A stretch of 51,614 nt of DNA from NCBI GenBank assembly GCA_035550055.1, contig DASZRO010000024.1, positions 1 through 51,614 of the forward strand, in the 5' to 3' direction. The notes beneath the pieces are model-generated. The model was not told the DNA's origin and ran no database searches. It saw nothing but the letters and a program-made list of their open reading frames with translations. This DNA comes from Mycobacteriales bacterium (GTDB taxonomy: Bacteria; Actinomycetota; Actinomycetes; JAFAQI01). Position numbers and translations under genes: made by a program. The first letter of the stretch is position 1. Each line of letters opens with the position of its first letter. Of the stretch, positions 1-51,614 are shown piece by piece.

Positions 1-416
1 TACGTGCCGTGCCCAGTAGCGCCTGCGTAGCTGCCCGTCCCGCTGACCACGCGGTAGGTCCCGGTGTCATGCGCAGTAGCGGTACAGGTGGTGAGGTCGG
101 CACGCCAATGGAAGGGCACCACTGCCTTGATGAGCAGGGTGCCTCCGGGCAGCGACACATGCACGGGCACGGCCCCCTTCGCCTCATCATCGGCGCGTGC
201 GGTCCCCACACCGCGGATCGGTCCGGCCGCCTGAAACACGTCGACGAGATCTTTGTTGTTCAGGTTGCCGCTGTAGAGCGTGAAGTGCTCGGTCTGCGCG
301 CCGCCGCTCGCAGCCGCAGTCGCAGTCGCAGTCGCGGCCAACGTCGCGCTGAGTCCGCTCGCGACCGCAGCCGCGGCCAGCGTCCACCCGAGTCGCCGAT
401 TGTGTCGAAGCTTCAT
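1..416 (-). CDS. Secreted protein, C-terminus cut off by window edge
   Basis: The reading frame starts at an ATG preceded by a strong AGGAGGG ribosome site about 6 nt upstream and runs off the left edge without a stop, so only about 138 residues are visible. The first ~40 residues form a signal peptide: MKLRHNRR, then an Ala/Thr/Leu-rich stretch ending around ATAAASGG. The mature part contains the motif GTGSYAGATGHG, a glycine-rich turn pattern common in exported actinobacterial beta-barrel proteins of the dirigent/allene-oxide-cyclase-like type. That fold is an inference; no enzymatic residues can be assigned. It is divergent from the histidine kinase gene, with about 160 nt between starts. 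Confidence 0.7.
   Translation of the reverse strand, partial: MKLRHNRRLGWTLAAAAVASGLSATLAATATATAAASGGAQTEHFTLYSGNLNNKDLVDVFQAAGPIRGVGTARADDEAKGAVPVHVSLPGGTLLIKAVVPFHWRADLTTCTATAHDTGTYRVVSGTGSYAGATGHGT
315..332. repeat. Tandem hexamer CGCAGT x3
   Basis: Three exact copies of CGCAGT lie within the signal-peptide region of the truncated secreted protein gene and encode alternating Thr-Ala on the minus strand. This is a short slippage-prone repeat in the hydrophobic core of the signal peptide. Confidence 0.7.
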
Positions 417-574
417 AGTTGCCCTCCTGACGGTGCTTTGGGGCGCCGACGCTAGGCGGGGGTGAGGCGTCGACACATCACCCGCGACGCCGAACTTCGG
501 TACGCCGCGGGAGCACTCAGCCGTCTGTCTCAAGAGCGATGTGCGAAGCCGATTCGGCCAGTTAGCGTTTTGCC

Positions 575-1693
575 GTGCCCGCCTCGTCGCTCGACAAGCT
601 ACGTGGGTGGCCCCTCGATGTCGCGATCTCGATCGTGGTCGCCGGCGCCGCCGTATCGGAGGTACTGAGCAACCACCTGATCTCCCCCAAGGCCGCCGCC
701 CTCCCCTGCGAGCTCTTCACTGCGACCGTGCTCGCCGCGAGGCGGCGCTACCCACTGTCGACGGTCATCGCGGTGTCAGCGTCGGGTGCCGCGGAGGCGA
801 TTGGCGGCGTTCCGATCGACCAACCGTGGGTTCCGCTGGCCGCGATGATGATCGCGACTTACACGCTCGTGTCGCGCGCTCGGCTGGACCGCGCCGTCAT
901 CGGCTTGCTCTGCCTGGCGCTGGCCTTCGCCGTCCAGGTGATCGACCAGCACAAGGGCTTCGGCAACTTCGTATTCGGAGCCGCATTCGTACTCCCGATC
1001 TTTCTGATCGCGCGAACGATGCGAAAGCGCGAGGACCAAGCTGAGCTGGAGGCCCGTCAAAGCGAGGAGCTCGCAGTGGCAGCGGTCGAAGCGGAACGCC
1101 GCCGCATTGCGCGTGAGCTCCACGATGTGGTGTCGCACAGTGTCGGGGTGATGGTGCTGCAGGCAGGCGCCGCGCAGTCAGTCGTCGAGCGCGACCCCGC
1201 CAAGACCCGCGAGCTGCTCGAGTCGATCCGAGTCACCGGCCTAGCAGCCGTCAACGAGCTCGGGACTCTTCTGGCGCTGGTCCGAGCCGAGCCTTCGGAC
1301 GAGCTCACCCCGGCGCCGCGGCTGGCTGACCTCGGCCCGCTCGTCGAGCGCATGCGCGAGGCCGGCCTCGCCGTCGACCTCGACATCGCCGGATTGAACC
1401 GTTCACTACCCGCCGCCCTGGAGCTGTCCGCGTACCGGATCGTCCAGGAAGGCCTCACCAACGCGCTGAAGTACGCGGCCGGCTCAGCTGTACACGTCGC
1501 GGTCTCATGCACCGAGCACAGTTTGGAGATCGACGTGACCGACTCCGGGCGGCGGGGACCCCGAGCTCGAAGCGGCAACCGCCAGGGGCTCGTCGGCGTC
1601 AGCGAACGGGTCGCGGTGTTCGGCGGCCATGTACACGCTGGACCGGCGGGCGACGGGTGGGCACTGCGCGCTTCGCTGCCGCTCTCGTCATGA
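575..1693 (+). CDS. Sensor histidine kinase, NarL/DesK class
   Basis: A 372-residue two-component kinase. Residues ~12-148 are hydrophobic with about four membrane segments, so the sensor is probably intramembrane with little external loop. The dimerisation/phosphoacceptor helix is ERRRIARELHDVVSHSVGVM with His183, typical of HisKA_3. The HATPase_c domain follows: N-box VQEGLTNALKYA around 290-301 (Asn296), DSG at 323-325 and a GLVGVSERV glycine motif near 338. A GTG start is chosen because it precedes the first hydrophobic helix; no clear Shine-Dalgarno is visible. The stop overlaps the response regulator start (ATGA), so the two are translationally coupled. The stimulus cannot be deduced. 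Confidence 0.93.
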   Translation: MPASSLDKLRGWPLDVAISIVVAGAAVSEVLSNHLISPKAAALPCELFTATVLAARRRYPLSTVIAVSASGAAEAIGGVPIDQPWVPLAAMMIATYTLVSRARLDRAVIGLLCLALAFAVQVIDQHKGFGNFVFGAAFVLPIFLIARTMRKREDQAELEARQSEELAVAAVEAERRRIARELHDVVSHSVGVMVLQAGAAQSVVERDPAKTRELLESIRVTGLAAVNELGTLLALVRAEPSDELTPAPRLADLGPLVERMREAGLAVDLDIAGLNRSLPAALELSAYRIVQEGLTNALKYAAGSAVHVAVSCTEHSLEIDVTDSGRRGPRARSGNRQGLVGVSERVAVFGGHVHAGPAGDGWALRASLPLSS

Positions 1694-2343
1694 TCCGCGT
1701 TGTCATCGCCGACGACCAGGACGTCGTGCGTGCCGGGCTTCGGCTGATCCTCGAGGTTCACGACGACATCTGCGTCGTCGCCGAGGCGAACGACGGGTTG
1801 GTCGCAGTCGACCAGGTGCTCACCCACCAGCCAGACGTCGCCTTGCTCGACATTCGGATGCCCGGCATCGACGGCATCGAAGCGACCCGTCAGATCACGG
1901 CTGCGGGCGTCAAGTCCCGCGTTCTCATCCTGACGATGTACGGGCTCGAGGGCAACGTGTACGACGCGCTGCGCGCGGGAGCATCCGGCTTTCTGCTGAA
2001 GACCGACTCGCCGCAGCAGCTCGTCGACGGCGTACGCGTGATCGCGAGTGGTGACCAGATGCTTGCGCCCGCCGTGACCCGCGCGCTGGTGGAGCGGTTC
2101 GTCTCTGGGGCGCACCCAGATGCCACGGCCGAGTCGTTCGACCTCACCGACCGCGAGCTCGACGTGCTGCGGCTGGTCGCCAAAGGCCAGTCCAACGCCG
2201 AGATCGCGTCGGAGCTGTTGGTCAGCGAGGGCACCGTGAAGACTCACGTCGCGCGGATCCTCGCGAAGCTCGGGGTGCGGGACCGCACGCAAGCCGTCGT
2301 CCTTGCCTACGAGCGAGGGATCGTGCGGCCCGGCCAGGCGTGA
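1690..2343 (+). CDS. Response regulator, NarL/FixJ family
   Basis: A 217-residue DNA-binding regulator paired with the kinase upstream through a 4-nt ATGA overlap. The receiver domain has the acidic pair D8-D9 in IADDQ, phosphoacceptor Asp54 in ALLDIRMPG, Thr82 and Lys104 (FLLKTD). The C-terminal LuxR-type helix-turn-helix (~151-210) reads LTDRELDVLRLVAKGQ followed by SEGTVKTHVARILAKLGVRD. All canonical residues are present. It converges on clpB with only 12 nt between the stops. Target genes are unknown; the nearest candidate is the divergent secreted-protein gene. Confidence 0.95.
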   Translation: MIRVVIADDQDVVRAGLRLILEVHDDICVVAEANDGLVAVDQVLTHQPDVALLDIRMPGIDGIEATRQITAAGVKSRVLILTMYGLEGNVYDALRAGASGFLLKTDSPQQLVDGVRVIASGDQMLAPAVTRALVERFVSGAHPDATAESFDLTDRELDVLRLVAKGQSNAEIASELLVSEGTVKTHVARILAKLGVRDRTQAVVLAYERGIVRPGQA

Positions 2344-2355
2344 CCGAGTGCGACG

Positions 2356-4956
2356 TCAGACGGTCGCCTGCTGGGCCGCCTGCACGGCGAGTGCGCTCCG
2401 GTCGTCCGTGGTGTCAACCACCACCTGATCGCCGTCCCTGATCTCACCCGACAGCAGGCCCTTCGCGAGCTGATCACCGATCGCACTCTGGATCAGCCGG
2501 CGCAGTGGCCGGGCGCCGTAGACCGGGTCGAAGCCGGACAGCGCCAGCCACTCTCGCGCCGCGTCGGTGACGTCGAGGGTCAGCCGCCGGTCGGCAAGCC
2601 GCGCCGCGAGCCGGGCGACCTGGATGTCGACGATCGCGCCGAGCTGCTCGGTGCCCAACGAGTGGAACACCACGATGTCGTCGAGCCGGTTCAGGAACTC
2701 CGGCTTGAAGTGCGCCCGGGCAGCACCCAGCGCGGCTTCCCGCTTCGCGGCGTCGTCGAGCGCCGGATCGTTGATGAACGACGAGCCGATGTTCGACGTC
2801 AGCAGCAGGATGGCGTTGCGGAAGTCGACCGTACGTCCCTGGCCGTCGGTCAGCCGGCCGTCGTCGAGCACCTGTAGCAGCACGTCGAACACGTCCGGGT
2901 GCGCCTTCTCGACCTCGTCGAGCAACACGACGGTGTAGGGCCGCCGGCGCACCGCCTCGGTGAGCTGGCCGCCCTCGTCGTACCCGACGTAGCCGGGAGG
3001 CGCGCCGACCAGTCGGGCCACCGAGTGCTTCTCGGCGTACTCGCTCATGTCGATGCGGACCATCGCGCGCTCGTCGTCGAACAGGTACGACGCGAGCGCC
3101 TTCGCCAGCTCGGTCTTGCCGACACCGGTCGGGCCGAGGAACAGGAACGAACCGGTCGGGCGATCGGGGTCGGCGATGCCGGACCGCGCGCGGCGGACGG
3201 CGTCGGAGACCGCCTGCACCGCATCGTCCTGCCCGACCACACGAGCCTCGAGCGCGGACTCCATCCGCAGCAGCTTCTCGGTCTCACCTTCGAGCAGCCG
3301 CCCGGCCGGAATGCCGGTCCACGACGCGACCACCTCGGCGACGTCGTCGGGCCCGACCTCCTCCTTGACCATCGGCAGGACGGCGGCGTCCGCGGCTTGC
3401 TCTGCCGCCGCGGCGGACGCGAGCTCGGCCTCCGCCGCCGGGATCTCGCCGTAGAGCAATCGGCCCGCCGTCTCCAGGTCGCCGGCGCGCTGCGCCGACT
3501 CCGCCTGGGTGCGCAGCGCGTCGAGGCGCTGCTTCAAGTCACCGACCCGGTTGAGACCGGTCTTCTCCCGCTCCCATCGCGCGTTGAGCGCGGCGAGCTG
3601 CTCGTTCTTGTCGGCAAGCTCGGCGCGTAGCTTCTCGAGCCGCTCGCGCGAGGCGACGTCGTCCTCACGCTCGAGGGCCATCTCCTCCATGCGCAACCGG
3701 TCGACCGCGCGCTGGAGCTCGTCGATCTCCACCGGCCGCGAGTCGATCTCCATGCGTAGCCGCGACGCGGCCTCGTCGACGAGGTCGATCGCCTTGTCCG
3801 GCAGGAAGCGGGCGGTGATGTAACGGTTGGACAGCGTCGCCGCCGCGACCAGCGCCGCGTCGGTGATCTCCACCTTGTGATGCGCCTCGTAACGGCCCTT
3901 GAGTCCACGCAGGATCGCGATGGTGTCCTCGACGCTCGGCTCGCCGACCATGACGGGGGCGAAGCGCCGCTCGAGCGCCGGGTCCTTCTCGATCGACTCG
4001 CGGTACTCGTCGAGGGTCGTCGCGCCGATCAGCCGCAGCTCGCCACGAGCCAGCATCGGCTTGAGCATGTTGCCGGCGTCCATGGCGCCCTCGCCGGTCG
4101 CGCCGGCGCCGACGACGGTGTGCAGCTCGTCGATGAAGGTGACGACCTGTCCGTCGCTGTCCCTGATCTCGGCGAGGACGGCCTTGAGCCGCTCCTCGAA
4201 CTCGCCGCGGTACTTCGCGCCCGCGACCATCGCCGCCAGGTCGAGCGACACCAGACGCTTGCCGCGCAACGACTCCGGCACGTCGCCGGCGACGATGCGC
4301 TGCGCCAGACCTTCGACGACAGCGGTCTTGCCGACGCCCGGCTCGCCGATGAGCACGGGATTGTTCTTGGTACGCCGGGACAGCACCTGGATCACCCGGC
4401 GGATCTCGGTGTCGCGACCGATGACCGGGTCGAGCTTCCCGTCACGGGCGGCCGCCGTCAGGTCTACGCCGTACTTCTCCAAGGTCTGGTAGGTGCCCTC
4501 GGGCTCGGGGCTGGTGACCCGCGCCGACCCGCGCACGACGCTGAACGCATCCTGCAGCTGCGACGCGGAGGGGAGCAGGTCCGCGACCGGCGCGCCGCCG
4601 GCGGAGGCCAGCCCGACGACGAGGTGCTCGGTCGAGACGTACTCGTCGCCGAGGGACTTCGCCAGGTCGGCCGCGGCGTTGACGACGGCGATCGCCGGTC
4701 GCGACAGGCCAGGAGCGGCCACCGTCGAGCCGGTGGCGGAAGGCAGCCGGTCGAGTGCCGCGGCGACCTCGGCGGCGATCTTCGTCGGGTCACCGCCGGC
4801 CGCCTCGATCAGCGGGCGCGGTACGCCGTCAGCCGGGCCGAGCAGCGCCGACAGCAGGTGCAGCGGCTCGACATGCGGGTGGCCGGCCGCGGCCGCGGCC
4901 CCGACCGCGTCGCTGAGCGCCTGCTGGCTTCGCGTGGTGAATCGGTAGCTGTCCAT
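2356..4956 (-). CDS. clpB: ATP-dependent disaggregase ClpB (Hsp100)
   Basis: A hexameric AAA+ chaperone that extracts polypeptides from aggregates together with DnaK/DnaJ/GrpE. The start is set at the ATG of [11 protein letters not shown], matching ClpB N-termini and giving 866 residues, the usual length; 13 upstream in-frame residues are rejected. In order: Clp N-terminal repeats (~1-145), first AAA+ with Walker A GEPGVGKT (~204-211), Walker B FIDELH and pore segment [10 protein letters not shown], a charged coiled-coil middle domain (~405-510), then second AAA+ with Walker A GPTGVGKT (~608-615) and pore loop [13 protein letters not shown]. It lies 78 nt after hspR on the same strand. No HspR-type repeat is visible in that gap, so it is probably expressed as the last gene of the dnaK operon, although in many actinobacteria clpB is a separate unit. 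Confidence 0.97.
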
Positions 4957-5034
4957 CACAGTCCATTTCGCGTGATCGTGGTGTTGTGGCCGCAACCGCC
5001 GGGCGAGTGGGTCGACAACGCCGCGATCGCGGGG

Positions 5035-5469
5035 TCAGCGGGGTGGTTGGGGGCGCCAGACGACCACGTCCGGCGGGGTGAACGGGACCAGGTCGCGGCG
5101 GTAGGAGCGGTGTACGGCCTGCTCCCGACGGGCGATCTCGCCGTGCAACGCCTCGACCTCGGCGAGCACCTCGGCCAGTCGCTGCTGCAGTGCGGAGACG
5201 TGTTGCTCGAGCTCGAGGATTCGCTTCACGCCCGCGAGGTTGATGCCCTCGTCCTGCGAGAGACGTTGGACCTCGCGCAACATCGCGATGTCACGCGCCG
5301 AGTAGCGCCGACCCCGGCCGCTGGTCCGGCCGGGGGAGACCAGCCCGATGCGGTCGTAGGTGCGCAGCGTCTGCGGGTGCATCCCAGCAAGCGTTGCGGC
5401 GACCGAGATCACGAACACGGGTGCGTCGTCCGCGACGTTTCCCGCGACGAAGCCGAAGTCGTCAGCCAT
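5035..5469 (-). CDS. hspR: Heat-shock repressor HspR (MerR family)
   Basis: A 144-residue autoregulatory repressor of the dnaK operon. The start is the ATG of MADDFGF, because a perfect GAGGAGG ribosome site sits 6 nt upstream and it overlaps the dnaJ stop by 8 nt. The MerR-type winged helix (~20-90) includes ISVAATLAGMHPQTLRTYDR followed by the wing residues GRGRRYSARDIAMLREV. A coiled coil follows (LEQHVSALQQRLAEVLAEVE, ~88-120). The C-terminal tail VPFTPPDVVVWRPQPPR is proline-rich. In known actinobacterial systems HspR binds HAIR inverted repeats with DnaK as co-repressor. Two HAIR-like sites occur upstream of dnaK here, so the feedback loop is likely intact. Confidence 0.95.
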   Translation of the reverse strand: MADDFGFVAGNVADDAPVFVISVAATLAGMHPQTLRTYDRIGLVSPGRTSGRGRRYSARDIAMLREVQRLSQDEGINLAGVKRILELEQHVSALQQRLAEVLAEVEALHGEIARREQAVHRSYRRDLVPFTPPDVVVWRPQPPR

Positions 5470-6655
5470 GGTTCGCCTCCTCGTTTGCTGAGGTTGTCGC
5501 CGCGCCCGCCATCGACTCGAGGTGGGCGCGTGGGTTGTCGGGAACGGCCGCGGCGTACGCCTCGAGCGCGGCCTTAGCCTCGTCGCTGAGCTGAGCCGGT
5601 ACGGCGACGTCGACCGTGACGAGCAGGTCACCCTTGGAACCGTCGCGGCGAGTGACACCTTTGCCGCGCACCCGCAGCACCCGGCCGCTGGCGGTGCCGG
5701 CGGGGATCTTCACCGTCACGGGTGGCCCGTCGAGGGTCGGCACCTTGACCGTGGTGCCGAGCGCGGCCTCCGGGAAGGTGACCGGGACGGTCAGCGTCAG
5801 GTTGTCGCCCTTGCGCCCGAACAGCTCGTGCGTGCCGACGTGGACCAAGACGATCAGGTCCCCGGCCGGGCCACCTCGTTCACCAGGCTCGCCCTTGCCC
5901 TTGAGCCGGATCTTCTTGCCGTCGGCGACCCCGGCCGGGATCCGAGCCCGCAGCGTGCGGGTCGTGATCGCTTCCCCGGTGCCGGAGCACGTCGGGCACG
6001 GGTCGTCGATCAGCAGCCCGCGGCCGCGGCACTCGCGGCACGGCTGACCGAGTACGGCGAAACCACCCTGGTTGGTCGACTCCATCCCGGTGCCGGAGCA
6101 GCGGGGGCAGACCCGGGTCGCCGTACCCGGCTTGGCGCCGGAGCCACGGCAAGTCGGACAGCTGTGCGGACCGGAGATCGTCAGCGGCAGCGTGACGCCG
6201 GCCGCGGCATCGGTGAACGACAGCGTGACCTCGGCCTCGACGTCGCCACCGCGACGCGGCGCGGCCGACCTGGCCCGGCCACCGCCGAACAGCCCCCCGA
6301 AGAGGTCGCCGAGCCCACCGGCGCCGCCCCCTGCGCCGCCGAAGAGGTCGCCCAGGTCGAACGTCGTCGCGCCGCCGGGCCCGGGTCGGCCGGCACCGGG
6401 CGGCATCCGAAAGCCGCCGTTCGCGAACAGCGCGCGGGCCTCGTCGTACTCCTTGCGCTTGGTCGCGTCGGAGAGAACGTCGTAGGCCTCGGAGATCTCC
6501 TTGAACTTCTCCTCCGCCTTCGCGTCGCCGGCGTTGGCGTCGGGGTGGTGGGTGCGCGCCAGCTTGCGGTAGGCCTTCTTGATGTCGGCCGCCGAGGCGT
6601 CCTTCGGGACGCCGAGCATGGCGTAGTAGTCCTTCTCGAAGTCACGAGAACTCAT
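5462..6655 (-). CDS. dnaJ: Chaperone DnaJ (type I Hsp40)
   Basis: A 397-residue co-chaperone that delivers substrates to DnaK and stimulates its ATPase. The N-terminal J-domain (KDYYAMLGVPKDASAADIKK) carries the obligatory HPD motif near residue 37. A Gly/Phe-rich linker (FGGAGGGAGGLGDLFGGLFG) follows, then four CxxCxGxG zinc-finger repeats: CPTCRGSG, CPRCSGTG, CRECRGRG and CPTCSGTG. C-terminal substrate-binding beta domains complete the type I layout. The ATG is preceded by AAGGAGGG. The gene follows grpE by about 41 nt and overlaps hspR by 8 nt, the conserved actinobacterial order. The presence of hspR directly behind it indicates the dnaJ1 paralogue. Confidence 0.97.
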   Translation of the reverse strand: MSSRDFEKDYYAMLGVPKDASAADIKKAYRKLARTHHPDANAGDAKAEEKFKEISEAYDVLSDATKRKEYDEARALFANGGFRMPPGAGRPGPGGATTFDLGDLFGGAGGGAGGLGDLFGGLFGGGRARSAAPRRGGDVEAEVTLSFTDAAAGVTLPLTISGPHSCPTCRGSGAKPGTATRVCPRCSGTGMESTNQGGFAVLGQPCRECRGRGLLIDDPCPTCSGTGEAITTRTLRARIPAGVADGKKIRLKGKGEPGERGGPAGDLIVLVHVGTHELFGRKGDNLTLTVPVTFPEAALGTTVKVPTLDGPPVTVKIPAGTASGRVLRVRGKGVTRRDGSKGDLLVTVDVAVPAQLSDEAKAALEAYAAAVPDNPRAHLESMAGAATTSANEEANHG

Positions 6656-6696
6656 GCCGGCGTCCCTCCTTCCTCATCGTTGGTGGTGGTCGTCGA

Positions 6697-7304
6697 TCAC
6701 TCCGGCTGCGCGTCGGGTGCGGCCGGGGTGGCGGTGTCGGGCTCGAGTACGGCGACCCGCGCCGGGCGGAGCACTCGCTCGCCGACCCGGTAACCGGGCT
6801 GGTAGATCTCCGAGCACACCGGCTCGCTGACCTCACCGGACAGGCCGTGGGTGAGCGCCTCGTGGATGGTCGGGTCGAACGGCTCGCCGGCGTCGCCGAA
6901 TCGGGACAACCCGAGCTTGGTCAACGTGGCGTCCAAGCCGTCGGCCACCAGCGCGAACCCGCCGGTGACCTCGCCGTGGGCACGAGCGCGGTCGAGGTCG
7001 TCGAGTACCGGGAGCAGGCCGATCATCACCGACGCGAGCGCGGCCTCACCGACCGCCTGCCGGTCGCGCTCGACGCGACGCCGGTAGTTGGCGTACTCCG
7101 CCTGCACCCGCTGGAGGTCAGCGGTGAGCTCGGCGGTCAGGTCGTCGCCACCGGCGGCCGGTGCCTCGGGTTCACCCGACGCGGCGGGCGCCGCCAGGTC
7201 CGGGATCTCGGCGCGACGCTCGCCCGTGGCGGGATCGAAGCGACGCTTGTCCCGGACGACGGGGGCCTCGCCCTCGCCGTCCGGGGCAGCGCTGAACTCT
7301 TCGC

Positions 7305-7308
<4 letters not shown>
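6697..7308 (-). CDS. grpE: Nucleotide exchange factor GrpE
   Basis: A 203-residue homodimeric factor that releases ADP from DnaK. An acidic, low-complexity N-terminus (~1-55) precedes a long helix ([20 protein letters not shown]) and the conserved segment [15 protein letters not shown]. The C-terminal beta domain contains [14 protein letters not shown] and [19 protein letters not shown], both typical of GrpE. The GTG start overlaps the dnaK stop by 4 nt (GTGA), so the two are translationally coupled. The C-terminus after VAVLEP is a short Ala/Pro-rich tail. Confidence 0.96.
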
Positions 7309-9152
<1,844 letters not shown>

Positions 9153-9198
9153 GTGCGTGCTCCTTCTTCCGTGCCCTCTGGGCTGCGTCCGTCTCAGG

Positions 9199-9217
9199 TT
9201 GAGCCGGTCTCGCTCAG
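9199..9217. promoter_or_regulatory. HAIR-like operator, proximal to dnaK
   Basis: The site reads TTGAGC-N7-GCTCAG, an inverted repeat with one mismatch to the HspR-associated inverted repeat (consensus CTTGAGT-N7-ACTCAAG in other actinobacteria). It lies about 47-65 nt upstream of the dnaK start, where bound HspR would block transcription. Assignment is by consensus and by the presence of hspR in the operon. Confidence 0.75.
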
Positions 9218-9250
9218 GTTAACCGTGAGGAGGGGCGTTGTCATTCCGGA

Positions 9251-9269
9251 TTGAGCGGATTCGGCTCAA
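9251..9269. promoter_or_regulatory. HAIR-like operator, distal to dnaK
   Basis: TTGAGC-N7-GCTCAA is a perfect inverted repeat with the 7-nt spacer of known HAIR sites. It lies about 99-117 nt upstream of the dnaK start and is 52 nt centre-to-centre from the proximal site, close to five helical turns. Two sites with this spacing favour cooperative or looped binding of HspR. Confidence 0.8.
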
Positions 9270-9331
9270 CTTTTTTCTGGACGCAGGCTGAATGCCCCTT
9301 GCGACCCGCATTCATGCAGGTCAGCAGGGGT

Positions 9332-9352
9332 GACTCCGCTGGCAGCGGGGTC
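9332..9352 (-). terminator. Hairpin after the methyltransferase gene
   Basis: A 10-bp stem with one G-T pair (GACTCCGCTG / CAGCGGGGTC, apex at 9342) lies a few nt beyond the stop codon of the minus-strand methyltransferase and upstream of the dnaK promoter. No U-run follows, so it would be a U-poor terminator of the kind common in high-GC actinobacteria. Confidence 0.45.
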
Positions 9353-9358
9353 GGAGCC

Positions 9359-10144
9359 CTACGCGGCGAGGTTCTCGCGCAGGTCGTCCGGCGTCACGAC
9401 GATGTCCGGGGAGTAGGTGATCGCCCCGATCCCGAAGCCGCGCTGGTTGACCGGGTCGGCGATGAACTCCCGCGACGGGTAGCGGTCACGCACCAGCCGC
9501 CACATGACGGGGACCCCGCCGGCGTAGGCGTTGTTGACCTCGCCGAGCTCACGGCCGTCGGTCTGGATGTCGTGGAAGGCGATGATCCCGCCCGGACGCA
9601 CCAGGTGGCGGTAGGTCAGGAAGTCCGAGCGCACGCCTTCGAAGCTGTGGTCGCCGTCGATGAACAGCAGGTCGAGCAGCTCACCACCGAGCAGGCGTTC
9701 GACCGCCGCGAGGGTCTTCGGGTCGGTCGTGGAGCCGTTCAGGTAGCTCAGCCGCTGGCCGGCCGGCGCCAGCAGACGCAACGGGCCCCGGTTGCAGACG
9801 TGCAGGTCGACGCCGATCACCTGCTCGGCGGGCAGCACCTGCGACATGATCAGGTTGTTGCCGCCGTACTGCGTGCCGAGCTCGCAGACCCGCCGCGGCG
9901 CACTCTGCGCGGCGTACTCGAAGAAGCCCACCGCTTCCACGTCGCGCTGGACCGCACCCGGCGGCAGATGGCGCCGCCCGAAGTCCAGCCAGTCCTGCAC
10001 GCTCACGCACTTCGTGGCGTCGGCCCGCATCCGGCGGCGACGCTGCGGATCGAGCGTCAGCCGCAGTCCGGCGACCGCGTCGATGACCGCGGGCGGCAAG
10101 GTGTGCCTCAACCGTCCGGCGACCCGCGCAGAGAGCCCGCCCAT
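9359..10144 (-). CDS. Class I SAM-dependent methyltransferase (Methyltransf_24/CmcI-like)
   Basis: A 261-residue protein. After a basic N-terminal region (~1-80), the Rossmann SAM-binding core reads RVCELGTQYGGNNLIM, then VIGVDLHVCN, then LLFIDGDHSFEGVRSDFL and HLVRPGGIIAFHDI. The acidic pair in FIDGDHS and the late FHD are characteristic of the CmcI/rhamnosyl O-methyltransferase-like group, which bind a divalent metal. Substrates of this group are often sugars or secondary metabolites; the substrate here is unknown. It is monocistronic and sits upstream of the dnaK control region on the same strand, separated by a hairpin. A related protein with the same fold lies at 47745-48398. Confidence 0.85.
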   Translation of the reverse strand: MGGLSARVAGRLRHTLPPAVIDAVAGLRLTLDPQRRRRMRADATKCVSVQDWLDFGRRHLPPGAVQRDVEAVGFFEYAAQSAPRRVCELGTQYGGNNLIMSQVLPAEQVIGVDLHVCNRGPLRLLAPAGQRLSYLNGSTTDPKTLAAVERLLGGELLDLLFIDGDHSFEGVRSDFLTYRHLVRPGGIIAFHDIQTDGRELGEVNNAYAGGVPVMWRLVRDRYPSREFIADPVNQRGFGIGAITYSPDIVVTPDDLRENLAA

Positions 10145-10192
10145 CGCGCGCGAATCTAACAGTGGATGGCCCTGCGGCGTACCGTTTGCGGT

Positions 10193-10339
10193 GTGTTGGG
10201 ACGCCTCCAGGACAGGCGCGGCGAGCCCGCTCTACGGACCCGGGCGACGGCCGCGCTGGTGATCGTCGGGCTGATCGTGCTGACCGCGCCCCTGGTTGTG
10301 ATCCCGGTGATCGGGTGGGTCACCCACCAGTTGCTCTAG
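10193..10339 (+). CDS. Small single-pass membrane protein, 48 aa
   Basis: GTG start MLGRLQDRRGEPALRTRATA, then one hydrophobic helix ALVIVGLIVLTAPLVVIPVI and a short tail ending in HQLL and a TAG. The arrangement (basic N-terminus, ~20-residue hydrophobic stretch) and strongly GC-biased third codon positions argue for a real gene. No clear ribosome site is visible and the function is unknown. It lies 43 nt upstream of etfD on the same strand and divergent from the methyltransferase gene, so it may be co-transcribed with etfD. Confidence 0.45.
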   Translation: MLGRLQDRRGEPALRTRATAALVIVGLIVLTAPLVVIPVIGWVTHQLL

Positions 10340-10382
10340 CCAGGCCCGCCAGATCGATCCGGCAGATAAGTAAAGTGCGCAG

Positions 10383-12620
10383 GTGACTGTTCGCCTGATT
10401 GCCGGCATCGCCGTCTCGCTCATCGCCTTCGCCGTCGCGCTCTATCGGATGCAATGGCTGGGCCGACTCGTGCTCGCCGGCGCCCCGATCCCGCCCGAGC
10501 GCAAGCCCAACGTCCTCGGCGCGGTGAAGGCTCAGCTGACGGACGTCCTCGCTCAGCGCAAGCTGTTCAAGGTCAAGGGGTCGGGCACCGCCCACGCCTT
10601 CACCTTCTGGGGCTTCACGGTGCTGTTCCTCACGATCATCGAGGCGTACGGCTCGCTGTTCCAGCGCGACTTCGCGATCCCGTACATCGGCAGGAGCCGG
10701 GCGTTGGGCCTCATCGAGGACATCTTCGCCGTCGCGGTCACGCTTGCGATCATCGTCTTCACCTGCATCCGGCTGGCGCGCTCGCCGAAGCGGATCGGGC
10801 GCAAGTCACGCTTCTACGGCTCGCACGTCGACCAGGCCTACCTGGTGCTCGGGCTGATCTTCCTGGTCATGGCGACGCTGGTCCTCTACCGCGGCGCGCA
10901 GCTGTCCAACGGCTACTTCCCGTACCAGCACGACGGGTGGTGGCCGTTCGCCTCGAAGGCGGTCAGCTACATCGTGCCGAACGGCATCGCCTTCGAGTCG
11001 GCCTTCATCGTCGCCCAGATCGCCGTGGTGGTCGGCTTCCTGGTGTTCCTGCTCTACGGCAAGCACATGCACATCGTCACTGCGCCGCTCAACGCGTCCC
11101 TCAAGCGTCACCCGAAGGGGCTCGGCGCGCTCGGTACGACGCCCGATCTCGAGAAGCTGATGGAGGACGAGAACGCGGTCCTGGGCGTCGGCCAGGTCGA
11201 GCAGTTCCACCAGCAGCAGCTGCTGCAGACGCTGGCGTGCACCGAGTGCGGCCGCTGCCAGGACAAGTGCCCGGCGTGGAACACCGGCAAGCCGCTCAAC
11301 CCGAAGCTGGTCATCACCGGCATCCGCGACGCGCTGTTCGCCGAGGCGCCGAGGCTGCTCGGCGGTGACAGCGAGGCCGAGCCGAAGATGCTCGTCCCGG
11401 ACATCATCGACCCCGACGTGCTGTGGAGCTGCACCACCTGCGGCGCCTGCGTCGAGGAGTGCCCGGTCGACATCGAGCACGTCGACGCCATCGTCGACAT
11501 GCGCCGCTACCAGGTGCTGATGGAGTCCTCGTTCCCGAGCGAGGCCGGCACGATGCTGCGCAACATCGAGAACCAGGGCAACCCGTGGGGGCTGCGCGCG
11601 GACATGCGCGCGGAGTGGCTCGACGGCATCGACTTCGAGATCCCGATCGTCGAGGACACCATCCCCGACGACGTCGAGTGGCTCTACTGGGTCGGTTGCG
11701 CGGGCTCGCTCGACGACCGTGCTCGCCGCTCCACCCAGGCCATCGCCAAGGTGTTCCACGCCGCCGGGGTGAAGTTCGCGATCCTCGGCCCGCAGGAAGC
11801 CTGCACCGGCGACCCGGCGCGGCGCATGGGCAACGAGTACCTGTTCCAGGAGATGGCCAAGGCCAACATCGAGATCCTCGACGGCGTCGGGGCGAAGAAG
11901 ATCGTCGCGTCCTGCCCGCACTGCTTCAACACGATCGGCAACGAGTACCCGTCACTGGGCGGCAACTACGAGGTCGTGCACCACTCGCAGCTGCTCGGCC
12001 GGCTGGTCGCCGAAGGCAAGCTGGCGCCGCAGGACCCGATCGTCGCGAAGCTGACCTACCACGACCCGTGCTACCTCGGCCGCCACAACAACGTGATGGA
12101 CGCGCCGCGCACCGTGCTCGACGCCGTACCGGGCCTGGAGCGGGTCGAGATGCACCGCCACGGCAAGCGCGGCTTCTGCTGCGGGGCCGGCGGCGCGCGG
12201 ATGTGGATGGAGGAGCGGATCGGCACCCGGGTCAACGTCGAGCGCACCGAGGAGGCGATCGACACCGGCGCCGACATCATCGCCACGTCGTGCCCCTACT
12301 GCCTGATCATGCTCGACGACGCGGTGAACGGGAAGCGCGCCGAGGGCATGGCGAAGCAGGTGCGCGTCATCGACATCGCCCAGGTGATCGGTGACTCGAT
12401 CGGGCTGCGCAAGCTGCAGCCGGCGATGGCCGGCGCACCGGCCGCCGAAGCCGAAGCCGAAGCCGACACCGCTTCCGCGGAAGCGGGTGCACCGACTGAC
12501 CCCACCGCGTCCGCACCAACTCCGGCTCAGCCGCTCGAGGAGTCGACGTCCAACGCGCAGACCCCGCCGGTCGACCCGTCCGGCCCGACGCCCGACGAGC
12601 ACGAAGGCCCCATCGAGTAG
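10383..12620 (+). CDS. etfD: Membrane-anchored iron-sulfur electron transfer protein, EtfD/FadF-like
   Basis: A 745-residue protein of the family that passes electrons from electron-transfer flavoprotein, reduced by acyl-CoA dehydrogenases, to menaquinone (Mycobacterium Rv0338c-type EtfD). The first ~240 residues form a NarI-like membrane domain with about six segments (GTAHAFTFWGFTVLFLTIIE and AYLVLGLIFLVMATLVLY are examples). Two [4Fe-4S] ferredoxin motifs follow: CTECGRCQDKCPAW and CTTCGACVEECPVD. Two CCG/heterodisulfide reductase-like cysteine segments come next, with SCPHCFNTIGNEY, FCCGAGGARMW and SCPYCLIMLDDA. The last ~75 residues are an Ala/Glu/Pro/Thr-rich tail of low complexity. The GTG start is chosen at the first hydrophobic segment. 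An fadE gene lies 18 kb away in this window and is a plausible electron donor partner. Confidence 0.88.
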   Translation: MTVRLIAGIAVSLIAFAVALYRMQWLGRLVLAGAPIPPERKPNVLGAVKAQLTDVLAQRKLFKVKGSGTAHAFTFWGFTVLFLTIIEAYGSLFQRDFAIPYIGRSRALGLIEDIFAVAVTLAIIVFTCIRLARSPKRIGRKSRFYGSHVDQAYLVLGLIFLVMATLVLYRGAQLSNGYFPYQHDGWWPFASKAVSYIVPNGIAFESAFIVAQIAVVVGFLVFLLYGKHMHIVTAPLNASLKRHPKGLGALGTTPDLEKLMEDENAVLGVGQVEQFHQQQLLQTLACTECGRCQDKCPAWNTGKPLNPKLVITGIRDALFAEAPRLLGGDSEAEPKMLVPDIIDPDVLWSCTTCGACVEECPVDIEHVDAIVDMRRYQVLMESSFPSEAGTMLRNIENQGNPWGLRADMRAEWLDGIDFEIPIVEDTIPDDVEWLYWVGCAGSLDDRARRSTQAIAKVFHAAGVKFAILGPQEACTGDPARRMGNEYLFQEMAKANIEILDGVGAKKIVASCPHCFNTIGNEYPSLGGNYEVVHHSQLLGRLVAEGKLAPQDPIVAKLTYHDPCYLGRHNNVMDAPRTVLDAVPGLERVEMHRHGKRGFCCGAGGARMWMEERIGTRVNVERTEEAIDTGADIIATSCPYCLIMLDDAVNGKRAEGMAKQVRVIDIAQVIGDSIGLRKLQPAMAGAPAAEAEAEADTASAEAGAPTDPTASAPTPAQPLEESTSNAQTPPVDPSGPTPDEHEGPIE
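12444..12486. repeat. GCCGAA tandem repeat and 18-bp palindrome in the etfD tail
   Basis: Three exact GCCGAA hexamers (12444-12461) plus a one-base variant encode an Ala-Glu run. A perfect 18-bp palindrome, CCGCTTCCGCGGAAGCGG, follows at 12469-12486. Both lie in the low-complexity C-terminal tail of EtfD and probably reflect slippage in unconstrained sequence. Confidence 0.65.
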
Positions 12621-12640
12621 TCGGCCCACCACCCCCCCGT

Positions 12641-12698
12641 CGAGCCCTACGTATTTGGTCTTTCAGGGGGGTCTGAGAGACCAACAACGTTGGGCTCG
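12641..12698. terminator. Bidirectional terminator hairpin overlapping the dcd 3' end
   Basis: The arms 12641-12666 and 12673-12698 pair at 22 of 26 positions around a 6-nt G-rich loop. Core pairs are CGAGCCC/GGGCTCG, ACGT/ACGT and TTGGTCT/AGACCAA. It lies between the convergent etfD and dcd genes, 20 nt past the etfD stop. On the dcd side it overlaps the last ~16 codons and the stop. Confidence 0.8.
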
Positions 12699-13279
12699 GC
12701 GAGGGTGAGGTTGCCGCGGCGGAAGTTGATGCTCGAGCGTGACGGTGTCGGGCCGCGCTGCCCCTGGTAGCGCGAGCCGTAGATCGACGAACCGTACGGG
12801 TGCTCGGCGGGCGAGGTGAGCCGGAAAACGCACACCTGGCCGATCTTCATGCCCGGCCAGAGCTTGATCGGCAGTGTCGCGACGTTGGACAGCTCGAGGG
12901 TGACGTGCCCGGAGAACCCCGGGTCGATGAAGCCGGCCGTCGAGTGGGTGAGCAGCCCCAGCCGGCCCAGCGAGCTCTTCCCCTCGAGTCGCGCCGCCAG
13001 GTCGTCGGCGAGGCTGACGACCTCGTACGTCGAGCCGAGCACGAACTCGCCCGGGTGCAGGATGAACGGCTCGTCGACACCCACCTCCACCAACCGGGTC
13101 AGGTCCTCCTGCTCCTCGGCGGGGTCGATGTGCGGGTAGCGGTGGTTCTCGAACACCCGGAAGAGCCGGTCCAGCCGGACGTCGATGCTCGAAGGCTGGA
13201 CGAGAGTCTCGTCGTACGGGTCGATCCCGAGTCGCCCCGCAGCAACCTCAGCCTTGATGTCCCGGTCGGAGAGAAGCAC
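12647..13279 (-). CDS. dcd: dCTP deaminase
   Basis: A 210-residue enzyme producing dUTP (or dUMP in bifunctional forms) from dCTP in pyrimidine deoxynucleotide synthesis. Family residues are present: SSLGRLGL with Ser102/Ser103 and Arg106, [20 protein letters not shown] with catalytic Glu129, and the C-terminal [12 protein letters not shown]. Numbering agrees with the bifunctional mycobacterial Dcd, so dUMP formation is plausible. The family normally ends about 5-8 residues after that motif. Here ~20 extra residues follow, encoded across the terminator hairpin, so the natural stop appears to have been lost or moved. It is divergent from tRNA-Gly. Confidence 0.95.
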
Positions 13280-13340
13280 GCGCAGAACATATCGGCCCGG
13301 CTATCCTCGGCACGTTCGCCAGCCCGCAGGGCCGGCGGTC

Positions 13341-13411
13341 GCGGGCGTAGTTCAATGGCAGAACATCAGCTTCCCAAGCTGACAGTGCGGGTTCGATTCC
13401 CGTCGCCCGCT
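13341..13411 (+). tRNA. tRNA-Gly, anticodon CCC
   Basis: A complete cloverleaf can be drawn. The acceptor is GCGGGCG paired with CGCCCGC at 13404-13410, with discriminator T. The D-arm is GTTC-AATGGCA-GAAC. The anticodon stem TCAGC/GCTGA encloses the loop TTCCCAA, giving anticodon CCC at 13373-13375. The T-arm loop is TTCGATT on GCGGG/CCCGT. No CCA is encoded. It is adjacent to dcd. Confidence 0.96.
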
Positions 13412-13442
13412 CTCCTCGGCGAGGCCAGCCGTGCCCGGGCAG

Positions 13443-14129
13443 CTAGTTGATGCTGAAGCCGAAGTCGATCGTCAGGTCCTGACCGTTGATGCCGCCATTG
13501 CTGAGCAGGAAGTCAGTGGCGTCCGCGATCTCGGCCATGGTCACCAGTCGACCAAGCGGGGTCCGTGGGATCGCGGGATGGTCGGGCATCGCCGCCCATT
13601 TCGGGCTGTCGCCGACCACCCCTGGGTGCAGCGCGTTGACCCGGTGCGGCGCGATCTCGACCGCCAGCGTTCGGGCGAGCGCGGAGATGCCGCCGTTGTG
13701 CGTCGTGACGATCGTCGACCCCGGATAGGGACGGTCTTTCGCAACGCCACCGAACAGTACGACGCAGGCGCCGGCAGCCATCCGCGGGTGAAGAAGCCTC
13801 ACGACCTCGGGATACCCGACGAGCTTGGTCACGACCGCAGCAGTTGCCTCCTCGACGTCGAACTCGCGCAGCGTGTTGGGGAACTGCGAGATCGCCGTCA
13901 GCACGAGGTGGTCGACCGCCGTGATCGACGCGAGCTGCGACTCCAGGCCGCTCGGCTTGCTGAGATCGACCGCAATGCCGGTGACGTTGCCCTCGATCTC
14001 TTCAGCGACCGCGACCGCCCGGCCGACATCTCTGCTGGTGATCACAACGTCATCGCCCCGCGACGCGAACCGGGTCGCGATGAAGCGGCCGAGTCCCGCA
14101 CTGCCACCGATCACGATCGAGTTGGCCAC
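13443..14129 (-). CDS. SDR-fold protein lacking the catalytic Ser-Tyr-Lys
   Basis: A 228-residue Rossmann protein of the short-chain dehydrogenase type. The nucleotide-binding motif is IVIGGSAGLGRFIA and the late motif is HRVNALHPGVV. Where catalytic Ser is expected (~127) the sequence reads VVLFGGVA. Where YxxxK is expected it reads VTTHNGGISALARTLAVE (~141), so Tyr and Lys are both absent. The spacing and flanking helix are intact, so this is not a frameshift. A subfamily with the same loss exists among SDRs (PRK07041-like, from memory). It may bind NAD(P) as a regulator or use a different mechanism. The GTG start follows the ABM-family gene by 10 nt in an operon. Confidence 0.85.
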   Translation of the reverse strand: MANSIVIGGSAGLGRFIATRFASRGDDVVITSRDVGRAVAVAEEIEGNVTGIAVDLSKPSGLESQLASITAVDHLVLTAISQFPNTLREFDVEEATAAVVTKLVGYPEVVRLLHPRMAAGACVVLFGGVAKDRPYPGSTIVTTHNGGISALARTLAVEIAPHRVNALHPGVVGDSPKWAAMPDHPAIPRTPLGRLVTMAEIADATDFLLSNGGINGQDLTIDFGFSIN

Positions 14130-14139
14130 AACCGAGTCC

Positions 14140-14451
14140 CTATGCGCCGTGCTCGGCGAGGACGTCGAGGTCGATGAACTCCGGCGGCCCGTCCAAGGCG
14201 TCCATCAAACCCTTGCGGACCTCGACCAGACCAGCCTGGCGGCGCGGGTCGGCCTCCCGGACACGGGCCGCCTCCTCACTGTCGAACGTCGCGATGACGT
14301 AGACCACGTCCGGATCCTGCTGAGACCGGGTGACGACTTCGCTGATCAGACCCGAGCCTGGTTGTTCGATCTCCATGAGCTTGTCCATCAACCCGACGAA
14401 GTCAGCCTCCTTGCCCGCTTTGAGGCGGCCTTTGATGATCTGGATCCACAT
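14140..14451 (-). CDS. ABM-like dimeric alpha/beta-barrel protein
   Basis: A 103-residue protein starting MWIQIIKGRLKAGKEADF, with GGGGAG 5 nt upstream of the ATG. The pattern of a strand, then a helix with Lys/Glu (LMDKLMEIEQ), then VVYVIATFDSEEAARV fits the antibiotic biosynthesis monooxygenase/stress-response A-B barrel superfamily. No cofactor ligand can be identified. It is the first gene of a two-gene operon with the degenerate SDR and is divergent from a YCII-family gene. A role in small-molecule oxidation or detoxification is inferred from the family only. Confidence 0.7.
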   Translation of the reverse strand: MWIQIIKGRLKAGKEADFVGLMDKLMEIEQPGSGLISEVVTRSQQDPDVVYVIATFDSEEAARVREADPRRQAGLVEVRKGLMDALDGPPEFIDLDVLAEHGA

Positions 14452-14580
14452 GGCGACTCCCCGATGTCGGCTGACCTTTACGCCGTGTTTGGTGGCAGGC
14501 CTCATGCAACCACGGCGGACGGCGCGATCCGTCGGCGCGACGGCTGGCGATCGGGCGCCCCTTCGACTGACAATCAGCGA

Positions 14581-14931
14581 ATGGCACAGCCGCGAACCGC
14601 GACGCCGCCCGCCGAGTTCGACACCTATCAACTGGTGATCCTTCGCCGGCCGGCGCAGCCACCCGAGTACGACGACGACACGACGAACCTTCTCTTCTCC
14701 CAGCACCTCGGCCACCTCGCAGACATGCGGGACGCCGGGCATCTCCTGGCCGCTGGACCGTTGAGCGACCAACCGGACGATGCGCTGCGCGGGATCTGCC
14801 TCTTCCGGACCGGATCGGTCGAGAAGGCGCGCGAGCTCGCAGTCCAGGACCCAGCGGTGCAGGCCGGGCTGTTCGTGGTCGACGTGATGACATGGCGTAC
14901 GCCGAAGGGCGAGATCCCGTTCGGCGGCTGA
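14581..14931 (+). CDS. YCII-family small protein
   Basis: A 116-residue protein with the ferredoxin-like YCII fold. Key segments are YQLVILRRPAQPPEY, then SQHLGHLADMRDAGHLLAAG with the conserved His-Asp region, then PLSDQPDDALRGICLFRT and a final VDVMTWRTPKGEI. YCII proteins resemble muconolactone isomerases and small decarboxylases; the reaction here is unknown. The ATG start gives the usual N-terminus after a short polar lead. It is divergent from the ABM-like gene across 129 nt and lies 44 nt before the exported beta-propeller-like gene. Confidence 0.75.
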   Translation: MAQPRTATPPAEFDTYQLVILRRPAQPPEYDDDTTNLLFSQHLGHLADMRDAGHLLAAGPLSDQPDDALRGICLFRTGSVEKARELAVQDPAVQAGLFVVDVMTWRTPKGEIPFGG

Positions 14932-14975
14932 CCGAGCGCCGCTTCGACGGCGGGCACCGATCCGGGGGGACAACG

Positions 14976-16163
14976 ATGCACTACAACCGCGGCAACCGTT
15001 ACACCGTCGTCGTAGCAGCGCTGGCGACGATCGCGTCGTTCGCGTCGAGTGCGCCGGCCCACGGATCGGGCGCGCTCAGCATCGGTGCTCCGCATCAGGT
15101 CGGTTACACCGGAACCAACGCGCTGGCGATCAGCTGCCCTCGGGGCATCCCGGTCTCCGCCAGCGTCTGCGCGGTCCTCATCGACGTGACGGCGCATCCT
15201 CGCTACCCGTCGCTCTCACTCGTACGCCGCGGGGTGCCGAGCGCGCCGCAAGAGCTGGCGCGAGACGCCGACCGTGTCGTATGCGCCTCCGCGACCGTGT
15301 GCGGGGTCTATGCGACTCCGGCGGCGGCGTCAGGTGGGAGCAACACGATCGAGTGGCTCCGCAACGGCACGCCCCGCTCGACCACCACGATCGATGGGAT
15401 CAAGTTCGTCACCGACGTCGAGTGCCCAACCGCGAGTCGGTGCGTCGCGATCGGCGAGGCGCTTCAGCAGATCACCGCCACGACCTACAACTTCCACGCT
15501 CGGCTCGCGTTCGTCTCACCGCGCACGAATACGGCGACGGCCGAACCCATCCCGGCGGTCAACGAGGTGGCCGACCTCTCCTGCGGCTCGCCGACCAGCT
15601 GCTACGCGACCGGCAGCAAGCACGGACCGGTCACGGTCCAGGGTGACGCCCGAAGCGAGTTCGTCCCCGCCGGTGCCGTCGACGGCGGCGAGCGCATCGT
15701 CCACGTCACCGGGTCCAAGGTCACCGTCGCCCCCGTCACCGAGCCGCGCCTCGGCCGGATCGCCTGCGGGGACGCGACGCATTGCATCGCCACCTCCTAC
15801 ACCGGGGACTTCGCATCAGGCTCCGGCTGGAACCTGCTCGCGGTGACCGACGGCAAGGTGGACGACGTCATCCGGTCCACGCAGACCCTCGACTTCGCGT
15901 GCTGGAACGCGACCGACTGTCTGGGTGTGGTCGGCCTCGACCACTCCAACGACGCCGACCCCGACCAGACCGCCTACGTCGCAGCGCTCGACGCAGGACA
16001 GCCCGGCGCGACGAGCAACCTGCCCGGCTACGACTTCAGTGGCGAGCTCCTGACGCCACAGGTCGCCTGCCCGACCGCGGGGATGTGTCTGATCGAGGCG
16101 GCGAGAACATCAGCCGCGAGGGCCGGCGAGGAGATCGACACCATGGTCGTCGCCACCTCTTGA
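14976..16163 (+). CDS. Exported protein with seven cysteine-pair repeats, beta-propeller-like
   Basis: A 395-residue protein. The ATG of MHYNRGN, preceded by a GGGGGGA ribosome site, gives a clean signal peptide (VVVAALATIASFASSAPAHG). Seven repeats each carry a hydrophobic-Cys-x5-Cys motif: C54/C65 (x10), C103/C109, C150/C156, C203/C209, C264/C270, C309/C315 and C365/C371, spaced 41-61 residues apart. Examples are VECPTASRCVAIG and LSCGSPTSCYATG. The count and spacing fit a seven-bladed propeller with one disulfide per blade, which would suit an oxidising extracytoplasmic location. No active site is recognised. It converges on an HTH gene with a small hairpin at the shared 3' end. Confidence 0.75.
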   Translation: MHYNRGNRYTVVVAALATIASFASSAPAHGSGALSIGAPHQVGYTGTNALAISCPRGIPVSASVCAVLIDVTAHPRYPSLSLVRRGVPSAPQELARDADRVVCASATVCGVYATPAAASGGSNTIEWLRNGTPRSTTTIDGIKFVTDVECPTASRCVAIGEALQQITATTYNFHARLAFVSPRTNTATAEPIPAVNEVADLSCGSPTSCYATGSKHGPVTVQGDARSEFVPAGAVDGGERIVHVTGSKVTVAPVTEPRLGRIACGDATHCIATSYTGDFASGSGWNLLAVTDGKVDDVIRSTQTLDFACWNATDCLGVVGLDHSNDADPDQTAYVAALDAGQPGATSNLPGYDFSGELLTPQVACPTAGMCLIEAARTSAARAGEEIDTMVVATS

Positions 16164-16184
16164 GCCGCCTCGGCGGTCAGCTCA
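16161..16184. terminator. Short hairpin between convergent genes
   Basis: TGAG-CCGCC-TC-GGCGG-TCAG-CTCA folds into a CCGCC/GGCGG stem flanked by TGAG/CTCA. Both flanking stop codons (16161-16163 on plus, 16182-16184 on minus) form part of the outer stem. There is no U-run. Confidence 0.5.
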
Positions 16185-16709
16185 CCACTGCGCCGGATGG
16201 ATGTACGTCGCAGCGGGTCGCCCCAACCACTGAGTGACCCGCATCGCGAGATCCATGTCGGCCAGCCGAGCGGTACGCAGATTGGTCAGCCGGCTCGGCG
16301 TACAACCGATGACCTGGCCGAGGCCCACCCAGGTCAGACCTTCCTCGACCCGCCGCCGGTTGAGATCCGCGTGCAGCTCGTCGAGGCTCCAGCGAAGCCG
16401 GCGGTCAGGACCTGCCTTCGGCAGCCTGCTCGTGCCGACGTCGACCACCGGCCCGGTCAGGAACTCCTCCGGGACGCGGTCGATCCAGCGCAGCACGAAC
16501 ATCGCGTACTGACACGAGATGTCACCCCGCTGCCCGAACCGTGGCACCGCCCCTGGGCACAGCGGGCTGTCTCCCCGCCGGGCGTTGAGCTCCGACGACT
16601 GCTGCCACAGCACCGCGGCGAGCTGGTTCCAGTCCAGCCCCGCCGCGCGGCGTTGCTCGTTGAGCGCGTCGAAGAGCGCGGAGCAGTCGAACGCCGGAAG
16701 CGCGTGCAC
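16182..16709 (-). CDS. Protein with two XRE-like helix-turn-helix segments
   Basis: A 175-residue cytoplasmic protein from a GTG start (VHALPAFDCSALFDALNEQR) placed 20 nt after the upstream esterase stop. Two related halves can be seen. The first is FDALNEQRRAAGLDWNQLAAVLW. The second is LHADLNRRRVEEGLTWVGLGQVIGCTPSRLTNLRTA, followed by MRVTQWLGRPAATYI, a pattern of lambda-repressor-like DNA-binding domains. A middle loop contains Cys residues (SPLCPGAV, GDISCQYAMFVL). It is probably a transcriptional regulator; targets are unknown. It may be co-transcribed with the secreted esterase gene upstream. Confidence 0.65.
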   Translation of the reverse strand: MHALPAFDCSALFDALNEQRRAAGLDWNQLAAVLWQQSSELNARRGDSPLCPGAVPRFGQRGDISCQYAMFVLRWIDRVPEEFLTGPVVDVGTSRLPKAGPDRRLRWSLDELHADLNRRRVEEGLTWVGLGQVIGCTPSRLTNLRTARLADMDLAMRVTQWLGRPAATYIHPAQW

Positions 16710-16729
16710 GCACTCAGTATTCGCCGCCG

Positions 16730-17938
16730 TCAACTCGCGCAGTGCCTCGCCAACACGATCGTCGTCGGGGTGCTCGTGCGAATCGTGCAGCCGTTGCTCG
16801 TGGTGATCGTCACGTCGGACCCGGCGTCGCTGATCGAGAGCCGGTGCAACGTGCGGCTGAACTGCACGACCTTCGTCGGCGGCGCGGCGAACCGGTAGCC
16901 GACGTCCCACAGCTGACCGCTCGTAGCGACGGTGTCGTTGGTCCACGACTGCGGATCGGTGATCACCGGCGCGAAGGGGTTCCACTTGACGAGCGAGTCG
17001 ACCTCGCCGAGGAAGTCAGGGATGTCGTGGCCGCCGGTGTGCGGCTGATAGGTGATGTCGACTCCCGCCTCGACCGCGGCCTTGTGGAAACGCTGGCTCA
17101 TCGGGTAGATGACGATTCCCTCTTCTTCCGAGCCCGGTGTGTTGTACGCCGCGACCGGGCTCGGCGCGCCGTTGCCGGTGCTTTCGAACACGCGGGTCTG
17201 GCGCAGGTTCATCACGAGCTTTGCCGGGTTGTGCCCGGACATGTAGAAGCCGTACGGGCGGCCGTCGACGGGGAACAGCTGGTAGTCGCCCTTGAGCGGA
17301 GCGAAGGAGAGCACGCCTTCGGCCGCGTCGGGGATCGGGGCGTAGTACTGCGGGTCGACAAAGCCGGACAGGGTCGCCACCGACCCGAAGAAGCCAGGCA
17401 GCCGACCGCCGAGATACGTCGCACCGAAGCCGCCCATCGAGATGCCCACCAGCGCGTGGTAGCGCCGCTGCGGCAGGATCCGGTAGTCGTGCAGGATCGT
17501 CGGCAGCACGGTGTCGAGCTCGTAGCTCTCCCATGACGGCCCGCCGCGGCGGCCGTGGTTCCACCAGTCCGTGTACCAGCCGCTCGCCCCCTCCGGCATC
17601 ACGACGATCGGCTTCGGGTTCAGCGTCTCGAACGGCAGCTCCAGCTTCCACTGCGCCCACCACGCGTAGTCGCAGTTCAATCCGTTGAGGGCGACGACCA
17701 ACGGATACCGCTTCGCCGGGTCGTATCCCGCCGGCAGCAACACGTTCGCGCGAGGCGCGCCGGCGTACGGCAGCCACTGGGAGCCGATCTCCCCGTGCGG
17801 AGCCGGGATCGTCATCGTGATCAGCCGCGGCTGCGCCGCGGGTGGAGTCTTCGCAAGAGCGCTCCCGGTCGCGCCGGCGAGGGTTGAGCCGAGGAGAACC
17901 GTCGAGACGAGCAGCGCACGGGCCTTGGTACGTCGCAT
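16730..17938 (-). CDS. Secreted esterase of the antigen 85/esterase D alpha/beta-hydrolase family
   Basis: A 402-residue exported protein. The start at MRRTKARALL gives a typical signal peptide (LLVSTVLLGSTLAGATGSALA); ten upstream in-frame residues are rejected. The hydrolase core has LVVALNGLNCDYAWW (oxyanion region), VVMPEGASGWYTDWWNHG and the nucleophile elbow VGISMGGFGA with Ser167. A late HTGGHDIPDF probably supplies the catalytic His. This resembles the putative esterase/mycolyltransferase superfamily. The final ~60 residues form a separate beta-rich tail (LHRLSISDAGSDVTITTSNG) with two Cys. The substrate is unknown; true mycolyl transfer cannot be inferred. Confidence 0.82.
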   Translation of the reverse strand: MRRTKARALLVSTVLLGSTLAGATGSALAKTPPAAQPRLITMTIPAPHGEIGSQWLPYAGAPRANVLLPAGYDPAKRYPLVVALNGLNCDYAWWAQWKLELPFETLNPKPIVVMPEGASGWYTDWWNHGRRGGPSWESYELDTVLPTILHDYRILPQRRYHALVGISMGGFGATYLGGRLPGFFGSVATLSGFVDPQYYAPIPDAAEGVLSFAPLKGDYQLFPVDGRPYGFYMSGHNPAKLVMNLRQTRVFESTGNGAPSPVAAYNTPGSEEEGIVIYPMSQRFHKAAVEAGVDITYQPHTGGHDIPDFLGEVDSLVKWNPFAPVITDPQSWTNDTVATSGQLWDVGYRFAAPPTKVVQFSRTLHRLSISDAGSDVTITTSNGCTIRTSTPTTIVLARHCAS

Positions 17939-18015
17939 GTAGTGGTCTTCGCGACGAACGAGGCCCACCCTGCCTGCGCCGGGGTCGAGCTGCTCCCGTG
18001 CGTATGTTGAAAGTC

Positions 18016-18651
18016 ATGGACGCGAACGCGATCTACGCCGCCGCAGCCGTCAATCGCCGGGCCATGGCTGACCTGCTCGAGACGCTCACCCCCGACCAGC
18101 TCACCAGCCCCAGCCTCTGTGGCGAGTGGGACGTCCAGACCGTCGGTGCCCACCTCGCCAGCGCGATCACCACGAGCGTTCCGCACGTCCTGGTCGAGCT
18201 GGTCCGCAACCGCGGCAACTTCGACCGCACCAACTCGGCGGTCGCCGTGAAGGAGGCGCGCAACGGCATCACCGCGACGATCGCGAAAATCCGGGCGAAC
18301 GCCGAGAGCCGTTTCACGCCTCCGGTGACCGGTCCCCGCGCGCCGTTGACCGACGCGATCATCCATCTCGGCGACATCACTCGCCCCCTCGGCCTGCCCC
18401 ACGACGCGCCCGACGACCACGTCCGCACCGCGCTGGAGTTCCTGACCGACGGCCGTCCGATCGGGTTCGTCAAGCGGGGCACGCTGTCCGGACTGCAGCT
18501 GTACGCCGACGATCTCGACCTGACGATCGGTGCCGGCGCACAGGTGCGCGGTCGCGGCATCGACATCGCGATGGCGGTCTGCGGCAGGGCGGCCGCGCTC
18601 CCCACGCTGGACGGGCCGGGGGTCGAGCTGCTGCGCACCCGGATCAGCTGA
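18016..18651 (+). CDS. Mycothiol-dependent maleylpyruvate isomerase-family protein (DinB-like)
   Basis: A 211-residue protein with the four-helix MDMPI N-terminal fold. Diagnostic features are MADLLETLTPDQLTSPSLC, then GEWDVQTVGAHLASAI with the conserved Trp and the first metal-ligand His. A later HLGDITRPLGLP supplies a second His. In the family these His bind a divalent metal and the enzyme transfers or isomerises using mycothiol. The actual substrate varies and is unknown here. An ATG at 18004 would add four residues; 18016 is preferred because GAAAG precedes it. The gene is divergent from the esterase gene and followed by an MFS exporter about 100 nt downstream. Confidence 0.8.
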   Translation: MDANAIYAAAAVNRRAMADLLETLTPDQLTSPSLCGEWDVQTVGAHLASAITTSVPHVLVELVRNRGNFDRTNSAVAVKEARNGITATIAKIRANAESRFTPPVTGPRAPLTDAIIHLGDITRPLGLPHDAPDDHVRTALEFLTDGRPIGFVKRGTLSGLQLYADDLDLTIGAGAQVRGRGIDIAMAVCGRAAALPTLDGPGVELLRTRIS

Positions 18652-18671
18652 GCCACTGACCCGCCGGGTAG

Positions 18672-18696
18672 GATTGGTTGCGCTAGCAAACTAATC
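18672..18696. promoter_or_regulatory. Inverted repeat upstream of the MFS exporter gene
   Basis: GATTGGTT-N9-AACTAATC is an inverted repeat with one mismatch per 8-nt arm, about 54-78 nt upstream of the MFS start. Size, spacing and AT-content are typical of TetR/MarR operators controlling exporters. No such regulator gene is adjacent, so the binding protein is unknown. Confidence 0.45.
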
Positions 18697-18749
18697 GGGC
18701 CCACTCACTCGGAGTCAGCTCCGCCGTACGTTCGGACCTTCACCCACCC

Positions 18750-20342
18750 GTGACCACCACCGCCGAGCCGGCCCGCGTCGTAGCGCTTCCCACGATCGAC
18801 ACCCCGCTGTCGAAGAAGCAGTGGTTCATCCTCGGCGTCCTGTGTTTCACGGTGCTGCTGATCAGCCTCGACCAGACGGTGCTCAACGTCGCGCTGCCGA
18901 CGCTGGTGAAGGACCTTCACCCGTCGAACAGCGGCCTGGAGTGGATCGTCGACAGCTACACGCTGATCCAGGCGGTGCTGGCGCTGCTCAGCGGACGGCT
19001 CGGCGACCGGTTCGGCCACCGGCGGATGTTCGTCGTCGGCAGCGCGACGTTCGGCGTCGGTTCGCTGGGCTGCGCACTGGTGCACTCGACGTGGCCGCTG
19101 GTTGCGATGCGCGTGCTCACCGGGCTGGGGGCAGTCGCCCTCATGCCCGCCACGCTGTCGATCATCGTTGCGACTTTCGAAGGGCACCACCGGGTCCGCG
19201 CCATCGGCATCTGGGCGGGCATCGGCGGCGTCGGCGGCGCGGCGGGTCCGCTCGTCGGCGGCCTACTGCTCCAGCACTTCTGGTGGGGCTCGGTGTTCCT
19301 GATCAACGTGCCGATCGCGGCCATTGCGGTGATCGGCGGGCTGATCGCGATCAAGGAGAAGCGCGAGGCCGACCCGGCGCCCGTCGACACCCTCGGCGTC
19401 CTGCTGTCGGCTCTCGGGCTGTCCGCGCTCACCGCCGCCGTCATCTTCGCCCCCACCGACCGCTGGGGGTCCCGCACCGTGCTGAGCCTCATCGCCGCGT
19501 CGCTCGTGCTGCTGATCGCCTTCTATCGATGGGACAGCCACCGCCCAGAGGCGCTGATCGACTTCGGGTTGTTCCGCAACGCCGGCTTCTCCAGCGGCAT
19601 CGGGGCGGTGACCGCCATGTTCTTCGCGATGTTCGGCGTCAGCTTCCTGCTCAGTCAGTACGTGCAGTTCGTACGAGGCGCATCCGTCTTCGGGGTGGGC
19701 ATCCGGTTCCTGCCGTTGGCTCTCGGCTCGATGATCGGCAGCAACCTCTCGCCACGCCTGATGCACCGGTTCGGGATCAAGCCGACGTTGCTGTCCGGCA
19801 TGACGCTCGTCGTCGCGGGGCTGGCAACCTTGACCGCCCTCGACGTCGGCACCGGCTACCTGCTCAACGGCGTGGCCTTCGGCTGCGTCGGCTTCGGGAT
19901 GGGGTTGGCGATCGCCCCCGCCTCCAACGCAGTGGTCAGCGTGCTTCCCGCCGACAAGGTCGGGATCGGGTCGGGCCTACGAACGATGTTGCAGTGGCTC
20001 GGCGGCGCGTTCGGTGTCGCGATCGTCGGCAGCATCGCGACCTCGCACTATCGCGGCCACGTGGATGCGGCGTACGCCACCACCCTGCGCGGCGTTCCGA
20101 AAGGTCAGCGCGGGGCGGTCAGCGAGCAGATCGGCCACGCGGCGATCGTGGCCCGGCAGCTGCCGAAGCAGCTCGCCGAGAAGGTCACCTCCGTGACCGA
20201 CCACGCCTTCGTCGGCGGCATGCACCTGTCGTCCCTGGTCGGACTGGTGGTGACCTTCCTCGCGGTGATCGGCGTGGCGGTCTTCATGCCGAACGACATC
20301 GACATCGACGAGGAAGAGGCCAAGCTCGCCTCGACCGGCTAG
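18750..20342 (+). CDS. MFS drug exporter, DHA2 (EmrB/QacA) family, 14 TM
   Basis: A 530-residue proton-coupled exporter with about 14 hydrophobic segments. Motif D1 is LDQTVLNVALPTLVKDL in TM1. Motif A follows TM2 as GRLGDRFGHRRMFVVG, and the motif C region is AGIGGVGGAAGPLVGGLLLQ. The loop between halves and the C-terminal acidic tail IDIDEEEAKLA are normal. The GTG start has no clear ribosome site. Substrates cannot be predicted beyond hydrophobic or cationic drugs. A candidate operator lies upstream. Confidence 0.92.
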   Translation: MTTTAEPARVVALPTIDTPLSKKQWFILGVLCFTVLLISLDQTVLNVALPTLVKDLHPSNSGLEWIVDSYTLIQAVLALLSGRLGDRFGHRRMFVVGSATFGVGSLGCALVHSTWPLVAMRVLTGLGAVALMPATLSIIVATFEGHHRVRAIGIWAGIGGVGGAAGPLVGGLLLQHFWWGSVFLINVPIAAIAVIGGLIAIKEKREADPAPVDTLGVLLSALGLSALTAAVIFAPTDRWGSRTVLSLIAASLVLLIAFYRWDSHRPEALIDFGLFRNAGFSSGIGAVTAMFFAMFGVSFLLSQYVQFVRGASVFGVGIRFLPLALGSMIGSNLSPRLMHRFGIKPTLLSGMTLVVAGLATLTALDVGTGYLLNGVAFGCVGFGMGLAIAPASNAVVSVLPADKVGIGSGLRTMLQWLGGAFGVAIVGSIATSHYRGHVDAAYATTLRGVPKGQRGAVSEQIGHAAIVARQLPKQLAEKVTSVTDHAFVGGMHLSSLVGLVVTFLAVIGVAVFMPNDIDIDEEEAKLASTG

Positions 20343-20384
20343 CCCTGCGACACCGCGCTCATGCCCTTGCGACAGGATCGACCG

Positions 20385-21143
20385 GTGACCTCGACGCGGA
20401 CCACGCGGGTGTGGCTGGCCGTGGCCGGTAGCGCTGTCGTCGCGGCAGCGGTCGTGATCCCGATAGTCCTCACCCACGGCGGGAACGATGGCAGCTACAC
20501 CGGCGGCCCCCGGCCGGTGACGGCGGCCGAGGCGGAGCGGCTCGCCACCATGCGGGTCACGAACTTCGAGGCGGTCGGTGTCGCGTTCCACGCGAACGTC
20601 GCCGCGGCGCAGGGCAGCGTCACCGTCAACGGCGACGTGGACTTCCACACGTTGACCGGGTACGGCGAGGTGTCGAGCAAGAACGCCGCGTCGTACACGA
20701 TCGAATGGAACCCCAGCCGGCTGATCGCCTGGCGCAGCTCCGGCAGGCCGACCGCCGCGCCTGCGGCGCTCCCGGTGACTCCGCCGCGCGAGCGAGCGCT
20801 CTCGCCGTCGACGTCAGGCGTGGACACCGTGCTCGCGCTGCTGCTCGGACTCGGCGAAAGCCGCCCGGACGACGCCGGGCAGGTCCGCCAGGACGGTGCG
20901 CGGTGGCTGCGGACCGCGACGCTCGACGGCGAGACCGTCGACGTCATGCAGGGCCCGTCTGCGAAAGGTGCCGGTCACGGCTCGGACACCTCGCTGGACT
21001 TCTGGGTGGACCGCACCGGTCACCTGCTGCGGGTCGACGCGTATCTGTCCGGCGTCACCACGCCGAGCGAGATCGATCTCGACCCGAACGGCTACACCGG
21101 GGTGCCGACGTCGGCGTACCTGACCGCCGACAGCTCTAGCTGA
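20385..21143 (+). CDS. Membrane-anchored extracytoplasmic protein of unknown function
   Basis: About 252 residues from a GTG start (VTSTRTTRVWLAVAGSAVVA), with one N-terminal hydrophobic anchor up to about residue 30 and the remainder outside the membrane. An ATG 24 nt upstream is possible but lacks a ribosome site, whereas AGGA precedes the GTG. The mature part contains NFEAVGVAFHANVAAAQGSV and a later DFWVDRTGHLLRVDAYL, a beta-rich pattern reminiscent of LppX/LprG-like lipid-carrier folds. There is no lipobox Cys, so that comparison is weak. It follows the MFS gene by 42 nt and its end overlaps the convergent amidohydrolase gene by 8 nt. Confidence 0.6.
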   Translation: MTSTRTTRVWLAVAGSAVVAAAVVIPIVLTHGGNDGSYTGGPRPVTAAEAERLATMRVTNFEAVGVAFHANVAAAQGSVTVNGDVDFHTLTGYGEVSSKNAASYTIEWNPSRLIAWRSSGRPTAAPAALPVTPPRERALSPSTSGVDTVLALLLGLGESRPDDAGQVRQDGARWLRTATLDGETVDVMQGPSAKGAGHGSDTSLDFWVDRTGHLLRVDAYLSGVTTPSEIDLDPNGYTGVPTSAYLTADSSS

Positions 21144-22485
21144 CCGACGCCGTCAGCGGGACCGGCCTCGCCAGGCTCCAGCTGAACGTCTCCGGGAAGT
21201 CCGCGAGCTCGACCGGCGTCGCGACCTCGGCGACCGTCATCCCGCCGGCGTCGGCGGCGGTGCGCAGCGCATCGCGGTCGAAGTCCCACAGCCGCATCGC
21301 GTTGCCGCCGAGCATTGCGCGTACGTCGGGCTCCGGCATGCCTGCAAAGACGTGCCGCACCACCTCGCGGTGCACCGGCACGGCGCCTTCCAGGTGCGGG
21401 TAGTCGGCACCCCACATCAGCTTGTCGACCCCGACCTCGTCGCGCATCTCGGCCTCGTAGCGCTTCATCAGCGAGCCCGCGAGATGCACGTGCTTAGCGA
21501 CGTACTCGGCTGGGCGCAGCTTCAGGTACGACCGCACGGGCGCGCCGCCGTGAGTGTCGAAGAAGGACTCCATGTCCCGGACCAGCGACGGCAACCACTG
21601 CACGCCGTTCTCCGCCATGACGACCTGCAGCTTCGGGTGCCGGTCGAAGACGCCACCGAAGATCATGAACCACAACGAACGCCTCGTGAACACGAAGACC
21701 TCGAACAGGCCCAGCATGCCGCTGTGCTCGTCGTCGTAGAGGTACTTCGAGTCGGTGGCGGTGCCCGACGCGCCGGTGTGGAAGTTCAAGACGATGCCGA
21801 GGTCCTCGCACGCCGACCAGAACGGATCGAAGTACGACGCGGCGTAGCCCGGGAGCTTCGCGCGAACCGACATCGCCGGCATCATGACGCCGCCGAAGAT
21901 GCCGTTGTCCCTGGCCCACGCGAGCTCCTCGATCGCGCGGTCGATGTCGTGCAGATCGATCGGGAGCACCCCGGCGCGGCGGCCCTTCGCCGCGTTGCAG
22001 AAGTCCGCGAGCCAGCGGTTGTAGCCGTGCAGCGCCGGCCAGACGACGTCGAGACCGTCGGCGGTGGCCGAGCCGAGATACATCGCCGGTGAGATCCCGC
22101 CGGTCAGGACCGGACCCGGGTAGGACACCTCGCCCTGGATGCCTTGCTCCTCGAGGACGGCGAGTCGCCGACCGTCCCGGTCGCCGGCGAACACCCAGTC
22201 GGTGCTGTAGCGCTCGATCCAGGTCGCGGCCGCTGCGATGTCGACTCCCATCCCGGCCAGCCGGCGGGCAGCGGTCGCGCGGACCGGATCGGGATCGTCG
22301 ACCGGACCCGGGTCGTGACCGCCGAGCATGCTCATCGCCGTGGACGAGAGGTCACCGAAGGCAGCCACCGCCTCGCGATGACCCGGGTCGACGTAGGACA
22401 GGAACTGGTCGAGGTCGTCCGGAGCGGCGTGCGCGTCAGCGGACACCACGACGTAGGGCTTGCCCGTGTCCGGCCCCTCGATCAT
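21136..22485 (-). CDS. Amidohydrolase family 2 protein (metal-dependent hydrolase/decarboxylase)
   Basis: A 449-residue TIM-barrel protein of the Amidohydro_2 group (ACMSD/gamma-resorcylate decarboxylase relatives). The N-terminal metal motif is VVSADAHAAP; a second His at the usual HxH position is not obvious, as in many actinobacterial members. Later ligands are NFHTGASG with His and LMWGADYPHLEGAVP with Asp. GVMMPAMSVRAK and FGGVFDRHPKLQVVMAENG are typical of the family. It may act in aromatic or amide breakdown; the substrate is unknown. It may share an operon with the SRPBCC gene 41 nt upstream. Confidence 0.82.
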   Translation of the reverse strand: MIEGPDTGKPYVVVSADAHAAPDDLDQFLSYVDPGHREAVAAFGDLSSTAMSMLGGHDPGPVDDPDPVRATAARRLAGMGVDIAAAATWIERYSTDWVFAGDRDGRRLAVLEEQGIQGEVSYPGPVLTGGISPAMYLGSATADGLDVVWPALHGYNRWLADFCNAAKGRRAGVLPIDLHDIDRAIEELAWARDNGIFGGVMMPAMSVRAKLPGYAASYFDPFWSACEDLGIVLNFHTGASGTATDSKYLYDDEHSGMLGLFEVFVFTRRSLWFMIFGGVFDRHPKLQVVMAENGVQWLPSLVRDMESFFDTHGGAPVRSYLKLRPAEYVAKHVHLAGSLMKRYEAEMRDEVGVDKLMWGADYPHLEGAVPVHREVVRHVFAGMPEPDVRAMLGGNAMRLWDFDRDALRTAADAGGMTVAEVATPVELADFPETFSWSLARPVPLTASVS

Positions 22486-22526
22486 GTGGGCAGCGTAAGG
22501 CGCAGCCGCGCCCGCCGCGACCGACC

Positions 22527-22985
22527 TCAGCCGGCTTCGACGACCGCCTTGATCCGTTCGAGCGTGGTCCGCATCCCGTCACGGTTCGTCTTGCCCCGCG
22601 CCCATCCGGCGAGCGCCCAGTAGATGCGAGTCCCGACGTTGCGATGCAACGCGAACCATTCGGTCGCGTCCGTCCCGTCCCCCGCCGCGGCGAGCCGGTA
22701 ACCCCAGGTGTTGATCACCCGGTCCCCGGGGCCGAGTACGTCGAAGGCGAAGCTCTCGCCGGGCACGCAGTCGGTCACGCGGCAGTTGGTCCAGTAGACC
22801 GGGCCTCTGCCGTTGCGCTTGACGTGGCCGCGGAAGCGCGCGCCGACCGCCGGGCCGTTCGCCCCGTCGGCCCATCGCGCCTCGAACGTCTCCGGACTGA
22901 ACTCACCGATCCGGGTGACGTCGCTGACCAGGTCCCAGACCCGCGCCGGCGGCGCCGAGATGTGAACCGTCACCTCGTCGCGCAT
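22527..22985 (-). CDS. SRPBCC (polyketide cyclase/START-like) family protein
   Basis: A 152-residue helix-grip protein. VTVHISAPPARVWDLVSDVTRIGEFSPE is the classic N-terminal strand and helix of polyketide cyclase/dehydrase-like proteins. The C-terminal long helix DGMRTTLERIKAVVEAG closes the cavity. The fold binds hydrophobic ligands; no specific catalytic residues are recognised. It lies on the same strand as the amidohydrolase (41 nt apart), so the two may act on the same small molecule. Confidence 0.75.
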   Translation of the reverse strand: MRDEVTVHISAPPARVWDLVSDVTRIGEFSPETFEARWADGANGPAVGARFRGHVKRNGRGPVYWTNCRVTDCVPGESFAFDVLGPGDRVINTWGYRLAAAGDGTDATEWFALHRNVGTRIYWALAGWARGKTNRDGMRTTLERIKAVVEAG

Positions 22986-23009
22986 GCCGGCAGCCTATGG
23001 CCGGGACGG

Positions 23010-23738
23010 CTACCTGAGGGCCCAGACCACCCGAACCGATGCGCCGATGGTCTGCGTCCCCGGGTTGATCGGCACCGGCGCCGCGGTGACGCCGCCGGCG
23101 CCGCCCGAGGCTGCGACCGGCACGGGGTAGCGGACCACGCCACCGCCGCTCGATGTCGCGACGATGCTGATCACCCGGCCGAGGTGCCGCCCGGCGAGCT
23201 CGGCGTACTGCTCGGCGGCGGCCTTCGCGTTGGCGAACGCCTGTGCGCGCGCCTTGGACTGGTACTGCGCGCGGTTGGAGATCGTCAGGTCGGTGCTGTC
23301 GATGTCGAGCCCGTTGCCGCCCGCCTGCGACGCGGCGCCGAGCGCGGTCTCGGCGGTGCTGAGCGGGTGCATCCGGGCGGTGATCGACTCGTCGGCCCGG
23401 TAGCCGTCGATCGCGCCGCCCTTGCCGTACGTCGCCCCGACCGAGACTCCGGAAGTCTGGATGTCGCTTTGCGCCACGCCGTTCGCTTCGAGGGCGTTGA
23501 CGACGTTCGTCGCCACCTGGCTGGCGGCGGTGAGCGCGTCGGAGGCGTTGGCGGCCCGCGCGTGGGCGTCCATGTCGGCGATGAGCGTGTCGGGGGTGCC
23601 CTTGACGCTGCCGTGGCCGGAGACGCTGACGGAGTCGGTCGACGGGGCCGCGGCGGCCGGCGTCGCGCTCGCGACCACGAGCCCTCCGAACGCCAACGTG
23701 GTGGCGGCGGCGACCTTGGTCAGGCTGTGCAGGGCCAT
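23010..23738 (-). CDS. Exported SIMPL (DUF541) domain protein
   Basis: A 242-residue protein starting at the ATG of MALHSLTK, just after GAGGAGGGG, followed by a signal peptide ending in ATPAAAAPS. The SIMPL domain is recognised by VSVSGHGSVKGTPDTLIADM at the mature N-terminus, the long helix NASDALTAASQVATNVVNAL and the sequence GVAQSDIQTSGVSV. SIMPL proteins are periplasmic or surface proteins implicated in oxidative-stress responses in several bacteria; the biochemical role is unknown. A terminal GGGVVRYPVPV and GASVRVVWAL complete the domain. Confidence 0.85.
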   Translation of the reverse strand: MALHSLTKVAAATTLAFGGLVVASATPAAAAPSTDSVSVSGHGSVKGTPDTLIADMDAHARAANASDALTAASQVATNVVNALEANGVAQSDIQTSGVSVGATYGKGGAIDGYRADESITARMHPLSTAETALGAASQAGGNGLDIDSTDLTISNRAQYQSKARAQAFANAKAAAEQYAELAGRHLGRVISIVATSSGGGVVRYPVPVAASGGAGGVTAAPVPINPGTQTIGASVRVVWALR

Positions 23739-23799
23739 TTCCCCTCCTCGGTGCGGTTGCAACTCAGACGCAGCAGCGTGCCGTCCGGTTTCGTCCGAC

Positions 23800-24192
23800 C
23801 TAGTGGAACGGGTCGCGGGGCGGCGGGTCCTTCAGCTCAGCACGCGAGCAGGTGTCCAGCGTCAGCCCGGCGTAACCGAGCGCGTCGTTGCACAGCGACT
23901 CCACCGTCCACCCGCGCTTGCTGCCGTGGTCGGTCACGGTGACGCGGTAGATCGTGATGTCGTACCGCGTGGGTGCGCCGTAGGCCGTGGCGATCGTGCC
24001 GACCAGCATGGACGAGCCGGCCATGCCGCCCGGGCCGTCCCATGGCTTGTCGAAGCGCTGCCAGAGTCCGGGGTTGACGATCCAGACGCCGCCGTTGGCG
24101 ACGTCGAGGCGCGCCAGCTCGTCGACGACGAGCTGCGCCTCGGCCTGCTTGAGCACCGCGGCGGGCCGGATGACCCTGCTGGTCTCAGCCAC
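23800..24192 (-). CDS. Conserved-looking protein of unknown function, 130 aa
   Basis: GTG start (VAETSRVIRPAAVLKQAEAQ) with GGAGGGGGAT immediately upstream. The protein has a helical N-terminus (LVVDELARLDVANGG), then WIVNPGLWQRFDKPWDGPGG, then a beta segment TRYDITIYRVTVTDHGSKRG and WTVESLCNDALGYAGLTLDT. The ending RAELKDPPPRDPFH is proline-rich. Two Cys (ESLCND, DTCSRA) are present. No signal peptide or membrane segment is seen, so it is probably cytoplasmic. Codon usage matches the neighbours. I do not recognise the family. Confidence 0.7.
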   Translation of the reverse strand: MAETSRVIRPAAVLKQAEAQLVVDELARLDVANGGVWIVNPGLWQRFDKPWDGPGGMAGSSMLVGTIATAYGAPTRYDITIYRVTVTDHGSKRGWTVESLCNDALGYAGLTLDTCSRAELKDPPPRDPFH

Positions 24193-24230
24193 ATCCCCCT
24201 CCGGTCCTCGAGCAGCGCTGCGAAGGCACG

Positions 24231-25118
24231 CTATACCGCACCGGTCGCCTCCCGACGGACACCCACAGAGTTTGCCGGGGCGCTGACCTCCAGGATCCGG
24301 CGTACGACGACCTCCGGGTCGTCCCACATCGGCATGTGGCCGAGGCCGGGAAGCGGGACGAACTCGGCCTGCGGAACCATTCGCTGCATCCGCTGGTAAC
24401 AGGCGGGCCACCGGATCAGCCGATCCCGTGTGCCGTAGAGGATCCGCACCGGCACCTCGATCGGGCCGAGCTCGTCGAAGGCGTTCCCCGCCGCGGCCTG
24501 CGCGACCGCGTCGGCGAACACGGTGCAGTTGGCAGCCCCCGTGAAGAACGCCATGGCGGCCTCAGCGGTGACGTTGCCGGGGCGAGCCATCAGGTCACGG
24601 AACGCAACGCGACGAAGCGCCGGGGTCCGCGCGATCCGCGGCAGCATCGGCGCGCTCGCCCGCAGCCGCCGCTGAGCGGACCGGAAGTAGCGCAGGATCC
24701 GGTGGTCTTCGGCGGAACCGATCTCCCAGCCGCCGGCCGGGCACAGTGCGACGACTGACAGCGCGCGGCCGCGGACCGCCAGCTCGAGCGCGGCCCACCC
24801 GCCGAGGGAGTTTCCGACCAGATGCGCCTGGCCGATGCCTTGCTCGTCGAGCTGGCGCTCCAGCAGGTCGAGACTGGCAGTGATCATCGCCGGACCGCCC
24901 GCCGGCACCGGCGGCCCGCCGTAATGGCCCGGCAAGGCCGGCGCGAAGACCCGATGGTGCGCTTCGAGCGCCGCAAGCACCGGGTTCCAGGTACGCCAGG
25001 TGTCGGTGAACCCGTGGAGCAGGACCATCGGCGTACCGCTGCCCCCGGCGTGGAACGGCTCGGGTGGCGGGACGGGGAGCCGTCCGGGCCTGATCGCGAG
25101 TGCGGGCACGACGTCCAT
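24231..25118 (-). CDS. Alpha/beta-fold hydrolase
   Basis: A 295-residue soluble hydrolase. The oxyanion motif is MVLLHGFTDTWRTW. The nucleophile elbow is LVGNSLGGWAALEL with Ser104, the acid lies in ILYGTRDRLI and the His in LPGLGHMPMWDDP. A helical cap lies between (FRSAQRRLRASAPMLPRIAR). This is the epoxide hydrolase/haloperoxidase-like branch, with substrates not predictable. It is divergent from the ferredoxin reductase gene across about 50 nt. Confidence 0.88.
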   Translation of the reverse strand: MDVVPALAIRPGRLPVPPPEPFHAGGSGTPMVLLHGFTDTWRTWNPVLAALEAHHRVFAPALPGHYGGPPVPAGGPAMITASLDLLERQLDEQGIGQAHLVGNSLGGWAALELAVRGRALSVVALCPAGGWEIGSAEDHRILRYFRSAQRRLRASAPMLPRIARTPALRRVAFRDLMARPGNVTAEAAMAFFTGAANCTVFADAVAQAAAGNAFDELGPIEVPVRILYGTRDRLIRWPACYQRMQRMVPQAEFVPLPGLGHMPMWDDPEVVVRRILEVSAPANSVGVRREATGAV

Positions 25119-25169
25119 TCAAGCCCATCCGTGGCACGTGCCGGACCCTGCTTCGGTAGCGTCGCCGGC

Positions 25170-26408
25170 GTGAGCGAGCAGCCCCACCTCGTCGTCGTCG
25201 GCGCGTCTCTGGCGGGGCTGCGTGCCGCCGAGGGCGCCCGCCGCAGCGGGTTCACCGGAGCGATCACTCTCCTCGGCGACGAGCCCCACACCCCGTACGA
25301 CCGGCCGCCGCTGTCGAAGGAGTTCCTGACCGCCGACGCCGTACCGGCCCCGACGGTGCTGCGCGAGCAGGCGATGCTGCGCGACGAGCTCGGCATCGAC
25401 GTCCGGCTCGGTACCGCCGCGACCGGGCTCGACCCGGACGGTCGCGAGATCGCCACCTCCGACGGGCCGCTTCGCTACACGACGGCCGTGATCGCCACGG
25501 GCGCGACGCCGCGCACCATCCCGGGCACCGAGCAGCTGGCCGGCGTGCACGTGCTTCGCACGATCGACGACGCGCGCAAGATCCGCGAGGCGCTCGACTC
25601 CGGGGCGCGCACCGTGGTCGTCGGCGCCGGGTTCATCGGCTCGGAGATCGCTGCGTCCGCCCGCGCCCGCGGTGTCGAGGTGACGGTCGTCGAGGCCATG
25701 GCGACACCACTCGCCCGCCCGGTCGGCGAACAGATGGGCCGGGTGCTCGCCTCGCTGCACGAGCGCAACGGCACCACGCTGCGGGTCGGCGTCGGGGTCG
25801 AGGCGCTCGAAGGCGAGGACAAGGTCCGCGCCGTCCGGCTCGCCGACGGCACGACGATCGAGGCCGAGCTGGTGGTCGTGGGCATCGGGGTCACGCCCAA
25901 CACCGAGTGGCTGCGCGGCTGCGTCGAGCTGGACAACGGCGTCGTCTGCGACGAGTTCCTGCGTACCAGCGCCGAGGGGGTGTACGCCGCGGGCGACATC
26001 GCGAACTGGCTCAACCCGACGTTCGGGCGGCGGATGCGGTTGGAGCACTGGACCATCGCGGCCGAGCAAGGCGGTCACGCCGGCCGCAACGCCGCCGACC
26101 CGGGCGCGGCGACCCCGTTCGAGACCGTCCCGTACTTCTGGTCGGACTGGTACGGCAAGCGGATCCAGTTCGTCGGCGTCGCCGCGGATGCCGACGAGGT
26201 CCTGCCGGTCGCCGGCGACCTCGACGGCGACTCGTTCGTCACGTTGTACCGGCGGGGGGACAAGCTCTCCGGCGCGCTCGCCCTGGAACAGCGCTCGCAG
26301 ATCATGAAGTACCGCGCGATGCTCGCCGCGCAGGCGTCCTGGGACGAGGCACTGGCGTTCGCCAAGGAGCGCGCCGCCAAAGCCGCCGCCAAGGCCGCCG
26401 CCCCCTGA
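25170..26408 (+). CDS. FAD-dependent ferredoxin reductase (BphA4/rubredoxin reductase type)
   Basis: A 412-residue flavoprotein transferring electrons from NAD(P)H to a ferredoxin for oxygenases or P450s. The FAD motif is LVVVGASLAGLRAAEGAR, followed by PYDRPPLSKEFL. The NAD-binding motif is VVVGAGFIGSEIAASARARG. The second FAD site is GVYAAGDIANWLN, with LEHWTIAAEQGGHAGRN after it. The C-terminal reductase domain contains FWSDWYGKRIQFVG. The last residues are an Ala/Lys tail. The GTG start is chosen as the point where family N-termini begin. No ferredoxin or oxygenase gene is adjacent. Confidence 0.9.
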   Translation: MSEQPHLVVVGASLAGLRAAEGARRSGFTGAITLLGDEPHTPYDRPPLSKEFLTADAVPAPTVLREQAMLRDELGIDVRLGTAATGLDPDGREIATSDGPLRYTTAVIATGATPRTIPGTEQLAGVHVLRTIDDARKIREALDSGARTVVVGAGFIGSEIAASARARGVEVTVVEAMATPLARPVGEQMGRVLASLHERNGTTLRVGVGVEALEGEDKVRAVRLADGTTIEAELVVVGIGVTPNTEWLRGCVELDNGVVCDEFLRTSAEGVYAAGDIANWLNPTFGRRMRLEHWTIAAEQGGHAGRNAADPGAATPFETVPYFWSDWYGKRIQFVGVAADADEVLPVAGDLDGDSFVTLYRRGDKLSGALALEQRSQIMKYRAMLAAQASWDEALAFAKERAAKAAAKAAAP

Positions 26409-26491
26409 GCGAATGGCACATGGGTGTCGCCATGGCGGTACGCGTGGCACACCCGTATCGCCATATAGCAGTACCTATGTGTCATCCGCTC
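26407..26491. terminator. Long bidirectional hairpin between convergent genes
   Basis: The outer arms 26407-26425 and 26473-26491 pair over 19 positions with one mismatch and two G-T pairs. The interior also folds (GGGTGT..GCCA with TGGC..ACACCC). Both flanking stop codons (26406-26408 and 26475-26477) fall in or beside the outer stem. It would terminate both the ferredoxin reductase and S9 peptidase transcripts without a U-run. Confidence 0.7.
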
Positions 26492-28550
26492 GCAGGTGCT
26501 GGTTGAGGAAGGCGACCTGAAGCAGGAGCAGGTACTCGGCCACCGTCTCCTGCGGCGTCATGTGCGTCACGCCGGTCAGTGGGAGCACGCTGTGCGGCCG
26601 GCCCGCCTCGGTGAGCCGCTGCGAGAGCCGCAACGTGTGCGCGGCGAAGACGTTGTCGTCGGCCAGCCCGTGGATGAGCAACAGCGGCCGCGAGAGCGTG
26701 TCAGCGTCGGTGAGCAGTGAGTTCGCGCGGTACGCCGCAGGCTGCGCGTCCGGCGTACCGAGGTAGCGCTCGGTGTAGAAGGTGTCGTAGAGCGCCCAGT
26801 CGGTGACCGGAGCGCCGGCGACGGCCGCGTGAAAGACGTCCGGTCGGCGCAGCACCGCGAGTGCCGCGAGCCAGCCGCCGAACGACCAGCCGCGGATGCC
26901 GACCCGGCTCAGGTCGAGATCCGGCTCGACCTCGGCCGCCGCATGCAACGCGTCCACCTGGTCGTCGAGCACGGGCCCGGCGAAGTCCAGGTGCACCTCG
27001 CGCTCCCACGCCGGGTCACGCCCGGCCATGCCGCGGTTGTCGACGACGAGTACGGCGAACCCCTGGTCGGCGAGCCACTGCGGCTCGAGCCAGGCGGAGC
27101 GAACCGAGAGCACACGCTGCGAGTGCGGCCCGCCGTACGGGTCCATGAGCACCGGCAGCTTCGTCCCCGCGACGTGCTCGCGCGGCAGCACCAAGCCGGC
27201 GCACAGCGACCGGGATCCCAGCCGGAGCATCCGGACCTTCGGCTCGAAGGGCGGTGTCAGCGCCAGCGAGCGCACCTCGACCCGCCTGGCGTCGAAGTGG
27301 ATGTGGGCCTGGCCACCGAACTGGGTCAGGCCGGACTCCACGGTCACCGTCGTGGCGCCGCCGACCAGCGCGCGATGGATGCCGGTGCCGCCGGCCACCT
27401 CGCACACCTGCTCGCCGTCCCACCAGTAGGCGTTGATCGAGGTGGGATCGCCCTTCGACGCGGTGAAGGTCAGCCCACCGCGGTGGACCCCCACGACGTC
27501 GCGGACGTACATGTCGTCGGGCGTGACCCGCCGCGCCCCCACCCACAGGCCGCGGACCCCGGTCACGTCGGCCACCCGCACGAGCTCGTCGCGCCACCAC
27601 ATCGGTACGCCGTCGAAGAGCTCCACCCATGCCGGATCCGAGTCGACGGCAAGCTCAGCCGTCTCACCGGTCTCGACGTCGACCGCCAGGGTGCGGATCT
27701 CCCGCTGGTCACGACTCACCACTGCGAGCAGCGGCGGCCCGCCGGCACTCCAGTGGACCCGGCCGAGGTACGGCGAGCGCTCGCGGTCCCAGACGACCTC
27801 CTGCCTGGAGCCGTCGAGCTGGACGTGCCAGAGCGTCACGTCGACGTCCGCCGTCCCGGCGGCGGGATAGCGCACCGCGGTGGGCTCGCGATCCGGGTGC
27901 GCCGGGTCGGCGATCCACCACTGCGCGACGGGGGCTTCGTCGACCCGCGCCACCAGCAGCGACCGGCCCTCCGGCGCCCACCAGTAGCCGCGGAAGCGGT
28001 TCATCTCCTCCGCCGCGACGAACTCGGCGCGCCCCCACGAGACGGTCGGCGACGGTTCGTCGGCGAGCACCTGCTCGTTCCCGCCGTCGATGTCGACCAC
28101 GCGCACAGCGGCGCCGTCGACGAACGCCACACGCGCACCGGTCGGGTCGGGACGCGGGTCGAAGCACGCGCTGGCGGAGCCGACCTCTCGGATCTCGCCC
28201 GTGTCGACCGTCACGACGCACAGCCGGCCGCCCGCGGCGTAGGCAACCACCCGACCGGAGTCGTCGGCGGCGTACGACACGACACCGGTGGCGCCCTCGC
28301 GCAGTCGTTCGCGGCGAGCGCGCTCGGTAGCGGTCAGCTCGCCGTCGGCGGCCGGGTCGACGACCGGCCGCTCGACGCCGTCGGCCGCATCGACCACCCA
28401 CAGGCCGGTGCGCGGGTCGTCGCCCGCGGCTGCACGCAGGAACAGCACCCGCTCGCCGTCCGCGCAGATCGTGAAGGTGCGCGGCTCACCGAGGGTGAAA
28501 CGCTGCGTCCGCGCCCGTAGCCGCGGGAACGACACGTTGGAGCCGGTCAA
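26475..28550 (-). CDS. S9 family peptidase, dipeptidyl peptidase IV-like
   Basis: A 691-residue serine peptidase. The N-terminal ~430 residues form the DPP IV-type beta-propeller, including FVAAEEMNRFRGYWWAPEG with the Glu181-Glu182 pair that in DPP IV binds the substrate amino terminus. The C-terminal alpha/beta-hydrolase domain has VGIRGWSFGGWLAALAVL with nucleophile Ser556, LIHGLADDNV with Asp, and LTGVTHMTPQE with His663. There is no signal peptide, so it should be cytoplasmic. The start is a TTG overlapping the helD stop (TTGA); a GTG five codons later is an alternative. Translation is therefore probably coupled to helD. Confidence 0.9.
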   Translation of the reverse strand: MTGSNVSFPRLRARTQRFTLGEPRTFTICADGERVLFLRAAAGDDPRTGLWVVDAADGVERPVVDPAADGELTATERARRERLREGATGVVSYAADDSGRVVAYAAGGRLCVVTVDTGEIREVGSASACFDPRPDPTGARVAFVDGAAVRVVDIDGGNEQVLADEPSPTVSWGRAEFVAAEEMNRFRGYWWAPEGRSLLVARVDEAPVAQWWIADPAHPDREPTAVRYPAAGTADVDVTLWHVQLDGSRQEVVWDRERSPYLGRVHWSAGGPPLLAVVSRDQREIRTLAVDVETGETAELAVDSDPAWVELFDGVPMWWRDELVRVADVTGVRGLWVGARRVTPDDMYVRDVVGVHRGGLTFTASKGDPTSINAYWWDGEQVCEVAGGTGIHRALVGGATTVTVESGLTQFGGQAHIHFDARRVEVRSLALTPPFEPKVRMLRLGSRSLCAGLVLPREHVAGTKLPVLMDPYGGPHSQRVLSVRSAWLEPQWLADQGFAVLVVDNRGMAGRDPAWEREVHLDFAGPVLDDQVDALHAAAEVEPDLDLSRVGIRGWSFGGWLAALAVLRRPDVFHAAVAGAPVTDWALYDTFYTERYLGTPDAQPAAYRANSLLTDADTLSRPLLLIHGLADDNVFAAHTLRLSQRLTEAGRPHSVLPLTGVTHMTPQETVAEYLLLLQVAFLNQHLRADDT

Positions 28551-30820
28551 TGCGGGGCGCCGACGAGCGAAGCGGGATCGACCCCGGCGCCAGCCGTGTC
28601 GGCACGCAGCCGGGCCAGTACGTCGGGCAGCTGGTCGGCGTAGACGACGTCGAGCCGCTGGGTCGCACGAGTCAGCGCGACGTAGAGGTCGCGCAGGCCC
28701 CGCTCACCCTCGGCCAGCCACGCCGCGGGCTCGACGACGACGACCGCGTCGAACTCCAGGCCCTTGGCGTCCCCGATCTCGAGGACGGCGATCGGCGCGT
28801 CCAGGCCCGCGGACCCGGTCCCGACCTCTCCCGGGAAGCCCTCGTCGAGCGCTGCCTGCACGGCGGCGAAGTCGCCGCCGGCGGCGAGGACGGCCAGCCG
28901 GCCGTCACCGATGGCCGCCCGAGCCGCGACCACGACGTCCACCACCGTCGCCCCGAGTCCGGCCGCGTCGTCGACCCGGTGCGCTTGCGGCTCGTGCCCC
29001 GCGTCGCGTACCGAGGACGGCGGCGTCGCGGCGGGATCGACGGCAGCGAGTACGTCGGCCGCCACGGCCATGATCTCACTCGGCGTGCGGTAGTTGACGG
29101 TCAGCTCGCGGAGGTCCCAACGCTGCGGCGCGACCGTGTCCAGCGTGTCTGCCCACCGCCGGGTGCCCCACGGCGCGGCGAGCTGGTCGACGTCGCCGAC
29201 CACGGTCATCGAACGCATCGGGCACCGGCGCACCAGCATCCGCCACGCCATCGGCGAGAGCTCCTGCGCCTCGTCGACGATGACGTGACCGAACTCCCAG
29301 TCCGGATCTCCCGCGGCGCGTTCGACGAGGCTGCGCCCGCCCACCCCCGGCGCGCCGAACCGCTCGGCCAGCGCATCCGCGTCGACCTGGCCGCGCAAGC
29401 CGCTGGCGGCGATGACCTCCTGCGCGTACGCCCGTTCCAGCCGGAGGCGGCGACGTTCGGCTGCCGCTCGCAACACTTCTTCCGGATCGCCGAGCAGCGC
29501 CCATGCCTCGTCGAGCAGCGGTACGTCGGCAGGTGTCCAGGGCGCGTCCGGCTCGCGGACGAGCAGCTCCTGCTCACGCCGGCTCAAGATGTCGCGACCG
29601 GCCCGGGCGAGGCCGGCCGGCGTCAACAGGTCGCGGACCAGATCGGCCATCGACAGCCGCGGCCAGCACTCGTCGATGACCGCACGAAACGCATCCGAGC
29701 CCATGACGGTGCGGACCACCCAGCGCTCCGCGGCCAGCTTCGGATCGACGACGGCGAGCTCGCCCATCACGGCGCGCAGCACCGACTTCGCGAAGGCGTA
29801 GCGGGCCCGGTTGTGACGGCGCCGGCTGCGGCGGGTGCGCGCCCGGGCGGCTGCGATCACCGACGGCTCGATGACCAGGTCGTAGTCCTCGACCTCGATC
29901 GTCACCGGTCCGTCCGGCACTCGCTGCCGCGACGCGACCGCGGCCGCGACGACCTGAGCCATCCGTGCGTCCGACTTGATCCGGGCGACCTCGTCCGGCT
30001 CCTTGCCGCGAGCCTCGATCCCGGGGATCAGACCGGACAGCGTCGACAGCAGCACGCCGGTCTCGCCCAGGGAGGGCAACACCTGCTCGATGTAGCGCAG
30101 GAACGTCTGCCCGGGACCGACGACGAGCACGCCGGAGCGCGCCAGCCGTTCCCGGTTGGAATAGAGCAGGTACGCCGCACGATGCAGCGCGACGGCCGTC
30201 TTGCCGGTGCCGGGGCCGCCTTGTACGACGAGGACACCGGTCGGGTCCGCGCGGATGACCCGGTCCTGCTCCGCCTGGATCGTGGCCACGATGTCGCGCA
30301 TCCGGCCGGTCCGGCTCTCGGTGAGCGCCGCCAGCAGCGCGCCGCCCCCGCCGAGGGTCTCGCGGTCGGCGTCGGTCAGCTCCTCGACGTCGAGCACGTC
30401 GTCCTCGACGTCGAGCACCGCTCTCGCGCGGGTGCGCAGGTGCCGCCGGCGCACGACGCCGAGCGGGTCGGCCGGCGTCGCCCGGTAGAACGGCTCCGCG
30501 GCCGGCGCCCGCCAGTCGACCAGCATCGTGTCGTGGCGCTCGTCGGTGAGCCCGATGCGCCCGACGTGCAGCCGCTCGCCCCCGGAGAGGTCCAGCCGAC
30601 CGAAGCACAGGCCCGGCTCCACGGCCTCGAGCTGGGCGAGCCGGTCCTCGTAGAGCGCGGCGAACGCGTCCCGCTCGCTGCGCGCCTGGGGCGTGCCGGA
30701 GGCGCCGCGCCGACGTACCTCGGTCAGCCGATCGCGAGCCTGCTCGCGCAGCTCGTCCAGCCGGCCGTAGAGCTCGTCGACGTGAGCCTGCTCACGCGCG
30801 ACCTCCTGGCTTCGGGACAT
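28547..30820 (-). CDS. helD: HelD-like RNA polymerase-associated ATPase
   Basis: A 757-residue superfamily 1 helicase-like protein. The N-terminal coiled coil (VAREQAHVDELYGRLDELRE) precedes the HelD-specific segment TMLVDWRAPAAEPFYRATP. Walker A is VLVVQGGPGTGKTAVALHR (~201-208). Walker B is HVIVDEAQELSPMAWRML, followed by VVGDVDQLAAPWG and the C-terminal LRDLYVALTRATQRLDVVY. This is the actinobacterial HelD type (HelR), which removes RNA polymerase from DNA or protects it from rifampicin. An ATG at 30820 is used; a GTG five codons upstream is possible. It is divergent from fadE and overlaps the S9 peptidase gene. No rifampicin-associated element is seen upstream. Confidence 0.9.
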   Translation of the reverse strand: MSRSQEVAREQAHVDELYGRLDELREQARDRLTEVRRRGASGTPQARSERDAFAALYEDRLAQLEAVEPGLCFGRLDLSGGERLHVGRIGLTDERHDTMLVDWRAPAAEPFYRATPADPLGVVRRRHLRTRARAVLDVEDDVLDVEELTDADRETLGGGGALLAALTESRTGRMRDIVATIQAEQDRVIRADPTGVLVVQGGPGTGKTAVALHRAAYLLYSNRERLARSGVLVVGPGQTFLRYIEQVLPSLGETGVLLSTLSGLIPGIEARGKEPDEVARIKSDARMAQVVAAAVASRQRVPDGPVTIEVEDYDLVIEPSVIAAARARTRRSRRRHNRARYAFAKSVLRAVMGELAVVDPKLAAERWVVRTVMGSDAFRAVIDECWPRLSMADLVRDLLTPAGLARAGRDILSRREQELLVREPDAPWTPADVPLLDEAWALLGDPEEVLRAAAERRRLRLERAYAQEVIAASGLRGQVDADALAERFGAPGVGGRSLVERAAGDPDWEFGHVIVDEAQELSPMAWRMLVRRCPMRSMTVVGDVDQLAAPWGTRRWADTLDTVAPQRWDLRELTVNYRTPSEIMAVAADVLAAVDPAATPPSSVRDAGHEPQAHRVDDAAGLGATVVDVVVAARAAIGDGRLAVLAAGGDFAAVQAALDEGFPGEVGTGSAGLDAPIAVLEIGDAKGLEFDAVVVVEPAAWLAEGERGLRDLYVALTRATQRLDVVYADQLPDVLARLRADTAGAGVDPASLVGAPH

Positions 30821-30876
30821 CGATCCAGTCTGCACCCCGCCCGGAAACGCGCGAAGAACGGAAGTTGCTTACTCGC

Positions 30877-30894
30877 GGTTACCCGGGGGTAACC
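30877..30894. promoter_or_regulatory. Perfect inverted repeat GGTTACCC-GG-GGGTAACC
   Basis: 8-bp perfect arms with a 2-nt spacer lie in the 150-nt helD/fadE divergent promoter region, about 57 nt from the helD start and 77 nt from the fadE start. It is a candidate operator, for example for a TetR-type regulator of fatty-acid degradation. A related half-site motif recurs 25 bp away. Confidence 0.6.
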
Positions 30895-30902
30895 TTCTCG
30901 TT

Positions 30903-30918
30903 GTTACCGGTGGGTAGC
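30903..30918. promoter_or_regulatory. Second, imperfect repeat GTTACC-N4-GGTAGC
   Basis: The same GTTACC/GGTAAC theme with one mismatch is centred about 25 bp downstream of the perfect palindrome. Two operators of one motif suggest cooperative control of fadE, helD or both. Confidence 0.45.
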
Positions 30919-30970
30919 CCAGCTGGCTGGACACCCAACCCTGCGTCCCGCCACGGGAGTGTGAGCAATC

Positions 30971-32806
30971 ATGGGCCACTACAAGTCGAACCTCCGCGAC
31001 GTCGAGTTCAACCTCTTCGAGGTGCTCGGGCGCGGCGACATCCTCGGGCAGGGCGCGTTCGCCGACCTCGACGTGGACACCGTCAAGTCGATCCTGGACG
31101 AGGTGCGCCGCCTCGCCGAGGGCCCCCTTGCCGACTCGTTCGCCGACGCCGACCGTCACCCGCCGGTGTTCGACCCGGACGCCCACACCGTGACGCTGCC
31201 TGAGTCGTTCAAGAAGTCCTACCGGTCACTGATCGACTCGGGCTGGGACCGGCTCTCGCTCACCGCGGAGCTCGGTGGCCCGGGCCTGCCGCCGTCGTTC
31301 TACTGGGCCGCCGGCGAGATGGTGCTCGGCGCCAACCCGGCGATCCACATGTACGCCGCCGGCCCGTCGTTCGCGCAGATCCTCTACCGCAACGGCAACG
31401 AGACCCAGCGCAAGATCGCCCAGATGATGGTCGACCGCAACTGGGGCGCGACCATGGTCCTGACCGAGCCGGACGCCGGCTCCGACGTCGGCGCCGGGCG
31501 CACCAAGGCGACCCAGCAGCCGGACGGCTCGTGGCACATCGAGGGCGTCAAGCGCTTCATCACCAGCGGCGAGTGGGACGTTCCGGAGAACATCATCCAC
31601 CTGGTGCTGGCTCGCCCCGAAGGTGCCGGGCCGGGCACCAAGGGTCTGTCGCTGTTCGTCGTACCGAAGTTCCACTTCGATCCCGAGACGGGTGAGATCG
31701 GCGAGCGCAACGGCGCCTTCGTCACCAACGTCGAGAAGAAGATGGGCCTGAAGGTGTCGGCGACGTGCGAGCTCACCTTCGGTGAGCACGGCATCCCGGC
31801 GGTGGGCTGGCTCGTCGGCGACGTGCACGACGGCATCGCCCAGATGTTCGAGGTCATCGAGATGGCCCGCATGATGGTCGGCACCAAGGCGATCGCCACG
31901 CTGTCGACCGGCTACCTCAACTCGCTGGAGTTCGCCAAGACTCGCGTCCAGGGCGCCGACCTGACCCAGATGCTCGACAAGGCCGCGCCCCGCGTCACGA
32001 TCTCCCATCACCCCGACGTACGCCGCGCACTGATGCTTCAGAAGGCCTACGCCGAGGGCATGCGGGCGCTCGTGCTGTTCACCGCGAGCCAGCAGGACAC
32101 CGTCCTCGACGCGGCCTCACGTGGGGAGGACGCGACCGAGGCGACGCGGCTCAACGACCTGCTGCTGCCGCTGGTCAAGGGCTGCGGCTCGGAGCGTTCC
32201 TACGAGCTGCTCGGCTCGCAGTCGCTGCAGACGCTCGGCGGCTCGGGGTTCCTTCAGGACTACCCGATCGAGCAGTACATCCGCGACGCGAAGATCGACA
32301 CCCTCTACGAGGGCACGACCGCGATCCAGGGGATGGACCTGTTCTTCCGCAAGATCGTCCGCGACCAGGGCGCCGCGCTCACCGGGCTGTTCGGTCAGAT
32401 CCAGGGCTTCATCGACTCCGAGGCAGGCAACGGCCGGCTGAAGAACGAGCGCGAGCTGCTGGCCAAGGCGCTGGGCGACGTGCAGGGCATGGTCGAGACG
32501 ATGGTCGGCTACCTCACCGCATCGCTCGAGGACTCCCCGTCCATGTACAAGGTGGGGCTCAACACCTCCCGCCTGCTGCTCTCGCTCGGCGACGTCGTCA
32601 TCGGCTGGCTGCTGCTGCGTCAGGCGGAGGTCGCCCTCAACGCCCTGACGGTCGGCGCGGACGGGCGCGACAAGGACTTCTACGAGGGCAAGGTCGTCGC
32701 CGCGAAGTTCTTCGCCCAGACCCGGCTGCCGCTGCTGGCCGCCGAGCGGGTCGTGGTCGAAGGCGCCAACCTCGAGGTCATGGACCTGCCGGAGACCGCC
32801 TTCTAG
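30971..32806 (+). CDS. fadE5: Acyl-CoA dehydrogenase, FadE5-like
   Basis: A 611-residue FAD enzyme of fatty-acid beta-oxidation, the same length as mycobacterial FadE5. The N-terminus [20 protein letters not shown] is a signature of this long-form subfamily. The core has [20 protein letters not shown] (flavin/substrate region), [15 protein letters not shown] and the C-terminal catalytic Glu in [20 protein letters not shown]. An additional C-terminal helical domain ([20 protein letters not shown] onwards) is normal for this type. It reduces FAD and passes electrons to ETF, hence to EtfD encoded at 10383-12620. The promoter contains two palindromic repeats shared with the divergent helD. Confidence 0.93.
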
Positions 32807-32940
32807 AGGCGCTCCCCGCGCAACCGCACCGGCCGGCGGGCCGGACGTGCGGGCTCGCCGGTCAGGCTCGACTCGACGCTGACGGCGAACACCAGGCCGG
32901 CCACCACCGCCATGGCCGCCACGAGCAGGAACCAGATCAT
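32803..32940 (-). CDS. Small membrane protein, 45 aa
   Basis: ATG start [20 protein letters not shown], a single hydrophobic helix, followed by a basic Arg/Pro-rich tail ([14 protein letters not shown]). Its stop overlaps the fadE stop tail-to-tail by 3 nt within CTAG. The clear membrane-then-basic pattern supports a real small gene, but no family is recognised and no strong ribosome site is seen. Confidence 0.5.
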
Positions 32941-33111
32941 GGGCACATCGTGCGCCGCAGCCACGACAATGCCCATGGCGAAGTTGGGTGGTTTCGGGTA
33001 GTCATCGCCCTGATTGCGGCGAGGCAGTGCCAAAATCGCTGGTCCATCCGGTCGATCCCCACTAGGCCACTCGCTCGTCAAAGGCCGGTCACGGGTTGCC
33101 GAAGCCATGTC

Positions 33112-33960
33112 GTGGCCGAGAACCTGCGCGCCCGACCGCTGTATCTGCTGACAGCGATCCTCACCGTCTGGACGACGGGGCAGTTCTGGCTGTGCCGCAA
33201 CGCCGCTCACACTCTCAACGCCGCCGCTGCGTTCGCCGCCCAGCGGATCGAGACCGAGCACCCCAGCACCTACGTCCGACTCGACGCGATCGGCACCAGC
33301 GTCTGGCTGCGCGCCGGGCTGGAAAGCGTCGCCGCGGTCCTGCTGCCGACGATCGTCGCGGTCTTCCTGGTCGCCGGCGGCCGACGCTGGCTCGCCGCCG
33401 TCGTCGCGGCGTATCCGGCGGCCAATGTGCTCGGCGGGTTCCACGACGGCGCGTCACTCGGGCTGGGCTGGGACCAGCCGACGGCGGTCCAGCTGTGGTT
33501 CACCTACGGCGTCATCGTCGACTCGGCGCTGCTGCTGCTGATCGTCGGGTTGCTGGTGAAGGCGATGCCGGAACGGCCCGAGCCCGGCCCGACGCGGTGG
33601 AACTTCCTGCGTGTCGTGCCGTGCCTGATCGTGCTGGCCGGCTGGTGGGTGACCCGCCATCCCGCCCCGACCGGCCACGACTGGGTGTGGCTCGGCGACG
33701 CCGTCACGTTCACGCTCGTCGCCGCTCTGCTCGCCGACTCCGTCCTCCCGCCCGCCGCCCGTGCGGTGTCGATCGGGCTGGTGCTGCCGCTGGCCACCGG
33801 CACGATCCTCAACGACCTGATCGCGCCCGGACAGATCGGCTTCCCGGCCACCTACTTCGCCCACCACGCGTTGATCGCGATCGGGACCGCGATGTACGTG
33901 ACCGGCGCGCCCAAGGCGTTCAACTGGCTGGTCGGCGCGACGCCTGCTACCGCCACCTGA
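33112..33960 (+). CDS. Multi-pass membrane protein of unknown function
   Basis: A 282-residue protein from a GTG start (VAENLRARPLYLLTAILTVW) with about seven hydrophobic segments. Recognisable features are TTGQFWLCRNAAHTLNAAAA between TM1 and TM2, VWLRAGLESVAAVLLPTIVA, TYGVIVDSALLLLIVGLLVK and a late FAHHALIAIGTAMYVTGAP. Conserved-looking His/Asp residues (GGFHDGAS, FAHHA) sit near membrane borders, but no transport or enzyme motif is recognised. An upstream in-frame extension without hydrophobic character is excluded. It is followed by the L,D-transpeptidase gene on the same strand, 72 nt away. Confidence 0.65.
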   Translation: MAENLRARPLYLLTAILTVWTTGQFWLCRNAAHTLNAAAAFAAQRIETEHPSTYVRLDAIGTSVWLRAGLESVAAVLLPTIVAVFLVAGGRRWLAAVVAAYPAANVLGGFHDGASLGLGWDQPTAVQLWFTYGVIVDSALLLLIVGLLVKAMPERPEPGPTRWNFLRVVPCLIVLAGWWVTRHPAPTGHDWVWLGDAVTFTLVAALLADSVLPPAARAVSIGLVLPLATGTILNDLIAPGQIGFPATYFAHHALIAIGTAMYVTGAPKAFNWLVGATPATAT

Positions 33961-34032
33961 CCGACTTCGACCAATGCTGGGCCAGTGCGCCTTATGGTGA
34001 CGAGTGCGTAGCGTCAGCTCATCGGGAGCGTC

Positions 34033-35598
34033 ATGACCGGCAGGTTTCGCGGCACCGCCGTCGCGGTGTTCGCCCTCGTGCTCTCGGCCACGGCTGTCGG
34101 CACCGCCGCCGCGGACGGCACCGACTTCACGCTGTCGCCCACGTCGGGGCCGGCCGGCACGACGGTCACCATTGACGCCTCCGGGACGACGGCGTTCCCC
34201 GCGCCCACCGACCCCGCTCCCGTGACCCCGAGCGTCGCCTTCAACGGCGTCGCGGCGACCACGGTGACGCTGGTCAGCGCGACCGAGCTGACCGCCGTCG
34301 TACCCGCGACCGCAACGAGCGGGACGGTGACGGCGACGGTCGGTATGACGACCTACACCGGGCCCACCTTCACCGTGACGACCGTCCCCACGCCGCAGCC
34401 GGCGACCTGGGCGGTCGCGATCTCGCGGCAGAGCGTCACGTACGGCGCCAGCACGGTCGTGACGGGCACCCTCACCGATGCGGCCGGCGCCGTCGGCGGC
34501 GTGACGGCCGAGCTGCAACAGTCGACCGGCGCGGGGGCCTGGCTGCCGGCTGCCGGGACGCAGGCAGCCACCACCAACTCCGCCGGCGCGGTGCGGTGGA
34601 CGGTGACGCCGCGACAGAACGAGCGCTACCGCGTCTCATCCCCCGCGACCAGCAACTACCTCGCGGCGGTGAGCCCGCCCGCGTCGGTGGAGATCGTCCC
34701 GGTGCTCACGCTGCACCCGGTCGAGGTCGCCGCCGCCGGGGTGACCTTTCACCTGACCGGCACCGTCCGACCGGCGATCGCGGGCACCCTTCAGTTGCAG
34801 CGACGCAACGGGACGACCTGGCGGCCGGTGGCACAGGCGGGTGCGGGCAGCGGACGGTTCTCCTTCGCCGTCACCCCGACGGTGGTCGGGCCGGTGCGCT
34901 ACCGGGTCGTCGAGGCGGCCAATGCCGAGCACGGTGCCGCCAGCAGCCCAGCGATCCGGATCGAGGTCACGCACGCGCTGCTGCGGTACGGGTCGTCCGG
35001 CGCCGAGGTGCGGGCGCTGCAACGCCGCCTGCGCGAGCTCCACTACGACGTCGGGCCGCCGTCGAGCACGTACGGCTGGGACATGGTCCACGCCGTCACC
35101 GCGTTCGAGAAGGTCCAGGGGATCGCCCGCGACGGGGTCGCCGGCACGCAGACGTGGCGGCGGCTCGACAACCCGAAGGTGCCGCATCTCGAGCACCCGT
35201 ACCCCAACGCGCCGGTCGCGGTCGAGGTCAACCTGACCAAGCAGATCCTGATGATCGCGAAGTACGGCAAGGTGTGGCGCATCCTCGACACGTCCACGGC
35301 CGGCGGCTACACCTACACCGACTCCGCTGGCCTGACCGCGACCGCCATCACACCGACCGGGCACTTCACGATCCGCTACAAGATCGACCACCTCGTGACG
35401 GACACCCTCGGCACGTTGTGGCGTCCGTCGTACTTCAACTACTCAGGCGACGCGATCCACGGCGAAGGCAACACCAACAGCGGCAGCAACGTCCCGCCGT
35501 ACGCCGCGAGCCACGGTTGCGTACGGATCACCGATCTCGCGGTGGACCGCTACTACAACGTGCTCGCGGTCGGTACGCCGGTCTGGATCTACCACTAG
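34033..35598 (+). CDS. Secreted L,D-transpeptidase (YkuD) with IPT/Ig-like and peptidoglycan-binding domains
   Basis: A 521-residue exported cell-wall enzyme that forms or edits 3-3 peptidoglycan cross-links. The signal peptide ends near VGTAAADG. Residues ~33-118 are an IPT/TIG-like domain (LSPTSGPAGTTVTIDASG), and ~125-312 hold two Ig-like beta domains (VTYGASTVVTGTLTDAAGAV). Residues ~318-378 are a PG_binding_1 helical domain (GSSGAEVRALQRRLRELHYD, then FEKVQGIARDGVAGTQTW). The C-terminal YkuD domain has IHGEGN (His476) and AASHGCVRITD with nucleophile Cys496. Its stop overlaps the stop of the cysteine-rich MauA-like gene on the opposite strand. Confidence 0.92.
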   Translation: MTGRFRGTAVAVFALVLSATAVGTAAADGTDFTLSPTSGPAGTTVTIDASGTTAFPAPTDPAPVTPSVAFNGVAATTVTLVSATELTAVVPATATSGTVTATVGMTTYTGPTFTVTTVPTPQPATWAVAISRQSVTYGASTVVTGTLTDAAGAVGGVTAELQQSTGAGAWLPAAGTQAATTNSAGAVRWTVTPRQNERYRVSSPATSNYLAAVSPPASVEIVPVLTLHPVEVAAAGVTFHLTGTVRPAIAGTLQLQRRNGTTWRPVAQAGAGSGRFSFAVTPTVVGPVRYRVVEAANAEHGAASSPAIRIEVTHALLRYGSSGAEVRALQRRLRELHYDVGPPSSTYGWDMVHAVTAFEKVQGIARDGVAGTQTWRRLDNPKVPHLEHPYPNAPVAVEVNLTKQILMIAKYGKVWRILDTSTAGGYTYTDSAGLTATAITPTGHFTIRYKIDHLVTDTLGTLWRPSYFNYSGDAIHGEGNTNSGSNVPPYAASHGCVRITDLAVDRYYNVLAVGTPVWIYH

Positions 35599-37046
35599 TC
35601 CGATCCCGGCGCGCCGGGATCCAGGGTGGTGGTCACCTCGCCGGTGTCGTCGTCGACAGTGACCGTGCCGTACTCGAAGGTGCACTGGTCGAGCTCCCCT
35701 TCGGTGGTGACGTCGGAGACCGGGAAACCGAGGACGCCGGCCGCGCCGCCTTGCTCGACCCACGCGGCGTAGATCGCACCCCAGACGCCGTACGCCGCGC
35801 CGTTCGCTTCGGCGACGACGCCGTTGGTGAAGTTGACCAGCGATCTCTCGTTGCCGACCGCGTCGGTCGCGTCGGTCGCGTCGCTCGTCGGGTAGCCGAG
35901 CGGGCCGTCCACCGCACCGAGGTCGGCGTACTTCGCGGCGATCGCGCCGGGCAGGACGTAGGGATGTCCGCCGCCCTGGAGATAGATCGCGCCGTTGTCG
36001 AAGGTGGCGAACTCACCGCTTCCGTCCGAGGTCGGGGAGACAGTGGCGGTGGGAAATCCCAACGGCCCGCGTGGGCCGCCGGCGCTTTGGTAGCGGGCGT
36101 CGACGGCACCCCACAACGCGAAGGCAGGCGCGCCGTGCCGTTGATAGATGTCGCCGCGCTCGAACGCCGCCGTCGAGCCGAGGACGAGGTCGCCGCCGGC
36201 ACCGAGCAACTGGTGGCTGTCGGTGATCGGCAGCCGCAACGGAGACGCGCTCTCGGTCAGCGCCAGGTAGCAGCGCAGCACCTCGCCGGTCAGGTAGTGC
36301 GGCCCGGTTTCGGTGGAGGAGTACATCCGTCCGTTGACGTAACGCTGCATTCGTCCGAACGCGCCGGTGACCTCCGGGCCGACGGTCGCCCCGAGTATCG
36401 ACCCTTGTGAGCCGAGCTTCGTGTAGCGCTCGTTGATGGCCGTCCAGCCGGGAAGGCAGGGCGCGGAGTGGCTGACGGTCGCCTGGCTGGTCGCCGCCGC
36501 AGTCGAGCACTCGGCCCACTCCCACGGCGGGGTGCACGAGATGGCGCGGCACATCACCGGCCCGGAACACTCCCGGTGGCGGTTGCACTGTCCGTAGCGG
36601 AACACCGTGTGGCAGACCCGGCGACGGTCGCAACCGCCATCAGCACAGTGCGGTCGGCAGCTCCAGCACCCCTCTTCGCAGAAGTGCCCTCCGCCGCAGC
36701 CGCAGTCGACGCACTCGGCTTGACAGTCGACGTAGTAGCGCGCGCTGCCGCCGCACAGACTCGCACCTTCGGCTTTCCACCATCCGCCCGCGAAGCTGCC
36801 GGGCGGGCACTGGTTGATCCCGCCGTTGATCGAGCAGCACATCGCGGTCCAACCGGAGTAGCAGCTCGCCCCTTCGCCACACACCCAGGCGTACGCGCTG
36901 CCGGGCCGGACGATGAAGTCCCAGCCCACGGCGCTGACTGCGGTCCCCACCAACGTCGTCCGCGCGAGGAAGCCACGTCGGCTCACCCGTCGCTCGATCG
37001 CTCGAGACGCCCAGGTGACGAGTCGCTCCGTCGCGGTCGCGGTCAT
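35595..37046 (-). CDS. Tat-exported cysteine-rich protein, MauA-like domain plus LGFP repeats
   Basis: A 483-residue protein. The N-terminus carries a twin-arginine signal (RRVSRRGFLART, hydrophobic VGTAVSAVGWDF). Residues 56-197 contain 22 cysteines, including CCSINGGINQCPPGSFAGGW, VDCQAECVDCGCGGGHFC and RECSGPVMCRAISCTPPW. This resembles the methylamine dehydrogenase light chain: CPPG followed closely by Trp89/Trp90, a Tyr-rich strand, then a Cys cluster. The second cofactor Trp of MauA appears to be replaced near RxEC, so a tryptophan tryptophylquinone is doubtful. From ~205 to 450 there are LGFP-type repeats (GPLGFPTA, GPLGYPTS, GVLGFPVS) usually linked to cell-wall association. It is the last gene of the MauE/MauD-like operon. 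Confidence 0.75.
   Translation of the reverse strand: MTATATERLVTWASRAIERRVSRRGFLARTTLVGTAVSAVGWDFIVRPGSAYAWVCGEGASCYSGWTAMCCSINGGINQCPPGSFAGGWWKAEGASLCGGSARYYVDCQAECVDCGCGGGHFCEEGCWSCRPHCADGGCDRRRVCHTVFRYGQCNRHRECSGPVMCRAISCTPPWEWAECSTAAATSQATVSHSAPCLPGWTAINERYTKLGSQGSILGATVGPEVTGAFGRMQRYVNGRMYSSTETGPHYLTGEVLRCYLALTESASPLRLPITDSHQLLGAGGDLVLGSTAAFERGDIYQRHGAPAFALWGAVDARYQSAGGPRGPLGFPTATVSPTSDGSGEFATFDNGAIYLQGGGHPYVLPGAIAAKYADLGAVDGPLGYPTSDATDATDAVGNERSLVNFTNGVVAEANGAAYGVWGAIYAAWVEQGGAAGVLGFPVSDVTTEGELDQCTFEYGTVTVDDDTGEVTTTLDPGAPGSD
35860..35886. repeat. Tandem 9-mer GCGTCGGTC, about three copies
   Basis: Two exact copies and one single-base variant encode an Asp-Ala-Thr repeat (SDATDATDAVG) between two LGFP repeats of the cysteine-rich exported protein. 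It is a small in-frame expansion in a linker. Confidence 0.7.
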
Positions 37047-37050
37047 CGGC

Positions 37051-37494
37051 TCAGGCCACCCGGACCGAAGGCAGCACCGAGTCGACGAGTTGGAGCAGCT
37101 GGCGACGGCGCCCGTTGCTGCCCAGCACCAGATAGAGGCAGAACGCCCGGCGCTTCAGATGGAAGAAGTACTGCGCCCCGCACTGCCCCGGAAGCGGCCG
37201 TTGCAGCTGGCGCGGGGAGAAGTCACTCGGCGCAGGGCGCGGGAAGCCGTCGCGCCGGAACAGCGGGGTGTGCGCCGCTTCCTCGTCGTGCTCGACGAGA
37301 GCGACGAAGACGTTGCGGTGGCCCATCGCCTCGACCGCCCCGGCACCGTAGTCGCCGCGCCCACCAGGTAGTGAGAAGTTCGCGGCGTGCAGGACGGGGA
37401 AGGTCTGCTCCCCGGCCCCGGCGGGACGTCTGAAGATCTGGACGTCCCATCCGCTCGGCGCGTCGACGGCAAGGCCGTGTGCGCTGATCCGCAT
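37051..37494 (-). CDS. Unknown 147-aa protein in the MauE/MauD-like operon
   Basis: ATG start MRISAHGLAVDAPSGWDVQI, overlapping the thioredoxin-like stop by 1 nt (TGATG) and ending 4 nt before the cysteine-rich gene. There is no signal peptide, so it is probably cytoplasmic. The pattern of beta strands (VLHAANFSLPGGRGDYGAGA, NVFVALVEHDEEAAHT) and the terminal LLQLVDSVLPSVRV resembles Mog1/PsbP-like small proteins by eye, but this is weak. Two Cys (PGQCGAQYFFHL, RAFCLYLVLG) could matter in a redox operon. A chaperone-like or Tat proofreading role for the cysteine-rich product is a possibility suggested only by position. Confidence 0.65.
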   Translation of the reverse strand: MRISAHGLAVDAPSGWDVQIFRRPAGAGEQTFPVLHAANFSLPGGRGDYGAGAVEAMGHRNVFVALVEHDEEAAHTPLFRRDGFPRPAPSDFSPRQLQRPLPGQCGAQYFFHLKRRAFCLYLVLGSNGRRRQLLQLVDSVLPSVRVA

Positions 37495-38186
37495 CAGTCG
37501 CGGCGCCGCGTCGTCGCCGGAAAGAGGCTCGGGTGGCCGGGTCCGATGCCCGCCGCCGCGAGCTCGGCGTCGATGCGCTCGGCGTTGTCCCGGTCCGCAG
37601 CGGCGCTTCTCGTCGCCCCGGGTCCGAGCGCCTGCTGCATCAGGTCGAACACCTGAGGCCAGGTGGCCGCGGTGCCCTGACCGACGATCCGGCCCGTCTG
37701 ACCCTCGACGTAGACGAAATGGGGAGACCCGGGCACTTCGTAGTCACGCCAAGCTGCATCGGAGCGGACGACCGCGAGATCCGAGCCCGCCAGCTGCGCG
37801 AGTCGGTCGGTGCTGTCCTCTTCGACCACCACGACGATCAGCCTCGCGCCGCCCGGCACCACGACCACGGCTCGGAACGCCTCCCAGAACGGGGCGCAGG
37901 TGTGACAGGTGGTCGACAGGAACGCAAGCAACGTGTCGCGGTCGACCCCGACCACCCCGAAGGAGAGCGCGTCACCGGCAACCGACAGCCCGGCAACGTC
38001 GCGACCGAGGGCGTCCGAGCCGATCTGCAGCAGCCGCGGCTGCGCTGCGGCGGGCGGCGCCGAATCGGTGTCGAGGCCGGCCTCGTGCAGGATGCGCAGG
38101 ATGCTGGCGTGAGAGCGCAGCAGCCCGACCACGAGTACGACGACGAGCAACAGCACGACGCTTTCGCCGATCAACGCTGCCAGCAC
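37494..38186 (-). CDS. Membrane-anchored thioredoxin-like protein (MauD-like)
   Basis: A 230-residue protein from a GTG start 2 nt after the MauE-like stop, with AGGTG upstream. One N-terminal membrane helix (LIGESVVLLLVVVLVVGLL) is followed by an extracytoplasmic thioredoxin-fold domain. The active site is LLAFLSTTCHTCAPFWEAF (Cys94-His-Thr-Cys97) and the cis-Pro loop is VPGSPHFVYV (about Pro155). In methylamine-utilising bacteria MauD and MauE are needed to form the disulfides of the MauA light chain. The same pairing here, upstream of a MauA-like gene, supports a dedicated disulfide role. The longer in-frame region upstream belongs to the overlapping MauE-like gene and is excluded. Confidence 0.85.
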   Translation of the reverse strand: MLAALIGESVVLLLVVVLVVGLLRSHASILRILHEAGLDTDSAPPAAAQPRLLQIGSDALGRDVAGLSVAGDALSFGVVGVDRDTLLAFLSTTCHTCAPFWEAFRAVVVVPGGARLIVVVVEEDSTDRLAQLAGSDLAVVRSDAAWRDYEVPGSPHFVYVEGQTGRIVGQGTAATWPQVFDLMQQALGPGATRSAAADRDNAERIDAELAAAGIGPGHPSLFPATTRRRD

Positions 38187-38188
38187 TG

Positions 38189-38710
38189 CTAACGCACCTG
38201 TCGAGGGCGCAACGCGGGAAGCAACGTGATCACTGCCCAAGCGCACCAGGCGGTGAGCATCGCGGATGCCAGCATGACGACCTGAGGCGCTCCGGGGTGC
38301 CCTTGCAGCAGGTCGCCGATGCCGGTGACCGGCCGAGCGATCGCGGCGCCGGCGGCTGCCGCCGCGATCGCACTCACGAGGACCAGGTGGCTCTCCGACG
38401 GCGGCGTCTGGTCGTTCGCCGTACAGCCACACGACGAGACCCCGCGACGAAGCAGCACCGTGAGCACCACGGCGAACCCGGCGTACATCAGGGCCAACGC
38501 GCCGTCGAGCCAACGACCACCCGCGACCACCGCAGCGCCACCCACCGCACACTCGCCGAGGCCTACCGCGACTGCGGCGGCGGGCGCTCGGCGGCTGATT
38601 CCCAGGCCGTGCAAGGCGATGACCGCTCCGCTCGGTCGGGCGACCTTCGAGACGCCGCTCGCCACGAGCAGGAGCGCGGCCCCGAGAATCGGAGCCGCTA
38701 GCGGTGACAC
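38189..38710 (-). CDS. MauE/DoxX-type redox membrane protein
   Basis: A 173-residue four-helix membrane protein, first gene of the operon, GTG start. Hydrophobic segments are LGAALLLVASGVSKVARP, then AAAVAVGLGECAVGGAAVVA, ALALMYAGFAVVLTVLL and the C-terminal pair. The cysteine motif SSCGC (Cys94, Cys96), just after a membrane segment, is the feature typical of MauE-like proteins. Cys54 and Cys156 lie in membrane helices. MauE family members supply or relay oxidising power to the partner thioredoxin. A 63-nt AT-richer region separates it from the divergent SPCG membrane-protein gene and should hold both promoters. Confidence 0.82.
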   Translation of the reverse strand: MSPLAAPILGAALLLVASGVSKVARPSGAVIALHGLGISRRAPAAAVAVGLGECAVGGAAVVAGGRWLDGALALMYAGFAVVLTVLLRRGVSSCGCTANDQTPPSESHLVLVSAIAAAAAGAAIARPVTGIGDLLQGHPGAPQVVMLASAMLTAWCAWAVITLLPALRPRQVR

Positions 38711-38773
38711 AACCGGAACCTTAGACGGCAGTGGGATATAAACCGGTCCAACTCGGCCGTACAGGGGGGGCAG

Positions 38774-39637
38774 ATGTCAGCCGTCGTCGGGATCGCTGTT
38801 GCGACGACCGTCACCGCCGCGGTCCGTGGGACGTGGTCGCCGTGCGGCGCCTCGATGTTGTCGACACTCACGCCGTTCGGGGAGCGCGCCCGCGGGCACC
38901 GCTACTGGTCGACCGCGGCCTGGTTCGTCGTCGGCGGCATCCTCGGCGGCACTTGCCTCGGCCTCGCCGGCGTGACACTGAGTCTCCTCGCCCGGTGGGC
39001 AGAGATGGGTACGACGACGGTGATGACGGTCTGCGCCATCTCCGCCGTCGTCACGCTGTCCTCGGATCTGCGACTCGTCCGGCTGCGCCTGCCGTCCCAC
39101 CCCCGCCAGGTCGACGAGAACTGGGTCAACCGGTTCCGGCCGTGGGTGTACGCGACCGGTTTCGGCTGGCAGATCGGGACCGGCTTCGCGACCTACGTCA
39201 TGTCCGCGATCACCTACCTGATGGTGGTCGCCGCCGCCCTCACGGCCCGACCGCTCATCGCGTGGGGGTTGGGCGTCGGGTTCGGCGCGATTCGGGGGCT
39301 GAGCCTGCTCACCGGATCGCGTCAGCACAACCCGGCGGCGGCACGGCGCTTCCACGCCCGGTTCGAAGCGTTGCGCCCGGTGTCGTGGCGGGTGGCGGTC
39401 GGCGTACAAGTCGCGGTCTTCGGGATCGCGTCGGCAACCGTCGGCAGCCCCGCGGTGCGTGCCGCGCTCGTCGCTGTCGGCGCGTTGACCGCGGCTCGCT
39501 GGCTACAGCGCAGCAGCACTTCGCTCGCCGCCAGTTGGCGCAGCCAACGCCGAGCCCGCGGTTACCCGAAGTCGACCATCCGCCAGGGGTCGACCAGCAT
39601 GCCCGTGACGTCGGCGAGGAACTCGCTGCCGAGCTGA
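38774..39637 (+). CDS. Multi-pass membrane protein with an SPCG motif, possible redox carrier
   Basis: A 287-residue protein, ATG with GGGGGG just upstream. The first membrane segment carries RGTWSPCGASMLSTLTPFG (Cys24). The second segment contains Cys61 (GGILGGTCLGLAGVTLSLL), and about six segments are present overall. The placement of a Pro-Cys in TM1 and a second Cys in TM2 recalls CcdA/DsbD-type electron carriers, though overall similarity is not established. It is divergent from the MauE-like gene. The last 25 codons run antisense into the E2 gene (76-nt 3' overlap); that tail (YPKSTIRQGSTSMPVTSARN) looks unconstrained. Confidence 0.6.
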   Translation: MSAVVGIAVATTVTAAVRGTWSPCGASMLSTLTPFGERARGHRYWSTAAWFVVGGILGGTCLGLAGVTLSLLARWAEMGTTTVMTVCAISAVVTLSSDLRLVRLRLPSHPRQVDENWVNRFRPWVYATGFGWQIGTGFATYVMSAITYLMVVAAALTARPLIAWGLGVGFGAIRGLSLLTGSRQHNPAAARRFHARFEALRPVSWRVAVGVQVAVFGIASATVGSPAVRAALVAVGALTAARWLQRSSTSLAASWRSQRRARGYPKSTIRQGSTSMPVTSARNSLPS

Positions 39638-40914
39638 CCGTCGACGATCCGGTGGTCGAAGGAGAGCGCCAGCGTCGTCACCTTGCGGATCGCCAGCTGC
39701 CCCTCGTGCACCCACGGCTGGTCGCGTACCGCGCCGAAGCACAGGATCGCGGACTCGCCGGGATTGAGGATCGGCGTCCCGCTGTCCACTCCGAAGACGC
39801 CGACGTTGGTGATCGTGATGGTGCCGCGTTGCATGTCCGCGGGAGCGGTCTTGCCCTCACGGGCAGTCGCCACGAGGCCGTCGAGCGCCGCGGCGAGCTG
39901 CGGCAGTGAGAGCGCCCCGGCGTCCTTGATGTTCGGGACGATCAAGCCTCGTGGCGTCGCTGCCGCGATCCCGAGGTTGACGTAGTCCTTGACCACGATC
40001 TCCTGCGCGGCCTCGTCCCAGCTGCTGTTGATCATCGGGTGCCGTCCGATCGCGATGATCAGCGCGCGGGCGACCAGCAGCAGCGGCGACACCTTGGTGC
40101 CGGTGAACTGCGGATGGTCGCGCAGCCGGCGTGCCAGCTCCATCGTCTCGCTCACGTCGACGGTGAGCCACTCCGTCACGTGCGGTGCGGTGAAGGCGCT
40201 CGACACCATTGCGGCGGCGGTCGCCTTGCGCACGCCCTTGATCGGGATCCGCTGCTCGCGGGTGGCCGGGTCGAAGTCAGGCCGCGGCGCCAGCGCGGTC
40301 GCACCGCGCGTCGGTGCCGGGGCACCCGCTGCGGCCTGTACGTCGTCGCGGGTGATCGAGCCGTTCGGGCCGCTGCCACCGATGCCGCGCAGGTCGACGC
40401 CGAGGTCACGCGCCAGCTTGCGTACCGGCGGCTTGGCCAGCACGTGGACCTGTGCCAGGCCGGCCGCGACCGGCGCCGGAGCCGGCGCGGCCACGGCTGG
40501 GACAGCGCCGGCCGCTGGGGCCGGCTTGCGCGGGCGACGCGCCAGATTGCCGGACTTCGGTCCGCTGCCGACCAGCACCTGGATCTTTTCTTCGCCGCCC
40601 GCCTTCGGCGCGTTCGGCACCAAGTCGCCGCCCTGGATGACGGGAGCCGCTTGGGTGGCCGCGGCGTCCCCGCCGCCGACCTCGAAGCTGATCAGCGGCA
40701 GCCCCACGTCGACGGTGTCGCCCTGCGGGTGATGCAGCCTCGTGACGACCCCGGCGTACGGCGAGGGGATCTCGACCGCCGCCTTCGCGGTCTCCACTTC
40801 GACGATCGGCTGGTTCAGCGTCACGGTGTCGCCTTCGGCGACCAGCCAGTTGAGGATCTCCGCCTCGGTCAGCCCCTCACCGAGGTCGGGCAGCAGGAAC
40901 GTCTCGAGTGCCAT
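39562..40914 (-). CDS. bkdC: 2-oxo acid dehydrogenase E2 (dihydrolipoyl acyltransferase)
   Basis: A 450-residue acyltransferase. The N-terminal lipoyl domain has VEVETAKAAVEIPSPYAG with lipoylated Lys44. An Ala/Pro linker leads to the E3-binding domain PPVRKLARDLGVDLRGIGGS. The C-terminal catalytic domain ends with LALSFDHRIVDGQLGSEFL, containing the catalytic His and Asp. It transfers the acyl group from E1 to CoA. The arrangement of E1 alpha, E1 beta and E2 with 1-nt overlaps matches actinobacterial branched-chain keto-acid dehydrogenase operons (Rv2497c-2495c type), so bkd is preferred over pdh. No E3 gene is present here. Confidence 0.9.
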   Translation of the reverse strand: MALETFLLPDLGEGLTEAEILNWLVAEGDTVTLNQPIVEVETAKAAVEIPSPYAGVVTRLHHPQGDTVDVGLPLISFEVGGGDAAATQAAPVIQGGDLVPNAPKAGGEEKIQVLVGSGPKSGNLARRPRKPAPAAGAVPAVAAPAPAPVAAGLAQVHVLAKPPVRKLARDLGVDLRGIGGSGPNGSITRDDVQAAAGAPAPTRGATALAPRPDFDPATREQRIPIKGVRKATAAAMVSSAFTAPHVTEWLTVDVSETMELARRLRDHPQFTGTKVSPLLLVARALIIAIGRHPMINSSWDEAAQEIVVKDYVNLGIAAATPRGLIVPNIKDAGALSLPQLAAALDGLVATAREGKTAPADMQRGTITITNVGVFGVDSGTPILNPGESAILCFGAVRDQPWVHEGQLAIRKVTTLALSFDHRIVDGQLGSEFLADVTGMLVDPWRMVDFG

Positions 40915-41891
40915 CAGAAGCCCGCCGTCCGGTCGACGGCGTCGAGGATCCGATCCAGGTCCGGCAGGTAGTCCTCCTCCATCCGGGAGGCCGGGTACGG
41001 CGTGGAGTAGCCGCCGACCCGCAGCACCGGCGCCTCGAGGGAGTAGAAGCAGCGCTCGGTGACGCGCGCTGCGATCTCGGCGGCGAGCGAGGCGAACACC
41101 GGCGCTTCCGCGACGACGATCGCTCGGCCGGTCTTGCGCACTGAGGCGTAGACGGTCTCCCAGTCGATCGGCGAGAGCGCGCGCAGGTCGACCACTTCGA
41201 GCTCATGGCCTTCGGAGGCGGCGGCCGCCGAAGCCTCGAGGCAGGTCCGCACGCTGGGTCCGTAGGTGATGAGCGTGGCGTGGGACCCGGCGCGCGCGAC
41301 GCGTGCCGACCACAGCGGATCGGGCGCGCGGTCGGTGTCGACCTCGGCCTTGTCCCAGTAGCGGCGCTTGGGCTCGAAGAAGACGACGGGGTCGTCACAG
41401 GCGACCGTCTGCTGGATCATCCAGTAGGCATCCGCCGGGTTGGAACACGTCACGACCTTCAGCCCGGCGGTGTGGGCGAAGTAGGCCTCGGGTGACTCGC
41501 TGTGGTGCTCGACCGCACCGATCCCGCCGCCGTACGGGATTCGGATCGTGATCGGCAGCTTCACGTTGCCCGACGACCGGTAGTGCATCTTCGCGACCTG
41601 GGTGACGATCTGGTCGAAGGCCGGGAACACGAACCCGTCGAACTGGATCTCGCACACCGGCCGGAAGCCGCGAATGCACAGCCCGATCGCGGTGCCGATG
41701 ATGCCGGACTCGGCCAGCGGCGTGTCGATCACCCGTTCCTCGCCGAAGTCCTTCGCCAGGCCGTCCGTCACCCGGAACACCCCGCCGAGCGCGCCGACGT
41801 CCTCGCCCATGACGAGGACCTTGGAGTCGGCTTCCATCGCCTTGCGCAGCCCTTCGTTGAGGGCTTTGGCGAGGGTGAGGGTCGCGGTCAT
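40914..41891 (-). CDS. bkdB: 2-oxo acid dehydrogenase E1 beta subunit
   Basis: A 325-residue transketolase-like subunit. The ATG overlaps the E1 alpha stop by 1 nt (TGATG), and its own stop overlaps the E2 start the same way. Signatures include KVLVMGEDVGALGGVFRVTD, then TPLAESGIIGTAIGLCIRGF, then EIQFDGFVFPAFDQIVTQVAK. The C-terminal transketolase_C domain holds LEVVDLRALSPIDWETVYAS and a conserved VLRVGGYSTPYP. It forms the TPP site together with E1 alpha. Confidence 0.93.
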   Translation of the reverse strand: MTATLTLAKALNEGLRKAMEADSKVLVMGEDVGALGGVFRVTDGLAKDFGEERVIDTPLAESGIIGTAIGLCIRGFRPVCEIQFDGFVFPAFDQIVTQVAKMHYRSSGNVKLPITIRIPYGGGIGAVEHHSESPEAYFAHTAGLKVVTCSNPADAYWMIQQTVACDDPVVFFEPKRRYWDKAEVDTDRAPDPLWSARVARAGSHATLITYGPSVRTCLEASAAAASEGHELEVVDLRALSPIDWETVYASVRKTGRAIVVAEAPVFASLAAEIAARVTERCFYSLEAPVLRVGGYSTPYPASRMEEDYLPDLDRILDAVDRTAGF

Positions 41892-43009
41892 CAGCGGGCC
41901 ACCGTCTCGGGCGCGACGTCGGAGTCGAACGACGCGAGGTAGGCGGCCATCTCCTCGCGCTCCTCGTCGAGCAACGCCGACCCGTCGGCGTACACGTGGT
42001 CGAACAACGACAGCGGCTGCGGATCGGGCAGCGCGAGACAGCCCGCGCGGATGTGCGCGGCGAGGGCGTCGGCGGCCTGGTCGACTTCCTCGAAGAACGT
42101 CGCGTCGGCGGCGCCGGAGCGGGACAGGTAGGCCTTCACCCGCTCGACCGGGTCCTTCAGCTTCCAGATCTCGAGGTCGGCCGCAAGCCGATAGCGAGTC
42201 GGGTCGTCGGAGGTGGTGTGCGCGCCCATCCGGTAGGTGTAGGCCTCGATCAGCGTGGGACCGCTGCCCTCCCGTGCCCGGGCGAGTGCGGCGCGGGTGA
42301 CCGCGAGGACGGCGAGGACGTCGTTTCCGTCGACCCGCACCCCGGGGAACCCGAACCCTTCCGCGCGGTGATACAGCGGGATGCGGGTCTGCCGGGCCAC
42401 CGGCTCGGAGATCGCCCACTGGTTGTTCTGACAGAAGAACACGACGGGTGCGTTGTAAGACGCCGCCCAGACGAACGCCTCGTTGACGTCGCCTTGGCTC
42501 GAGGCGCCGTCGCCGAAGAAAGCCATGGCCGCCGCGTCGCCACCGTCGCGCTGGATGCCCATCGCGTAGCCGGTCGCGTGCAGCGTCTGCGAGCCGATGA
42601 CGATCGTGTAGAGCGCGAAGCCGTTGGCCTGCGGGTCCCAGCCGCCCTGGCTGACGCCGCGGAACAACCCGAGCAGAGTCACCGGGTCGACGCCCTTGCA
42701 GTACGCGACGCCGTGCTCTCGGTAGGTCGGGAAGGCGAAGTCGCGATCGGTCAGTGCGCGACCGGCGCCCACCTGCGCCGCTTCCTGGCCGAGCAGGCTG
42801 GCCCACAGGCCGAGCTGGCCCTGTCGCTGCAGCGCGGTCGCCTCGACGTCGATGCGCCGGACCAGGACCAGGTCGCGGTAGAGGCCCTTGATCTCCTCGT
42901 CGGAGACGTCGAGGGCGTAGTCGGGATGCTCGACGCGCTGACCCTCAGGGGTCAGCAGCTGTACGAACTCTGGGCCTTCTGATGGCTGCGGTAGCAGCGC
43001 TTCTGTCAC
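41891..43009 (-). CDS. bkdA: 2-oxo acid dehydrogenase E1 alpha subunit
   Basis: A 372-residue TPP-dependent decarboxylase subunit. The GTG start (VTEALLPQPSEGPEF) is preceded by AAGGAG with ideal spacing; a longer frame is rejected. The TPP motif is AAMAFFGDGASSQGDVNEAF followed by VVFFCQNNQWAIS. The phosphorylation-loop region of homologues is at YRMGAHTTSDDPTRYR. It is the first gene of the E1a-E1b-E2 operon. The likely substrate class is branched-chain 2-oxo acids, although pyruvate cannot be excluded. Two inverted repeats lie upstream. Confidence 0.92.
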   Translation of the reverse strand: MTEALLPQPSEGPEFVQLLTPEGQRVEHPDYALDVSDEEIKGLYRDLVLVRRIDVEATALQRQGQLGLWASLLGQEAAQVGAGRALTDRDFAFPTYREHGVAYCKGVDPVTLLGLFRGVSQGGWDPQANGFALYTIVIGSQTLHATGYAMGIQRDGGDAAAMAFFGDGASSQGDVNEAFVWAASYNAPVVFFCQNNQWAISEPVARQTRIPLYHRAEGFGFPGVRVDGNDVLAVLAVTRAALARAREGSGPTLIEAYTYRMGAHTTSDDPTRYRLAADLEIWKLKDPVERVKAYLSRSGAADATFFEEVDQAADALAAHIRAGCLALPDPQPLSLFDHVYADGSALLDEEREEMAAYLASFDSDVAPETVAR

Positions 43010-43048
43010 GTGCACTCCTTGTGGGAATCCGGCTTCATCGTGACACGC

Positions 43049-43060
43049 ATCACACGTGAT
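43049..43060. promoter_or_regulatory. Inverted repeat ATCAC-AC-GTGAT upstream of bkdA
   Basis: Perfect 5-bp arms lie about 40 nt upstream of the bkdA start, in the region shared with the divergent nfeD gene. A GTGA/TCAC-containing palindrome of this kind fits many dimeric regulators. The binder is unknown. Confidence 0.4.
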
Positions 43061-43065
43061 GACTA

Positions 43066-43080
43066 TGTGGGCATCCCACA
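43066..43080. promoter_or_regulatory. Inverted repeat TGTGGG-CAT-CCCACA upstream of bkdA
   Basis: Perfect 6-bp arms with a 3-nt spacer, about 57-71 nt upstream of the bkdA start. The TGTGGG half-site recurs at 43020-43025, suggesting more than one binding position for the same regulator. Confidence 0.45.
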
Positions 43081-43151
43081 CCCGCGGCCCTCCGGCGGGT
43101 GCCGAAGTCACCAACGGTGACGCGACGCGCCGTACGCCTTACGCTTCCGCC

Positions 43152-43598
43152 GTGGACGCCTGGGTGATCTGGGCGATCGTCGCGGTGGCGCTGGCGATCG
43201 CCGAGGTGCTCACGCTCACCTTCGTCCTTGCCATGACCTCGGTGGGTGCGCTCGCCGCCGCGATCGCCGCGGCGGCCGGTGTCCCCGCCATCGGGCAGTG
43301 GATCATCTTCGGTGCGACTGCGGTCGTTCTGCTCGTGGCGGTGCTGCCGATCGCGAGGCGACACCTGCGTACGCCGCCGGCGATCCGCAGCGGCGCGGCT
43401 CGCATCGTCGGCACCCGGGTGATGTCGATCAGCCCGATCACCACCGCCGAGGGCGGACGGGTGCGGATCAACGGAGAGGCTTGGAGCGCTCGGCCGGACA
43501 TCGACGGCTACGTCATCCCGGCCGGCCAGTGGGTCAACGTGGTCAAGATCGACGGTGCTACCGCGATCGTGCATCCGACCACCGAACCGATCGCTTAG
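43152..43598 (+). CDS. NfeD-like membrane protein
   Basis: A 148-residue short NfeD. GTG start (VDAWVIWAIVAVALAIAEVL) at the beginning of the first membrane segment, then two more helices (TSVGALAAAIAAAAGVPAIG, WIIFGATAVVLLVAVLPIAR). A C-terminal OB-fold domain follows, with GTRVMSISPITTAEGGRVRI and GYVIPAGQWVNVVKIDGATA. It is paired with the SPFH gene 10 nt downstream, the usual partnership; these proteins organise membrane microdomains and quality control. Confidence 0.85.
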   Translation: MDAWVIWAIVAVALAIAEVLTLTFVLAMTSVGALAAAIAAAAGVPAIGQWIIFGATAVVLLVAVLPIARRHLRTPPAIRSGAARIVGTRVMSISPITTAEGGRVRINGEAWSARPDIDGYVIPAGQWVNVVKIDGATAIVHPTTEPIA

Positions 43599-43608
43599 GG
43601 GGACAGGA

Positions 43609-44478
43609 ATGAACGCTGGCGCAGTCGTCGGCATCGTCGTCGCGGTACTGCTCATCATCGTTGTGGCGCGCTCGGTGCGGATCGTCCCGCAGGCGCGGGC
43701 CGGCGTGATCGAGCGACTCGGGCGCTACAACCGCACGGTCAACGCGGGCGTAGCGCTCGTCGTACCGTTCATCGACCGGCTCCGGCCGCTGATCGACCTG
43801 CGTGAGCAGGTGGTCAGCTTCCCGCCGCAGCCGGTGATCACCTCCGACAACCTCGTCGTCAACATCGACACGGTCATCTACTTCACGGTCACCGACCCTC
43901 GCGCCGCGACGTACGAGATCGCCAACTTCCTGCAGGCGATCGAGCAGCTGACCGTGACCACGTTGCGCAACGTGATCGGCGGCATGGACCTTGAAGGGAC
44001 GCTGACCAGCCGCGACCAGATCAACGGCCAGCTGCGCGGCGTGCTCGACGAGGCGACCGGCCAGTGGGGCATCCGGGTCAACCGGGTCGAGCTGAAGTCC
44101 ATCGACCCGCCGGCCAGCGTGCAGGAGTCGATGGAGAAGCAGATGCGCGCCGACCGGGAGAAGCGCGCGGCGATCCTGACTGCCGAGGGCACCAAGCAGG
44201 CCGCCATCCTCAACGCGGAAGGGGAGAAGCAGGCCGCCATCCTGTCGGCGCAGGGGCAGCGGGAGTCGGAGATCCTGCGCGCCGAAGGTCAGGCGAAAGC
44301 GATCGAGACGGTGTTCAACGCGATCCACGCCGGCAACCCGGACGCGTCGCTGCTGGCCTACCAGTACCTCGAGTCGCTGCAGAAGGTCGCGTCGTACGGC
44401 AACACCACGATCATCGTGCCGAGCGAGCTCACGACCGCCATGCAGAAGATCACAGAGGGCTTCACCAAGTCCGAGTAG
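43609..44478 (+). CDS. SPFH/stomatin-like protein (QmcA type)
   Basis: A 289-residue membrane-anchored protein. ATG with GGGGGACAGGA directly upstream, an N-terminal hairpin or anchor (VVGIVVAVLLIIVVARSV), then the SPFH/Band 7 domain: IVPQARAGVIERLGRYNRTV, LIDLREQVVSFPPQPVITSD, IDPPASVQESMEKQMRADRE. A long Ala/Glu coiled coil follows with the repeated block TKQAAILNAEGEKQAAILSA, and the C-terminus ends in IIVPSELTTAMQ. It probably forms oligomeric cages at the membrane with NfeD. Confidence 0.93.
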   Translation: MNAGAVVGIVVAVLLIIVVARSVRIVPQARAGVIERLGRYNRTVNAGVALVVPFIDRLRPLIDLREQVVSFPPQPVITSDNLVVNIDTVIYFTVTDPRAATYEIANFLQAIEQLTVTTLRNVIGGMDLEGTLTSRDQINGQLRGVLDEATGQWGIRVNRVELKSIDPPASVQESMEKQMRADREKRAAILTAEGTKQAAILNAEGEKQAAILSAQGQRESEILRAEGQAKAIETVFNAIHAGNPDASLLAYQYLESLQKVASYGNTTIIVPSELTTAMQKITEGFTKSE

Positions 44479-44499
44479 TCGGGCCGGTAGCGTCGGCTC

Positions 44500-45423
44500 G
44501 TGGCTGACGCCGGTTCGGACCTGAGCGACTGGCCCGCGCGGCTGGGCCGGGTGGGCATCTGGACCGGACAGCTCGACTTCTCCAGCGCCGAGGTCGTCCG
44601 CGACGTCGCCCGCGAAGTCGAGGCGCTCGGCTACCGGGCGCTGTGGACGGGCGAGGCGGTCGGGCGCGAGGTGCTGAGCGCCGCCCAGCTCCTGCTGTCC
44701 GCGACGTCGTCGCTCGTCGTCGCGACCGGCATCGCCAACATCTGGGCGCGCGACGCGCTGGCCACCGCGGCGGGCCAGCTGGCGCTCGGCGAGGCCTATC
44801 CGCAGCGGTTCGTCCTCGGCATCGGCGTCTCGCACAAGCCGCTGCTCGACGTACGCGGCGAGGACTACCGCACGCCCCTGACCTTCATGCGCGACTACCT
44901 CGACGGGATGGACTCGGCGTACGGCGTGTATCGCGCCGTGCTGCCCGCAGAGCGGCCGCCGCGACTACTCGCGGCACTGGGTCCGAAGATGCTGGCGCTC
45001 GCCGCCGAACGCGCCGACGGCGTCCACTCCTACTTCGTGCCGCCGGAGCACACGGCGCTCGCGCGCGAGGTCCTGGGTCCGGAGCGTCTGCTCGTGCCCG
45101 AGCAGGTGTGCGTGGTCAGCGAGGATCCGTCGGTCGCCCGGGAGATCGCACGACGCCACACCTCGTCGTACCTGCGACTGTCCAACTACACCGCCAACCT
45201 CCAGCGGTTCGGCTTCGAGGAATCCGACTTCGCCGACGGTGGCAACGACCGGCTGGTCGACACGATCTGCGTCTGGGGTTCGCCCGACGCGATCGCCGCG
45301 CGCGTCAAGGCCCATCTCGACGCCGGCGCTGACCATGTGGCGCTGCAGATCCTGGTCGACGACCGCCGCGGGCTGCCGCGGCGGGAGTGGACCGAGCTCG
45401 CCCCGGCGTTGTTGTCGCTGTGA
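44500..45423 (+). CDS. LLM-class F420-dependent oxidoreductase
   Basis: A 307-residue TIM-barrel oxidoreductase of the luciferase-like superfamily. RLGRVGIWTGQLDFSSAEVV and EALGYRALWTGEAVGREVLS are the N-terminal barrel strands of the F420 TIGR03620-type group. The segments ATGIANIWARDALATAAGQ and RFVLGIGVSHKPLLD correspond to the cofactor and phosphate region. A GTG start is used; its stop overlaps the thioesterase start by 4 nt. The substrate is unknown, and F420 rather than FMN is inferred from subfamily features. Confidence 0.82.
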   Translation: MADAGSDLSDWPARLGRVGIWTGQLDFSSAEVVRDVAREVEALGYRALWTGEAVGREVLSAAQLLLSATSSLVVATGIANIWARDALATAAGQLALGEAYPQRFVLGIGVSHKPLLDVRGEDYRTPLTFMRDYLDGMDSAYGVYRAVLPAERPPRLLAALGPKMLALAAERADGVHSYFVPPEHTALAREVLGPERLLVPEQVCVVSEDPSVAREIARRHTSSYLRLSNYTANLQRFGFEESDFADGGNDRLVDTICVWGSPDAIAARVKAHLDAGADHVALQILVDDRRGLPRREWTELAPALLSL

Positions 45424-46229
45424 GCCAGTTCCAGGCCGAATCGGCGGTCCAGCGACGCGCGGACGGCCCGGCGTACGACGCCTCGCTGAGCCCGCACTGG
45501 GCGATCGGTGGCAAGCCGAACGGTGGCTACACGCTGTCGATCATCGCCCGCGCCGCATGTGACGCGGTCGGTGCCGCACACCCCATGGCGGTGTCCGCGC
45601 ACTACCTGCGAGCGCCCGACTCCGCGGCAGCCGAGGTGCGCACCGAGGTGGTGCGGACCGGTCGGCGGGTGTCGACGGCGAGGGCGACGTTGTGGCAAGG
45701 CGACAAGCCGCAGATCGACGCGCTGGTCAGCACCGGCGAGCTGCATGCCGGCCCTGCCGAGTACGCCGCACGCCAGGCACCGGACATGCCCCCGCCGGAG
45801 GAGTGCGTACCGCCCGGGACGGAGAAGTTCGTCCTCGAGATCTTCGACCGCGTCGACCTGCGTATCGACCCGGCGACCTCGCCCTTCCCGAAGTTCACCG
45901 GCGACCCGACGATCCGCTACTGGTTCCGGCTGCACGACGGTTCCGAGCCCGATCCGTTCTCGCTGCTCGTCGCCGTCGACGCAGCACCCCCGACCGTGTT
46001 CAACCTGCAGCGCTACGGCTGGGCGCCGACCGTCGAGCTGACCGTCCTGCTGCGGGGCCTGCCGGCGCCGGGCTGGCTGCGCTGTGAGTCGACGACCCGG
46101 ATGATGTCCGACGGCTGGTTCGACGAGGAGGCGTCGGTGTGGGACTCGACCGGCCGCCTGGTCGCCCAGTCCCGCCAGCTGGCCTTGGTCGGCCAGCGCC
46201 CGGACAAGCCCTCCCCCGGTTCGAAGTAG
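45420..46229 (+). CDS. TesB-like acyl-CoA thioesterase (double hotdog)
   Basis: A 269-residue protein from a GTG start (VSQFQAESAVQRRADGPAYD) overlapping the oxidoreductase stop (GTGA). The first hotdog has HWAIGGKPNGGYTLSIIARA and HPMAVSAHYLRAPDSAAAEV; the second contains WAPTVELTVLLRGLPAPGWL, then SDGWFDEEASVWDSTGRLVA and QSRQLALV, typical of TesB-family C-termini. It hydrolyses acyl-CoA; chain length is unknown. The stop codon lies inside the left arm of a 20-bp perfect inverted repeat. Confidence 0.85.
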   Translation: MSQFQAESAVQRRADGPAYDASLSPHWAIGGKPNGGYTLSIIARAACDAVGAAHPMAVSAHYLRAPDSAAAEVRTEVVRTGRRVSTARATLWQGDKPQIDALVSTGELHAGPAEYAARQAPDMPPPEECVPPGTEKFVLEIFDRVDLRIDPATSPFPKFTGDPTIRYWFRLHDGSEPDPFSLLVAVDAAPPTVFNLQRYGWAPTVELTVLLRGLPAPGWLRCESTTRMMSDGWFDEEASVWDSTGRLVAQSRQLALVGQRPDKPSPGSK

Positions 46230-46306
46230 CACACAACCACCCACCGGAACCGGACAGGAAGCGCGGAACCCGTACAGATCGGCTCGGGTTGTGTGCTACT
46301 TCGAAC
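46219..46306. repeat. Perfect 20-bp inverted repeat with 48-nt loop
   Basis: Left arm GTTCGAAGTAGCACACAACC (46219-46238) is exactly complementary to 46287-46306. The outer CCCC/GGGG also pair with one bulge. The left arm includes the last codons and the stop of the thioesterase gene; the right arm lies 64 nt before the sigma factor gene. It may be a U-less terminator, an insulator or a small palindromic element. Confidence 0.85.
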
Positions 46307-46369
46307 GGGGAGGCAACCTTGGCGGCTTCGTCGTCGTACCAGGACGGGGAAGACAGACGGAGGTAGCTG

Positions 46370-46915
46370 GTGGCAACCGACCGCGACGAGGAGTACCGCG
46401 CGTACGTCGTGGCCCGACGGGCCTCGCTCGTGCGCACGGCGACCTTCCTGGCCTGCGGCGACCATCACGTCGCCGAAGATCTCGTCCAGACCGCGCTCAT
46501 GCGGATGTACGTCGCATGGCCGCGGGTGCGCCAGGACACCGTGGACGCCTACGCCCGCAAGGCGTTGGTCAACGCGCTGATCGACACCAAGCGTCGCGGC
46601 TTCGCGCGCCACGAGCACTCCCGAGCTGAGCTTCCCGACGTCGCGGCGCTGGAACCACCGGCGCCGACCGACACCGAGCACGCCGTGTTCGCCGCCCTCG
46701 CCGCGCTGCCGGCGCGGATGAGGGCAGCCGTGATCCTTCGGCACCTGAGCGAACTGACGGTTGCTGAGACCGCGGAGGCACTCGGCTGCAGCGAGGGCAC
46801 CGTGAAGAGCCAGACCTCCCGAGCCCTGGATCAGCTACGGGAGTCACTGACCGCCGCGGGGTTGCCGCTCGGCGCCCGCGATCACGACGTACCAGCGACT
46901 GCGAGGACTTCATGA
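46370..46915 (+). CDS. SigE-family (ECF-type) RNA polymerase sigma factor
   Basis: A 181-residue sigma factor from a GTG start with GGAGGT upstream. Region 2 is YRAYVVARRASLVRTATFLA and GDHHVAEDLVQTALMRMYVA. Region 4 is LPARMRAAVILRHLSELTVA followed by the helix-turn-helix SEGTVKSQTSRALDQLRESL. Region 1.1 is missing, as expected. The downstream gene overlaps by 4 nt and encodes a membrane protein, the usual arrangement for a sigma/anti-sigma pair. Confidence 0.92.
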   Translation: MATDRDEEYRAYVVARRASLVRTATFLACGDHHVAEDLVQTALMRMYVAWPRVRQDTVDAYARKALVNALIDTKRRGFARHEHSRAELPDVAALEPPAPTDTEHAVFAALAALPARMRAAVILRHLSELTVAETAEALGCSEGTVKSQTSRALDQLRESLTAAGLPLGARDHDVPATARTS

Positions 46916-47583
46916 GTGACATCACCGACCTGTTCCGGCGAATCGGCCCGGACGGCACCAGCATCGCCGCCGACGCGACCGTCGACGGGGACCTGACGCG
47001 GGGCCATGCCGCCCTCGTCAGGGCACACCGGCGTTCCGTCGTACGCCGCTCGATGGTCGCGACCGGCGGGTTGGTCGTGGCCGCGGTTGTCGCGGTGACC
47101 GCGACCCAGCTCGGCGGCAGCAGCCCGACGACCAACGCTGCCCCGCGCGGACCGGCTCCCATCGTGAGCGCCCACCACGCGAGCGCGGTGAAGCTCGTCG
47201 ACTGGACCGGGGCACAGCTCAACGGCTTCACCGTCGACGAGGTCCCGGCCGGCTGGCACCTGTCGACGTCCACCCAGTACGCGTTGCTCATCACCCCCGA
47301 CGGGTCGACGGACGACGATCCGGACGCGTTCGTGGGCAAGCTTGCCGTCTTGACCTCCTCGGTCGACGAGCACGGCCTCGGCAGCGGCGACCCGGTGACG
47401 GTCAACGGCCAGCCCGGCCGGGTCGACCTGCAGGACGGCACGCTGCTGCTGCGCTACAACGACCCGAACGGGTTCGGCGTCGACATCCAAGCCCCGCCGG
47501 CGCTGCACTGGACCGACGCCCAGATCGTGGCGTTCGCCGAGGGTGTCCACGTGACCGGCAACGCGGTCCACAGTCACGGGTAG
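46912..47583 (+). CDS. Membrane protein coupled to the sigma factor, putative anti-sigma
   Basis: A 223-residue protein whose ATG overlaps the sigma factor stop (ATGA). A cytoplasmic N-terminus of ~45 residues (ITDLFRRIGPDGTSIAADAT) precedes one membrane helix (MVATGGLVVAAVVAVTATQL). The outer domain contains AQLNGFTVDEVPAGWHLSTS and GQPGRVDLQDGTLLLRYN. There is no zinc-binding HxxxCxxC of classic anti-sigma factors, so an anti-sigma role rests on coupling and topology. The outer domain could sense envelope state. Confidence 0.7.
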   Translation: MSDITDLFRRIGPDGTSIAADATVDGDLTRGHAALVRAHRRSVVRRSMVATGGLVVAAVVAVTATQLGGSSPTTNAAPRGPAPIVSAHHASAVKLVDWTGAQLNGFTVDEVPAGWHLSTSTQYALLITPDGSTDDDPDAFVGKLAVLTSSVDEHGLGSGDPVTVNGQPGRVDLQDGTLLLRYNDPNGFGVDIQAPPALHWTDAQIVAFAEGVHVTGNAVHSHG

Positions 47584-47655
47584 ACCGTCATCAGGGGCGG
47601 GGTCAGGCATCCGCTGCGCGGGCATCTGACGCCGCCGTCGGCGGTTTGGCTGGCC

Positions 47656-47734
47656 CTAGGGAATCACTGATCAATGCCGTCCGTCGCGAGCGGGCGACGC
47701 GCAGCAGGACATGCATTGATCAGTGATTCCCTAG
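47656..47734. repeat. Perfect 22-bp inverted repeat with 35-nt loop
   Basis: The arms 47656-47677 and 47713-47734 are exact complements, starting CTAGGGAATCACTGATC and ending with CTAG on the other side. The right arm ends 10 nt before the start of the methyltransferase gene. A weaker hairpin (CCGCC-GTC-GGCGG, 47632-47644) followed by TTT precedes it and may terminate the sigma operon. The position just before a start codon could affect translation. Confidence 0.88.
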
Positions 47735-47744
47735 TGTCTACAGC

Positions 47745-48398
47745 GTGGAAGATCCCGCGGCCGTTGCGCCCGAACGCATTGATCCTCGCCTGAAGCAGGT
47801 CGCCGACGAAGCCAAGGGCTTCATGCCCCTGGACGAGGCCGAGGCGTTGTACGACGCGGCGTGGGCGGTGGCGCCGTACGGTCCGATCCTCGAGATCGGG
47901 ACCTACTGCGGGAAGTCCGCCACCTGGCTGGGCGCGGCGGCAGCGGCGCGCGGCGGCACCGTGGTCACGATCGACCACCACCGGGGGTCCGAGGAGAACC
48001 AGGCCGGCTGGGAACACCACGACGCCGAAGTGGTCGATCCCGAGACCGGGTTGATGGACACCCTGCCGTTCTTCCGCCGGACGATGCACGCGGCTGGTCT
48101 GGAAGACACCGTCGTCGCGGTGCTCACCAAGAGCCCGACCGCAGCCGCGCTGTGGTCGACGCCGCTGGCGATGCTGTTCATCGACGGCGGCCACGCCGAA
48201 GAGCACGCGCAGGCCGACTACACGAACTGGTCCGGCTTCGTGATGCCGGACGGCGTGCTCGCGATCCACGACGTGTTCGAGGACCCGGCCGACGGCGGGC
48301 AGGCGCCGTTGCACATCTACCAGCGCGCGATCACCGACGGCTTCACCGAGGTCCGGCACGTCGGCAGCCTCAGAGTCCTGCGGCGTACCTCGAAGTGA
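47745..48398 (+). CDS. Class I SAM-dependent methyltransferase (Methyltransf_24)
   Basis: A 217-residue protein from a GTG start. The SAM-binding core is GPILEIGTYCGKSATWLGAA, then TVVTIDHHRGSEENQ, then LAMLFIDGGHAEEHAQADYT with GFVMPDGVLAIHDVFEDP. It is the same overall fold as the product of 9359-10144 but shorter and divergent. The LFIDGGH and AIHD acidic/His sites suggest metal-assisted O-methylation. The substrate is unknown. The upstream 22-bp inverted repeat ends 10 nt before the start, and no Shine-Dalgarno is visible. Confidence 0.85.
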   Translation: MEDPAAVAPERIDPRLKQVADEAKGFMPLDEAEALYDAAWAVAPYGPILEIGTYCGKSATWLGAAAAARGGTVVTIDHHRGSEENQAGWEHHDAEVVDPETGLMDTLPFFRRTMHAAGLEDTVVAVLTKSPTAAALWSTPLAMLFIDGGHAEEHAQADYTNWSGFVMPDGVLAIHDVFEDPADGGQAPLHIYQRAITDGFTEVRHVGSLRVLRRTSK

Positions 48399-48432
48399 CG
48401 GGCGACAGGGCGTAAGTAGGAGTCGGTCGCGA

Positions 48433-49527
48433 CTAGTGCGAGGTTGCGCGCTCTTCGCAGCCGCAGGCGACCGCTTCGAGGCGGACCGGCAGCGGGAGCT
48501 CGTCGGCCCGGAAGATCCCGGAGGCAGGGGTCGCGCGAGACAGCGCGTCGGCGGCCAGTACGACGGCGGCGGCGGTCCATGTCGACTGCTCGGCCGGCCA
48601 GTTGACCTGGGCCTCGAACTGCCAACCGGTCCAGTACGACCCGTCCTCGGCACGCAGATGCTGGATGTCGGCGAACATCTGCAGCGCCTCTTCGGTCAGG
48701 TCGACGGTGTCGAGTGCCATCACGCACTCCGCGGTCTCCGCCCCGGTGACCCACGGTTCGTCGTCGACACATCGGATGCCCAGACCCGGTACGACGTAGC
48801 GGTCCCAGCGAGTCTTGAACCGTTCGATGGCAGCGGCGCCGCGCAGCGCCCCGCCGAGCACCGGGTAGTACCAGTCCATCGAGAAGCGGTCCTTCTCGGC
48901 AAAGACCTCAGGGTGCTCGGCGATCAGGTGCCCGAGCCGTCCCGCCGCGATCTCCCACTCCGGCTGAGGCTCGTTGAAGTGCTCGGCGAGACGCAGCCCG
49001 ACCCGAAGCGACTGGTAGGTCGACGAGCAGCCGGTCAGCAGCGGACCGCCGTCACGCTCCTCACCGTCCTTCGTGACCGACCAGGCGATCTCGCCGCGAT
49101 CGGTCGCGTACGACGTGACGAAGTCCAAGCCCGCGCGCACGTGCGGCCACATCCGGTCGAGCTCGGCGTCGTCGCCGGTGATCAGGTAGTGGTGCCAGGC
49201 CCCGACGGCGATGTAGGCGCACTGGTTGGTCTCGATCGTGTCGTCCTCGACGACCCCGCCGGTCCGCTTCGACACCCACGAACCGTCCGGGAGCTGGGTA
49301 CGGCGCAGCCACTCGTAGGCCTCGGCGACCGGCTCGGTGAGGCCGGCGACGGTCATCGCCATGGCACCTTCGATGTGGTCCCACGGATCGGTGTGCCCGC
49401 CGACGAACCACGGGATCGCGCCGTCCGGCTCCTGCGCGCGGGCGATCGACTCCGCGGTCGCCACGATCTGCTCGGCGCTGATGATGCCGGCCACCGCCGG
49501 GATTGCCGTCGCGCTACGCCGCGGCAT
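48433..49527 (-). CDS. Alpha/alpha-toroid protein (prenyltransferase/glycosidase-like)
   Basis: A 364-residue soluble helical protein. DGAIPWFVGGHTDPWDHIEG, LRRTQLPDGSWVSKRTGG, TNQCAYIAVGAWHHYLITGD and YWTGWQFEAQVNWPAEQSTW are typical of toroid repeats, shared by terpene cyclase/prenyltransferase-like proteins and six-hairpin glycosidases. Such proteins are often annotated prenyltransferase in actinobacteria, but the sequence (Asp-rich DPWDHIEG, acidic clefts) would equally fit a sugar-acting enzyme. The start overlaps the methyltransferase gene by 14 nt, so it belongs to the glycosyltransferase operon. Confidence 0.72.
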   Translation of the reverse strand: MPRRSATAIPAVAGIISAEQIVATAESIARAQEPDGAIPWFVGGHTDPWDHIEGAMAMTVAGLTEPVAEAYEWLRRTQLPDGSWVSKRTGGVVEDDTIETNQCAYIAVGAWHHYLITGDDAELDRMWPHVRAGLDFVTSYATDRGEIAWSVTKDGEERDGGPLLTGCSSTYQSLRVGLRLAEHFNEPQPEWEIAAGRLGHLIAEHPEVFAEKDRFSMDWYYPVLGGALRGAAAIERFKTRWDRYVVPGLGIRCVDDEPWVTGAETAECVMALDTVDLTEEALQMFADIQHLRAEDGSYWTGWQFEAQVNWPAEQSTWTAAAVVLAADALSRATPASGIFRADELPLPVRLEAVACGCEERATSH

Positions 49528-50248
49528 GGGCCGTCTCCGAGGATGCCGCCGGCTTGTCCGCGTAGACCACGAGGCTCTTTCCCATGACCGGGTTGAGCAG
49601 CTTCTCCGCCGTACGCGTCAACCAGGGCGCCGACATGATGTCCCACACGAGCAACTTGTTGTAGGTCCGCGACGGCAGGCTCTCGCGGCCGAACGTGCAG
49701 TTGAGCCACCAGTACGGCGAGTGCAGCGCGTGTGCGTGGTGCTGGCTTCGCGGCACCAACCCGGACTCGGTCAACCGTGCCTTGAGCTGGTCCCCGCGGT
49801 AGATCCGGATGTGGCCCCCGGGCACGTGCTGGTACTCCTTGGGCAGCGCCCAGTTCAGCTGCTCCGGCCACCACCGCGGCACGGTGACGGCGACGCGACC
49901 GCCCGGCTTGACCACCCGCGCGATCTCCGCCATCGCACGCTCGTCGTTCGGGATGTGCTCGAGCACCTCCGCGCAGACCACCGCGTCGAAGGCGCCGTCG
50001 GGGAACGGCAGCGCCAGGATGTCGCCGCGGGCGACCGTCGCCGACGAGCCCTCGGGCGCCTCGCCACCCGTGGCCATCGCGTAGAACATCGTCTGCACCT
50101 GGCGCAGCTCGTCGAGGCTGTAGTCGAACGCGACGACCTTGGCGCCGCGCCGCAACAGCTCGAAGGCGTGCCGACCACCACCGCAGCCGAGATCGAGGAC
50201 GCGGTCGCCGGGGTTGACCGGGAACTGCTCGAAGTCGACGGTGAGCAT
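49514..50248 (-). CDS. Class I SAM-dependent methyltransferase
   Basis: A 244-residue enzyme. The SAM-binding core is DRVLDLGCGGGRHAFELLRR, followed by VVAFDYSLDELRQV, DGAFDAVVCAEVLEHIPNDE and VKPGGRVAVTVPRWWPEQLN. The standard motif I and EVLEH motif make the assignment secure; the acceptor is unknown. The ATG overlaps the glycosyltransferase stop by 1 nt (TAATG), and its stop lies within the next gene (14 nt overlap). A sugar or polyprenyl acceptor is suggested by the operon. Confidence 0.9.
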   Translation of the reverse strand: MLTVDFEQFPVNPGDRVLDLGCGGGRHAFELLRRGAKVVAFDYSLDELRQVQTMFYAMATGGEAPEGSSATVARGDILALPFPDGAFDAVVCAEVLEHIPNDERAMAEIARVVKPGGRVAVTVPRWWPEQLNWALPKEYQHVPGGHIRIYRGDQLKARLTESGLVPRSQHHAHALHSPYWWLNCTFGRESLPSRTYNKLLVWDIMSAPWLTRTAEKLLNPVMGKSLVVYADKPAASSETAHAAA

Positions 50249-51534
50249 TACTTCCGCGCTGCCTCTGCCGCCTTGCGCTCGATCGCCTCGGTGTAGACCT
50301 CGACCATCGACTCGGCGACCCGGCGCCAGGTGTAGGACGTCTCGATCCGCTTGCGGCCGGCGGCCCCGATCGCGTTGCGGCGCTGGTCGTCGTCGAACAG
50401 CGCCGAGAGCGCGTCGGCGAGTTCCTCAGGGTTGCCCGGCTCGACCAGCACCCCGCTCTTGCCGTCAGTGCCGACGACCTCCGGCAGCGCGCCACCGGTC
50501 GTCGCGATCAGCGGAGTGGCGCAGGCCATCGCTTCGACCGCCGGAATCGAGAACCCTTCGTACAGCGACGGCACCACGGCCACTTCGGCCGACCCGAGCA
50601 GCTCGGCGATCGCGTCGTTGGACAGTCCGGAGACGAAGCGGACGGTGTCGCCGAGATTGAGGTCCTTCACCGCTCGCGCGACCGGACCGTCCGGGTTCGG
50701 CTTGCCGACGACGACCAGCTCGACGTCGTGCCCGGTGCGGAGCTTGGCGACCGCCTCGAGCAGCACCTTGACGCCCTTGATCGGGGAGTCCGAGCTGGAG
50801 ACCGCCACGATCCGGCCGCGCACCCGCGGGGCCTTCGGCGGGCGGAAGGTCAAGGTGTCGACGCCGATCGGCACGACCTTCATGACGCCCGGGTCGACCT
50901 TGAAGTCGCGGGCGATGTCCTGACCCGAGTTGGTCGAGACCGTGACGATCGAGGACAGCTGGCTTGCGACCTTGCCCTGCATCTTCGTGAAGCCGTACCA
51001 GCGCCGCTTGCCGAGCTTCTGGCGGATCCCCTGCGCGTTCTCGATCTCCACGACGCGGTCCACGCTGACCGGGTGATGGATGGTCGCGATCAGCGGCAGG
51101 ATCTTCTGGATCTGGAGCATGCCGTAGCCGAGCGTCTGGTTGTCGTGGACGACGTCGAAGTCGGCCACGCGGGCTTTCAGGAGACGGGCGGCGCGCAGCG
51201 AGAACGTCAGCGGCTCGGGGAACCCGCCGGTGCCCATGTGCAGGAACTCGAGCACGTCGATCCAGTCGCGGTACTCCTTCGGCCGCGGGATCCGGAACGG
51301 GTCCGGCTCGCGGTAGAGGTCGAGGCTGGCCAGCTTGGTGAGCGACGGGCCGGCGTCGAGCTCCGGATACGGCTGGCCGCTGATCACCTCGACCCGGTGG
51401 CCGAGCTCGACCAGCTCACGGGAGACGTGGCGGACGTAGACGCCCTGGCCGCCGCAGTGGGGCTTGCTGCGGTAGGACAGCAGCGCGATCCGCAGCGAGG
51501 CGGGGTCAACCGATCGGGGGAAGTCGTCGACCAC
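50248..51534 (-). CDS. Glycosyltransferase family 4
   Basis: A 428-residue retaining glycosyltransferase with the GT-B fold. N-terminal LRIALLSYRSKPHCGGQGVY and VRHVSRELVELGHRVEVISG form the acceptor domain. The donor domain contains GRIVAVSSSDSPIKGVKVLL and VAVVPSLYEGFSIPAVEAMA with the Glu-x7-Glu pair, then CATPLIATTGGALPEVVG. The GTG start at 51534 is the first of the operon; about 80 nt to the window edge may hold its promoter. The product may be a cell-surface glycan or glycolipid. Confidence 0.9.
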   Translation of the reverse strand: MVDDFPRSVDPASLRIALLSYRSKPHCGGQGVYVRHVSRELVELGHRVEVISGQPYPELDAGPSLTKLASLDLYREPDPFRIPRPKEYRDWIDVLEFLHMGTGGFPEPLTFSLRAARLLKARVADFDVVHDNQTLGYGMLQIQKILPLIATIHHPVSVDRVVEIENAQGIRQKLGKRRWYGFTKMQGKVASQLSSIVTVSTNSGQDIARDFKVDPGVMKVVPIGVDTLTFRPPKAPRVRGRIVAVSSSDSPIKGVKVLLEAVAKLRTGHDVELVVVGKPNPDGPVARAVKDLNLGDTVRFVSGLSNDAIAELLGSAEVAVVPSLYEGFSIPAVEAMACATPLIATTGGALPEVVGTDGKSGVLVEPGNPEELADALSALFDDDQRRNAIGAAGRKRIETSYTWRRVAESMVEVYTEAIERKAAEAARK

Positions 51535-51614
51535 GGGGTTGCCGCACCTCGCTCCTAGGCGCGCAACCGCGCGACGTTAACAGGCGCGACCATTCCGCGC
51601 ACGGACCCTGAATG

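What the first reader, a model, noticed from the sequence alone, without database searches (positions are those of the whole stretch)
35595..39637. MauA-like cysteine-rich Tat protein in an operon with MauD- and MauE-like proteins but no methylamine dehydrogenase large subunit
Seen: in order on the minus strand, a MauE-like four-TM protein with SSCGC, a membrane thioredoxin with CHTC, a 147-aa protein and a 483-aa twin-arginine protein with 22 Cys in ~140 residues plus LGFP repeats. They are spaced by 2, -1 and 4 nt. A divergent membrane protein has Cys in TM1 (SPCG) and TM2. Known: MauA of methylotrophs is Tat-exported, has six disulfides, and needs MauD and MauE. Inference: the maturation module has been reused for an exported, wall-associated cysteine-rich protein. 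MauB, MauG and amicyanin are absent, and the second TTQ tryptophan looks replaced, so this is not a standard amine dehydrogenase. It may be a structural, redox or signalling surface protein.
Basis: partly seen in the sequence, partly recalled or inferred. Interest (0 to 1): 0.75.

Follow-up and report, generated by a model that had tools for sequence, protein, structure and literature searches.

The report
Selenium-linked Mau machinery, exported cysteine-rich protein
Many actinobacteria carry a conserved five-gene set, related to the one that folds the small subunit of methylamine dehydrogenase, next to a secreted, extremely cysteine-rich protein, and in most of them the membrane protein MauF of that set appears to be a previously unlisted selenium-containing protein.

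Summary
The four minus-strand genes are real. The divergent membrane gene (38774-39637, +) belongs with them: it is a homologue of MauF (profile-profile probability 99.3%, E 9e-21). The set is MauE, MauD, MauF, a 147-aa PsbP/Mog1-like protein, and a Tat-exported cysteine-rich domain. It is conserved as a cluster in about 90 actinobacterial loci. In 56 of them, MauF has an in-frame TGA exactly where the window and the methylotroph MauF have cysteine (TWSP-U-GESML). A SECIS-like hairpin with compensatory changes follows. Selenocysteine machinery is present in 23 of 24 genomes with the TGA form and 3 of 18 with the cysteine form. The window's own genome has the cysteine form and no machinery. The cysteine-rich domain is only weakly linked to MauA: no PF02975 hit and no significant sequence score, but every listed structural match with Z of 2 or more is a MauA/AauA light chain. 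The second TTQ tryptophan is glutamine (rarely asparagine), and no MauB or MauG was found. C-terminal tails are swapped (LGFP, PLL lectin, ricin-B, B-lectin, none). Best reading: dedicated oxidative folding of an exported, surface- or glycan-targeted cysteine-rich protein, not an amine dehydrogenase.

The parts
38189..38710 (-). MauE-like four-TM membrane protein (173 aa), SSCGC motif
   Evidence: PF07291 E=1e-10; 65 relatives in linked loci, SCGC conserved
37494..38186 (-). MauD-like membrane-anchored thioredoxin-like protein (230 aa), CHTC
   Evidence: BLASTP to Paracoccus MauD E=7e-4, 22% identity; 75 linked relatives, CxTC conserved
37051..37494 (-). 147-aa protein without signal peptide, PsbP/Mog1-like fold, cytoplasmic partner of unknown role
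   Evidence: 85 linked relatives; AF2 pLDDT 97.5; VIA Z 4.6-6.6 to LpqN, MTC28, PsbP, Mog1, Tsi3; no Pfam hit
35595..37046 (-). Tat-exported cysteine-rich protein with LGFP tail (483 aa)
36963..36983 (-). twin-arginine motif SRRGFLA (residues 22-28)
   Evidence: sequence; RRGFL-type motif seen in relatives
36447..36881 (-). cysteine-rich, MauA-like domain (residues 56-200; 22 Cys; CPPG, WWK, FRYGQC motifs)
   Evidence: 85-member family; AF2 pLDDT 86.7; VIA hits all MauA/AauA light chains, Z 2.0-2.3
35637..36434 (-). LGFP repeats (four), wall/surface tail
   Evidence: PF08310 E=1.1e-31; Protein PS1 of the PDB E=2e-22
38774..39637 (+). MauF-like DsbD/CcdA-superfamily membrane protein (287 aa), Cys form, divergently transcribed here
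   Evidence: hhalign to MauF prob 99.3, E=9e-21; BLASTP to Paracoccus MauF E=1e-7; PF13386 DsbD_2 in 25 of 45 relatives
38843..38845 (+). TGC codon of TWSPCG: aligns with the TGA (selenocysteine) codon of most relatives

Best explanation
This is an actinobacterial oxidative-folding cassette of the methylamine-dehydrogenase (Mau) type that no longer serves a dehydrogenase. The client is a Tat-exported protein whose conserved part is a ~150-residue domain with about 20 cysteines and, probably, the MauA light-chain fold. In most relatives this domain carries an interchangeable wall- or glycan-binding tail. MauF (DsbD/CcdA superfamily), MauE (DoxX-like) and MauD (membrane thioredoxin) form a thiol-disulfide relay across the membrane that makes and sorts the client's disulfides. 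The 147-aa PsbP/Mog1-fold protein probably acts in the cytoplasm, for instance as a chaperone of the precursor. In most lineages the redox residue of MauF is selenocysteine, inserted at UGA by a SECIS hairpin; in the window's genome it is cysteine. Shown by sequence: gene identities, linkage, TGA/Cys exchange, hairpin with covariation, co-occurrence with SelA, SelB and tRNA-Sec. Inferred: direction of electron flow, chaperone role, surface location, final function (a disulfide-rich redox or binding protein at the cell surface).
For: Linkage in ~90 loci. Cys domain and full MauF co-occur in 9 genomes of 394, with no Cys-only genome (one weak partial hit, G378, left aside) and one MauF-only (Fisher 2e-17). 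MauF homology. TGA at the Cys position in 56 loci, never TAA or TAG. Hairpin: 34 of 53 Sec forms keep all 14 pairs, 13 Cys forms at most 11; Ser codon AGC 53/53 against 20% elsewhere in the genes. Covariation 24 double-change cells against 9 in shuffles, 0/500. tRNA-Sec in 23/24 Sec-MauF against 3/18 Cys-MauF genomes (p=1e-7); SelA 9/10 against 2/18; SelB alike. Natural MauE-Cys-domain fusion in L087. Swapped lectin/wall tails.
Against: No experiment. MauF-like proteins keep only one invariant Cys/Sec, whereas DsbD/CcdA use two, so the relay chemistry is not obvious. The client's kinship to MauA is below significance by sequence. One Sec-MauF genome (L062, a MAG) shows no Sec machinery. The genomes of L091 and L073 show no MauF. 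Tests of co-occurrence ignore relatedness of genomes.
Confidence: 0.72

Rival explanations
1. The cluster is a true quinoprotein dehydrogenase: the cysteine-rich protein is a catalytic subunit with a tryptophan-derived cofactor and the tail (or another protein) replaces MauB.
For: Invariant W40-W41 near the place of MauA Trp57 after CPPG; propeller-type tails in some members (PLL lectin) recall the MauB propeller; same maturation genes.
Against: The position before the Cys that matches MauA Cys109 (Trp108 in MauA) is Gln or Asn throughout the family; no MauB and no MauG in the genomes, with positive controls; tails vary or are missing; no further gene recurs in the neighbourhood.
Confidence: 0.1
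2. The cysteine-rich protein is a structural or adhesive surface protein (disulfide-hardened scaffold with lectin-like tails); the Mau genes only secure its folding and it has no redox chemistry of its own.
For: Tails are wall- or glycan-binding modules: LGFP, B_lectin, RicinB_lectin, PLL lectin.
Against: Strictly invariant non-Cys residues W40, W41, R54, Y55, F100, R101, Y102 suggest a more specific role; at least five loci (L031, L055, L058, L067, L068) have no tail.
Confidence: 0.35
3. The TGA in MauF is not selenocysteine but a start-site effect: translation begins downstream of the TGA, or the gene is a pseudogene.
For: Automatic gene callers would end at TGA; one MAG (L062) has the TGA form without detected machinery.
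Against: Conserved coding sequence on both sides of the TGA (AxRxTWSP before it); Cys at this place in homologues; hairpin with covariation; SelA/SelB/tRNA-Sec co-occurrence.
Confidence: 0.05

Closest known systems
mau (methylamine dehydrogenase) and aau (aralkylamine dehydrogenase) operons, e.g. mauRFBEDA-amicyanin-mauJG of Paracoccus denitrificans (NZ_CP035092.1)
   Same: MauE-MauD order before an exported cysteine-rich protein; MauF; CPPG-W and C-x11-C spacing in the exported protein
   Different: No MauB, MauG, amicyanin or cytochrome; about 20 instead of 12 Cys; second TTQ Trp is Gln/Asn; extra PsbP/Mog1-fold gene; swapped C-terminal tails; MauF with Sec in most relatives
DsbD/CcdA transmembrane electron carriers (PF13386, PF02683)
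   Same: MauF-like protein scores as DsbD_2 in 25 of 45 members
   Different: One invariant Cys/Sec only (SP[U/C]G); dedicated operon with one client
Known prokaryotic selenoproteins (119 families listed in PMC13188914, Table 1)
   Same: TGA at a redox Cys, bSECIS-like hairpin with apical GG 33 nt after TGA
   Different: No MauF/SPUG entry in the list and no NCBIfam model; TsoB (rhodanese/DsbD fusion) is the nearest by name
MauE/MauD in candidate RiPP clusters of Streptomyces (PMC7794033)
   Same: MauE/MauD used outside methylamine metabolism
   Different: There a peptide precursor; here a large Tat-exported Cys-rich protein with MauF and the 147-aa protein

Membership tests
MauA / amine dehydrogenase light chain (PF02975) | PF02975 profile match | tested here: not met
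   No hit at E up to 10 in any of 9 members; only a chance hit in the own genome
MauA / amine dehydrogenase light chain (PF02975) | both TTQ tryptophans (Trp57, Trp108) | tested here: not met
   WW conserved after CPPG, but the Trp108 place is Gln/Asn by Cys register
MauA / amine dehydrogenase light chain (PF02975) | light-chain fold | tested here: inconclusive
   Foldseek none; VIA: 11 of 39 chains with Z of 2 or more, all ten listed entries MauA/AauA light chains, Z 2.0-2.3, 71-83 aligned; hhalign score within shuffles
Methylamine dehydrogenase system | MauB large subunit and MauG | tested here: not met
   MauB in 0 of 20 genomes, MauG in 0 of 16; controls ring
MauE (PF07291) | profile match | tested here: met
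   E=1e-10, 42.4 bits, cut-off 27
MauD | N-terminal TM plus thioredoxin-like domain with CxxC | tested here: met
   BLASTP E=7e-4 along most of the protein; CxTC conserved in the linked relatives; no Pfam hit
MauF | profile similarity over the membrane domain with TWSPCG | tested here: met
   hhalign 186 columns, prob 99.3, E=9e-21
Selenoprotein (TGA-form MauF of relatives) | in-frame TGA aligned with Cys of homologues | tested here: met
   56 loci, TGA only
Selenoprotein (TGA-form MauF of relatives) | SECIS hairpin downstream | tested here: met
   apical GG 33 nt after TGA
Selenoprotein (TGA-form MauF of relatives) | Sec machinery in the genome | tested here: met
   tRNA-Sec 23/24; SelA 9/10; SelB
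Selenoprotein (TGA-form MauF of relatives) | selenium in the protein | not testable with these tools
   needs 75Se labelling or mass spectrometry
Selenoprotein (the window's own MauF) | TGA codon and Sec machinery | tested here: not met
   TGC at 38843-38845; no selA, no selB and only tRNA-Sec matches at background level (47 bits) in G000

The most novel reading that the evidence does not exclude
The cysteine-rich domain carries a new protein-derived redox cofactor built on the invariant Trp-Trp and nearby Tyr, matured by a selenium-dependent MauF relay without MauG: a surface-bound quinoprotein of actinobacteria unlike TTQ or CTQ enzymes.
Probability: 0.1. Interest if true: 0.93.

Novelty: new variant of a known kind. 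Interest (0 to 1): 0.77.

Why it matters
It shows that the MauF-E-D machinery, known as an accessory of methylamine dehydrogenase, exists as a more general maturation cassette. It also adds a probable selenoprotein family in actinobacteria that gene callers would cut at the TGA and that the current list of 119 prokaryotic families does not contain. It makes the unclear roles of MauF, MauE and MauD testable in cultured genera such as Janibacter, Phycicoccus and Pedococcus, and offers natural Sec/Cys pairs of one protein within one bacterial family.

Tried and rejected
PF02975 in the own genome gave one chance hit in an acyl-CoA dehydrogenase region. Sequence searches of the Cys domain against PDB, Pfam and NCBIfam found nothing useful. 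hhalign to MauA, E=0.018, first looked encouraging but shuffled MauA alignments reach the same score in 3 of 60 runs, also with Cys columns fixed, so I do not use it as evidence. Foldseek on the Cys model: none. RNAalifold alone did not choose the second hairpin; counting named pairs did support it. p147 as MauJ: the two alignments show no shared motifs by eye; no formal comparison was run. Plasmid and phage collections hold no relative. A neighbourhood clustering found no further linked gene; its largest cluster is an antisense artefact. In the MauF tree two added sequences (L129, L131) were taken from the wrong part of the frame and are to be ignored. Papers on MauF as selenoprotein: none found; the 2025 paper of Haft and Tolstoy on new selenoprotein neighbourhoods is not held and was seen only through the review's table.

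Full report
What is there. MauE matches PF07291 (E=1e-10), the 483-aa protein has four LGFP repeats (PF08310, E=1e-31), and the other two have no Pfam match. The cysteine-rich part has 22 Cys in residues 56-200.

The divergent gene is MauF. The plus-strand membrane gene 38774-39637 reads TWSPCGASMLSTLTPFGERARG near its start. MauF of Paracoccus, Methylobacterium and Indioceanicola (annotated) reads STWSPCGYSSLSLLRP. A profile of 45 relatives matches the MauF profile over 186 columns with probability 99.3% and E=9e-21. BLASTP of the window protein alone gives E=1e-7. Pfam places the family in DsbD_2 (PF13386, 25 of 45 members, best E=4e-11).

Conserved linkage. A search from nine Cys domains gave 80 loci in named genomes, nearly all Actinomycetota. 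Iterated profiles find MauE in 65, MauD in 75, MauF in 71, the 147-aa protein in 85 and the Cys domain in 89 loci; many of the missing cases are cut by contig ends. The usual order is mauE-mauD-mauF-p147-cys; in Egibacter/Euzebya-type genomes it is mauE-cys-mauD-mauF-p147. In 394 genomes of the class, nine have both the Cys domain and MauF, none has the Cys domain alone (leaving aside one weak partial match, G378, E 6e-4), and one has MauF alone. That one (G020) has an LGFP protein without the Cys domain after p147. In L087, MauE and the Cys domain are fused in one frame. With the larger profile the Cys domain is in 30 of 396 genomes of the phylum.

Selenocysteine. In 56 loci the reading frame of MauF is broken at exactly the SPCG cysteine by TGA, never TAA or TAG, with conserved coding sequence on both sides. 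Two hairpins follow. The second, CCCCGCTC-GGT-GAGCGGGG, has its apical GG 33 nt after the TGA; from my knowledge of bacterial SECIS rules (16-37 nt, G in the first two loop bases) this fits. Of 53 distinct sequences, 34 keep all 14 pairs and 49 keep at least 12; 13 Cys-form genes keep at most 11. Double changes that keep pairs: 24 cells against 9 in shuffles, 0 of 500 as high. The serine in the first hairpin is AGC in 53 of 53, while AGC is 20% of Ser codons in the rest of the same genes. tRNA-Sec matches fall into two groups (59.9 bits and more; 55.2 and less). The strong group is found in 23 of 24 genomes with TGA-form MauF and 3 of 18 with Cys-form MauF (Fisher p=1e-7, relatedness ignored). 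SelA is in 9 of 10 against 2 of 18 and SelB agrees. The window's genome and G010 have Cys-MauF and no SelA; G006 of the same family has TGA-MauF and SelA. More distant members (L121, L122, L123, L125) also have the TGA. In the MauF tree the Cys forms lie in at least two places among the Sec forms, so at least two Sec/Cys changes are needed.

The exported protein. 85 domains share C-CPPG-WWK-C-RY-DC and FRYG[QN]C. Against MauA the Cys register C-x11-C at the end is the same (Cys109/Cys121 in MauA, Cys105/Cys117 of the aligned domain), which puts Gln/Asn where MauA has Trp108. The AF2 model is good (pLDDT 86.7). Foldseek finds nothing, but the second look aligns 39 chains and all ten listed entries with Z of 2 or more are MauA or AauA light chains (Z 2.0-2.3). 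The sequence comparison is not above shuffled controls. I therefore call the fold relation likely but not shown. MauB is absent in 20 genomes and MauG in 16, with positive controls. The tail after the domain differs between lineages: LGFP repeats, PLL-type lectin (PDB match E=9e-84), ricin-B and B-lectin, repeat types without a Pfam name, or none.

The 147-aa protein has no signal and a confident model (pLDDT 97.5) of PsbP/Mog1-like type (Z 4.6-6.6 to LpqN, MTC28, PsbP, Mog1, Tsi3). The same list holds effector chaperones (EagT6, SciW), so a cytoplasmic chaperone of the precursor is a fair guess, no more.

Mechanism, with status. Shown: the gene set, its linkage, the TGA/Cys exchange with hairpin and machinery. 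From established knowledge: MauE and MauD are essential for methylamine metabolism and MauE is proposed to act in disulfide formation (van der Palen 1997, cited in PMC7794033); DsbD/CcdA proteins carry electrons across the membrane. Inferred: MauF-E-D form a relay for disulfide making and sorting; Sec speeds the exchange in MauF; the client is displayed on the surface by its tail.

Known or new. Reuse of MauE/MauD outside methylamine metabolism has been suggested for RiPP clusters (PMC7794033). A MauF-type selenoprotein is not in the 2026 list of 119 families and has no NCBIfam model. The main gap is that the 2025 Haft and Tolstoy paper could not be read in full.

Noticed in passing
window 34033-35598 (+): L,D-transpeptidase (YkuD plus PG_binding_1) ends tail-to-tail with the Cys-LGFP gene, overlapping its 3' end by 4 nt.
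   Followed up: partly
window 39562-40914 (-): E2 acyltransferase of a 2-oxo acid dehydrogenase overlaps the 3' end of mauF by 76 nt, convergent.
   Followed up: no
L087:5646-7535: One open frame fuses MauE, the Tat/Cys domain and a repeat tail.
   Followed up: partly
L064, L082, L065, L066, L019, L069, L045, L073: The Cys domain carries many unrelated tails (PLL lectin, B-lectin, ricin-B, GYWLVASDGG repeats, GWAYDPD repeats), as if a display module were exchanged.
   Followed up: partly
G396 contig 1, 3486973-3489958 (genome of L028): A second, short DsbD/MauF-like gene lies next to tRNA-Sec and selB.
   Followed up: no
L057, L061 genomes (Nakamurella): Full Sec machinery but Cys-form MauF, so another selenoprotein probably keeps it.
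   Followed up: no
G400 (genome of L040): Two tRNA-Sec genes, each beside a SelB match (contigs 7 and 12).
   Followed up: no
L017 and L092: MAGs labelled Melainabacteria and Acidobacteriota carry the actinobacterial cluster; probably wrong binning.
   Followed up: no
genomes of L081, L085, L086, L076, L082, L079: MauF (Cys form) lies elsewhere in the genome, away from the cluster.
   Followed up: partly
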